Part shown: in pieces, positions 1 to 40,318 of the stretch | Layout: every line of letters begins with the position of its first letter | Numbering within the stretch: position 1 is the first letter of the stretch | Source of the DNA: an uncultured Bacteroidia bacterium | GTDB lineage: Bacteria; Bacteroidota; Bacteroidia; Bacteroidales; UBA932 | NCBI GenBank assembly: GCA_902779785.1 | Contig: CACZDC010000031.1 | Span: forward strand, 1 to 40,318 | Length of the DNA: 40,318 nucleotides | Direction: 5' to 3' | Position numbers and translations under genes: made by a program | Notes under the pieces: generated by a model | Told to the model about the DNA's origin: nothing | Databases searched by the model: none | Seen by the model: the letters and a program-made list of their open reading frames with translations, nothing else

Positions 1-1
1 T

Positions 2-751
2 ATGAAAGCACGTTTTCTAATACTGCTACTGCTCAGTCTCTGCTCCTGTTCGAACGCCCAGGTCAAGTCTTACCGCCTGAAGGTAGCCGAGGAGTATCCC
101 CACGACCGCGGGGCATATACCCAAGGTCTTTTCTTCCACGACGGCATCTTGTACGAAAGTACCGGCCAGTGGGGCGAAAGCAGCCTCAGGAAAGTAGATC
201 TGAAAAGCGGCAAGGTGCTGGAAGAGAAGAATTTCGGAAAGAAATACTTCGTCGAGGGCTCCGTCATTTTCGGGGGAGAACTCTATGTCCTGACCTGGAC
301 CAACAGGCTCTGTTTCAGGCACGATCCCGTCTCGCTCGAATATCGCTCGACCAGTTCCTATCCCCGTGAAGGCTGGGGTCTTACCACCGACGGAAAGCAG
401 CTGATAGCCAGCGACGGCAGTTCCTTCCTCTTTTTTATGGACAAGGACTTGAAACTGCTCCGGAGGCTGAAGGTTACTCTGAATGGGCGGCCGGTCCGCT
501 ATCTCAACGAACTGGAATATATCGACGGGAAGATTTGGGCGAATGTCTATACCAGCGACGCCATCGTAATCATAGACCCGAAGGACGGGAAGGTTACGGC
601 GACAGTGGACTGCAGCGGACTGCTGCCTGACAGATTGAGGGAGCCCTCTACGGACGTGCTTAACGGAATTGCGGTGGACAAGGATGGAAACATATATCTC
701 ACAGGAAAATACTGGCCTAAATTATATAGGATAGAACTACTTAAAAATTAA
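2..751 (+). CDS. Glutaminyl-peptide cyclotransferase, exported
   Basis: This predicted 249-residue protein matches the glutamine cyclotransferase family, which converts N-terminal glutamine of secreted peptides or proteins to pyroglutamate. Family-like segments are AYTQGL near residue 38, GWGLTTDG near 124, LNELEYIDGKIWANV near 168 and the C-terminal TGKYWPKLYRI. These fit a beta-propeller fold. The N-terminus is a hydrophobic signal followed by two cysteines (C14, C16); LCSC resembles a lipobox, so the enzyme is probably a periplasmic or outer-membrane lipoprotein. The ATG lies at base 2, so its upstream region is outside the window, but the signal peptide at the start argues that the gene is complete. 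The stop abuts the TPP riboswitch of the next gene, so both may share a transcript. Family assignment is firm; the substrate is unknown. Confidence 0.88.
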   Translation: MKARFLILLLLSLCSCSNAQVKSYRLKVAEEYPHDRGAYTQGLFFHDGILYESTGQWGESSLRKVDLKSGKVLEEKNFGKKYFVEGSVIFGGELYVLTWTNRLCFRHDPVSLEYRSTSSYPREGWGLTTDGKQLIASDGSSFLFFMDKDLKLLRRLKVTLNGRPVRYLNELEYIDGKIWANVYTSDAIVIIDPKDGKVTATVDCSGLLPDRLREPSTDVLNGIAVDKDGNIYLTGKYWPKLYRIELLKN

Positions 752-834
752 CATTTTAGGGGTATCGGACGTATGAGCGTCCGGTTGAGAAATACCCTTT
801 GAACCTGATGCGGCTCATACCGCCGGAGGAAAAA
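752..834 (+). promoter_or_regulatory. TPP (thiamine pyrophosphate) riboswitch, translational type
   Basis: The spacer carries the conserved THI-box elements in order: GGGGTAT at 759-765, a hairpin CGGACG/CGTCCG (766-783), TTGAGA then ATACCC pairing back to GGGGTAT, TTTGAACCTGAT, a GCGG/CCGC hairpin and CGGAGGAAA. CATTTT at 752-757 can pair with AAAATG at 832-837 as the basal P1 stem, which would enclose the GGAGGA ribosome-binding site (825-830) and the start codon of the receptor gene. Ligand binding should therefore block translation initiation. The aptamer begins one base after the upstream stop codon, leaving no room for its own promoter in the spacer. Confidence 0.93.
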
Positions 835-3075
835 ATGAAAAAGATTCTTTTGATTGCAGCGCTCTGCTCGCTGCCTTTCTGCGCAGCGGCGCAGACTTTC
901 GAAAAACTTGATTCTGCGGTACTTGTATCCACAAGGGCGGGGGTGAATACCCCGGTAGCCTATTCATCCGTAGGCAAGGACGTACTGCGTAATTCCAATC
1001 CCTCCAACTCGCTTCCGATGACTTTGGACCACCTGCCTTCGGTAGTGAGTATGAACGAGGGCGGCACGGGACTGGGCAATTCCAGCATCAGCATCCGCGG
1101 TATCAAGGGCTCTCAGATCAATGTCACTCTGAATGGCGTAACCCTCAACGACGCTGAGTCCCAGGAGGTTTTCTGGGTCAATATCCCGTCGCTCGGGACA
1201 ATGCTCTCCCACGTCCAGGTCCAGCGCGGTCTCGGCACAAGCGCCAACGGGGCCGGAGCCTTCGGGGCCAGCATAAATATGAATACGGCTTTTGTCGGAG
1301 ACAAGCCCTCGGGAGAGGTTTCCTTCAGCGGCGGCTCGTTCAATACTTTCATTGCGAGTCTCTATGGCTCTACTGGCTTGAGCGGCAAGGGATTCTATGG
1401 TTCGGTCTCATACAACAGGGCGCTGACGGACGGTTATATCCGGAACGCTTTCGTCCAGTCGCAGTCGGCTTTCGTCGCCCTGGGATGGATTGGGGGGCAC
1501 GACTCCGTGAGACTTACCTATCTTATGGGCAGGCAGCGTAGCGGCATAACCTGGGACGGCATCTCTCTCGAGCAGTATGAGAAAGACCGCCGCTACAACG
1601 AGGCGGGGGAGTATGAAGACGCCTTCGGCAATGTCCATTACTACGACAACCAGACCGACAATTACGCCCAGCATCATCTGCAGCTCAGTTATATCCACCG
1701 TTTTCCGGCTGCGCTGACCTGGACCTCCACGCTTGACTACACTCGCGGTGACGGCTATGACGAGTACTATAAGTGCGGCAAGAAACTGAAGAATTACGGT
1801 TTCCCGGAGGATGGAAGGAGCGACCTTATTTACCAGAAGTCGATGGGCAACGATTACGCCGTCCTAAATACCGGCCTTTCCTGGCGAAGCAGGCGGCTGG
1901 ACCTGGTCCTTGGTCTGAATTCATCTTATTACGGCGGAGACCATTGGGGTAAGCTCCTGTGGGCGCAGACTCTTGGGGATGAGTACGATTATGCTGCGCT
2001 CAATGCCGTGGACCCGTGGTACAGCAACAGGGGAGTCAAGCTTGACGGAGGGGCTTTCCTGAGGGCGGAATACAGGCCCTGGGAGTGGTTCACGGCCTAT
2101 GCTGAAGTGCAGGGCCGCTTCATCAATTATTCTCTCAAGGGGGTGGACGACGACTGGATTTCCTATGGACGCAATGAGCAGGACCGTCTGGATTTCAAGC
2201 GTTTCTGGCCTTTCTTCAACCCAAGGCTCGGCGTGAGCGGTGTGTTCGGGCACAACCGGCTCTTTTTCTCGGCGGCTTACGGGCATCGTGAGCCGGGCCG
2301 GGCCGACATCAAGGAGAATGTAAAGGGAGACGCTCCGGATATCAGACCTGAAAAAATGCTTGATTTGGAGCTTGGCTATCAGTTGAGCCTGAGTAAATTA
2401 CAACTTGGGGTTAACCTCTATTCTATGACCTACCAGGATATGCTTCTGGAAACCGGCCGGCTCTCGTCCTCCGGCTATGCCATCAAAGAAAATATGCCCT
2501 TGGCCTACCGTTGCGGAATAGAGCTTGAGGCGTCGTACTCTCCTCTAGACTGGCTTCGCCTGGATGCTAACACTACCTTATCCAGGAACATCGTCACCAG
2601 CCACACCGAGTATGTCTCAGCCTTTGAGTACGTTGCGGAACCATATCAGGAGACACAGATCGAGAGCGTGAAAAAGCTTTATCCGAATACGGAGATGCTC
2701 CTGTCCCCTTCGGTAATAGCGATGGGCCGCCTCAGCGTAATGCCTTTGAAGTCGCTTACTCTCTCTCTCAGCGGGAAGTATGTCGGCAAGCAGTATCTGG
2801 ACAATACCTCGCGCGACGAATTCTCCGTCCCGGCCTATTTTGTCTCGGACCTTCAGCTTGGCTGGAGCCTGCCGTTCAGCGGAAAGGAACTCAAACTCTC
2901 GGCCTATCTGAAGAACTTGTTCAACAATAAGTATTATGCCTCCGGCTGGCGCTGGGAATCATATTATTTCGAAAAGGACAAGCCCAGAAATGAAGCGGAA
3001 GCCTATTCCAGCGGCCTTGGAGTCTATCCGCAGGCACCCTTTAATTTTATGCTTTCCGCTTCTCTTTCTTTCTGA
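835..3075 (+). CDS. TonB-dependent outer-membrane receptor, probably for thiamine
   Basis: A 746-residue outer-membrane receptor that would import a ligand using TonB energy. A signal peptide ends near AAAQ (residue 20). A plug domain follows (roughly residues 28-145, with SISIRGIKGSQINVTLNGV) and then a long beta-barrel ending in phenylalanine (ASLSF), typical of BAM substrates. It lacks the carboxypeptidase-regulatory-like N-terminal domain of SusC-type receptors, so it is of the vitamin/siderophore kind. I chose ATG 835 rather than an in-frame ATG at 799 because GGAGGA sits 5 bases upstream and the earlier ATG lies inside the riboswitch. The TPP riboswitch implies thiamine or a precursor as ligand, as with the riboswitch-controlled thiamine receptor described in Bacteroides. 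No pnuT-like transporter is adjacent here. Confidence 0.9.
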   Translation: MKKILLIAALCSLPFCAAAQTFEKLDSAVLVSTRAGVNTPVAYSSVGKDVLRNSNPSNSLPMTLDHLPSVVSMNEGGTGLGNSSISIRGIKGSQINVTLNGVTLNDAESQEVFWVNIPSLGTMLSHVQVQRGLGTSANGAGAFGASINMNTAFVGDKPSGEVSFSGGSFNTFIASLYGSTGLSGKGFYGSVSYNRALTDGYIRNAFVQSQSAFVALGWIGGHDSVRLTYLMGRQRSGITWDGISLEQYEKDRRYNEAGEYEDAFGNVHYYDNQTDNYAQHHLQLSYIHRFPAALTWTSTLDYTRGDGYDEYYKCGKKLKNYGFPEDGRSDLIYQKSMGNDYAVLNTGLSWRSRRLDLVLGLNSSYYGGDHWGKLLWAQTLGDEYDYAALNAVDPWYSNRGVKLDGGAFLRAEYRPWEWFTAYAEVQGRFINYSLKGVDDDWISYGRNEQDRLDFKRFWPFFNPRLGVSGVFGHNRLFFSAAYGHREPGRADIKENVKGDAPDIRPEKMLDLELGYQLSLSKLQLGVNLYSMTYQDMLLETGRLSSSGYAIKENMPLAYRCGIELEASYSPLDWLRLDANTTLSRNIVTSHTEYVSAFEYVAEPYQETQIESVKKLYPNTEMLLSPSVIAMGRLSVMPLKSLTLSLSGKYVGKQYLDNTSRDEFSVPAYFVSDLQLGWSLPFSGKELKLSAYLKNLFNNKYYASGWRWESYYFEKDKPRNEAEAYSSGLGVYPQAPFNFMLSASLSF

Positions 3076-3131
3076 TAAAGACGACAAAACTTTTTAAAAT
3101 ATTTTATTAATAAAAATTTCATTAAAAAATT

Positions 3132-3161
3132 TTGTAGAATAAAAAACTTGACTTATATTTG
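3132..3161 (+). promoter_or_regulatory. Consensus Bacteroidota promoter for a candidate small RNA
   Basis: TTG at 3132-3134, a 19-base gap, then TATATTTG at 3154-3161, an exact fit to the Bacteroidota sigma-ABfr promoter pattern. Transcription would begin near 3168. The only thing downstream on this strand before the convergent trmD gene is the gene-free stretch ending in a hairpin. Confidence 0.7.
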
Positions 3162-3167
3162 TCAGTG

Positions 3168-3284
3168 AAAAAAGAGAACGTTTATAAAGTCGCTTTTTCT
3201 AATTGCTTAATTCAACCTTCTTCAAGGTAATACACTACTAACTAACCAAGTTAAAGCCCCGCAGTGATGCGAGGCTTTAGACTT
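3168..3284 (+). ncRNA. Candidate small RNA, about 110 nt, family unknown
   Basis: This AT-rich spacer has a consensus promoter at its left end and a hairpin plus T-rich tail at its right end, with no supported ORF between them. The only ATG is inside the terminator stem. A GTG at 3165 opens a 21-codon frame, but it has no ribosome-binding site and would lie at or before the predicted transcript start. The next gene on the right, trmD, points the other way, so this is not a leader of that gene. I recognise no Rfam-like consensus. The call rests on promoter plus terminator only. Confidence 0.45.
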
Positions 3285-3290
3285 TTATTT
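3253..3290. terminator. Hairpin terminator between candidate sRNA and trmD
   Basis: AAAGCC (3253-3258) and CGC (3260-3262) pair with GCG (3269-3271) and GGCTTT (3273-3278), with one C/A mismatch and a 6-base loop. On the + strand a T-rich tract (ACTTTTATTT) follows, fitting an intrinsic terminator. On the - strand the T tract is poor, so it may act only weakly for trmD. Confidence 0.65.
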
Positions 3291-3959
3291 CAGCAGGCCT
3301 GGCCTGCGCTCTTTCGTTCTCTCCAGGGCTTTCTCGTCCTGCCAGGCGCGTATCAGTTTGGGGTTTCCGCTTAACAGGACTTCCGGAACGTCCCAGCCGT
3401 TGAAAGACGCCGGGCGGGTATAGACCGGAGGGGAGACGAGGCCGTCCTGGAAGGAATCGCTGAGGGCCGAAGTTTCATCCGTGAGTACTCCGGGAATGAG
3501 CCGTATGATGCTGTCTGCGAGCAGCGCCGCCGGAATCTCGCCTCCGGACACGACGAAATCGCCGACGGAAATTTCGCGGGTGACAAGATGCTCCCTGATC
3601 CTTTCGTCTATGCCTTTGTAATGCCCGCAGAGAATGATGATATTCTCTTTCAGGGACAGTTCGTTTGCGATTCCCTGGTCCAGGATCTCTCCGTCCGGGG
3701 CCATATATATGACTTCGTCATAGTCCCTTTCCGCCTTCAGCTCTTCGATCATCCTCCAAACCGGCTCCACCATCAGGACCATCCCGGCGTCTCCGCCGTA
3801 TGAGTAGTCGTCGACTGTCAGCCTGGGACCGAGTCCGTATTTGCGGAGATTATGGACGTGGATTTCCACAAGGCCCTTTTTCACGGCCCGGCCGGGTATG
3901 GAATGGGAGAGGGGACTCTCGAGGAGTTCCGGCACTACGCTTATGATATCGATTCTCAT
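3285..3959 (-). CDS. trmD: tRNA (guanine37-N1)-methyltransferase TrmD
   Basis: TrmD methylates G37 next to the anticodon using S-adenosylmethionine, preventing +1 frameshifts. The 224-residue length is normal. Signature segments are MRIDIISVVPE at the N-terminus, the knot region LCGHYKGIDERI, ISVGDFVVSGGE, and YTRPASFNGWDVPEVLLSGN near the C-terminus. The gene stands alone, transcribed away from the DUF349 operon, rather than sitting in an rpsP-rimM-trmD-rplS operon as in many other bacteria. A -7 box lies 21 bases upstream. Confidence 0.97.
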   Translation of the reverse strand: MRIDIISVVPELLESPLSHSIPGRAVKKGLVEIHVHNLRKYGLGPRLTVDDYSYGGDAGMVLMVEPVWRMIEELKAERDYDEVIYMAPDGEILDQGIANELSLKENIIILCGHYKGIDERIREHLVTREISVGDFVVSGGEIPAALLADSIIRLIPGVLTDETSALSDSFQDGLVSPPVYTRPASFNGWDVPEVLLSGNPKLIRAWQDEKALERTKERRPGLLK

Positions 3960-3979
3960 CTCAGGAAGTTTTCACTGCG

Positions 3980-3987
3980 CAAAATTA
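3980..3987 (-). promoter_or_regulatory. -7 promoter box for trmD
   Basis: TAATTTTG on the - strand, ending 20 bases upstream of the trmD ATG. No clear TTG lies 19-21 bases further upstream, so the -33 element is weak. Confidence 0.5.
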
Positions 3988-4018
3988 GTGTTTATTACGG
4001 AATTGTGGAAATTTTCCG

Positions 4019-4026
4019 TATATTTG
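4019..4026 (+). promoter_or_regulatory. -7 promoter box for the DUF349-yidC-yggS operon
   Basis: TATATTTG, about 53 bases upstream of the DUF349 ATG. The predicted leader contains a perfect inverted repeat, CGTACG (4033-4038) and CGTACG (4043-4048), separated by four bases. No good -33 TTG is seen. Confidence 0.5.
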
Positions 4027-4079
4027 TAATTCCGTACGCTCGCGTACGCATATGTTTAATTTTATATAGATACTTCTAA

Positions 4080-5861
4080 ATGAACGAAGAAACGAAGCCT
4101 GAGGTCATCGAAGAGGAAATCGAGACCGCAGATGTAGCACAGCAGGAGCCTTCCGCTCCGAATTTTGCCGATAAGACACTTGCCGAACTGTCGGATTTGT
4201 TCCAGGCACTGACCCAAAGCGTGGACAGGATGAAGCGTTCCAAGGAGGCAGAGGCCATAAAGTCCGCCTTCTACCGCCTTCTTTCGCGCGAAAAGGCAGC
4301 TGCCGGGGAGGACAGTATGGTTGATGAGAATGCAGAGGTCGAGGAGAATCCGGACAGCCCGTTTTCGGCAATCGAGGCAGCATTCAAGTCGCTTTACGCC
4401 GAATATAAGAAAGAAAGGGCGGAGTACAACCGCCAGCAGGAAGCTGAACGAGAGGAAAACCTTGCAAAGAAGCAGGAGGTCATCGAAGACCTGAAAGCCC
4501 TGGTGGAGAATCAGGAAGATATGAAAGACGCCTTCCCGAAATTCCGCGAAATCCAGGACAGGTGGCGTGCGATTGGACCTGTGCCGCAGCAGAATTTCCG
4601 CGACATCAACGATACTTATCAGTTATATGTAGAGAAGTTCTACGACCTCGTTGAAATAAACAGGGAACTACGTGACCTGGATTTCAAGAAGAACCTTGAG
4701 GCCAAGACCGGTTTCTGCGAGCTGGCCGAAAAGCTTGCCGAGGATGAGGATGTCGTGGGGGCTTTCAAGGAACTCCAGAAGCTTCACGAACAGTGGAAGG
4801 ACCTTGGTCCCGTAGCCCGTGAATTCCGTGAGGAGATATGGGAGCGCTTCCGTGCCGCTACCGCTGTGGTCAACAAGCGTTATCAGGCTCATTTCGAAGG
4901 GCTCAAGGAGCGCCAGGCCCAGAATCTCGCCGCCAAGCAGGCCCTTTGCGAGAAGGTTGAGGCCATCGCCGCCCAGGAGATAAGTTCATCCACACAGTGG
5001 AATACGCTTTCCCGGGAAATTGAGGCCCTGCAGGCCGAATGGCGCAAGATAGGTTTCGCCACCCGGAAGGAAAACCAGAAGATCTATGACCGCTTCCGCA
5101 GCGCCTGCGATGCCTTCTTCGAACGTAAGCGCTTGTTCTACTCAGAGTTCAAGGACAATATGAACGAGAATATGGAGAAGAAGGAGGCCATAGTCGCCGA
5201 AGCCGAGAGCCTGAAGACCAGCACTCAGTGGAAAGCGACTGCCGAGCGCCTTATCGAACTCCAGAAGAAGTGGAAGGAAATCGGCGCCGTGCCGCGCAAG
5301 AAATCCGAAGAGCTTTGGACGCGTTTCCGCAGCGCCTGCGACGAGTTTTTCGCAGAGCGTGACAAGCAGGCTAAACCCGAGAATGATTTCTACGGCAATC
5401 TCAAGGCCAAGAAAGCCTTGATTGCGGAGATGGAGGCTTATGTCCTGAGCGGCGATGCCGAAAAGGACGCTGAAGCCCGCCAGGGCTTTGTAGAGAGGTG
5501 GAATGCCATCGGCTTCGTTCCTTTCAAGGAAAAGGAAGCCGTCGGAGCCGCCTACAAGGCCGCCCTTCAGAAATTCCCCTCCGCTCCCCGTTCGCCCAGG
5601 CGTGGAGATGCCCCTCGCGGAGCACGCGGGGAACGCCGTCCTCTCAGCGAGAAAGAGCGTCTTTCGCAGAAGTACAACCAGCTTCAGCAGGAGATCCAGA
5701 CCTACGAGAACAATATTGGTTTCTTCGGTCTTTCCAAGGGCGCGGAGAGCCTCAAGGCTCAGATGCAGGAGCGCATCGATGCCGCCAAGGCTGAACTTGC
5801 CGCCCTCGGGAAAAAGATTCGTGAACTTGTAGCAGCCGAAACGGAGGAGCAGAATGGATAA
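4080..5861 (+). CDS. DUF349 repeat protein
   Basis: A 593-residue, highly charged, mostly helical protein with about five DUF349 repeats. Each carries a core like W-(K/R)-x-I/L-G-x-V/A followed by a F-R-x-A-x-x-x-F-F helix. Examples are WRAIGPVP (about residue 160), WKDLGPVA (240), WRKIGFAT (320), WKEIGAVP (400) and WNAIGFVP (470). The first 110 residues are acidic and the tail is coiled-coil-like after an Arg/Pro-rich linker. There is no signal peptide, so it is cytoplasmic. The molecular function of the family is not established. It overlaps yidC by 8 bases, suggesting translational coupling and perhaps a link to membrane protein biogenesis. Confidence 0.9.
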   Translation: MNEETKPEVIEEEIETADVAQQEPSAPNFADKTLAELSDLFQALTQSVDRMKRSKEAEAIKSAFYRLLSREKAAAGEDSMVDENAEVEENPDSPFSAIEAAFKSLYAEYKKERAEYNRQQEAEREENLAKKQEVIEDLKALVENQEDMKDAFPKFREIQDRWRAIGPVPQQNFRDINDTYQLYVEKFYDLVEINRELRDLDFKKNLEAKTGFCELAEKLAEDEDVVGAFKELQKLHEQWKDLGPVAREFREEIWERFRAATAVVNKRYQAHFEGLKERQAQNLAAKQALCEKVEAIAAQEISSSTQWNTLSREIEALQAEWRKIGFATRKENQKIYDRFRSACDAFFERKRLFYSEFKDNMNENMEKKEAIVAEAESLKTSTQWKATAERLIELQKKWKEIGAVPRKKSEELWTRFRSACDEFFAERDKQAKPENDFYGNLKAKKALIAEMEAYVLSGDAEKDAEARQGFVERWNAIGFVPFKEKEAVGAAYKAALQKFPSAPRSPRRGDAPRGARGERRPLSEKERLSQKYNQLQQEIQTYENNIGFFGLSKGAESLKAQMQERIDAAKAELAALGKKIRELVAAETEEQNG

Positions 5862-7698
5862 AAACAATATAATAGGCATAGTCCTGATTGCCCTCGTGAT
5901 GCTGGGCTTTTTCGGCTATCAGAGCCGGCAGGTTAAGAAACAGGCTGAATATCAAGCATATCTGGACTCCATAGCCCTGGCCTCGCAGCCGGTGGATACT
6001 GTCTTGGCCGATGAGGCCGTCCCCGAGCGGACCGCGCTTCCCGCCTCAGCCCCGGTTTTTGCCGACTCTCTCCTTACTGCAGCCGCTTCCGCCGAGGAGC
6101 AGTTCGTTACCATCTCTAACGAGAAGCTGGAAGTTGTTCTCACAACCAAGGGCGCCCAGCCATATTCGGTCAAGGTCAACGGCTATCAGAACTACGACAA
6201 GAGCGACCTGTACATCCTCCGCGGCGGCAAATCCAATCTTGGTTTCATCATCTATGCCCCGAAGGCCGTAGACACCAGACTCGTCAATTTCCAGATAGTC
6301 GGCGAGGAGTCGAACGATTCTACCGTAGTAATGCGTCTGCCCTTCTCCAACGGTGGATACATAGAGCAGAAATACACTCTCCTTCCGGACAGCTACTCTG
6401 TCAGCGAGCAACTTTCCTTCGTAGGAATGCAGGACCTTATCCCTCGGAATATCAATTCGTTCGACATCCAGTTCGAAGCTATGATACCGAGGATGGAGAA
6501 AGGTTACAAGAACGAGAGCCAGTACTCCCGCCTGAACTATTTCTTCCCCGACACCAACAAGCCTGAGAATATCGGTAACGGGCGCAAGGGCAACAAGCGT
6601 TTCGACAACCGTGTGGAATGGTTCGCCTTCCAGCAGCAGTTCTTCTCGGCCATAATGCGTGCCCCGAACTATTTCACTGCCGGAGACTTTAGCATCGATT
6701 TTCAGCCTAAGGACAATGAGGAAGGGGACTTGATGGCCTGCAGCGCCAAGATGCGTGCCGAGATACGTCCTTCAGACAATATCGCGATTCCCTTCGAGTT
6801 CTATTTCGGTCCCAACGACTATAAGGGTCTCAAGGCCTATGGCCATTCCTACGAGAAGGTCATCCCTCTGGGCGGCAAGTGGATCGGTTGGTTCACCAAA
6901 TGGGTGATCATTCCTCTGTTCGACTGGCTCAGCAAGTTCATCGCCAACTTCGGCATCATCATCCTTCTGATGACCATCTTCATCAAGATCGTGGTACTTC
7001 CCTTTGCCTACAAGAGTTATTCTTCCTCGGCAAAGATGCAGGCCCTGAAGCCCCTGATGGAGAAGATCAATGAGAAATATCCCAAGCAGGAAGATGCGAT
7101 GAAGAAGCAGCAGGAGACAATGGCCCTCTATCAGAAGGCCGGCATTTCTCCTATGGGCGGTTGCCTGCCTGTATTGCTTCAGATGCCTATCCTCTGGGCG
7201 ATGTTCCGTTTCTTCCCGGCCTCCATCCAGCTGCGTCAGCAGCCCTTCCTCTGGGCCGAGGACTTGAGCGCCTATGACGACATCATCCACTGGGGAGTCA
7301 GCATCCTGGGTATGGACCATATCTCGCTCTTCGCGCTGCTTATGGCTCTGTCGATGTTTTTCTATTCCAGAGTCACGATGCAGAACCAGACTGTAGGCAA
7401 CGATCCAAATGCCAAGATGATGCAGTTTATGTCGCTCTACCTGATGCCGATAATGATGTTCTTCATCTGTAACAACCTCTCTTCTGGCCTGAGCTACTAT
7501 TATCTGCTCTCCAACCTTATCACTATGCTGGAGACCTGGGTGATAAAGAAGTGGTTTGTCCATCCGGAAGCTATCCTGGCCAAGGTTAAGGCGGCTGAAG
7601 GCAAGCCGGTGCCGAAGTCCAAGTGGCAGCAGCGACTCGAGGAGGCGCAGAAGATGCAGAGGGAGATGGAAAAGCAGAAAGGAAAGAAAAAGCGTTGA
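5854..7698 (+). CDS. yidC: Membrane protein insertase YidC
   Basis: YidC inserts and folds inner-membrane proteins, with or without SecYEG. The 614-residue protein has an N-terminal membrane anchor (about residues 6-22), a large periplasmic beta-domain (about 80-330) and the conserved five-helix core beginning near WIGWFTKWVIIPLFDWL. The core also contains KMQALKPLMEKINEKYP and GCLPVLLQMPILWAMFRF. The C-terminus is a lysine-rich tail (KQKGKKKR), which in other YidC proteins can contact the ribosome. It overlaps DUF349 upstream by 8 bases and shares 4 bases with yggS downstream, so the three genes are probably one operon. Confidence 0.97.
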   Translation: MDKNNIIGIVLIALVMLGFFGYQSRQVKKQAEYQAYLDSIALASQPVDTVLADEAVPERTALPASAPVFADSLLTAAASAEEQFVTISNEKLEVVLTTKGAQPYSVKVNGYQNYDKSDLYILRGGKSNLGFIIYAPKAVDTRLVNFQIVGEESNDSTVVMRLPFSNGGYIEQKYTLLPDSYSVSEQLSFVGMQDLIPRNINSFDIQFEAMIPRMEKGYKNESQYSRLNYFFPDTNKPENIGNGRKGNKRFDNRVEWFAFQQQFFSAIMRAPNYFTAGDFSIDFQPKDNEEGDLMACSAKMRAEIRPSDNIAIPFEFYFGPNDYKGLKAYGHSYEKVIPLGGKWIGWFTKWVIIPLFDWLSKFIANFGIIILLMTIFIKIVVLPFAYKSYSSSAKMQALKPLMEKINEKYPKQEDAMKKQQETMALYQKAGISPMGGCLPVLLQMPILWAMFRFFPASIQLRQQPFLWAEDLSAYDDIIHWGVSILGMDHISLFALLMALSMFFYSRVTMQNQTVGNDPNAKMMQFMSLYLMPIMMFFICNNLSSGLSYYYLLSNLITMLETWVIKKWFVHPEAILAKVKAAEGKPVPKSKWQQRLEEAQKMQREMEKQKGKKKR

Positions 7699-8483
7699 TA
7701 AAGGATAATCTTCATAAGATACAGGCGTCACTTCCAGAGGGGGTGACGCTTGTTGCTGTGTCCAAGTTCCATCCGGTGGAGAGACTCCGTGAAGCCTATG
7801 ATGCCGGCCAGCGCGTCTTTGCCGAAAGCCGCCCGCAGGAGCTTGCAGCAAAGGTTCCGCTGATGCCCTCCGACGTGGAGTGGCACTTCATCGGCCATCT
7901 TCAGACCAATAAACTGAAGCTTGTCCTTCCGTATGTCTCTCTTGTCCAGTCAGTTGACTCGCTCCATCTGCTCGAAGCCATCGAGCGCTGGGGCGAGGCC
8001 AACGGCCGCACGGTCGATGTCCTTCTGGAGGTCCATATTTCCTCCGACGCCGCCAAGCAAGGTTTCGCTCCGGAAGAAGTTTTGGCCATAATCGCGGCCA
8101 TAGCCGGATGGGCTGAACCATCGGAGGCCCGTGGCCACCCTCGGCCACGTAAGAGGGAGGGGCCCGCGGCCGAAGGCCGTGGGAGGGGTCGCGAAGCGAC
8201 GGTCGACGATGGTTCAGCCCATCCGGCTACGCTCGCTTACTATGGCCACATTCGTCTGCGAGGCCTTATGGGGATGGCGACGCTGACGGAGGATGAAAGT
8301 ATCATCGAAGGGGATTTCGTCCGTCTGGAGGCTCTTTTCGGGCAAATACGGGCCGCTTATCCGGAATTGACGGAGTTTGACCAGCTCTCGATAGGAATGT
8401 CCGGCGACTGGCCCATAGCCGTCCGCCACGGAGCCACTATGGTCCGTATCGGTACGGATATTTTCGGTCCGAGAGAATACTAA
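7695..8483 (+). CDS. yggS: YggS/PROSC-family PLP homeostasis protein with an in-frame repeat insertion
   Basis: The family binds pyridoxal 5'-phosphate and buffers vitamin B6 and amino-acid pools, with no firmly known catalysis. AVSKFHP carries the PLP lysine (K24). HFIGHLQTNK, RLRGLMGMAT, LSIGMSGDW and MVRIGTDIFGPREY are family motifs. I place the start at TTG 7695, in a TTGA overlap with the yidC stop, because family proteins begin right there (x-I-K-D-N-L) and AAAGGAAAG lies upstream; an ATG at 7623 would add 24 non-homologous residues. Family members are usually about 220-235 residues, but this one is 262. The excess is an Arg/Gly/Pro-rich segment (about residues 139-182) encoded by the repeat at 8101-8229, between the helix AIIAAIAG and the strand HIRLRGLM, probably a surface loop. 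Whether the protein remains active is unknown. Confidence 0.9.
   Translation: MIKDNLHKIQASLPEGVTLVAVSKFHPVERLREAYDAGQRVFAESRPQELAAKVPLMPSDVEWHFIGHLQTNKLKLVLPYVSLVQSVDSLHLLEAIERWGEANGRTVDVLLEVHISSDAAKQGFAPEEVLAIIAAIAGWAEPSEARGHPRPRKREGPAAEGRGRGREATVDDGSAHPATLAYYGHIRLRGLMGMATLTEDESIIEGDFVRLEALFGQIRAAYPELTEFDQLSIGMSGDWPIAVRHGATMVRIGTDIFGPREY
8101..8229 (+). repeat. Dispersed hairpin element, copy A, inserted in frame in yggS
   Basis: A perfect 23-bp inverted repeat (8101-8123 and 8207-8229, outer ends TAGCCGGATG/CATCCGGCTA) encloses an 83-bp core. The core matches that of the element at 18288-18407: CCCGTGGCCACCCTCGGCC, CGTAAGAGGGAGGGGCCC and GGGAGGGGTCG are shared. The core itself folds into hairpins: GTGGCC/GGCCAC, a 9-pair stem 8163-8171/8175-8183 with a GAA loop, and GTCGC/GCGAC (8188-8200) with a GAA loop. 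The inverted arms have no similarity to those of the other copy. Weaker pairing, GGCCATA at 8096-8102 with TATGGCC at 8241-8247, continues outside. No terminal target duplication in direct orientation is seen. Confidence 0.88.
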
Positions 8484-8484
8484 A

Positions 8485-8518
8485 AAAAAGGCAGGTCTGT
8501 GATGTGACCTGCCTTTTT
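8485..8518. terminator. Bidirectional terminator between yggS and gap
   Basis: A perfect 13-bp stem, 8485-8497 (AAAAAGGCAGGTC) with 8506-8518, and an 8-base loop. It ends in a T run on both strands, so it can serve both convergent genes. Confidence 0.92.
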
Positions 8519-8544
8519 ATACTCCAGATAGAGTCAGCGTTTTT

Positions 8545-9612
8545 TTACTTGAGCTCAGCCAGGTACTTGATGGTACGGACCATCTGAGAAGTGTAGGAGT
8601 TCTCGTTGTCGTACCAGGAGACAACCTGGACCTGATAGGTTTCGTCGTCGATCTTGCTCACCATAGTCTGGGTTGCATCGAAGAGGGAACCGAACTTCAT
8701 ACCAATGACGTCGGAGCTGACGATCTGGTCCTCGGTGTAGCCGAAGGACTCGTTGGAGGCAGCCTTCATAGCGGCGTTGATACCGGCGGGAGTAATGTCC
8801 TTGCCCTTGACGACAGCAATCAGAATCGTGGTGGAACCGGTGGGGGTGGGAACGCGCTGGGCGCTGCCGATGAGCTTGCCGTTCAGTTCGGGAATGACGA
8901 GACCGATAGCCTTGGCTGCGCCGGTGGAGTTAGGGACGATGTTGCAGGCACCTGCACGGCTACGGCGGAGGTCACCCTTGCGCTGAGGGCCGTCGAGAAT
9001 CATCTGGTCACCGGTATAGGCGTGGATGGTGCTCATAATGCCGCTCTGGATGGGAGCGAATTTGTTGAGGGCGTCAGCCATAGGGGCGAGGCAGTTGGTG
9101 GTGCAAGAAGCAGCGCTGATTATGGTGTCAGCCGGGGTAAGGGTCTTGTGGTTGGTGTTGAAGACAATGGTGGGAAGGTCGTTGCCTGCAGGAGCGGAGA
9201 TGACAACCTTCTTTGCGCCAGCCTCGATGTGAGCGGAGGCCTTCGCCTTGGAGGTATAGAAACCAGTGCACTCGAGAACGACATCTACATTGAGTTCGCC
9301 CCAAGGGAGCTCAGCGGCATTGGGCTTCGCATAAATGGTGATTTCCTTGCCGTCCACAATGATGGAACCGGGAGTGACAACCGTCTTTCCGTCTTCTGCG
9401 AGAACGGCGTCCTTGTAATCAACCGTGTGCTTTCCTTCGCCGAACTTGCCGGCGAATCCACCCTGAGCGGTGTCGTACTTCAGGAGGTGGGCAAGCATTT
9501 TGGGACTTGTGAGGTCATTGATGGCGACTACTTCATAACCATCAGCCTCGAACATCTGACGGAATGCCAGACGACCGATACGGCCAAAACCGTTGATAGC
9601 AATTCTATTCAT
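8545..9612 (-). CDS. gap: Glyceraldehyde-3-phosphate dehydrogenase, type I
   Basis: The glycolytic enzyme oxidises and phosphorylates glyceraldehyde 3-phosphate with NAD. The 355-residue protein starts with the Rossmann motif NGFGRIGR. It has the catalytic cysteine C170 in [12 protein letters not shown], the partner histidine H197 in [10 protein letters not shown], and the C-terminal [13 protein letters not shown]. Asp33 at the end of the second beta-strand favours NAD over NADP. Codons are strongly biased, consistent with high expression. It is monocistronic, with a -7 box upstream and the shared terminator downstream. Confidence 0.97.
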
Positions 9613-9688
9613 GTTCTGTTATTGATAAAAATAAATGTTTTCCAGTGTTTTCCACTCAATCGCCCCGGCATTTTTACCGAAGGCGACG

Positions 9689-9696
9689 CAAATTTA
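9689..9696 (-). promoter_or_regulatory. -7 promoter box for gap
   Basis: TAAATTTG on the - strand, 76 bases upstream of the gap ATG, giving a leader of about 70 bases. It is back-to-back with the surE promoter. No clear -33 TTG. Confidence 0.55.
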
Positions 9697-9717
9697 CGAA
9701 AAAATCCGAATATTCGC

Positions 9718-9725
9718 TATCTTTG
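9718..9725 (+). promoter_or_regulatory. -7 promoter box for surE-lpxB
   Basis: TATCTTTG, 28 bases upstream of the surE ATG, divergent from the gap promoter. No clear -33 TTG at the expected spacing. Confidence 0.55.
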
Positions 9726-9753
9726 CAGTCGATTTTATTAAGAATTGTCACGA

Positions 9754-10590
9754 ATGAAGATTTTGATCAGCAACGACGACGGATACAAGGCCAGAGGATT
9801 GCAGGTCCTGGTCAATATAATGGCCGGATTCGGGGATGTGACCGTAGTGGCGCCAAAGTATCACCAGAGCGGCAAATCGATGTCAGTCTCGCTGGGTATC
9901 AATTGCTTAGCCCATAAGAGCGTGCCGGAATACGGACCCGGCAAATGGCACTATCTGGATGCCACTCCCGCTTCCTGCGTCAAATTCGGACTCGAATATA
10001 TGTACGAACAGAGGAATCCGGACCTTGTCATCTGCGGCATCAACCACGGATCCAATGCGGCCTCCGCGGCCAATTATTCCGCCACCCTCGGAGCGGCCGA
10101 GGAGGGAGCCTTGAATGGATGCAAGGCAATAGGTGTCTCGCTTTGCAATTTCAGCCCGGACGCCGATTTCTCCATCGTGGAGCATTATCTTCCTTCAATT
10201 GTCCGTTTCCTTCTCGACAACTGGCCCGAGAACAGTTTCGGACTCCTTTACAATATCAATTTTCCTGACATCGGCATAGATGAAGTAAAGGGGGTCAAGA
10301 TTACCCGGCAGGGTAAAGGACACTGGGAGAGGGAGTTCCAGCCCTGGGATGAGGAACGCCTTATGCTGTATGAGGCGACAGGTTTCCATCACGACGGAAA
10401 GCTGCCGACCCTGGAAGAAGGGGAGGAAGGATATATGATGGTCGGAGACTTCATAGACGACGAGAATGAAAACGACGATGCCGACCACAGTATGCTTGAG
10501 CAAGGCTGGATAACCATAACTCCCAATAATCTGGACCGTACGGATTTCGAGGAATACAAGCGGCTTCGTTCTATATGCGGTATTATATAG
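9754..10590 (+). CDS. surE: 5'/3'-nucleotidase SurE
   Basis: SurE is a divalent-metal-dependent nucleoside-monophosphate phosphatase. The metal-binding start ILISNDDGYKARG (Asp-Asp near residues 8-9), VVAPKYHQSGKSMSVS, the TPASCVKFGL segment and GINHGSNAASAANYSATLGAAEEG are all present. I start it at ATG 9754 (MKILISNDDG) because an earlier in-frame TTG adds only three residues and moves the conserved start. Its end overlaps lpxB by 16 bases, so the two are co-translated. A stretch of acidic residues (DDENENDDADH) near residue 240 lies in a probable surface loop. Confidence 0.95.
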   Translation: MKILISNDDGYKARGLQVLVNIMAGFGDVTVVAPKYHQSGKSMSVSLGINCLAHKSVPEYGPGKWHYLDATPASCVKFGLEYMYEQRNPDLVICGINHGSNAASAANYSATLGAAEEGALNGCKAIGVSLCNFSPDADFSIVEHYLPSIVRFLLDNWPENSFGLLYNINFPDIGIDEVKGVKITRQGKGHWEREFQPWDEERLMLYEATGFHHDGKLPTLEEGEEGYMMVGDFIDDENENDDADHSMLEQGWITITPNNLDRTDFEEYKRLRSICGII

Positions 10591-11738
10591 TAGCCGGCGA
10601 GGCTTCCGGAGACCTGCACGGCTCCAACCTGATGCGCGGCATATATGCCGAAGATCCCGAGGCGGACATCCGCTTCTGGGGCGGCGGTCTGATGGACGCG
10701 GTCTATAAGGAGCATCAGCAGGGGAGCGGACTTGTGCAGGACTATCGCGAGGGTGCGATAATCGGCTATTGGGAGGTCCTTATCCACGCCCGCAAGCTGC
10801 TGGGCAAGGTTCAGCGCTGCAAGGAGGACATTCTGAAGTGGAATCCGCACGTAGTCATACTCATAGATTATCCGGGCTTCAATTTCAAGATTGCGGAATT
10901 CGCCCACGATGCCGGCTTCAAGGTCTTCTATTACATTGCTCCCAAGGTATGGGCGTCGAGGGAGGGCCGTATCCGCAAACTCAAGGCCTGGGTTGACAAA
11001 CTATTCATAGTTTTCCCCTTTGAAGTGCCCTACTTCGAGTCAAAGGGAGTCCCGTTTGTCTACAAGGGCAATCCTCTGGTGGATGCAATCGACTCGTCTC
11101 CGGCTATGAAAGAGTCCCGTTCAGATTTTTTGCAGAGATGTTCCCTTCCGGACAAACCCTACATCGCCCTTCTTGCCGGCTCAAGGAACGGGGAGATATC
11201 CACTATGATGCCCGTCCTGATGAGCTTCTGCTCAGATTTACATAAGCTGCCTCAATATGCTGATTATCATTTCGTAATAGCAGCGGCTCCGTCTCGTACG
11301 GCCGCCGATTACGACCTCGCCGGAAATGAGGAGTTCGTCCACCTGGTTTTCGGAGAGACCTACGCCGCACTGCGTCACGCCAAGGCTGCGGTAATCAATT
11401 CCGGGACAGCATCTTTGGAAGCCGCACTTATAGGAACGCCTCAAGTTGTCGGATATCGCACCGCCAGCCTGACCTACCTCATAATGCGGACTATCATCAA
11501 GATAAAATACATCTCTCTGGCCAACCTCATAATTGACCGTCCCGCTTTCAAAGAATATCTGCAAGACTATCTGCGGAGCGATATCATAGTGGATGAGGTC
11601 AGGCGCATACTGGAGGACCACTTCTACCGCAGCCGTATGCTTAAGGACTACGAAGAAATCCGCAGCCTGCTTGGCGGCAGCGGCGCTTCAAACGCCGTCG
11701 CGCGTGCAATGATAGATGAGTTAAGGCTTTATTACTGA
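10575..11738 (+). CDS. lpxB: Lipid-A-disaccharide synthase LpxB
   Basis: LpxB joins UDP-diacylglucosamine and lipid X to form the lipid A disaccharide, at the cytoplasmic face of the inner membrane. The 387-residue protein has the family start YIVAGEASGDLHG, then FWGGGLM, DYPGFNFK, YYIAPKVWASREGR, the KGNPLVD segment and a C-terminal nucleotide-binding half with LLAGSRNGEI and AVINSGTASLEAAL. It shows the organism makes LPS or lipooligosaccharide. It overlaps surE upstream by 16 bases and runs 18 bases into the end of the convergent GH25 gene. Confidence 0.96.
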   Translation: MRYYIVAGEASGDLHGSNLMRGIYAEDPEADIRFWGGGLMDAVYKEHQQGSGLVQDYREGAIIGYWEVLIHARKLLGKVQRCKEDILKWNPHVVILIDYPGFNFKIAEFAHDAGFKVFYYIAPKVWASREGRIRKLKAWVDKLFIVFPFEVPYFESKGVPFVYKGNPLVDAIDSSPAMKESRSDFLQRCSLPDKPYIALLAGSRNGEISTMMPVLMSFCSDLHKLPQYADYHFVIAAAPSRTAADYDLAGNEEFVHLVFGETYAALRHAKAAVINSGTASLEAALIGTPQVVGYRTASLTYLIMRTIIKIKYISLANLIIDRPAFKEYLQDYLRSDIIVDEVRRILEDHFYRSRMLKDYEEIRSLLGGSGASNAVARAMIDELRLYY

Positions 11739-12554
11739 AAGATCTACGTGCCCCTTGACGCCGTAGACCGAGGCCCGGTCAGTAAACTGCCACATACTCC
11801 ATCCGTCTTTTTTCGGCGGAATGGTGTTGTACCTTGCGATCCAGAGCGGATAGTTGTCGGTAATGTCCGTGGAAAGATGTTCCCTCAGGAAACTGTCTGA
11901 AGTATAAACTATGGGTTTCACTCCATAGTGCTTCTCTACTATCTCCAGCCAGCTCAGGACCTTGTCGTTCAGAACTTTGTCCGTACATCCTTTATGTATG
12001 GTCTCGACGTCAAGTACTGGCGGAAGGTCCGTCTGCCGGAGCTTTACGCAATTGATGTAGTTCTCGGCCTGCTTGCGGGCGTCCTTCGAACTGCGGAAGA
12101 AATGATAGGCTCCCCGGGAGATGTCTATCCGTCCCGCTTCCTCCCAGTTCTTCTGGAACAAATCGTCCCCGAGTACCTCGCCTTCCGTCGCTTTTATGAT
12201 TACTCTTGAGACGGGCAGGATGCTTACGGCCTTCTGCAGATTCCTAGTCGTACGGCCTCTTTGATTGACCATTATTTTCAGGGAGTCCCACTGGATTTCT
12301 CCGTTGTGGTGGGAGATGTCGATGCAGAAAGAACTGTAGCCTTTCGGAAGGGGAGAACCTGAAGAAAAGTCTCTTCCTTCGACGAGCCAGGCGATGAAAA
12401 TTCCAAGCCCCATCGCGGCAATTATCCCGATGAAAATCCAGGGACTGAGAAGAAGCTTCTTTTGGGCCGTTTTCTTCTTCCCGGAACCCTTTTTTGAGCC
12501 CTTTTTATGTGTTAACTTTTTTGTTACAGGTTTTAACTTACTTGTTTCATTCAT
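11721..12554 (-). CDS. GH25 lysozyme-like muramidase, membrane-anchored
   Basis: Glycoside hydrolase family 25 enzymes cleave the MurNAc-GlcNAc bond of peptidoglycan. The 277-residue protein has a very basic cytoplasmic N-terminus (residues 6-33, many Lys), one membrane helix (about 37-58), and a GH25 domain exposed to the periplasm. Catalytic-site motifs are CIDISHHNG (D79) and PPVLDVET (D182, E184), with IVYTS and PLWIARY later. The lack of a cleavable signal means it is a tethered type II membrane protein rather than a secreted lysozyme. It is the last gene of pepC-pssA-GH25, 10 bases after pssA, and its end overlaps the lpxB end. Confidence 0.92.
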   Translation of the reverse strand: MNETSKLKPVTKKLTHKKGSKKGSGKKKTAQKKLLLSPWIFIGIIAAMGLGIFIAWLVEGRDFSSGSPLPKGYSSFCIDISHHNGEIQWDSLKIMVNQRGRTTRNLQKAVSILPVSRVIIKATEGEVLGDDLFQKNWEEAGRIDISRGAYHFFRSSKDARKQAENYINCVKLRQTDLPPVLDVETIHKGCTDKVLNDKVLSWLEIVEKHYGVKPIVYTSDSFLREHLSTDITDNYPLWIARYNTIPPKKDGWSMWQFTDRASVYGVKGHVDLSVIKP

Positions 12555-12564
12555 TGAGTATCAA

Positions 12565-13287
12565 TTATTTGCGAAACAAGTTCAAGAATGCGACGAAAAG
12601 ATTGACCAAAAGGTAAATCGTGAAGGTCAGAAGCACGAAAAGGCTCCAATTAAGATGAAAAACAATGACGATTATCCCGGCCACAAGGCTCAGCGAGAGG
12701 AAGGCGATGCGCTTTGCGTCGAAGAGTTTATGCCCCTTCGCGACCTTCATCGAGAACATCGGAATTTCGCTCAGAAGAAGCAGTCCCATTACGAGCGCGA
12801 GCGCCGGAAGGAACCAGGATGAAGCGATCCATCCGTTAATCTCCGAGGCCGGTGAAACTGCGATGAAATAGCAAAGCGAAGCGCAAAGGATTGCGGCGGT
12901 AGGAGTGGCCACTCCGATGAAGTCGCTTTCCTGCCTCGTGTCCACATTGAACTTGGCCAGCCTTATCCCGGAGAGCACGGCCAGAATCAGGCAGAAATAG
13001 GCCAGGACGCAGGTGCATCCTGCGAGCCGCATCGTCTCATACATCATCACGCTCGGAAGCAGTCCGAAACTGACCATATCAGCGAGGCTGTCCAGTTCCT
13101 TGCCCATCTCGCCCTTGACGTCAAGCAGCCTTGCGGCCATACCGTCAAAGAAGTCGAAGAATGCTCCGGCAAGCATCAGAGGGAAGGCGACGTCCAGGCG
13201 GCCTTCAATCGCAAAAATCACTCCCAAGGCCCCCGAGAGGAGGTTCAAGGAAGTGATAGTGTTGGGAATGTGTCTTTTAATACTCAC
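12565..13287 (-). CDS. pssA: CDP-diacylglycerol-serine O-phosphatidyltransferase
   Basis: This integral membrane enzyme makes phosphatidylserine from CDP-diacylglycerol and serine, the precursor of phosphatidylethanolamine. The CDP-alcohol phosphatidyltransferase signature is complete: D48-G-x2-A-R53-x8-G62-x3-D66-x3-D70, just after the start SIKRHIPNTITSLNLLSG. The remaining sequence forms about six to eight hydrophobic segments. The start is GTG (13287-13285), overlapping the pepC stop as GTGA, since no nearby ATG fits the family N-terminus. Serine use here and by the serine palmitoyltransferase at 26975 places two serine-consuming lipid enzymes in the window. Confidence 0.93.
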   Translation of the reverse strand: MSIKRHIPNTITSLNLLSGALGVIFAIEGRLDVAFPLMLAGAFFDFFDGMAARLLDVKGEMGKELDSLADMVSFGLLPSVMMYETMRLAGCTCVLAYFCLILAVLSGIRLAKFNVDTRQESDFIGVATPTAAILCASLCYFIAVSPASEINGWIASSWFLPALALVMGLLLLSEIPMFSMKVAKGHKLFDAKRIAFLSLSLVAGIIVIVFHLNWSLFVLLTFTIYLLVNLFVAFLNLFRK

Positions 13288-14486
13288 TTTATACCAAGCT
13301 TTTTGGCGATATCCTTCGGAAGGGCCTTCTTGTTGACCATAATGTTCAGGGCCTTGGCCTTCACGAAATTCTCGGACATATACCAGATGCCTTTATAAGC
13401 ACCGGCTTCGCCCCAGGAATTCTTTATGAGGTAGTATTTCTTCCCGTTCTGGTCTTTGGCCAGGCCGTAAAGGTGCATTCCGTGGTCGTCGGTCGAGGTT
13501 TTTTCGTCGAACATCTGCTGACGCAGTTCCTGGGTGACCTCGAGTTCGGGAAGGATCCCGTCGCTTTTCTCTTCGGGCTTTGCATCGCTTTTCCCGACCC
13601 ATTTTTCTTGATCCGAGCCACTTGTGCGTGCCTCTTCGTCAATCAGTACGGCCAGGCCGTCGCGGGTGAAGCCCTTTTCGGAGACGTCGCCGCCCCAGAG
13701 CACCGTATAGCCATTGTCAAGGGCGTTGTCAATAATCTTTATATACTCGTCCAGCGGAACGTTGTAGCTGGGAGACCATCTCCAGTTGTCCTCGACCTCG
13801 ATCGCAAACTGAGTGTAGAAAGGATGGTGAGTGTAAGAAGTCAGGCTAACGAAATCATCCGGATTGACGCCCATAGCATCGCGGTAAGAGGCTGGGGTAT
13901 AGGACTTTCCGCCGACGGTAAAATTCTCGGGGACTGCGCCCAGATAGGCGTCCAGGATCCCGTCGAAGCCCTTGGGCCAGACAGGGGTGAGCTTGCGGTT
14001 CGGATTCTTGACCACGGCCTGGACATAGCCCTTGAGGACCGCGTCCAGTTCGCCCTGGACCGGCTTGTCATAGCCATAATTCATTCCGGAATAGGCCTCT
14101 TGAGGCATCAGGCCATAATCTTTTATGATAGTCAGCACATCTCCGAAGTCAGAACCGGCGGCCATATTCAGATTGCCGTCCAGGCGGACATACTTGACCG
14201 CCCTGTCGTGATAGGCGTTGCGGACGATGAACATCTCGGAAAAATCCGGATACTGCAGGGTGTCTTTTATGTTTTTGGCCTTGATTACTTCCGACTCGAG
14301 GAAGGACAAGGTGGAAAAACACCAGCAGGTGCCGCTGCGATACTGATTTTTCACCGGAGTGACAGGTAGTTCCTTGACGGTGGTGAACTGGTATGCCTTG
14401 GTTTTAGGCTTGGGGGCCGGTTTGCCCTGTGAAAACAGGGTGAAGGGGAGGATGGCGGCAAGCGCGAGAAGTAAAATCCGTTTCAT
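13284..14486 (-). CDS. C1B-family cysteine peptidase (bleomycin hydrolase-like), exported
   Basis: A papain-fold peptidase of the aminopeptidase C/bleomycin hydrolase type, 400 residues with a cleavable signal peptide (residues 1-19, ending TLFSQ). The active-site motif QYRSGTCWCFS gives Gln48 and catalytic Cys54. GMHLYGLA supplies His338, and LIKNSWGE supplies Asn356. Cytosolic bleomycin hydrolases lack a signal, so this is an exported variant, probably a periplasmic peptide scavenger. It is the first gene of a three-gene operon with pssA and the lysozyme, with a promoter just upstream. Confidence 0.92.
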   Translation of the reverse strand: MKRILLLALAAILPFTLFSQGKPAPKPKTKAYQFTTVKELPVTPVKNQYRSGTCWCFSTLSFLESEVIKAKNIKDTLQYPDFSEMFIVRNAYHDRAVKYVRLDGNLNMAAGSDFGDVLTIIKDYGLMPQEAYSGMNYGYDKPVQGELDAVLKGYVQAVVKNPNRKLTPVWPKGFDGILDAYLGAVPENFTVGGKSYTPASYRDAMGVNPDDFVSLTSYTHHPFYTQFAIEVEDNWRWSPSYNVPLDEYIKIIDNALDNGYTVLWGGDVSEKGFTRDGLAVLIDEEARTSGSDQEKWVGKSDAKPEEKSDGILPELEVTQELRQQMFDEKTSTDDHGMHLYGLAKDQNGKKYYLIKNSWGEAGAYKGIWYMSENFVKAKALNIMVNKKALPKDIAKKLGIK

Positions 14487-14514
14487 AAATGTCTTTTTCT
14501 TTATCTCAAGACCA

Positions 14515-14545
14515 CAAATTTAGTAAGAAAGTCGTAATTTTGCAA
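14515..14545 (-). promoter_or_regulatory. Promoter of the pepC-like operon
   Basis: On the - strand TTG (14545-14543), a 20-base gap, then TAAATTTG (14522-14515). The leader is about 22 bases. The -33 element overlaps the -7 box of the divergent hydrolase gene, so the two promoters may compete for polymerase. Confidence 0.65.
14535..14542 (+). promoter_or_regulatory. -7 promoter box giving a nearly leaderless hydrolase mRNA
   Basis: TAATTTTG ends 8 bases before the ATG at 14551. With initiation about 7 bases after the box, the transcript would begin at or next to the start codon. No -33 TTG is seen. Confidence 0.55.
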
Positions 14546-14550
14546 AATCT

Positions 14551-15192
14551 ATGGCTACTATATTGTATATCCACGGTATGGGCGGAGGCGGAGACAGCCG
14601 CATACCTAACTATCTTGACGCGAAACTCTCTCCGGAAGGCATCAGAGTGATTGTCCGCACCTATGATTTCGATCCGCCCATAGGCGCTTCCCAGATTGCA
14701 TCCTGGGTGGAGGAACTCCAGCCCTCGCTGATAATAGGAGAGTCTCTCGGCAGCATCCAGGCCCTCCGCATCGAAGGAATACCGCAAATCTTTGTCTCTC
14801 CGTCACTTGGAGCGCCGGAGCAGTTCGTCCGCTACGCTTTCCTTACGCTCTTTCCTGGCGGGTCGTGGTACCTTCACTACAAGTTCCCCGTCAAAGAAGG
14901 GGACAGGCAGCCCCTGAAGTTCTCTTTCCCCGTTATGCGCCGCTACAAGGCCCATTGGAAGGCCGCCTGCGAGGCCGCGAAGAAGCCACTTCCACGCTTT
15001 GCCTTTTTCGGTGTCCACGACCACTTTATGCGCTCCGGCGTAGTAAAAGTGGAGTATTGGAGGAAAATGTTCGGTGACAGCTTCCAAATGTATGACGGAA
15101 CGCACTTTATGGAAGAAGAGTACATAGATTCACTGCTGATTCCCAAGATACGGGAATTCCTCGGCTTTGCAAAATCGGGCGGAAAAGCGTAA
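14551..15192 (+). CDS. Alpha/beta hydrolase, small esterase type
   Basis: A 213-residue cytoplasmic alpha/beta hydrolase. It starts with the oxyanion-hole segment LYIHGMGGGGDS. It has a nucleophile elbow GESLGS (Ser near residue 65), an acid-loop candidate GVHDHFM near residue 155 and a histidine in YDGTHFMEEE near 182, so a catalytic triad is plausible. Between these lies a basic cap region. The substrate cannot be told from sequence. A separate promoter at 15167-15197 lies inside its 3' end for the next gene. Confidence 0.8.
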   Translation: MATILYIHGMGGGGDSRIPNYLDAKLSPEGIRVIVRTYDFDPPIGASQIASWVEELQPSLIIGESLGSIQALRIEGIPQIFVSPSLGAPEQFVRYAFLTLFPGGSWYLHYKFPVKEGDRQPLKFSFPVMRRYKAHWKAACEAAKKPLPRFAFFGVHDHFMRSGVVKVEYWRKMFGDSFQMYDGTHFMEEEYIDSLLIPKIREFLGFAKSGGKA

Positions 15193-15197
15193 ATTTG
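15167..15197 (+). promoter_or_regulatory. Promoter for the exonuclease-methyltransferase pair
   Basis: TTG at 15167-15169, a 20-base gap, then TAAATTTG at 15190-15197. It gives a leader of about 16 bases. The -33 element lies within the end of the hydrolase gene. Confidence 0.65.
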
Positions 15198-15219
15198 TGC
15201 CGCAATTTTAAGATTCAAT

Positions 15220-15807
15220 ATGTACAAGAGCAAGATTACTCCCGAAGAGATAGGAGAATTGGAGCTAGCCTCCTTCAGTGGCGAGATAAGGGTAATTGAC
15301 TCTCTTGACGAGTCTTTCGGCGAAGCGGTCCGCTACCTTAAGAATCAGAAAATCATTGGTTTCGATACTGAAAGCCGCCCGACATTCTCTCCCGGGCAGC
15401 AGTCCAACGGAACTGCACTGCTGCAACTTTCCGGGCAGAACCGGGCCTTCCTCTTCCGCCTAAAGAAAATCGGCCTTCCCAGGCGTCTTGCCGCCATACT
15501 TGCCAATCCGACCATAAAAAAAGTAGGAGCGGCTATCCTTGACGACATCCGCGGCCTGCAGAAAATAGCCGGATTCCAGCCTCAGGGTTTCGTGGACCTT
15601 CAGCGCATCGGCGCCGATTACGGCATAGAAGAGAAAAGCGTCAAGAAAATGGCCGCCATAATACTCGGAGTCAAGATTTCCAAGACCCAGCAGCTGTCCA
15701 ACTGGGAGGCAGAGACGCTTTCCCCGTCGCAGCAATCCTATGCCGCGACCGATGCCTGGGTATGCCGGGAAATGTATCTACGCCTGCAAGAAAGCAAAAA
15801 TGAATAA
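15220..15807 (+). CDS. 3'-5' exonuclease, RNase D-like DEDDy domain
   Basis: A single-domain 195-residue exonuclease of the DEDD superfamily. Exo I is GFDTES (Asp and Glu near residues 48-50). Exo II is the ILDDIRGL segment near residue 108. Exo III is SYAATDAWVCREMY near residue 170, where Tyr and Asp four apart indicate the DEDDy subclass. The HRDC domains of full RNase D are absent, so it is a short stand-alone nuclease of the kind common in Bacteroidota. It overlaps the following methyltransferase by 8 bases. Substrate, RNA or DNA, is not known. Confidence 0.87.
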   Translation: MYKSKITPEEIGELELASFSGEIRVIDSLDESFGEAVRYLKNQKIIGFDTESRPTFSPGQQSNGTALLQLSGQNRAFLFRLKKIGLPRRLAAILANPTIKKVGAAILDDIRGLQKIAGFQPQGFVDLQRIGADYGIEEKSVKKMAAIILGVKISKTQQLSNWEAETLSPSQQSYAATDAWVCREMYLRLQESKNE

Positions 15808-16993
15808 AGTAATCCTCCGTCCCCACCGCGAAGAATCCATCCTGCGCCTGCATCCCTGGGTGTTTTCCGGCGCCATCGCTTCCATTGAAGGCAATCCTGC
15901 CGAAGGTGAACTCGTCGAAGTTCTGTCCTCAGAGCTGAAACCCCTAGCCGTCGGACACTACCAGATAGGCTCCATCGCCGTCCGGATTCTCAGCTTCACG
16001 GAGGATCCCACGCAGCCGGATTTCTGGGAAAAGATGCTTTCCAGAGCCCTGCAGCTGAGAAAATCCTTCGGACTTGAAGGCTCGGCCAATACCAATTGCT
16101 ACCGTCTTGTCCACGGGGAAGGCGATGGTTTGCCGGGACTGATTATCGATTATTACGACGGAGTCTGCGTGTTTCAGGCCCATTCCGCCGGTATGTTCCT
16201 CGCAAGGGAGGCGATATGCGAAGCCCTCAAAACTGTCTACGGCGACGCCCTCAAGGCCGTCTATGACAAGAGTTCGGGGACAGCGCCTTTCAAGGCCGGG
16301 CTGCCCCTTGCCGACGGCTACCTCTACCGTCGCCCGGGCTTTGACTCCGACGAGGCCGTAGTCCTTGAGAACGGGAATAAGTTTTATGTCAACTGGAACG
16401 AAGGCCAGAAGACCGGTTTCTTCCTCGACCAGAGGGAGAACAGATTGCGTGTCGGGAATCTTGCCAAGGGACGTAATGTGCTGAATCTCTTTTGCTATAC
16501 AGGCGGCTTCTCAATCTATGCTTTAGCAGGAGGCGCCCTCCACGTGGATTCTGTGGACAGTTCGAAACTGGCGATGGGGATGGTGGACAGGAACGTCGCT
16601 CTGAACGCTTTCGATCCTTCCGCCCACACTTCCTATACCGCCGACGCGATAGATTTCCTGAAATCGATTCCTAAAGGAAAGTATGACCTAATCATAGTCG
16701 ACCCGCCGGCATTCGCGAAGCATCGCGGCGCTTTGAAAAACGCCCTCAGGGCTTACCAGCGCCTAAATGAGGCCGCAATCTCAAAAGTGGCGCCCGGCGG
16801 TTTCGTGTTTACTTTCAGCTGTTCTCAGGTGGTGGACAAGGAAGCCTTCGCGCTTGCCGTGTTCTCCGCTGCTGCGGCGACGGGCCGGAGCGTCCGTATC
16901 CTGGACCGGCTGAACCAGCCCGCCGACCACGCCGTGAACATCTATCATCCTGAAGGCGAATACCTTAAAGGACTTCTTCTATATGTCGAATGA
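15800..16993 (+). CDS. Class I rRNA methyltransferase, RlmI family
   Basis: Closest in layout to RlmI, the 23S rRNA m5C1962 methyltransferase. An N-terminal PUA-like domain (about residues 1-80) and a central segment with GDGLPGLIIDYY are followed by the Rossmann methyltransferase domain with TGFFLDQRENR, VLNLFCYTGGFSIYA (SAM binding) and DPPAFAK. SCSQVV carries the candidate catalytic cysteine. I start at ATG 15800 (MNKVILRPHRE), overlapping the exonuclease stop, since the longer frame from 15740 adds 20 unrelated residues. A hairpin terminator follows immediately. Confidence 0.9.
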   Translation: MNKVILRPHREESILRLHPWVFSGAIASIEGNPAEGELVEVLSSELKPLAVGHYQIGSIAVRILSFTEDPTQPDFWEKMLSRALQLRKSFGLEGSANTNCYRLVHGEGDGLPGLIIDYYDGVCVFQAHSAGMFLAREAICEALKTVYGDALKAVYDKSSGTAPFKAGLPLADGYLYRRPGFDSDEAVVLENGNKFYVNWNEGQKTGFFLDQRENRLRVGNLAKGRNVLNLFCYTGGFSIYALAGGALHVDSVDSSKLAMGMVDRNVALNAFDPSAHTSYTADAIDFLKSIPKGKYDLIIVDPPAFAKHRGALKNALRAYQRLNEAAISKVAPGGFVFTFSCSQVVDKEAFALAVFSAAAATGRSVRILDRLNQPADHAVNIYHPEGEYLKGLLLYVE

Positions 16994-16994
16994 T

Positions 16995-17021
16995 AAAAGG
17001 CGACCTTGCGGGCCGCCTTTT
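16995..17021. terminator. Bidirectional terminator between rlmI-like gene and hpf
   Basis: AAAAGGCG (16995-17002) pairs with CGCCTTTT (17014-17021), with an 11-base GC-rich loop. A/T runs on both sides fit termination of both convergent transcripts. Confidence 0.82.
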
Positions 17022-17044
17022 GTAAATCAATATGTTCCGACGCA

Positions 17045-17335
17045 TCAGCGGTCGAATTTCTTCTCCTTGTAGCGGATGATTTTCTCCTTCATCGCATCGA
17101 CGGCCTCCGTAATGGCCTCCTCGAAAGTACGGGCGCTGCGCTCGATCACGAGTTCCTGGCCGGGGATGTGGGTTTGAATCTTGGCTTTCTTGTTCTCGGC
17201 ATCCGGGAGGAGGGAGAGAACGACATCGATGTCTCCGAGATTGTCGAAGAACTTTTCGATTTTTTCTACTTTCTTCTGGACGAAATCGAGCAGCTTCTGG
17301 TCTGCGTCGAATTTCAAGGACTTCACGTTAATCAT
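17045..17335 (-). CDS. hpf: Ribosome hibernation promoting factor, short form
   Basis: A 96-residue HPF/YfiA-family protein that would bind the 30S decoding region and inactivate ribosomes under starvation. It has the typical beta-alpha start INVKSLKFDADQKLLDFVQKKV, then IERSARTFEEAITEAVDAMKEKI and a basic tail. There is no long C-terminal dimerisation domain. I start at the ATG 17335, not the earlier in-frame codon, because MINVKSLKF is the family N-terminus. The start overlaps the xerC stop by 8 bases, so the two are co-transcribed, an arrangement I have seen described for Bacteroidota. Confidence 0.92.
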   Translation of the reverse strand: MINVKSLKFDADQKLLDFVQKKVEKIEKFFDNLGDIDVVLSLLPDAENKKAKIQTHIPGQELVIERSARTFEEAITEAVDAMKEKIIRYKEKKFDR

Positions 17336-18278
17336 CTTTATTACTTTTTTGTGCCCTTGGATGGGCGGTGTCATATACTTTCTTAAGGCGGGCGACCGTG
17401 TTGTGCGTATAAACCTGCGTCGCGGCCAGGGAACTGTGCCCGAGCATCTGCTTTATGGCATTCAGGTCGGCCCCTTCCTCCAGCAGTTCGGTCGCCAGGG
17501 TGTGTCTCAAGACGTGGGGCGAGACTTTCCCCGTGATCCCGAAACCGTCTCCAAGCTCCGTTTTCACGGCCCTGTCGACATAGACCGGATACAGCGGACG
17601 GCCTTTTAGCGTTGCAAGCAGGCGTTCACTCTCCACTCCCATAGCCTTTGCCGCATCCAAATATAAGCAAATTTCCTGACAAAGTGAAGGGAGAATAGGA
17701 ATTTCTCTCATTTTGTCTCCTTTTCCGTGGACGGTCAGTGTCAGGCGCTCGCGGCTGAAGTGCTTCTTCTCCAGGCTGATAAGTTCCGCACGGCGGATTC
17801 CGGTAGTGCCCAATATGCTGATTATAAGCCGTCTGAGACGTCTTTCATAAAGTTCTACACCCAGTTTCGAGCCCGGCCCTGCGCTGAGAAGCAGCGCCAG
17901 TTCATCTTCTCCTTCCGCGTGCTCGCTTGCCTTGAAATAGGCGTCCATAGATTCCTTTTTATAGAACTCCGGCAGCCTCTTTTCTTTTTTGGGCCTTCTG
18001 ACTCTCTTGACGGGATTGTCTTTCAGAACGCCCTCCTGGACCAGGAAGCGGCAGTAACTGCTGAGCGCAGACAGTTGCTGGTGGACGGTCCTCGGCTTGA
18101 GGCTTTCCATCATAAATGCCTCATATTCACGTATGTCCGAAATCGTAAAGACCTCGGCGGAGAGACTTCCCTTGTGCTCCTCAAAGCGTTTCAGCGCGTC
18201 CTCGTAGATGGCCACGGTCCGCGCGGAATACCTCCTGATATCCCTCAGATACGATATGAACTGCTCTTTATGATCCAT
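17328..18278 (-). CDS. xerC: Tyrosine recombinase XerC
   Basis: A 316-residue site-specific recombinase, most likely one half of the XerC/XerD pair that resolves chromosome dimers at dif. It has the N-terminal SAM-like DNA-binding domain (about 1-90) and the catalytic domain with Arg163 (TGIRRAELI), Lys186 (HGKGDK), His255 and Arg258 (SPHVLRHTLATELL), His281 (LGHSSLAATQVYTH) and the nucleophile Tyr290. A 26-residue tail extends past the tyrosine. No mobile genes or attachment site lie beside it, so an integrase role is unlikely. Its 5' leader is occupied almost entirely by the repeat element at 18288-18407, ending 9 bases before the ATG. Confidence 0.92.
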   Translation of the reverse strand: MDHKEQFISYLRDIRRYSARTVAIYEDALKRFEEHKGSLSAEVFTISDIREYEAFMMESLKPRTVHQQLSALSSYCRFLVQEGVLKDNPVKRVRRPKKEKRLPEFYKKESMDAYFKASEHAEGEDELALLLSAGPGSKLGVELYERRLRRLIISILGTTGIRRAELISLEKKHFSRERLTLTVHGKGDKMREIPILPSLCQEICLYLDAAKAMGVESERLLATLKGRPLYPVYVDRAVKTELGDGFGITGKVSPHVLRHTLATELLEEGADLNAIKQMLGHSSLAATQVYTHNTVARLKKVYDTAHPRAQKSNKDD

Positions 18279-18287
18279 CGGTTATTG

Positions 18288-18407
18288 GAATAGACGTGGT
18301 CATTTGCTGACCGTCTCACTTCGTTCGACCCCTCCCAACCAAGTTGGGCCCCTCCCTCTTACGGGGCCGAGGGTGGCCACGGGTCCTGCAAATGACCACG
18401 TCTATTC
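18288..18407 (-). repeat. Dispersed hairpin element, copy B, in the xerC leader
   Basis: A perfect 20-bp inverted repeat (18288-18307 and 18388-18407, outer ends GAATAGACGT/ACGTCTATTC) encloses an 80-bp core whose reverse complement matches the core at 8124-8206. CCCGTGGCCACCCTCGGCC, CGTAAGAGGGAGGGGCCC and GGGAGGGGTCG are shared. The internal hairpin at 18334-18348 is CCCAAC/GTTGGG with loop CAA, where copy A has a different, longer but also perfectly paired stem. The arms are unrelated to copy A. Both copies read in the same direction as the gene they affect. A short TTGG/CCAA pairing continues beyond the arms after a small offset. Confidence 0.88.
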
Positions 18408-18412
18408 TCCTC

Positions 18413-18420
18413 CAAATATA
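18413..18420 (-). promoter_or_regulatory. -7 promoter box for xerC-hpf, abutting the repeat element
   Basis: TATATTTG on the - strand ends 5 bases before the element. Transcription would begin at about the first base of the element's arm, making the element the whole leader except the last 9 bases. No clear -33 TTG. Confidence 0.5.
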
Positions 18421-18443
18421 AAGATAATTTGCGAAAAAAAGAT

Positions 18444-18451
18444 TATATTTG
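18444..18451 (+). promoter_or_regulatory. -7 promoter box giving a leaderless mRNA
   Basis: TATATTTG ends 7 bases before ATG 18459, so the transcript probably starts at or one base before the start codon. A TTG at 18429-18431 is too close (12 bases) to be a standard -33. Confidence 0.55.
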
Positions 18452-18458
18452 TAAAGTT

Positions 18459-18860
18459 ATGCAGACGGATATGTTATGGGACCCGCTGAGACGCAAAAGC
18501 GTCAAGGCCACCCCCGAAGAGGAGGTGCGCCAGTGGTTCATTTCGGCGGTTCTGCATCAGGGGATGAAGGTTCCCGAGCATATGATGGGCAGCGAAGTGC
18601 CTCTCAAGCAAGGCCAGAAGGATTTCAGGGCCGACATCGTTGTCTATGACCGCAGCGCCGCCCCCCTTATGATAGTCGAGTGCAAGAGGCCGGATGTGGC
18701 GTTGGACCAGGAAGTCATAGACCAGGCCATTCGCTATAACAATGTTCTGAACGTCAAGTATATAGCAATCACGAACGGAGCCAAGACCTTTATGTTCCGA
18801 AGGGACGGGGAGGGCTTCGTCTATATGGAAAGGGCGCCGCTGTGGGAGGAAATGCTATGA
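18459..18860 (+). CDS. Stand-alone HsdR N-terminal-like nuclease domain protein
   Basis: A 133-residue protein matching the type I restriction enzyme R subunit N-terminal domain (HSDR_N_2). It carries a PD-(D/E)xK-like core: DIVVYD near residue 61, then MIVECKRP near residue 75. The rest follows the same fold (VIDQAIRYNNVLNVKYIAITNG). No helicase, HsdM or HsdS gene is nearby, so it is not a restriction system. Its place at the head of a cca-holA operon suggests a housekeeping nucleic-acid role, which is inference. ATG 18459 is chosen because the promoter box lies 7 bases upstream. Its stop overlaps the next start as ATGA. Confidence 0.82.
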   Translation: MQTDMLWDPLRRKSVKATPEEEVRQWFISAVLHQGMKVPEHMMGSEVPLKQGQKDFRADIVVYDRSAAPLMIVECKRPDVALDQEVIDQAIRYNNVLNVKYIAITNGAKTFMFRRDGEGFVYMERAPLWEEML

Positions 18861-20302
18861 CCATACTGGAAGGCTTCCTGGACCATCCCGTGTTCCGCCT
18901 TGTAAGCGACGTGGCCGCAGAACTGAATCTTAGGGCCTTCGTCATCGGCGGCTATGTGCGGGACTGTTTTCTTGGCCGGCCGAACAATGACATAGACATA
19001 GTCGTCGAGGGAAGCGGCATAGCCCTTGCCGAGGCCGTGGCCGCAAAAGTGAAGACCAACGTCTCGGTGTTCAAGAACTTCGGCACTGCTATGCTCCATT
19101 ACAAGGGCATAGAGGTCGAATTCGTCGGCGCCAGGAAAGAATCCTACCGGGCCGAAAGCCGCAAGCCCATAGTCGAGGACGGAACTCTCGAAGAGGACCA
19201 GCTGAGAAGGGATTTTACCATCAATGCAATGGCCCTGAGCCTCTGCAAGGATGATTTCGGAGCCCTGGTGGACCCTTTCGGCGGAGTCCGGGACCTTGAC
19301 GCCGGGATAATGAAAACTCCACTGGATCCGGTCCGGACCTTTTCCGACGACCCACTGAGGATGCTTCGCGGCATACGTTTCGTCTCGCAGCTCTCGACCC
19401 CTGACCATCCCTTCAGCCTCGTCCCCGAAGCCCTGGATGCGGTGCGGAAGATGACGGACAGGATGAGTATCCTCTCCAAGGAAAGGATAGTCGAAGAATT
19501 GGACAAGATGCTGCTCAGTCCCAAACCGTCCATAGCCTTCCGTCTTCTCGACGAGACCGGCCTTCTGGAAGCCATTCTCCCGGAAATCGCCCGCCTGAAG
19601 GGCACTGAGACCGTGGACGGCTGCGGCCATAAGGAGAACTTCTCCCATACCATAAAAGTCGTGGACAACGTAGCCGAAGCCGAGCGTGAACTTGGCCGCG
19701 AGCCTGATCTCTGGCTGCGTTGGGCGGCACTTCTCCACGATGTCGGCAAGCCTGCATCGAAACGTTTCGTCCCGGGCCAGGGTTGGACCTTCCACGGCCA
19801 CGAAGTGATAGGGGAAAGGATGGTCCCGAAGATTTTCACGCGCCTCAAACTGCCCCAGAACGAAAAGATGAAATATGTCCAGAAGCTTGTGGGGCTGCAT
19901 CTGAGGCCGATCGCCCTAGTCGACGACGAGGTCACGGATTCCGCTGTCCGCCGGCTTCTTTTCGACGCCGGGGACGACGTGGAGGACCTTATGCTGCTCT
20001 GCAACGCGGACATCACCTCCAAGAATCCCGCGAAGATCGAACGCCTGCGCCGCAATTTCGAAGAGGTCAGGCGGAAGATGGTCGAGGTTGAAGAAAAGGA
20101 TGCCATCCGCAACTGGAAAAACCCCATCAGCGGGGACTACATAATGCAGGTCTTCGGAATAGAGCCCTGCAACACGATAGGACAGCTTAAAGAAATGGTC
20201 AAGGAGGCGGTGCTGGACGGAGTGATTGAAAACAGCTTCGAGGCCGCCGACCGCTTTATGCGAGAAAGGGCCGCGGAAATTGGTCTGAAACCTGTGGAAT
20301 GA
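18857..20302 (+). CDS. CCA tRNA nucleotidyltransferase with HD domain
   Basis: A class II polynucleotide adenylyltransferase-family enzyme, 481 residues, that would build or repair the CCA end of tRNAs. The nucleotidyltransferase head shows GGYVRDCFLGRPNNDIDIV (GG 31-32, RD 35-36, catalytic D45 and D47), RRDFTINAMAL and DPLRMLRGIRFVSQL. A C-terminal HD domain has LLHDVGKP and FHGHEVIGERM. A poly(A) polymerase role cannot be excluded from sequence. The ATG at 18857 overlaps the preceding stop; GGGAGGAA lies 6 bases upstream. The earlier in-frame GTG at 18842 is less likely. Confidence 0.93.
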   Translation: MTILEGFLDHPVFRLVSDVAAELNLRAFVIGGYVRDCFLGRPNNDIDIVVEGSGIALAEAVAAKVKTNVSVFKNFGTAMLHYKGIEVEFVGARKESYRAESRKPIVEDGTLEEDQLRRDFTINAMALSLCKDDFGALVDPFGGVRDLDAGIMKTPLDPVRTFSDDPLRMLRGIRFVSQLSTPDHPFSLVPEALDAVRKMTDRMSILSKERIVEELDKMLLSPKPSIAFRLLDETGLLEAILPEIARLKGTETVDGCGHKENFSHTIKVVDNVAEAERELGREPDLWLRWAALLHDVGKPASKRFVPGQGWTFHGHEVIGERMVPKIFTRLKLPQNEKMKYVQKLVGLHLRPIALVDDEVTDSAVRRLLFDAGDDVEDLMLLCNADITSKNPAKIERLRRNFEEVRRKMVEVEEKDAIRNWKNPISGDYIMQVFGIEPCNTIGQLKEMVKEAVLDGVIENSFEAADRFMRERAAEIGLKPVE

Positions 20303-20303
20303 T

Positions 20304-21344
20304 ATGGCGAAGAAGAGTTACATAGAGACTGACAGGCAGGTGGCCGGAATCCTGGACAATGTGAAAGCCGGGCGCTTCAAACCCATATATCTCCTGATGG
20401 GCGAGGAACCTTATTATCCGGATCTTGTATGCAATGCCATACTCGACAACTGCCTGCAGGAGTGGGAGAAAGACTTCAACGAGACCGTCTGCTACGGGGC
20501 GGATGTGACTGCAGAACAGGTGATTACGGCCGCAAGGCGCTTCCCGATGATGGCCGAGCGGCAGCTTGTCGTAGTCAAGGAAGCCCAGGCTATGAAGGAT
20601 ATCGAGGAACTCGCTCTCTACTGCGACAATCCTCTTGACACAACGGTCCTGGTCGTCCTTCTCCACGGCGCCAAAGTCGACGAAAGGAGGGCCTTCTACA
20701 AGAGCGTCCTCAAGCGTGGGGAAGTGGTCAACTCATTGAGCCTGAGGGATTATGAAGTCAACCAGTGGATAGAGAACTACTATCGCGGCAGGGGACTGAC
20801 GATTGACCCTGAGGCCGCGAGGCTCCTTACCGAACACGCCGGCACCGACCTTGGCAAAATAGTCGTAGAGACGGACAAGATGCTCAAAAACCTTCCCGAG
20901 GGGACAAGCGAGATCCACGTAGCCGACATCGAGAAGAATGTCGGCCTCAGCCGCCAGTTCAGCATCTTCGAACTGACCAGGAATCTTTCCCTCCGGAACG
21001 CTCCGGCTGCCGTCAGGGTCGCGACTTATATCGCCAGGGCGCCGAAATTCTTCCTTCCGCCCTCCCTCAGCGCCCTGTTCCTTCATTTCTACCGCATACT
21101 GAAATACGAAGCCGCGATGATGAAGGGACCCGTGGACAATGCCTCCAAGGCAAAGATCCTCGGGGTGAATCCATACTTTTTCGGAGAATACGACACGGCT
21201 GCAAGGAATTATCCGCTTCCAAAGTGCAGCCGCGCCATATCCCTCATAAAGGAATATGATTTCAAGGCCAAAGGAGGAGACGCCGGAGAAGCCTCGCCGG
21301 AAGAACTTCTCGTAGAACTCGTAACAAAACTGCTTAACATATAA
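20304..21344 (+). CDS. holA: DNA polymerase III subunit delta
   Basis: HolA is the clamp-loader subunit that opens the beta clamp. The 346-residue protein has the family start with KPIYLLMGEEPYYPDLV, then VVVKEAQAMKDIEELALY, FYKSVLKRGEVV, the LTEHAGTDLGKIVVETDKM helix region and a C-terminal collar domain with SRQFSIFELTRNLSLRN. There is no Walker motif, as expected for delta. It starts one base after the cca stop and its own stop overlaps the ABC ATPase start (TAATG), so it is mid-operon. Confidence 0.93.
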   Translation: MAKKSYIETDRQVAGILDNVKAGRFKPIYLLMGEEPYYPDLVCNAILDNCLQEWEKDFNETVCYGADVTAEQVITAARRFPMMAERQLVVVKEAQAMKDIEELALYCDNPLDTTVLVVLLHGAKVDERRAFYKSVLKRGEVVNSLSLRDYEVNQWIENYYRGRGLTIDPEAARLLTEHAGTDLGKIVVETDKMLKNLPEGTSEIHVADIEKNVGLSRQFSIFELTRNLSLRNAPAAVRVATYIARAPKFFLPPSLSALFLHFYRILKYEAAMMKGPVDNASKAKILGVNPYFFGEYDTAARNYPLPKCSRAISLIKEYDFKAKGGDAGEASPEELLVELVTKLLNI

Positions 21345-22195
21345 TGTCAATCATCACAATTGAAAACGTATCCAAGTCCTTCGGTGAAAAAATCGCCCTG
21401 GAGAACATCTCCCTCGAAATTCCCGAAGGCAAGATTTTCGGCCTCCTTGGACCTAACGGGGCCGGAAAATCCACGCTGATACGGATAATCAACCGTATCA
21501 CCATCGCATCGGAGGGCCGGGTCCTCTTCAACGGTCATCCCATCAGCGAAGAAGACGTCGCCCGCATCGGCTATCTCCCCGAAGAGCGCGGCCTCTACCG
21601 CAAGATGAAAGTAGGGGAGCAGGCTATGTACCTCGCCCAGCTCAAGGGTATGAGCGCCTCCGAAGCCGCCCGCGAACTGAAATCCTGGTTCGTCAAATTC
21701 GGCATCCAGGACTGGTGGAACAAGAAAGTCGAGGAACTTTCCAAGGGAATGGCCCAGAAACTCCAGTTCATCACCACCGTGGTCCACAAACCCTCGCTGA
21801 TGATACTGGACGAGCCTTTCTCCGGCTTCGACCCGGTCAATGCCGAACTGATCCGCAGTGAAATACTCAATCTGAAAAAGGACGGAGCCACCATTATCCT
21901 TTCGACTCACAATATGGAGTCGGTCGAAGAACTCTGCGACAACATAGCCCTTATCAACAAGGCCCATCTCGTGGTCACCGGTGGGACGGATGAAATCCGC
22001 CGCCGTTTCGGCGAGGACAATGTGGAACTCGAGTATACCGAAGGCGGGATACGCCGGACCGACGTGGTCGCCGCCGCAGCGGTTAACGAGCGTCTTTCGG
22101 AACTTATCGCCAAAGGGCTGAGAATCAATTCTCTGCGTGAGCTTGTTCCCAGAATGAACGACATTTTCATCAAACTTGTAACGGAGGAGGAGTAA
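21344..22195 (+). CDS. ABC transporter ATP-binding protein (NatA-like exporter)
   Basis: A 283-residue ATPase with all ABC motifs: Walker A GPNGAGKST (residues 36-44), signature LSKGMAQ (132-138), Walker B LMILDEP (152-158) and H-loop STHNME. A C-terminal extension of about 70 residues follows, as in the NatA/CcmA-type export ATPases with ABC-2 permeases. It pairs with the permease starting 4 bases after its stop. The exported substrate (sodium, drug or lipid) is not shown by sequence. Confidence 0.93.
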   Translation: MSIITIENVSKSFGEKIALENISLEIPEGKIFGLLGPNGAGKSTLIRIINRITIASEGRVLFNGHPISEEDVARIGYLPEERGLYRKMKVGEQAMYLAQLKGMSASEAARELKSWFVKFGIQDWWNKKVEELSKGMAQKLQFITTVVHKPSLMILDEPFSGFDPVNAELIRSEILNLKKDGATIILSTHNMESVEELCDNIALINKAHLVVTGGTDEIRRRFGEDNVELEYTEGGIRRTDVVAAAAVNERLSELIAKGLRINSLRELVPRMNDIFIKLVTEEE

Positions 22196-22198
22196 GTT

Positions 22199-23581
22199 AT
22201 GAATCTAAAGAAACTCGGCATAATCATCAGCCGCGAATACCGCAACAAGGTCCAGAAGAAATCCTTCATAATCATAACCTTCCTTGCGCCAATCCTTTTT
22301 GCGGCCATCGCCATCCTGCCTTCCGTCATAATGATGGGGACCAAGGAGGAGGCCAAGAAAGTCGGCGTCCTTGACGCTTCCGGAATTGTCCTGCCCTATC
22401 TGACCGACAACGAAGTGACTCAGTATCTGGACCTTGGCAGCGTCCCGGCGGATTCCGTCAAGGCCGATATGAAATCCTACGGGGTAGATATTCTCCTGAC
22501 CATATCGCCCATCGACAGCGCCAGCCGTTCGCTTAGCGCCGACTGCTTCTCCGAGAAGCCCATAGGAATGGACACTGGCTCGCTTATCGAGGACCGCATC
22601 AACGACGCGGTCGAGGCCTGGAGGATAGAGGACTACGGGGTGGACAACCTCAAGGAAATGCTGGACGGAGTGAAGTCCAACGTGAAGCTCCACAGTTATA
22701 CCATCGATGCCTCCGGCAAGGAAACAATCACTGAATCAGGCATTTATATGGCCATATCGATGATACTCGGAATGGCCATATACCTCTTTATCACGCTCTT
22801 CTCCGCTATGGTGATGTCCTCGGTTATCGAGGAAAAGAGTTCCAGGGTCGTCGAGGTCCTGGTCTCTTCGGTCAAGGCGACTGAACTGATGTTCGGAAAG
22901 ATCATCGGCGTGGCCCTTGTGGCCATCACCCAGTTCCTGCTGTGGATAGTCCTGACAGGAATCATAGTCGGAGTCGCCGGCGGCATCATCGGTATGGACA
23001 AACTCGCCAGCCTCGGAGAGCAGAGCGTCGAGGTCACGGATATGGGCGTACATCCTGCCGGAATGGACATCGAAGGACTTGCGGCTGTTGCCGATACCAC
23101 TGCTGCTGCTCCAGGAGAACCGAGCGGTATGGAAGTGATACTCAGCACTATAGGCAACCTCAATTTCACCGAGATACTGGTCTCCTTCATCTTCTTCTTC
23201 ATCTTCGGATACCTGCTTTACGCCTCGCTCTTCGCGGCCATAGGCTCAGCCGTGGAGAACGAAGGAGACTCCAACCAGCTCCAGCTTCCGGTCACGATTC
23301 CGCTGTTGCTGGGCTTCTTCGTTGCCCTCTACGCCTTCAAGGCCCCGGACAGTTCGCTGGTCTTCTGGTTCTCGATGATTCCTTTCACTTCGCCCATCGT
23401 GATGCTTGCCCGCATTCCCTTCGGCGTCGCGAGCTGGGAACTCATCCTGTCCATTGTGATCCTGATTCTGACCTTCTTCGCCTGCGCCTGGGCCTCGGCC
23501 AAGATCTACAAGGTCGGAATCCTGATGTACGGCAAGAAGAGCACTTTCTCTGACTTATGGAAATGGTTAAAACAAAAATAA
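22199..23581 (+). CDS. ABC-2 type permease (NatB-like)
   Basis: A 460-residue membrane protein with one N-terminal helix (about 20-45), an extracytoplasmic domain of about 140 residues, and a C-terminal block of five or six helices beginning near GIYMAISMILGMAIYLFITLF. VIEEKSSRVVEVLVSSV is the conserved cytoplasmic loop of this permease family. A loop rich in Ala, Pro and acidic residues separates two of the helices. With the upstream ATPase it forms an exporter. The ligand is unknown. Confidence 0.92.
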   Translation: MNLKKLGIIISREYRNKVQKKSFIIITFLAPILFAAIAILPSVIMMGTKEEAKKVGVLDASGIVLPYLTDNEVTQYLDLGSVPADSVKADMKSYGVDILLTISPIDSASRSLSADCFSEKPIGMDTGSLIEDRINDAVEAWRIEDYGVDNLKEMLDGVKSNVKLHSYTIDASGKETITESGIYMAISMILGMAIYLFITLFSAMVMSSVIEEKSSRVVEVLVSSVKATELMFGKIIGVALVAITQFLLWIVLTGIIVGVAGGIIGMDKLASLGEQSVEVTDMGVHPAGMDIEGLAAVADTTAAAPGEPSGMEVILSTIGNLNFTEILVSFIFFFIFGYLLYASLFAAIGSAVENEGDSNQLQLPVTIPLLLGFFVALYAFKAPDSSLVFWFSMIPFTSPIVMLARIPFGVASWELILSIVILILTFFACAWASAKIYKVGILMYGKKSTFSDLWKWLKQK

Positions 23582-23588
23582 TTAGCCT

Positions 23589-24376
23589 ATGAAAAGAATT
23601 TATGAATGCATCCTGTGGGCAATAGAGATTGCCCTTATTGCCCTCGCTTTCTGCAGCTCACGCGAGAGCGGGCCGCAAATCAGCTGGAGGCGTGTCCTTA
23701 TGGACGGCAGCCGCACCGGAGTGGCGAGCCTTGCCGTCGACAATTTGGACGGGACCCTCGGCACTTTCAATGGTGAGGAGTACATCTCCCCGAACGGAAC
23801 TCATTTCACCGACGGCGCGACTCCCAAGGCTGCGGCCCTGCTTCGTGACGCGCAGCCTTCGATGGCCAGACTTAAGGAAATCGTAGGTCACAGCGCCTCC
23901 GAACTGGACAATCCCAGGGACGAATGCGACCTTCCCCTCGGCAATCTCATCGTGGATATGATCCGCAAGGGAGCATCCGAGTATTTCCGCACTCCGGTCG
24001 ACGTAGGCCTGCTCAACTACGGCGGAATCCGCATCCCCCTGCCCAAGGGAGTAATCTCAAGCGTCTCTTCGACCAGCTCGCCAAGACCGATGCCTTTATG
24101 GCCGTCAGCGGCGTCAAGGTCCACGTCAAGAACCACGAGATCACCGAACTGCTGATAGGCGGCAAACCTCTGGATGAGAAAAAGGTCTATACCCTCGCGA
24201 CCCTGGACTTCCTGCTTGACGGCGGCGACGGCGTCGCGGTAGGTGCCCTCGCCGACGATGTGAAGCTTTCCCGCAAGCTCATCAGGGAGACTGTCCTGGA
24301 GCAGGTCCGCAAATGCGAAGCTGCCGGCCAGGTCCTGGACGGAAAGAAAGACGGACGAGTAATTATGGAGGACTAA
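23589..24376 (+). pseudogene. 5'-nucleotidase C-terminal domain gene, internally deleted and frameshifted
   Basis: Reading from ATG 23589 gives a signal-like start (ILWAIEIALIALAFC) and the first half of a 5_nucleotid_C domain (PLGNLIVDMIRKG, VDVGLLNYGGIRIPLPKGVI). At about 24050-24060 the homology jumps to another frame (NLKRLFDQLAKTDAFMAVSGVKV to GRVIMED, stop 24376). The original frame runs on as nonsense to 24155. The segment normally lying between GxI and LKRLF, about 20-25 residues including the conserved P-F-x-N stretch, is missing, so a deletion of 3n+1 bases explains both facts. The neighbouring gene at 24380 encodes the matching metallophosphoesterase half, as two-gene 5'-nucleotidases are common in Bacteroidota. 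An assembly error is the main alternative. Confidence 0.8.
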
Positions 24377-24379
24377 ACG

Positions 24380-25207
24380 ATGAAAAAGACAGTATTTTTG
24401 GCTTTTGCCGCTCTTGTGATCGCCTGTGCACCAAAGCCCGAGCATCATCTTACCATACTTCACGTCAATGACACTCACTCTCATTTCGAGACCATCCGTT
24501 CCGGCTCCCAGGACGGTACCGGCGGACTGATCGAGATCGCCGCCTATGTGGATTCCGTGCGCAAGGCCGACGGAGCCGAGAACGTGCTCCTGCTCCACGC
24601 CGGCGACTACTGCCAGGGGACGGCCTACTTCTCCGAGCTGAAAGGCTCAATGGAGATCAAGTCTCTGGAAATACTTGGTTTCGATGCAGTTACCCTCGGC
24701 AACCACGAGTTTGACAACGGAATAGAAGGCCTCGAGCAGATGATCCCTCAGATCAAGCCCCAGGTCGTCGCCTGCAACCTGGACTTCTCACCCTTCTCCT
24801 TCGGCAAGTACATCAAGCCCTATGTCATAGTGGAGAAGGCCGGACTTAAGATCGGCGTCATCGGTGTGGTTACGAGGCTCCACGGAGTGGTCTCCGCCGA
24901 AGTCGCCGACCGTATTCCGGAATTCGATATGGTTGAGACCGTCCAGAAATACGCGGACGAACTCAGGCCTCAGTGCGACCTCGTCGTGGTCCTTTCCCAT
25001 ATCGGATATGACGAGCACAACGAGGGCGATGTCACCGATCCTATACTTGCCGCAGCGACCCGCAACATCGATATCATCGTCGGCGGTCACTCACATACTT
25101 TCCTCGAAGAGCCCGACTGGGTGGAGAACCTGGACGGAAAAAAGGTCCCCATCGTGCAGGCTGGCTGCTGGGGGACCTATATGGGTGAATTCCACGTGGA
25201 TATGTAG
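24380..25207 (+). CDS. 5'-nucleotidase metallophosphoesterase domain lipoprotein
   Basis: A 275-residue periplasmic lipoprotein (MKKTVFLAFAALVIAC, lipobox VIAC) consisting only of the calcineurin-like N-terminal half of UshA-type 5'-nucleotidases. The two-metal motifs are complete: ILHVNDTHSH, LLHAGDYCQG, TLGNHEFDNG, VVVLSHIGYDEHN and VGGHSHTFL. In full-length enzymes substrate binding needs the C-terminal domain, which here is the broken upstream gene, so activity toward nucleotides is doubtful. Its stop is one base from the convergent glnS stop, with no obvious terminator. Confidence 0.92.
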   Translation: MKKTVFLAFAALVIACAPKPEHHLTILHVNDTHSHFETIRSGSQDGTGGLIEIAAYVDSVRKADGAENVLLLHAGDYCQGTAYFSELKGSMEIKSLEILGFDAVTLGNHEFDNGIEGLEQMIPQIKPQVVACNLDFSPFSFGKYIKPYVIVEKAGLKIGVIGVVTRLHGVVSAEVADRIPEFDMVETVQKYADELRPQCDLVVVLSHIGYDEHNEGDVTDPILAAATRNIDIIVGGHSHTFLEEPDWVENLDGKKVPIVQAGCWGTYMGEFHVDM

Positions 25208-25208
25208 C

Positions 25209-26867
25209 CTATTCCGGCTTGTAGGAATCTTTAAGGGCGGTCGTCTTGTTGAATACAAGGCGGCCGTTTTCGCTGTCCTTGTCCTTGACGTAATAGCCGG
25301 TGCGCTCGAACTGGACCGCGATTCCGGAGGCGTCGTCGGCGAGTGCCGGCTCGGCCCAGCCCTTTACGACTACCAGCGACTCTGGATTCAGGAAGTCCTT
25401 GTAGTCCTTGTCCTCGGGGACCTGGGACATATCGGCCAGGGTGAAGAGGCGGTCGTAGTTGCGGATTTCAAGCTCCTTGGCGAAGGCCGTGCTCACCCAG
25501 TGGATAGTGCCCTTTACCGAGCGCCATTCTCCGCTCTGAGGGTGAGTCGAAGGGTCATAGCTGCACTTCAGTTCGACTACCTTGCCGTCGGCGTCCTTGA
25601 CGACCTCTTCGCATTTGATTATATAGGTATATTTCAGGCGGACTTCTCCGTCCGGCTTCAGGCGGAAGAACTTCTTCGGGGCGTCCTCCATAAAGTCGGC
25701 CCTGTCGATGAGCAGTTCCCCGGTGAAGGGGACCTTGCGGCTCGCACCCTCAGGCTCGGCGGGGTTGAGGGGGCAGTCGAACCATTCTACCTTGCCGCTC
25801 TCCCAGTTGGTTATGGTCAGTTTGATAGGGTCGTCCTGGACCACCATATATCGGTTCGAACGGGCGTTCAGATCCTGCCTTACGCACCATTCCAGAAGCT
25901 GTATGTCCATCAGCTGGTCGCGTTTGCTGACCCCGATCTTCTCGCAGAACATCTTCAGGGCCTCGGGGGTGTAGCCGCGGCGGCGTACTCCGCAGAGGGT
26001 CGGCATCCTGGGGTCGTCCCAGCCTGAAACCAGGCCCTTCTGGACCAGTTCCAGCAGCTTGCGCTTGGACATCAGCGTGTAGGTCAGGTTCAGGCGGGCG
26101 AACTCATACTGATGCGAGGGATAGATGCCCAGAGTCTCTATGAACCAGTCATACAGAGGACGGTGGACGTCGAATTCCAGGGTGCAGATGGAGTGGGTGA
26201 TATGCTCGATGGAATCGCACTGGCCGTGGGTGAAGTCATACATCGGATAGATGCACCACTTGTCGCCGGTGCGGTGATGATGGGCGAACTTGATGCGGTA
26301 CAGCAGAGGGTCGCGGAACATCATATTCGGATGGGCCATATCGATCTTGGCGCGGAGCACTTTTTCTCCTTCGGCATATTTTCCGGCCTTCATCTCGCGG
26401 AAGAGCCTGAGGTTTTCCTCCACAGAACGGTCCCTCCAGGGAGAGGGGGTGCCGGGCTTGTCCACAGTGCCGCGTCCGAGACGGATTTCCTCCTGGGTCT
26501 GGTCGTCCACATAGGCCAGGCCGCGCTTGATTAGCTCTTCGGCCCACTCGTAAAGCTGGTCGAAATAGTCCGAAGCATAGAGTTCCTTGTCCCATTGGAA
26601 GCCCAGCCAGTGGATGTCCTCCTTGATGGAATCCACGTATTCGGTGTCCTCCTTGGTCGGATTGGTGTCATCATAGCGGAGATTGGTCTTGCCGCCGTAT
26701 TTCTCGGCGAGGCCGAAATTCAGGCAGATGCTCTTGGCGTGACCGAGATGCAGATAACCGTTTGGCTCGGGAGGAAAACGGGTGATGATGGAGTCCATTT
26801 TGCCTTCGGCGAGGTCTTTTTCGATGATTTCTTCAAGGAAATTCAGCTTGCGGGGATTCTCTTCCAT
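25209..26867 (-). CDS. glnS: Glutamine-tRNA ligase
   Basis: A class I aminoacyl-tRNA synthetase of 552 residues. The HIGH motif is PNGYLHLGHAKS (H40-L-G-H43) and the KMSKS counterpart is LMSKRKL. The glutamine-specific segments YDDTNPTKEDTEYVDSI and DFTHGQCDSIEHITHSICTLEF and the two C-terminal anticodon-binding barrels are present. Together they support GlnRS rather than GluRS. I choose ATG 26867 (MEENPRKLNF) over an in-frame TTG eight codons upstream. A -7 box lies 28 bases upstream, divergent from the spt promoter. Confidence 0.96.
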   Translation of the reverse strand: MEENPRKLNFLEEIIEKDLAEGKMDSIITRFPPEPNGYLHLGHAKSICLNFGLAEKYGGKTNLRYDDTNPTKEDTEYVDSIKEDIHWLGFQWDKELYASDYFDQLYEWAEELIKRGLAYVDDQTQEEIRLGRGTVDKPGTPSPWRDRSVEENLRLFREMKAGKYAEGEKVLRAKIDMAHPNMMFRDPLLYRIKFAHHHRTGDKWCIYPMYDFTHGQCDSIEHITHSICTLEFDVHRPLYDWFIETLGIYPSHQYEFARLNLTYTLMSKRKLLELVQKGLVSGWDDPRMPTLCGVRRRGYTPEALKMFCEKIGVSKRDQLMDIQLLEWCVRQDLNARSNRYMVVQDDPIKLTITNWESGKVEWFDCPLNPAEPEGASRKVPFTGELLIDRADFMEDAPKKFFRLKPDGEVRLKYTYIIKCEEVVKDADGKVVELKCSYDPSTHPQSGEWRSVKGTIHWVSTAFAKELEIRNYDRLFTLADMSQVPEDKDYKDFLNPESLVVVKGWAEPALADDASGIAVQFERTGYYVKDKDSENGRLVFNKTTALKDSYKPE

Positions 26868-26894
26868 ATAAATGATAAAGGTGTTTTTCAAAAC

Positions 26895-26902
26895 TCAAAG
26901 GT
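26895..26902 (-). promoter_or_regulatory. -7 promoter box for glnS
   Basis: TACCTTTG on the - strand, 27 bases before the glnS ATG. No TTG at standard spacing. Confidence 0.5.
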
Positions 26903-26922
26903 ACGAAAAAAATCCCATTCCG

Positions 26923-26952
26923 TTGCACTAAAAACAATTTTTACTAAATTTG
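26923..26952 (+). promoter_or_regulatory. Consensus promoter for spt-yicC
   Basis: TTG at 26923-26925, a 19-base gap, then TAAATTTG at 26945-26952. ATG is 23 bases further on. This is one of the best promoter matches in the window. Confidence 0.75.
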
Positions 26953-26974
26953 CAGCTCACAAAACAAAAAATTG

Positions 26975-28165
26975 ATGAGTCTATTACACGCAAGGCTGGC
27001 AAAATATGATTTGCCGCAGAAGATGATGGAAAAGGGAATTTACCCTTATTTCCGGCCGATTACAAGCAAACAGGGAACAGAAGTCACTATGGACGGACAT
27101 CAGATTCTGATGTTCGGTTCGAATGCATATACCGGGCTTACCGGAGACGACAGAGTGATCAACGCGGGCATCGAGGCTATGAAAAAATATGGCTCCGGCT
27201 GCGCTGGGTCGCGTTTTTTGAACGGGACGCTGGACATTCACCTTCAGCTCGAAAAGGAGCTGGCGGAGTTTGTCGGCAAGGACGAAGCCCTCTGCTTCTC
27301 CACCGGTTTCACCGTCAATTCCGGCGTAATACCGCAGCTTCTGACCAAGGACGATTTCATTATCTGTGACGACCGTGACCACGCGTCCATAGTCGACGGA
27401 CGCCGTCTCAGCTTCGCCAAGGGCCTCCATTACAAGCACAACGATATGGCCGACCTGGAGCGCCGCATCAGAAGATGCCCCCGGAATGCGGTCAAGCTGA
27501 TAGTCGTGGACGGAGTCTTTTCTATGGAAGGCGACCTCGCCAAACTCCCTGAGATCGTCGAACTCAAGCACAAATACGACAATGTGGTCATTATGGTCGA
27601 CGAGGCCCACGGTATCGGAGTCTTCGGCCGTGGAGGAAGGGGAGTCTGTGACCATTTCAACCTCAGTTCCGAGATTGACCTGATTATGGGAACCTTCTCC
27701 AAGAGCCTCGCTTCGATTGGTGGCTTCATCGCTGCCGACAAGGTGATTATCAATTTCTTACGCCATAACGCCAGGACCTATATCTTCCAGGCTTCTGATA
27801 CCCCGGCGGCTACCGCCAGCGCCCTCGAGGCACTTCATATCATCCAGCAGGAGCCGGAGCGTATCACCCATCTTTGGGAGGTGACCAACTATGCCCTGCG
27901 CCGTTTCCGCGAGGCCGGTTTCGAAATCGGGGAGACCGAGAGTCCTATCATACCTCTGTATGTCCGCGACCTGGAGAAGACCTTTGTCGTGACCAAACGA
28001 GCATTTGACGAGGGTGTGTTCATCAATTCTGTCATACCTCCGGCTTGTGCGCCCCAGGACACCCTGATTCGTTTCTCTCTTATGGCTACGCATACCAAGG
28101 AGCAGGTTGACAAGGCGGTAGATGCCCTGACCAAAGTTTTCAAGGAAGAAGGAATCATCAAATGA
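26975..28165 (+). CDS. spt: Serine palmitoyltransferase (alpha-oxoamine synthase)
   Basis: A 396-residue PLP enzyme that condenses L-serine with a fatty acyl thioester, the first step of sphingolipid synthesis in Bacteroidota. Motifs of the alpha-oxoamine synthase family are GSNAYTGLT, YGSGCAGSRFLNGT, DDRDHASIVDG (H136 stacks on PLP), VDEAHGIGVFG (209-219) and GTFSKSLASIGG with the PLP lysine K243. KBL, the glycine-using paralogue, has a similar layout, but the N-terminal region and GSGCAGSRFLNG context favour SPT. ATG 26975 is preferred to the TTG just before it. Its stop overlaps yicC (ATGA). Confidence 0.9.
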   Translation: MSLLHARLAKYDLPQKMMEKGIYPYFRPITSKQGTEVTMDGHQILMFGSNAYTGLTGDDRVINAGIEAMKKYGSGCAGSRFLNGTLDIHLQLEKELAEFVGKDEALCFSTGFTVNSGVIPQLLTKDDFIICDDRDHASIVDGRRLSFAKGLHYKHNDMADLERRIRRCPRNAVKLIVVDGVFSMEGDLAKLPEIVELKHKYDNVVIMVDEAHGIGVFGRGGRGVCDHFNLSSEIDLIMGTFSKSLASIGGFIAADKVIINFLRHNARTYIFQASDTPAATASALEALHIIQQEPERITHLWEVTNYALRRFREAGFEIGETESPIIPLYVRDLEKTFVVTKRAFDEGVFINSVIPPACAPQDTLIRFSLMATHTKEQVDKAVDALTKVFKEEGIIK

Positions 28166-29058
28166 TCCAGTCAATGACAGGCTACGGGAAGGCCGAAGTC
28201 CTTCTCTCTGCCGGAAAACTTGTAATCGAGATACGCTCCCTGAACGGGAAGAGTGCAGATATCTCTGTCAAGAGCCAGCTGCTGCCCAAGGACAAGGACC
28301 TTCTTGTCCGGAAGATGATTGCAGAGAAACTGGTCCGGGGAACCATAGATGTGTACCTTTCGCTGGAAGCTGGTGAAGCCGGGGGAGTCCACTCCGTCAA
28401 CAAGGAGGCTTTCCACAGCTACTGGCAGAGCATTGCCGCCGCTCTTGACGAGGAGATTCCTCTCGGGAAAGCTGCAATGAAGCACCCTGCTAACGCTTCC
28501 GTTCTGGCAAATGCCATTCTGCGGCTTCCGGATGTGGTCGGCAAGTCGGGGGATGCGATCGCGGAGAGCGAATGGCCAAAAGTGGAGGCTGCCTTCGTGT
28601 CTGCGCTTAAGGCGCTGGAAGACTATCGCCGCCGCGAAGGGGTTGCGCTCTACAAGGACGTCACCGGCAGGGTGCAGAATATCCTGGATTTGTATAAGGA
28701 GGTGGAAGCGCTTGAGTCTGAGAGGATTGAAGCCGTACGTGCCCGCCTTCAGAAGAATCTCGCCGAGCTTTCGGCCAAAGTCGATCCTTCCCGCTTCGAG
28801 CAGGAGCTGATCTTCTATCTGGAGAAATACGACATCAACGAGGAGAAGGTCCGCCTGCGCCAGCACTGCAAGTACTTTATGGACACAATCGACGGCGAAC
28901 AGTATCCCGGCAAGAAACTGGGTTTCATCATCCAGGAGATGGGCCGCGAGATCAACACCACCGGTTCCAAGGCCAACCACGCCGGCATCCAGGCGCTCGT
29001 CGTCCGTATGAAAGACGAGCTCGAAAAAATCCGCGAGCAGTCAATGAACATCCTTTAG
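28162..29058 (+). CDS. YicC-family protein
   Basis: A 298-residue protein with the hallmark start IQSMTGYGKAE and the conserved C-terminal block GFIIQEMGREINTTGSKAN. YicC proteins have been linked to endoribonuclease activity and to stress survival. In many Bacteroidota it precedes gmk, but here it is last in the operon and a 1-kb gene-free stretch follows. The 4-base overlap with spt implies translational coupling. Confidence 0.93.
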   Translation: MIQSMTGYGKAEVLLSAGKLVIEIRSLNGKSADISVKSQLLPKDKDLLVRKMIAEKLVRGTIDVYLSLEAGEAGGVHSVNKEAFHSYWQSIAAALDEEIPLGKAAMKHPANASVLANAILRLPDVVGKSGDAIAESEWPKVEAAFVSALKALEDYRRREGVALYKDVTGRVQNILDLYKEVEALESERIEAVRARLQKNLAELSAKVDPSRFEQELIFYLEKYDINEEKVRLRQHCKYFMDTIDGEQYPGKKLGFIIQEMGREINTTGSKANHAGIQALVVRMKDELEKIREQSMNIL

Positions 29059-29103
29059 CCTCCGCCGCATTGTAATTCGCTGACAGCTGTTTCGCTTATC
29101 TCT

Positions 29104-29233
29104 GTGCCGCCAGATGCCAGTTTTTCGGCACGGATTGCCGATTTGGCGTCCTCAGTGCCGCCAGATGCCAGTTTTTCGGCACGGATTGCCGATTTGGCGT
29201 CCTCAGTGCCGCCAGATGCCAGTTTTCCGGCAC
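29104..29233. repeat. 51-bp tandem repeat, 2.5 copies
   Basis: Units start at 29104, 29155 and 29206 (partial). The first two are identical over 51 bases. Each contains the inverted repeat GTGCCG/CGGCAC around a loop with a T run. 51 is a multiple of three, so all frames stay open, but there is no credible start site, and coding potential is doubtful. Confidence 0.9.
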
Positions 29234-29234
29234 C

Positions 29235-29263
29235 GCCGCCGACCGGCTGTCATGGTCGGCGGC
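29235..29263. repeat. Perfect 10-bp hairpin
   Basis: GCCGCCGACC (29235-29244) and GGTCGGCGGC (29254-29263) with a 9-base loop, directly after the 51-bp tandem repeat. No T tract follows, so it is not a typical terminator. Confidence 0.8.
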
Positions 29264-29374
29264 TACGGCGCGCCGCTGCGGTGGGCTCTGTGCTGATAGC
29301 CCTCCTCGCGGCGGCCGTTGCCTCGTGACGTTCCGGTCCGACGCGTGTTCAGCAGTCGCCCGCAGCCTATCCTC

Positions 29375-29511
29375 GTCCGCGTTGACGTCAAATCGCGTGT
29401 TGGGTGAGTTCCAGCTGTCGACGCGGCACTGTTTTGTGGCAGAACGGTCCTTTTTCCGTCCGCGTTGACGTCAAATCGCGTGCTGGGTGCGTTCCAATTG
29501 TCGACGCGGCA
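29375..29511. repeat. Two 54-bp direct repeats, 83 bp apart, each a hairpin
   Basis: Units 29375-29428 and 29458-29511 agree at about 50 of 54 positions. Both contain the palindrome TTGACGTCAA and can close with CCGCGTTGAC against GTCGACGCGG (one G-T pair). Two of the four differences change the palindrome CAGCTG into the palindrome CAATTG, which keeps self-complementarity. Confidence 0.88.
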
Positions 29512-29557
29512 ATGAAGCGTGTTTGTTGGAGGGGAAAGATGGTTCCGTCTGCAAGCA

Positions 29558-29604
29558 GAGGGGCCGGACGCGAGCCCTTGAGGCGAGCTCGCGGTAGGCC
29601 CCTC
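29558..29604. repeat. Nested hairpin
   Basis: Outer stem GAGGGGCC (29558-29565) with GGCCCCTC (29597-29604). Inner stem CGCGAGC (29569-29575) with GCTCGCG (29587-29593), separated by symmetrical 3-base internal loops. The terminal loop is 11 bases. Confidence 0.8.
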
Positions 29605-29605
29605 A

Positions 29606-29634
29606 GGCGGCGGGCATAACAGCCGCCCGCCGCC
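29606..29634. repeat. Perfect 10-bp GC hairpin
   Basis: GGCGGCGGGC (29606-29615) and GCCCGCCGCC (29625-29634), 9-base loop. Its arm and loop lengths match those of the hairpin at 29235-29263. Confidence 0.8.
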
Positions 29635-29651
29635 GGTGCGCTCTAACGGAA

Positions 29652-29679
29652 GCCTTTGCCCCTGGCATTGGGCAAAGGC
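29652..29679. repeat. Perfect 10-bp hairpin
   Basis: GCCTTTGCCC (29652-29661) and GGGCAAAGGC (29670-29679) with an 8-base loop. Same geometry as the two neighbouring 10-bp hairpins but unrelated sequence. Confidence 0.8.
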
Positions 29680-29855
29680 GTCGCCTGTTGCTGGTATAGC
29701 GTCTGCCTCCACCGCCGGGCACCGGGCGGACTCAAAACACTAATCCGTGCCGGGAAACGTGCCTTTGCGGGCACCGACGGGTTGCCTGCAAGCCAACGGC
29801 TCTCCTGCCGACGGCTTGCCTCCAAGCTGCCGTCGCCTCAGCTGCTTGCTCCCTG

Positions 29856-29949
29856 CGTTTTCGCCCGCATTTTAGGGCTTTTTTGCGGGTGAAACTGAAG
29901 CCACATAACGTTTCACCCGCATTTTTACGTCATTTTGCGGGTGAAAACG
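29856..29949. repeat. Two similar terminator-like hairpins
   Basis: CCCGCA (29864-29869) pairs with TGCGGG (29884-29889). TTTCACCCGCA (29911-29921) pairs with TGCGGGTGAAA (29936-29946). The two units share CCCGCATTTT and TTTTGCGGGTGAAA, so one is a duplicate of the other. The loops are T-rich. They may help end the yicC or flippase transcripts, although no clean T tract follows the stems. Confidence 0.75.
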
Positions 29950-29988
29950 CTTGCATTCCTGCAATTGTGCAAAACGTTTGGGTGCAAG

Positions 29989-30065
29989 GACAATCCGCCT
30001 GCGCGAATTTTGCTCGCGAGAATCCGCCTCCGCGAATCTTGCTAGCGACAATCCGCCTGTGAATC
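29989..30065. repeat. 29-bp tandem repeat, about 2.5 copies
   Basis: Units start at 29989, 30018 and 30047 and share GA(C/G)AATCCGCCT and CGCGAAT(T/C)TTGCT. The third is partial and runs up to the flippase stop codon, whose flank (CTACGCGCGAC) resembles part of the unit. There are no unique spacers, so it is not a CRISPR. Confidence 0.85.
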
Positions 30066-31586
30066 CTACGCGCGACGAAAAACGAACCTTTTCAGCGAGG
30101 AGCGCTCGGAAGGGGTGAGGCCGACAAACAACACCGCGAGCATACTCAGTATCAGCGTAATGAAAACGCCAAGCAGGCGGAGCCAGATGCCGTCGAAGCC
30201 GAAATGCGGATATATCAGGAGGTATGCGCCCATAATGACAAAGACCATAAAGGGCCGCAGGTACGCCTCCCTGAAGTAGCCTGCTACGTCGAAACGGAAC
30301 TGGAAGCGCAGCAGAATGAACTGAATCAGCCGGTTAAGAAGATCCGCCACCACGAAACTGACGATTATCGTGTAGGCCGGGAAGCCTGCGCGGAAAAGCA
30401 TCCAGCCGGCGAGAAGGCAGCCGAAAAACAGCACGCTGACTTCGATTTTGTACCATTTGATGCGCCCCAGGGCATTGATCAGCTGGACCAGCCCGGCGGA
30501 AGTCGCCGATACCGCAGCCACTACGAGTGTCCATCGGCACATCAGAAAAGTCTCGGCCGGAACATTCTTGCCCAGCCATAGCCCGACTATGAAATCCATT
30601 TCGCACCAAAGCGGGAAAAACAGCAGCAGGAAAAGCAGCAGGCAGATCCGTCCGGTGCGCCGGGCAAGGGCGGTCGCCTGGGAAATCTCACCCGAGCCGA
30701 CGCTCTGGGCGATCTGAGGCGCCGAGGCCGTATCAAAATTCGAAATGAACTGACTCACATAGTTTTGCAAGGTCGCCGCATAGTAGAAAGCCGCATTGAC
30801 CGTGGTCCCGAAAAAGGCGTTTATAAGCATATTGGAACCCTGGGAACGGCTTATCACCGCGCTGGAATGCAGCAAGTTCCAGTTGTTGAAATGAAGCACA
30901 TCCCTATAGTCCTTCCACTCCCTGACAAAGGACCATCGGACCATCTCCGGCCATTTCTTTCGGCAGAGCAGATGATAGACAACGAAGGAGACCAGAGTCA
31001 TAACAGACATCATCAAGGCATAGATCCTCAGGCCATCCTTCCGGACAAATAGCAGGAGACAGACGACCAGGCCGAGCTTGATGAAGGCGTTCAGTATGTC
31101 CACTATGGCTATGGTCCCGAATTTTTCGTGGACGGTAAAAAGGCCCTGGAAGGGCACATTGGCGATCGAGAGGCAGGCCACCAGGGTCGAGACCTGGAAG
31201 ACGAACATTGCGTCGGCCTCCTTCCCGGGCGGCACATTCAGTTTGTTGTGGATATACCAAAGGCCTATGGTCTCGAGAATGAGAAGCAGCAGGAGAGCGC
31301 CGCCGATATGGATCGTATGGCAGATATTGAACATCCGTCCGGGATTGCCTCCGCTCTTGCCGAGTTCTATGTTCATAAAGCGGACAGTGGTGGCGGTCAT
31401 CGCCGTCGTTATGGCCGAAACCAGCATCACCGCACTTCCGACCGCGCTGTATATGCCCACGTCCGAAGCCCCGAGCGCCTGCAGCACCAGACGGCTCGAA
31501 ATAAGACCCACGACAATGGTCACCGCCATCCTTATATAAATGATGAGGGTGTTCTTCGCGATTCTGATGTCCGAGCGGCTCGCCAT
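30066..31586 (-). CDS. Polysaccharide flippase (MOP superfamily, Wzx-like)
   Basis: A 506-residue membrane protein with about 12-14 hydrophobic segments, resembling lipopolysaccharide or O-antigen flippases. It would move undecaprenyl-linked glycan units across the inner membrane. The N-terminus (SDIRIAKNTLIIYIRMAVTIVVGLISSRLVLQALG, in parts) is typical of Bacteroidota flippases. Its neighbours are glycosyltransferases on the opposite strand. The -7 box sits so close to the ATG that the mRNA is probably leaderless. Confidence 0.9.
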   Translation of the reverse strand: MASRSDIRIAKNTLIIYIRMAVTIVVGLISSRLVLQALGASDVGIYSAVGSAVMLVSAITTAMTATTVRFMNIELGKSGGNPGRMFNICHTIHIGGALLLLLILETIGLWYIHNKLNVPPGKEADAMFVFQVSTLVACLSIANVPFQGLFTVHEKFGTIAIVDILNAFIKLGLVVCLLLFVRKDGLRIYALMMSVMTLVSFVVYHLLCRKKWPEMVRWSFVREWKDYRDVLHFNNWNLLHSSAVISRSQGSNMLINAFFGTTVNAAFYYAATLQNYVSQFISNFDTASAPQIAQSVGSGEISQATALARRTGRICLLLFLLLFFPLWCEMDFIVGLWLGKNVPAETFLMCRWTLVVAAVSATSAGLVQLINALGRIKWYKIEVSVLFFGCLLAGWMLFRAGFPAYTIIVSFVVADLLNRLIQFILLRFQFRFDVAGYFREAYLRPFMVFVIMGAYLLIYPHFGFDGIWLRLLGVFITLILSMLAVLFVGLTPSERSSLKRFVFRRA

Positions 31587-31590
31587 AGTG

Positions 31591-31598
31591 CAAATGTA
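31591..31598 (-). promoter_or_regulatory. -7 promoter box for the flippase, leaderless
   Basis: TACATTTG on the - strand ends only 4 bases before the flippase ATG. Transcription about 7 bases downstream would start at or inside the start codon. Confidence 0.5.
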
Positions 31599-31610
31599 AT
31601 TAAAAATATC

Positions 31611-31618
31611 TATATTTG
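31611..31618 (+). promoter_or_regulatory. -7 promoter box for the glycosyltransferase operon
   Basis: TATATTTG, 12 bases before ATG 31631. The predicted transcript start is close to 31625, giving a leader of about 6 bases or none. It is divergent from, and 12 bases away from, the flippase box. Confidence 0.6.
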
Positions 31619-31630
31619 TGAGTTGTGTCT

Positions 31631-32602
31631 ATGAAAATCTTATATGTGCTGGTGAGCTCGCCCGGGGACATCTACCTCGAGCAGGCAGCGCTTTCCGTCC
31701 ATTCCCTAAGGCGTCACAACCCCGGAATAAAAGTCACCCTCCTGACCGACAGGCTTAGCCGCGACGCTTTCGGGGGCAGGGGAGTCAAGGGCGAAGACTT
31801 CATTTCGCTTTTCGACGAAGTGATAGTGAAAGAACTCGATGCCTCCCTCAGCGGAATGCAGCGCTCGCGCTTGCTGAAAACCGGGATGCGGAACTATGTG
31901 GACGGGGATTTCCTCTATGTCGACACGGACACCCTCTTCTGCCGCCAAGTCCCTGAAAATGAGCCGGAAGTGGATTTCGGAGCCTGCCTTGACATACACG
32001 TTCCGCTCTCTGTCCATTCCCACAGGGACGCCATCCTCTCGCTCTGCCGCCGCATCGGTTTCGACGCGTCCGGCGTCGAAGAGTATTTCAACAGCGGAGT
32101 GATGCTGGTCAGGGACACGGAGCAGAACCGCCGCTTCTTCAGCCTATGGCAGCAGAATTATCTCGAAGGCTGCAAGGCCGAGGTCTATTCCGACCAGCCC
32201 TCGCTCGCAAAGACGAACGCTATGTGCGGAAGTCCCATAAAGCGCCTTCCGGACGAATGGAACTGCCAGGCTATGAGCGGAGTACGCTATCTGACAGGAG
32301 CCAAGGTTTTTCACTATCTGTGTACCTGCGCCTCCGACAAGTCGAACGGCTACCTATACCGTCTACACGACAGAGCGGAACTGAGGCGACTGGGAAGTGA
32401 AGGACTTGCCCCCTTCGAGGATTTGTTGGAGGACCCGCTGAAAGGCTTCGCGCCTGATACTCTCATCCTCACCGGTGAAGACCTCCATTTTCTCCGAACC
32501 CGGCGCTACCGCTGGATGAGAGGACGCTTCCGCCGGGGCGGTTTCTCCCTTCTGGAGTTCCTGCTGAAAGTCCGTGACCATCTTTTCCCGCGCCGCAAAT
32601 GA
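31631..32602 (+). CDS. Glycosyltransferase, GT-A type (GT8/nucleotide-diphospho-sugar transferase-like)
   Basis: A 323-residue cytoplasmic transferase. It begins with a Rossmann-like strand KILYVLVSSPGDIYLEQAALSV (in parts), and the metal-binding DxD is YVDTDTLF (98-100). FNSGVMLVRD and SDQPSLA are features shared with GT8-like enzymes that hold the sugar nucleotide. The C-terminal 60 residues are very basic and may contact the membrane. An in-frame GTG at 31625 could extend it by two residues. Its stop overlaps the next gene (ATGA). Donor and acceptor are unknown. Confidence 0.82.
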   Translation: MKILYVLVSSPGDIYLEQAALSVHSLRRHNPGIKVTLLTDRLSRDAFGGRGVKGEDFISLFDEVIVKELDASLSGMQRSRLLKTGMRNYVDGDFLYVDTDTLFCRQVPENEPEVDFGACLDIHVPLSVHSHRDAILSLCRRIGFDASGVEEYFNSGVMLVRDTEQNRRFFSLWQQNYLEGCKAEVYSDQPSLAKTNAMCGSPIKRLPDEWNCQAMSGVRYLTGAKVFHYLCTCASDKSNGYLYRLHDRAELRRLGSEGLAPFEDLLEDPLKGFAPDTLILTGEDLHFLRTRRYRWMRGRFRRGGFSLLEFLLKVRDHLFPRRK

Positions 32603-33708
32603 AAGTCTTCGTCCTAGCCCAGGAAGTCGGCTCCAATGCCCCCGGAATACTCTATGAAAGGCTTCTGAAAGCTCTTTCGGAGCGTTGTACGCTGGATTTG
32701 GCGGTGGCGGAATACAAGGGGAGCGAGTCCATAAAATACCGCAGCCTGCAGACAGTCCGGCTCCCGAGGATGAAGCACTGGATGAAACGCATCCTGACCG
32801 TGCTGTTCAAAGGGGACCTAGTGTCCCGCATCAAGCGCCGTGGAATCTATTTCCCCGAGGATACGGACGTAATCCTGAGCCTCTGCTCCAATGACCGTTT
32901 CTGGGCCCTGGAAGCGGGAGAGTTTTGGAAAAAGCGAAGCGGAAAGCCTTGGGCCTGTTACTTTGTGGACGCAATCCCTTCTCCGCCGGAATGGGTGGGG
33001 AACGGCCCGTACAGAAAAAGCGTCGAGGCCATAATCCGACGCTGCGCGAAATCTATGTCATTTCTCGGCGGACTGACCGAGGAAATGCTTGAATATGAGG
33101 GAACTATGTTGCCGCCCTCACTGAAGAGGGGAGTCTTCCTTCCCCCGGTTTCAGAGGCTGCTATACGCCCCCTTCCGCCTCCCACCAAACCGCCTGTATT
33201 CCTGTACGCGGGACGAATTTACGGCCGCCGCAAGGCAAAGCAGGTCCTGGAGGCATTTTCCTCACTGGACTTCGATGCAAGGCTGGTTTTTGCCGGCACG
33301 GACAGCCGGGTCCTAAAAGAAATCGAGGCCTTTGCGCCGCGCTGCAAAGACAAAATACGCCTGCTGGAATGGACAGATGATATAGAGCCCCTCATCGCTG
33401 AGGCGACGGCCCTTCTGGACATAGACGCCGAGCTGGAAAACGACGTCTATCTTTCGAGCAAACTCTTTGTGTATCTGCAATATCCAAGGCCCATAATAAG
33501 CGTGACCGGAGCCCATAGTCCCGCCCGCAGACTCCTTTCGGGAGAACCCTCGGTGATAGTCTGTCACCATAACGCCGCCGAGATAGCGGAAGCAATGAGA
33601 CGTTGCGTCGCCGGGAACTTCGATTATTCCTCCAGGACGGCCATTCTGGAAAAGGCCTCGGCCTCCCGGATTGCAGAGGAAATGCTTCAAGAATTCTCCG
33701 CCCTATGA
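32599..33708 (+). CDS. Glycosyltransferase, GT-B type
   Basis: A 369-residue probable GT-B transferase with two Rossmann halves. The N-terminal half starts MKVFVLAQEVGSNAPG and includes WACYFVDAIPSPPEW. The C-terminal half starts near PPVFLYAGRIYGRRKAKQVLEAF, which resembles GT4 enzymes, and ends with YLSSKLFVYLQYPRPIISV. The usual E-x7-E motif is not clear, so the family assignment is moderate. It overlaps the genes on both sides by 4 bases, so the three transferases form one operon, probably extending a surface glycan. Confidence 0.75.
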   Translation: MKVFVLAQEVGSNAPGILYERLLKALSERCTLDLAVAEYKGSESIKYRSLQTVRLPRMKHWMKRILTVLFKGDLVSRIKRRGIYFPEDTDVILSLCSNDRFWALEAGEFWKKRSGKPWACYFVDAIPSPPEWVGNGPYRKSVEAIIRRCAKSMSFLGGLTEEMLEYEGTMLPPSLKRGVFLPPVSEAAIRPLPPPTKPPVFLYAGRIYGRRKAKQVLEAFSSLDFDARLVFAGTDSRVLKEIEAFAPRCKDKIRLLEWTDDIEPLIAEATALLDIDAELENDVYLSSKLFVYLQYPRPIISVTGAHSPARRLLSGEPSVIVCHHNAAEIAEAMRRCVAGNFDYSSRTAILEKASASRIAEEMLQEFSAL

Positions 33709-34883
33709 AACGCGTCGCGATAGTATTCGAAGAAGACATTTTCAACCAGAAAGGCACCTTCCTTTCCAAGTTGGAACGCGCCCGCCACCTTGCCGCGAAT
33801 CCGGAGCTTGAAGTCGATGTTTTCTGCATCCAGCTGAGCTACGGACCCATAGAGAGACTCTTTCTCGGGAAGCGTTTCCTGGATGGTAAAGCGGAACATA
33901 AAGTAGGCCATCCTGACACTTTGAGCTTCAAAGGATTGCTATATCAGATGATTTGGAAATCCTACGGCATTGCAGATCACTTTCTTTTCTACAAACTCGG
34001 CCTCAGACCGTGGTTTTATCCCCGCTTCCTGAAGCGCCTTTCAGAGCGCCTGAAAGACTATGATTTCATCTCCGCCCACGGCTTCGAAGGAGCCTTCGCG
34101 GCGAGGGAGGCAAAGCGTCGCTACGGCGTGCCTTATTCCGTCACCTGGCACGGCTCAGACATCCATACCAAACCCTTCAGATATCCTTGCATAAAAGCCG
34201 AAACAGCCGCTCTGATAGCCGAGGCTGAGATTAACTATTTCGTCAGCAAGGCTCTGCTCGAGACCTCGGAGACTATAGGGCCGGGTCGGAAGAAAGTGCT
34301 GTGTAACGGTGTGGATGCGGCTTTTCAGAAGCGCAGCGAGGCGGAACGTCTCCTTCTTCGCCGGAAACATCGCGTCGAGGGAGTGAAAGTCGTCGCCTTC
34401 ATAGGCAATCTTTTCAAAATCAAGCAGGCTGAGCTGCTGCCGGAGATATACGCTAAAATGAAGCGTAAGGACCTGGTATTCTGGGTAATAGGGGACGGAC
34501 CGCTGCTTGGTTCCATCAAAGAGGCCGCGCCGGATTTCCGCTTCTTCGGCAATCTTCCGCACGAGTCTCTTCCTGAGCTGATGAATGTCATAGACCTTGT
34601 AGTCCTTCCGAGCAAGGCGGAGGGAATGGCACTTGTCCTGGTCGAAGCCCTTGCTTCCGGATGCAAGGCTGTAGGTTCCCTGACCGGAGGAATCCCGGAG
34701 GTTATCGGAGAGCAGAACTGTGTCCCGCTGGATGATGATCCGGAGGCGTTTTGCGCGGCATTTGCGGCTAAGGCCCTGCAGGTTCTGGACGATCCTCAGG
34801 CTCCAGATTTCGACCCCCGCCTTTTCGACTGGGCGGAAATCTCTGCAAAGGAAGCATCTAATATTTTGCAATCTGCGAAATAA
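33705..34883 (+). CDS. Glycosyltransferase family 4
   Basis: A 392-residue GT4 transferase. The N-terminal domain includes SAHGFEGAFAA and SVTWHGSDIHTKPFRYP. The donor-binding domain includes VVAFIGNLFKIKQAELLPEIYAKM, WVIGDGPLLGSI, RFFGNLPHESLPELMNVIDLVVLPS and the E-x7-E motif EGMALVLVEALASG. I start at ATG 33705, overlapping the previous stop (ATGA), because the upstream extension of that frame lies inside the preceding gene and is not homologous. A promoter for the next gene (-33 at 34866) lies within its last codons. Confidence 0.9.
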   Translation: MKRVAIVFEEDIFNQKGTFLSKLERARHLAANPELEVDVFCIQLSYGPIERLFLGKRFLDGKAEHKVGHPDTLSFKGLLYQMIWKSYGIADHFLFYKLGLRPWFYPRFLKRLSERLKDYDFISAHGFEGAFAAREAKRRYGVPYSVTWHGSDIHTKPFRYPCIKAETAALIAEAEINYFVSKALLETSETIGPGRKKVLCNGVDAAFQKRSEAERLLLRRKHRVEGVKVVAFIGNLFKIKQAELLPEIYAKMKRKDLVFWVIGDGPLLGSIKEAAPDFRFFGNLPHESLPELMNVIDLVVLPSKAEGMALVLVEALASGCKAVGSLTGGIPEVIGEQNCVPLDDDPEAFCAAFAAKALQVLDDPQAPDFDPRLFDWAEISAKEASNILQSAK

Positions 34884-34895
34884 TATTTATCTTTG
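34866..34895 (+). promoter_or_regulatory. Consensus promoter for the nucleotide-sugar operon
   Basis: TTG at 34866-34868, a 19-base gap, then TATCTTTG at 34888-34895. The -33 lies inside the GT4 gene. Transcription would begin near 34902, leaving a leader of about 125 bases. Confidence 0.75.
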
Positions 34896-34901
34896 TTTGT
34901 T

Positions 34902-35027
34902 TAATTGTTCCAAAGGAACAGACTGAATCCGCAGAGAGCTCCAGGGATTGGAGCCGGGCGCGTTCAGACCTTTACCTGCCGCATATTCCACTGAGCGGCG
35001 GGGAATTAAAACTATATACCACAGCAA
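34902..35027 (+). promoter_or_regulatory. Structured 5' leader of unknown class
   Basis: The leader folds into GTTCC/GGAAC with an AAA loop (about 34907-34919). A three-part nested stem follows: CTGAA with TTCAG, CGC with GCG, and GCTCCA with TGGAGC. Then GCCGC pairs with GCGGC over a 12-base loop. No ORF is evident. I recognise no riboswitch consensus. It could be a regulatory leader or simply a structured untranslated region. Confidence 0.45.
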
Positions 35028-35444
35028 ATGTATCGAATTCTGCTTTTTCTTCCACTCGTGAGAAAGGTCCGTCAGGGAGCCGAAGAACTGGGGGTGGAGT
35101 ACACTGAATCCACTTTCGACTGGTCAAGCATCTTTACTTTCATCAAATGGGTCCTGGTCGTAGCCAGTGCTATTGCCGTGCTGGTGTTCGCGGTCGTGGG
35201 CGTGATGGTCCTAGTCGAAATGTACAAGGCGGAGCGCCACTGGCTCCGCTCCGTCCGGCACAAAGCCTACCGAGTTGCGCTGCAAGGGACGGTGAAGGAG
35301 ATGGTCGAGGAGGAAATGGAGAAGGTCCGCAACGAAGTGCGCAGCGAGGTCCGTCGAGAACTCGAGGCCGAGCGCCAGTTCCACGGCGGGACCGTGACCA
35401 TAGTCAACAAGGCAGACCAGACAGGAAAAAATCTAACATCGTAG
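35028..35444 (+). CDS. Small membrane protein with coiled coil, unrecognised
   Basis: I do not recognise this 138-residue protein. It has a short basic N-terminus, one strong membrane helix (about residues 37-63), and a long charged helix (about 68-120, many Glu/Arg in a heptad-like pattern, EEMEKVRNEVRSEVRREL). The tail is short and polar. The charge bias fits an inner-membrane protein with a coiled-coil domain. It lies 4 bases ahead of the CapE-like gene and has its own promoter and structured leader, which supports it as a real first gene. A regulator or scaffold for glycan synthesis is only a guess. Confidence 0.6.
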   Translation: MYRILLFLPLVRKVRQGAEELGVEYTESTFDWSSIFTFIKWVLVVASAIAVLVFAVVGVMVLVEMYKAERHWLRSVRHKAYRVALQGTVKEMVEEEMEKVRNEVRSEVRRELEAERQFHGGTVTIVNKADQTGKNLTS

Positions 35445-35448
35445 AAAT

Positions 35449-36483
35449 ATGTCCATTTTCAAAGACAAAACACTTATGATCACGGGCGGCACCGGTAGTT
35501 TCGGCAATGCCGTCCTGAAACGCTTCCTGCGCACCGATATCGGGGAGATCCGCATTTTCTCCCGTGACGAAAAGAAGCAGGACGATATGCGTCACGAATA
35601 CCAGGCCAAATATCCCGATGTGGCCCACAAGATCAAGTTCTATATCGGCGACGTCCGTTCCCTGGAGAGCTGCCGCAGCGCAATGCCCGGCGTGGATTAC
35701 ATTTTCCACGCAGCCGCGCTCAAGCAGGTCCCGAGCTGCGAATTCTTCCCGATGGAGGCCGTCAGGACCAATGTCATCGGCACGGATAACGTTCTTACCG
35801 CGGCAATAGAAGCCGGCGTCAAGAGCGTTATTTGTTTGTCCACCGACAAGGCCGCCTATCCGATCAATGCGATGGGCATCACCAAGGCCATCGAGGAAAA
35901 GGTCGCAGTGGCCAAGAGCCGCCAGACCAGCAAGACCAAGATCTGCTGCACCCGCTACGGCAACGTGATGTGCTCCCGCGGCAGCGTCATTCCCCTGTGG
36001 ATCGACCAGATCCGCGCCGGACAGCCAATCACCCTCACCGAGCCTTCGATGACTCGCTTCATAATGAGCCTCGACGAGGCCGTGGACCTGGTCCTTTTCG
36101 CTTTCGAGCACGGCCAGAACGGCGATATCCTTGTCCAGAAGGCTCCGGCCTGCACCATACAGACCCAGGCGGAGGCCGTGTGCGAACTCTTCGGCGGCCG
36201 CAAGGAGGACATCCGCGTCATCGGCATACGCCACGGCGAGAAGATGTACGAGACTCTGCTGACCAAGGAGGAGTGCGCCAAGGCTGAGGATATGGGGGAT
36301 TTCTACCGCGTCCCGGCGGACAACCGCGACCTGAACTACGACAAATTCTTCGTCGAGGGAGACATCAGGCGCGTAACCATCGACGAATTCAATTCCAACA
36401 ACGCCCTCCGTCTCGACCTCGAGCAGACGAAGGCGAAGATCGCCTCGCTGGAGTACATCCAGGAGGAACTGAAAAAGCAGTAA
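35449..36483 (+). CDS. UDP-GlcNAc 4,6-dehydratase/epimerase, CapE/WbjB/FnlA type
   Basis: An extended SDR enzyme of 344 residues, of the type that makes UDP-4-keto-6-deoxy-HexNAc for capsule or O-antigen sugars (L-FucNAc, L-QuiNAc pathways). The cofactor motif is GGTGSFG (13-19). The active-site region STDKAAYPINAMGITK (131-146) has Met142 where classical SDRs have Tyr, with Lys146 kept. That M-x3-K pattern is typical of the CapE subgroup rather than a defect. The further pathway enzymes (CapF, CapG) are not in the window. Its stop shares a base with the next start (TAATG). Confidence 0.88.
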   Translation: MSIFKDKTLMITGGTGSFGNAVLKRFLRTDIGEIRIFSRDEKKQDDMRHEYQAKYPDVAHKIKFYIGDVRSLESCRSAMPGVDYIFHAAALKQVPSCEFFPMEAVRTNVIGTDNVLTAAIEAGVKSVICLSTDKAAYPINAMGITKAIEEKVAVAKSRQTSKTKICCTRYGNVMCSRGSVIPLWIDQIRAGQPITLTEPSMTRFIMSLDEAVDLVLFAFEHGQNGDILVQKAPACTIQTQAEAVCELFGGRKEDIRVIGIRHGEKMYETLLTKEECAKAEDMGDFYRVPADNRDLNYDKFFVEGDIRRVTIDEFNSNNALRLDLEQTKAKIASLEYIQEELKKQ

Positions 36484-37658
36484 TGTCCCGTTACGAAGAA
36501 AGATTCAGCCAGGTCTATGGAAGGGACCCCGAGGGGATTTCCTTCTGCCCGTACCGCATCTGTCCGATAGGGGCCCATTCTGACCACAATCTCGGAAAGA
36601 TCACCGGTCTGGCCATTGACAAGGGGATCAGCATCGCCTATTCGCCCAAGCAGAACGGCGTGGTGGAAATGACCTCCCTGCAGTTTCCGAAGCGTGCCCA
36701 GTGGCACGTGGCGTCGGTCCCGTCCTCGAAACAGGGGGACTGGGCGGATTATCTTCGCGGGGCTACCTGGGCTCTGGGGAAGAAATTCCGGCTCCAGGTC
36801 GGCATCTGCGGGGTCATCGACGGCTCGCTGCCGATCGGAGGCCTCTCTTCGTCCGCGGCGGTCATAATCGCTTTCTTGCAGGGCCTTTGCAGGGTGAATG
36901 GAATCACTCTCGCTCAGCAGGAGCTTATCGACGTGGCCTACGACGCGGAGCTGAATTATGTGGGGGTGAATGTCGGTAAGCTTGACCAGAGCTGCGAGGT
37001 GCTGAGCCGCAGGAATCATCTTCTCTATCTCGACACCAAGGACGGCTCCTACAGCCTTCTTCCGGAGAATCCGGCGATGAAGCCCTATAAGATTGCGATT
37101 TTCTTCTCGGGTCTGGAGCATTCGCTTGCAGGTTCGAAGTACAATATGCGCGTGGATGAGCTCAGGGCGGGTGTCTATGCCCTGCAGGCTTTTGCCGGGC
37201 AGGAGTATGGGAAATTCAAGGAGGCTATGGCACGGAATGTCCCGCGTGAGGTCTATGAGCAGTTCAAGGACCGTCTTCCGGCTCCCTGGGCAAGGCGTTG
37301 CGAGCATTGGTACACGGAGTTTGAGCGTGTAGAGAAGGGGGCCGAGGCGTGGAAACGGGGTGACATCGAGGCTTACGGGCGGCTTTCGTTCGAGTCGGGA
37401 TGGAGCAGTATCCATAACTGGGAGTCGGGGGCGCCGGAGCAGATCAAGCTCTATGAGATTATGACGCGGACCGATGGGATTTATGGCGGTCGTTTTTCGG
37501 GGGCCGGTTTCAAGGGCTGCTGTATGGCTCTTATCGATCCGGCTTATGAGGAGTCGATAAGTCGCTCAGTGTCTGAGGCTTATCTGGCGGCTTTCCCAGA
37601 GATGAGGGGGAAGTATGATGTGTTTTTCTGTGAGAGTGCAGACGGGGTTCAGCTATGA
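36483..37658 (+). CDS. GHMP kinase, galactokinase family (possibly galacturonokinase-like)
   Basis: A 391-residue sugar-1-kinase. The three GHMP motifs are FCPYRICPIGAHSDHN (22-36), LPIGGLSSSAAV (116-127) and GGRFSGAGFKGCC near residue 340. Catalytic Asp168 lies in GKLDQSCEVL. The first motif reads PYRICPIGAHSDH where classical galactokinase has GRxNLIGEHTDY. This resembles the plant galacturonokinase motif as I recall it, so the substrate may be a uronic acid or related sugar rather than galactose. It overlaps the following nucleotidyltransferase by 4 bases, which suggests a kinase-plus-pyrophosphorylase salvage route to an NDP-sugar. Confidence 0.85.
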   Translation: MSRYEERFSQVYGRDPEGISFCPYRICPIGAHSDHNLGKITGLAIDKGISIAYSPKQNGVVEMTSLQFPKRAQWHVASVPSSKQGDWADYLRGATWALGKKFRLQVGICGVIDGSLPIGGLSSSAAVIIAFLQGLCRVNGITLAQQELIDVAYDAELNYVGVNVGKLDQSCEVLSRRNHLLYLDTKDGSYSLLPENPAMKPYKIAIFFSGLEHSLAGSKYNMRVDELRAGVYALQAFAGQEYGKFKEAMARNVPREVYEQFKDRLPAPWARRCEHWYTEFERVEKGAEAWKRGDIEAYGRLSFESGWSSIHNWESGAPEQIKLYEIMTRTDGIYGGRFSGAGFKGCCMALIDPAYEESISRSVSEAYLAAFPEMRGKYDVFFCESADGVQL

Positions 37659-38383
37659 AATGTATAATTTTGGCCGCGGGCTATGCCACGAGGCTTTATC
37701 CGCTCACTGAGAATTTTCCGAAGCCGTTGCTTGAAGTAGGTGGCAAGGCCATCCTGGACTGGTTGATCGATGATCTGTCGGCGACAGGTCTTGTCGATGA
37801 GTACGTTGTTGTCACCAACCATAAGTTTGCCCATATCTTCGAGGACTGGGCGGCTTCCCATCCGGCGGTGATCCGGGTGGTGGATGACGGGACGTCGAGC
37901 AATGAGACGAGGCTGGGGGCGGTGAGGGATTTGCTGCTCTCGGTCAAGACTTATGGCATTGATGATGACGCGCTGGTGATGGCCGGGGATAATCTGCTGT
38001 CTTTCAGCCTGAAGGATTTTGTGGATTATTGCGGGGGGAAGGGAACGAGTTGCATTATGCGTTACTTCGAGCCGGATGAGAAGCGGCTGCATAAGTCGGG
38101 GATAGTGGAGGTGGATTCTTCCGACAGGGTGCTGTCGATGGAGGAGAAGCCTTCGGAGCCGAAGAGCCACTGGTGCTGTCCGCCGTTCTATTTCTACACC
38201 CGCGAGGATCTTGCGAAGGTGGAGGAGGCGATAGCGGATGGCTGCGGGGTGGATGCTCCGGGGTCTCTGGCGGCTTGGCTGAGCGAGCGTACTGCGGTAT
38301 ATGCCTGGGAGATGCCGGGGCCGCGTTATGATATTGGCAATCTCGAGTCTTACGAGAAGGTTAAAAAGATTTTTGAGCAATGA
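37655..38383 (+). CDS. Sugar-phosphate nucleotidyltransferase
   Basis: A 242-residue nucleotidyltransferase with the signature [23 protein letters not shown] (in parts), where Ala replaces the second Gly of the common GxGTRL loop. VMAGDN supplies the metal-binding Asp, and MEEKP and [12 protein letters not shown] are typical of this fold. The length is that of a bare catalytic domain without a C-terminal beta-helix. Between a GHMP kinase and a nucleotide-sugar dehydrogenase, it probably activates the kinase product. Substrate is not proven, and CDP or UDP donors are both possible. Confidence 0.87.
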
Positions 38384-39651
38384 AAATAGCAGTAGCAGGA
38401 ACGGGTTATGTGGGTATGAGCATTGCGACTCTTCTGAGTCAGCGAAGTGAAGTGGTGGCGGTGGATGTGGTTCCCGAAAAGGTTGAGAAGATCAACAGGC
38501 GGGTGAGTCCGATTCAGGACGAATACATCGAGAAGTATCTCGCTGAGAAGGACTTGCATCTGAGCGCGACTCTCGACGGGGCGGCGGCTTACAGGGATGC
38601 GGATTTCGTGGTCATTGCCGCTCCGACCAATTATGATCCGAAGAAGAATTTCTTCGACACTTCGCACGTGGAGGAGGTCGTGGACCTTGTGCTGAGCGTG
38701 AATCCGGAGGCGGTGATGATTATCAAGTCGACTGTTCCGGTGGGTTATACGAAGGCGGTGCGGGAGAAGTTCAGCTACCGGGAGAGGCTTGCGGACGGTT
38801 CTTTCAGGGTCGTGACGCCGAGGATTCTTTTCGCTCCGGAGTTTCTCCGTGAGTCGAAGGCGCTCTACGACAATCTTTATCCCAGCCGTATCATCGTGGG
38901 CTGTGACGAGGCGGCCGGCACGCTCAGGGAGGCGGCGGAGACTTTTGCCGCGCTCTTGAAGGAGGCGGCGCTGAAGGAGGATGTGCCGGTGCTGTTTATG
39001 GGCTCGACGGAGGCGGAGGCGGTGAAGCTTTTCGCTAACACTTATCTCGCCCTGAGGGTGAGCTATTTCAATGAACTTGACACTTATGCCGAGATGAAGG
39101 GGCTTGACACTCAGGCGATTATCCAGGGTGTCTGTCTGGATCCGCGTATCGGCGACCATTATAACAATCCATCCTTCGGCTATGGCGGCTACTGCCTTCC
39201 GAAGGACACGAAGCAGCTGCTGGCGAATTTCAACGATGTGCCGGAGACGCTTATCAAGGCTATCGTTGAGTCGAACCGCACCCGCAAGGATTTCATTGCG
39301 GACAGGGTGCTGGAAAAGGCCGGATATTACACAGCCTCAAGCGCTTACGATACGGCGAAGGAGAGGGAAGTCGTGGTCGGGGTGTACCGCCTGACGATGA
39401 AGTCCAATTCCGACAATTTCCGCCAGAGCGCCATCCAGGGCATTATGAAGCGCATCAAGGCCAAGGGTGCCAAGGTGATAATTTACGAACCTACGCTGGA
39501 GAGCGGCACCACCTTCTTCGGAAGCGAAGTGGTGAACGACCTCGCAGCTTTCAAGGCCCGCAGCCAGGCCATAATCGCCAACCGCTACGACGCGGTGCTG
39601 GACGACGTGGCTGCCAAAGTTTACACAAGAGACATTTTCAAAAGGGACTAG
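38380..39651 (+). CDS. UDP-glucose/GDP-mannose dehydrogenase family (Ugd-like)
   Basis: A 423-residue four-electron NAD-dependent sugar-nucleotide dehydrogenase, probably UDP-glucose 6-dehydrogenase producing UDP-glucuronate. The NAD motif is [11 protein letters not shown] (5-13). [18 protein letters not shown] and K216[16 protein letters not shown] are conserved, and the catalytic cysteine is C272 in [14 protein letters not shown]. The C-terminal domain carries [19 protein letters not shown]. It is about 30 residues longer than compact Ugd proteins. It overlaps the nucleotidyltransferase by 4 bases. Codon choice shifts inside the gene (see findings). Confidence 0.92.
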
Positions 39652-39654
39652 ATT

Positions 39655-40158
39655 ATGAAGAGATTTATCGTTATTCTCGCGGCAGTGCTCGCGTTCGCAG
39701 GATGCAAGTCCAAAACAGTTGTAGACACTTCGGTAGAGGGAGAACTGGACATCGACAGCTTCCTCGGCGAATGGTATGAAATAGCACGCTTCGACTATTC
39801 ATACGAGCGTGGGATGACCAAGGCCAAGGCGATCTACGCGGTGCGCGGGGACGGAGTCATCGAGTTCCTTAACACCGGCATAGTGCACGGCGAGCCCAAA
39901 TATGCCAAAGGCGCCATCAAGCTGAGCGACGAGCCCCGCAGGCTCCGTCTGTCGTTCTGGGGGCCTTTCTACAGCGATTTTCGTGTATTCCTTCTAGATA
40001 AAGACTATCAATGGGCCCTGGTGGGTGGTAATTCTGACAAATACCTATGGATAATCTCCCGCACCCCCGAGCTCACCGAAACCGCCCGCGACACCATTTT
40101 GAACGATGCCAGCAGGCGAGGTTTCGACATCGGTAAATTAGTCTGGGTGGAGCAGTAA
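39655..40158 (+). CDS. Lipocalin lipoprotein (Blc-like)
   Basis: A 167-residue bacterial lipocalin. The lipoprotein signal ends at C17 (FAGCKSK). The first lipocalin motif is FLGEWYEIARFDYSYERG, and YLWIISRTPEL is the third, as in E. coli Blc. Such proteins bind fatty acids or lysophospholipids at the outer membrane. It starts 3 bases after the Ugd-like stop, so it is probably the last gene of the same operon although its role differs. Confidence 0.92.
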   Translation: MKRFIVILAAVLAFAGCKSKTVVDTSVEGELDIDSFLGEWYEIARFDYSYERGMTKAKAIYAVRGDGVIEFLNTGIVHGEPKYAKGAIKLSDEPRRLRLSFWGPFYSDFRVFLLDKDYQWALVGGNSDKYLWIISRTPELTETARDTILNDASRRGFDIGKLVWVEQ

Positions 40159-40176
40159 AATAGGCTTCACATATAT

Positions 40177-40206
40177 TTGCCAACTGACGGAAAATTAGTA
40201 TATTTG
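40177..40206 (+). promoter_or_regulatory. Consensus promoter for a gene beyond the window
   Basis: TTG at 40177-40179, a 19-base gap, then TATATTTG at 40199-40206. The -33 TTG is itself the end of another TATATTTG (40172-40179), so two overlapping starts are possible. Confidence 0.7.
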
Positions 40207-40212
40207 TCCGTT

Positions 40213-40318
40213 TAATAACGCTAGGCTCAAGACCAATCTCTTGGATAGGAGAATGATCTTTCCGGAAGCATCGAAAGCCGGAAGAGCCGTCAACGCGCCG
40301 CGCCCGCCCCGGATCAGT
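40213..40318 (+). promoter_or_regulatory. Structured leader cut by the window end, class unknown
   Basis: GGCTC pairs with GAGCC as an outer stem around CCAA/TTGG (TCTC loop) and TTCCGG/CCGGAA. This gives a compact multi-branched fold about 70 bases long that starts within some 10 bases of the predicted transcript start. No ORF has begun by 40318. I cannot match it to a known riboswitch or ribosomal-protein leader. Confidence 0.4.

Follow-up and report, generated by a model that had tools for sequence, protein, structure and literature searches.

How can unrelated arms, each pair perfectly matched, enclose a nearly identical core? This concrete question is posed by a multi-copy element with two copies in a 40,318-nucleotide stretch of DNA (the window), each consisting of a conserved core flanked by perfect inverted arms. 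The usual fate of a perfect hairpin is decay, or else selection as RNA. The two hairpin copies reported in the initial annotation were recovered with the dimensions given in Table 1, and their cores are 97% identical over a common 38-nt stretch. The accompanying statement that the arms are unrelated is correct for elements 1 and 2 and was too strong for the family, as a degenerate consensus is common to 90 copies. Within this consensus, the arms are purine-rich approximately 17–25 nt from the core, pyrimidine-rich approximately 7–12 nt from the core, and have AAACC/GGTTT or AATC/GATT where they meet the core; the most common arm length is 28 bp.

Table 1. Coordinates of the two elements and their parts in the window
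Feature	Position	Strand	Remarks
Element 1, 5' arm	8101..8123	+	perfect 23 bp
Element 1, core	8124..8206	+	83 nt
Pseudoknot helix H1, 5' side CGTGGCC	8130..8136	+	partner 8143-8149; covariation, 38 related cores
Pseudoknot helix H2, 5' side CCCTC	8138..8142	+	partner GAGGG 8153-8157; covariation
Hairpin P3 CCCGCGGCC-GAA-GGCCGTGGG	8163..8183	+	covariation, folding
Hairpin P4 TCGCGAAGCGA	8189..8199	+	76.6% of cells paired, alignment partly off; folding
Element 1, 3' arm	8207..8229	+	perfect 23 bp
yggS/PLPBP reading frame with element 1 in frame	7623..8483	+	TIGR00044
Element 2, 3' arm (core orientation)	18288..18307	-	perfect 20 bp
Element 2, core	18308..18387	-	80 nt
Element 2, 5' arm (core orientation)	18388..18407	-	perfect 20 bp

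The yggS reading frame is open across element 1 (GTG is its listed start, and homology to solved structures begins only at residue 25). The residues contributed by the element are located from 157 to 204 in the query, an interval over which the best chain, 5nlc, moves just from 137 to 140, and the insertion point in PLPBP is a short loop. Element 2 is intergenic, located between divergent ORFs at 17328-18278 (-) and 18429-18860 (+). Folding of element 1 resulted in z-scores of -8.95 on the + strand and -8.38 on the - strand, with none of 200 shuffles equally stable.

Read in core orientation, the element consists of the arm, the 5' side of H1, an A, the 5' side of H2, the 3' side of H1 and about 3 bases, followed by the 3' side of H2, AGGGG, P3, AGGGG, P4 and the arm; H1 and H2 cross and constitute an H-type pseudoknot. 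In an alignment of 38 diverse cores (of 40 chosen), 10 of 20 pairs displayed two-sided changes. The two-sided cells numbered 66 as compared with 18.9 in shuffles, a value reached in none of 500 shuffles, and slid controls were far lower. The stem of P3 is conserved at its ends and differs from copy to copy in the middle. The core keeps its fold of pseudoknot and hairpins through compensatory changes. A search of five loci carrying five copies returned no Rfam match at gathering score, and an HDV-like ribozyme identity, presumed from the order of the helices not to apply, was set aside. In four copies of the window's own genome (L007, L012, L013, L015), the core encloses an additional hairpin, GGGGTACCCC-A/T run with CATG-GGGGT.CCCC, which is flanked by repeated CCACCCT and resembles a nested element. 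A second subfamily, L481-L487 in genome G037, has H1 CTTGTGC/GCACAAG and H2 CCCCC/GGGGG, and several of its copies are embedded in a larger common repeat unit.

The core is present at 18 places in its own genome (2.78 Mb, 126 contigs), with two further rows of the search corresponding to the arms of element 1 and not counted. When arms were sought at all 18 places, they were mostly long and near-perfect, with just 9 bp at L010; L008, L011 and L014 have related arms in common. The common arm of these three, GGCACAGGGACTTCGG, is located within a GC-rich repetitive region in which several frames are open. Core matches were found in 27 of the 41 genomes of the genus, and a scan of named-genome contigs with a 30-base pattern resulted in at least 115 stretches, of which the 80 listed have titles naming Bacteroidales or Bacteroidia metagenome-assembled genomes, many of them ruminant, with one exception. 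Of 127 pattern matches, 120 were distinct. The exception, L065, is an exact core match on a contig titled Lachnospiraceae, reflecting either transfer or contamination. The exact core pattern had no match in viral contigs, and among 295 genomes sampled from the order, the own genome alone matched with at most one mismatch, a strict pattern that may miss divergent relatives. The carriers are one genus of rumen bacteria, with elements of about 120 bases in and between genes. The literature search, conducted short of full text, returned no description of the family, which is real and, within that literature, undescribed. At L291 in genome G014, the 5' arm and the start of the core are partly tandem-duplicated beside a full copy.

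Copies in the own genome are read through in YggS, TrmB, YgiQ, TruA, RibF and TruB (names from NCBIfam, with some fragments scoring under the curated cut-off), in keeping with the Rickettsia-like in-frame passage that the initial annotation had pointed out as a resemblance. Among the fetched loci, 50 copies were placed in these six housekeeping genes, 19 sense and 31 antisense, and in-gene copies are read in frame in either orientation. Element remnants often occur at the same site in relatives (L142 and L143 in yggS, L269 in trmB), so that the landing loops are old and tolerant of length. Insertions into housekeeping genes would survive at sites within a loop of flexible length, provided that the reading frame is not interrupted.

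The manner in which the arms change was examined between orthologous copies, a link requiring matches on both flanks, each with 40 or more aligned bases, and arms that are identical at 0.70 or more of their positions. The 51 links (77 copies, 1293 stem pairs) contained 123 two-sided and 70 one-sided differences. These counts were obtained with equal penalties, in a repeat of an earlier arm scoring that was lenient to G.T and could have biased its results; the core-edge starting points were taken over from the lenient scoring, under which the same 123 two-sided differences stood against 74 one-sided ones. As approximately 2.7% of arm positions had changed one-sidedly, fewer than one matching double change is expected if the two sides change independently. 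The two-sided differences comprise 66 transversions and 57 transitions, whereas only 16 of the 70 one-sided states are of the transversion type. Transversions cannot pass via G-U, so that 66 of the 123 two-sided changes are not explained by wobble intermediates. The other proposal of the initial annotation, a structural stem of free sequence, was thereby supported, the arms changing on both sides with pairing kept. The core changes orientation as well: of 348 ortholog pairs matched on both flanks, 201 have it in the same orientation and 147 inverted, flips seen between species with one assembly per species. A close example is ygiQ, in which the core is flipped in G038 relative to G005 and G037 with nearly the same arms. 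In the cited portions of work on yeast, arm homogenisation together with spacer inversion marks inverted repeats that have undergone template switching (PMC8604942), and multibase compensatory changes in RNA genes are explained by template switching in those of a second report (PMC8794818). Here the arms change together, transversions included, and the spacer inverts, which is the signature of template switching between the arms.

On balance we favor a mobile element, genus-restricted, palindromic and non-coding, whose arms are matched anew by template switching on the hairpin that the core forms. Arms and core would arrive together, and a polymerase would later switch template between the arms on the core hairpin, re-copying one arm from the other. 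Such switching would let the stem drift in sequence with almost no loss of pairing, would flip the core and, at some loci, may lengthen the stem through inverse copying of a short piece of host flank. Slow arm drift after transposition was rejected as the sole cause, as arms at orthologous sites are well preserved from species to species, while unrelated arms surround near-identical cores within one genome. The latter observation also leaves the favored account incomplete. Among 64 non-orthologous pairs with near-identical cores (loops with no more than 2 nt of difference), eight have 11 or more of 13 arm positions in common, and arm similarity between different loci is hardly higher within one genome (0.383, 143 pairs) than between genomes (0.345, 4970 pairs). 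Near-identical cores with unrelated arms require a further step, for which exchange of cores between loci and renewal of arms at transposition are candidates. The yggS core of G037 is the same, across 92 nt, as that of a second locus in this genome, while in G005 the yggS arms are as in G037 and the central hairpin differs, a comparison that suggests exchange of cores between loci.

A less probable variant goes further. The element would be mobile and structured, acting as RNA or single-stranded DNA, and would pass on no more than its core and the few innermost base pairs of the stem, template switching restoring the remainder of a long perfect stem wherever the element lands. If true, the stem is a self-repairing handle of free sequence, and one core spreads into, and is exchanged among, many differently armed sites.

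We regard as rather unlikely that selection on an RNA stem is sufficient by itself, with the arms forming the P1 helix of a structured RNA, in which they would change by ordinary compensatory substitutions. The compensatory changes in the core would fit such an origin, as would the strand bias of the stem mismatches, which favors wobble and purine-purine mismatches on the core + strand: 203 elements have 153 G.T, 32 A.C, 37 A.G and 6 C.T, and a smaller set of 110 elements has 79, 13, 28 and 3, respectively. Compensatory substitution alone does not account for the transversions among the two-sided changes, which have no G-U passage, for the scarcity of transversion-type one-sided states, or for the core flips, and the fold is maintained also in copies whose + strand runs antisense to the gene that carries them. 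The 31 antisense in-gene copies have 32 G.T and 5 A.C mismatches, and the 19 sense copies 13 and 7. The mismatches tolerated are those that pair on the element's + strand even in antisense copies, indicating that the host mRNA is not what pairs; host mRNA structure was ruled out as the selected feature on this ground. Template switching in pure form predicts no strand bias, so that a constraint or selection on the + strand fold must be added to the favored account. The + strand fold of the core, as RNA or single-stranded DNA, would then probably be the functional form.

The initial annotation had further suggested that, on insertion, neighboring target DNA is copied in inverted form; one arm would then be the original target, as in foldback or hairpin transposition. 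Such copying would place unrelated yet paired arms around near-identical cores, but as the origin of the arms we judge it improbable. Some relatives are element-free at orthologous sites, and of 59 such windows, compared unfiltered (an earlier version, which kept short gaps only, was biased), six are arm-like at p<=0.05 where about three are expected, and at least two of the six contain a decayed element; the remaining 53 lack arm resemblance at that threshold. Single cases are weakened, as many element-free orthologs are merely 70-85% identical. Across 171 elements, the flanks showed no enrichment for arm k-mers, and arms were absent from the empty sites of the dnaN spacer, L109/L051, L041/L124 and L086/L104. 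The spacer between dnaN and the exonuclease gene contains an element in six genomes (G019, G321, G351, G363, G314, G264), in which the innermost 25 bp are perfectly paired yet differ between genomes. The element is absent from G317, 95% identical to G019 in dnaN, with four bases from stop to start, and the spacer is 4-8 nt in several element-free relatives, too short for an arm to fit. An independent insertion in this spacer, L430 in G146, has 8 nt of flank (ACCCTAAA) repeated in its arm. Some recent copies have core and inner arms in common: L022, L026 and L038 have identical loops and the same inner arms at different loci, and the second subfamily in G037 comprises seven copies with the same inner arms. 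The absence of arms from empty sites and the retention of inner arms by recent copies argue that arms generally arrive with the element, and copying of the target therefore fails as a general rule.

Two loci bear on a more limited form of this idea. In a gene of G037 and G302 that we take, from its ORF, to be murB-like, conserved host codons (CTTACCCC...) make up the end of the 3' arm, and an inverted copy of them is found in the 5' arm; the host-derived stretch is confined to the outer 9-10 nt, so that the target-copy proposal stands for these nucleotides at one locus and not for whole arms. L064 and L093 have an extra 10-11 nt inverted copy of flank beyond a bulge. These cases point to later outward growth of the stem, which may have followed insertion. 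At yggS, the 3' arm of L137 and L138 aligns to the element-free L145, which had suggested target-derived arms; this candidate was withdrawn because L143 has an element remnant beside the same arm and L145 may be a deletion product, and the 171 flanks and 59 windows also contradict it. As the element-free yggS relatives may be deletion remnants, the original yggS insertion cannot be reconstructed from them. Copying of the arms from elsewhere in the genome was ruled out for yggS, whose arms have no second match in the own genome at E<=0.001.

We also doubt that the family is an ordinary MITE that depends for its movement on a transposase supplied in trans, from an IS or of the Y1/RAYT type, with terminal repeats that have merely diverged. 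MITEs and REP/RAYT elements are likewise short, non-coding, dispersed and hairpin-forming. The burst of L022, L026 and L038, with identical loops and like arms, has GAATG-like repeats at both ends, and direct flanking repeats of at least 7 nt occur at 7 of 179 elements (1.0 expected). Y1-family proteins score over cut-off in 30 of the 41 genomes, and in G000, two of the five Y1 genes are located within 1 kb of an element, in the neighborhoods of truA and truB. Terminal repeats are, however, not conserved from copy to copy beyond the degenerate consensus, and none of the 30 Y1 loci fetched has an element within 1.5 kb, the two G000 cases being the exception to this lack of a neighboring Y1/RAYT gene; among 60 other loci serving as control, three have an element, two of which were fetched because they bear one. 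G014 is rich in copies and has no Y1 match (70% complete genome). The co-occurring Y1/RAYT gene sought on the suggestion of the initial annotation was therefore not linked to the family, and the survey of Y1-family proteins in the genus identified no transposase as the mover. The two G000 genes, at G000:C3:18613-18873 and G000:C11:30702-30845, are approximately 0.7-0.9 kb from the truA and truB elements. It is very improbable that the family represents an inverton, in which the core would be inverted between its arms by site-specific recombination, for although inverted repeats bound a segment occurring in both orientations among orthologs, the arms are locus-specific and offer no common recombinase site, and the flips were observed between species only.

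Template switching on a mobile element, the account favored above, has partial counterparts in known systems. Rickettsia palindromic elements (RPEs) are described in the cited sections as 100-150 bp long, palindromic and in frame within unrelated protein genes (PMC10969869), and a second source, in the part cited, reports that they lose repeat identity over time (PMC6649704). Compared by behavior, the present family is also short, palindromic and in frame in unrelated protein genes; it differs in having a conserved core, locus-specific near-perfect arms and hosts of another phylum. The mitochondria of Nematomorpha contain perfect inverted repeats in genes with concerted arm evolution, for which template switching was proposed (PMC6649704, in the part cited), and in these three respects they resemble the elements studied here. 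The Nematomorpha palindromes reach 284 bp and are described in that part without a common conserved core or dispersed family (PMC6649704). Arm homogenisation, spacer inversion and multibase compensatory changes are shared with template switching in yeast and in RNA genes (PMC8604942, PMC8794818), although the cases in the cited portions are events at resident repeats, whereas here a dispersed family of elements would depend on switching. The family thus resembles RPEs in its in-frame landing, and template-switched repeats in the evolution of its arms.

With many independent palindromes in conserved genes and a dense sampling of species, the correction of arms by switching, the inversion of spacers and the growth of palindromes become measurable in bacteria. 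Housekeeping proteins, tRNA-modifying enzymes among them, carry these selfish insertions in frame. In ribF (L196, L197, L199) and the murB-like gene (L468, L469, L475), another dispersed sequence, GTCATTCTGA.CGAAG.GAAGAATC, is found in frame in the same tolerant loops.
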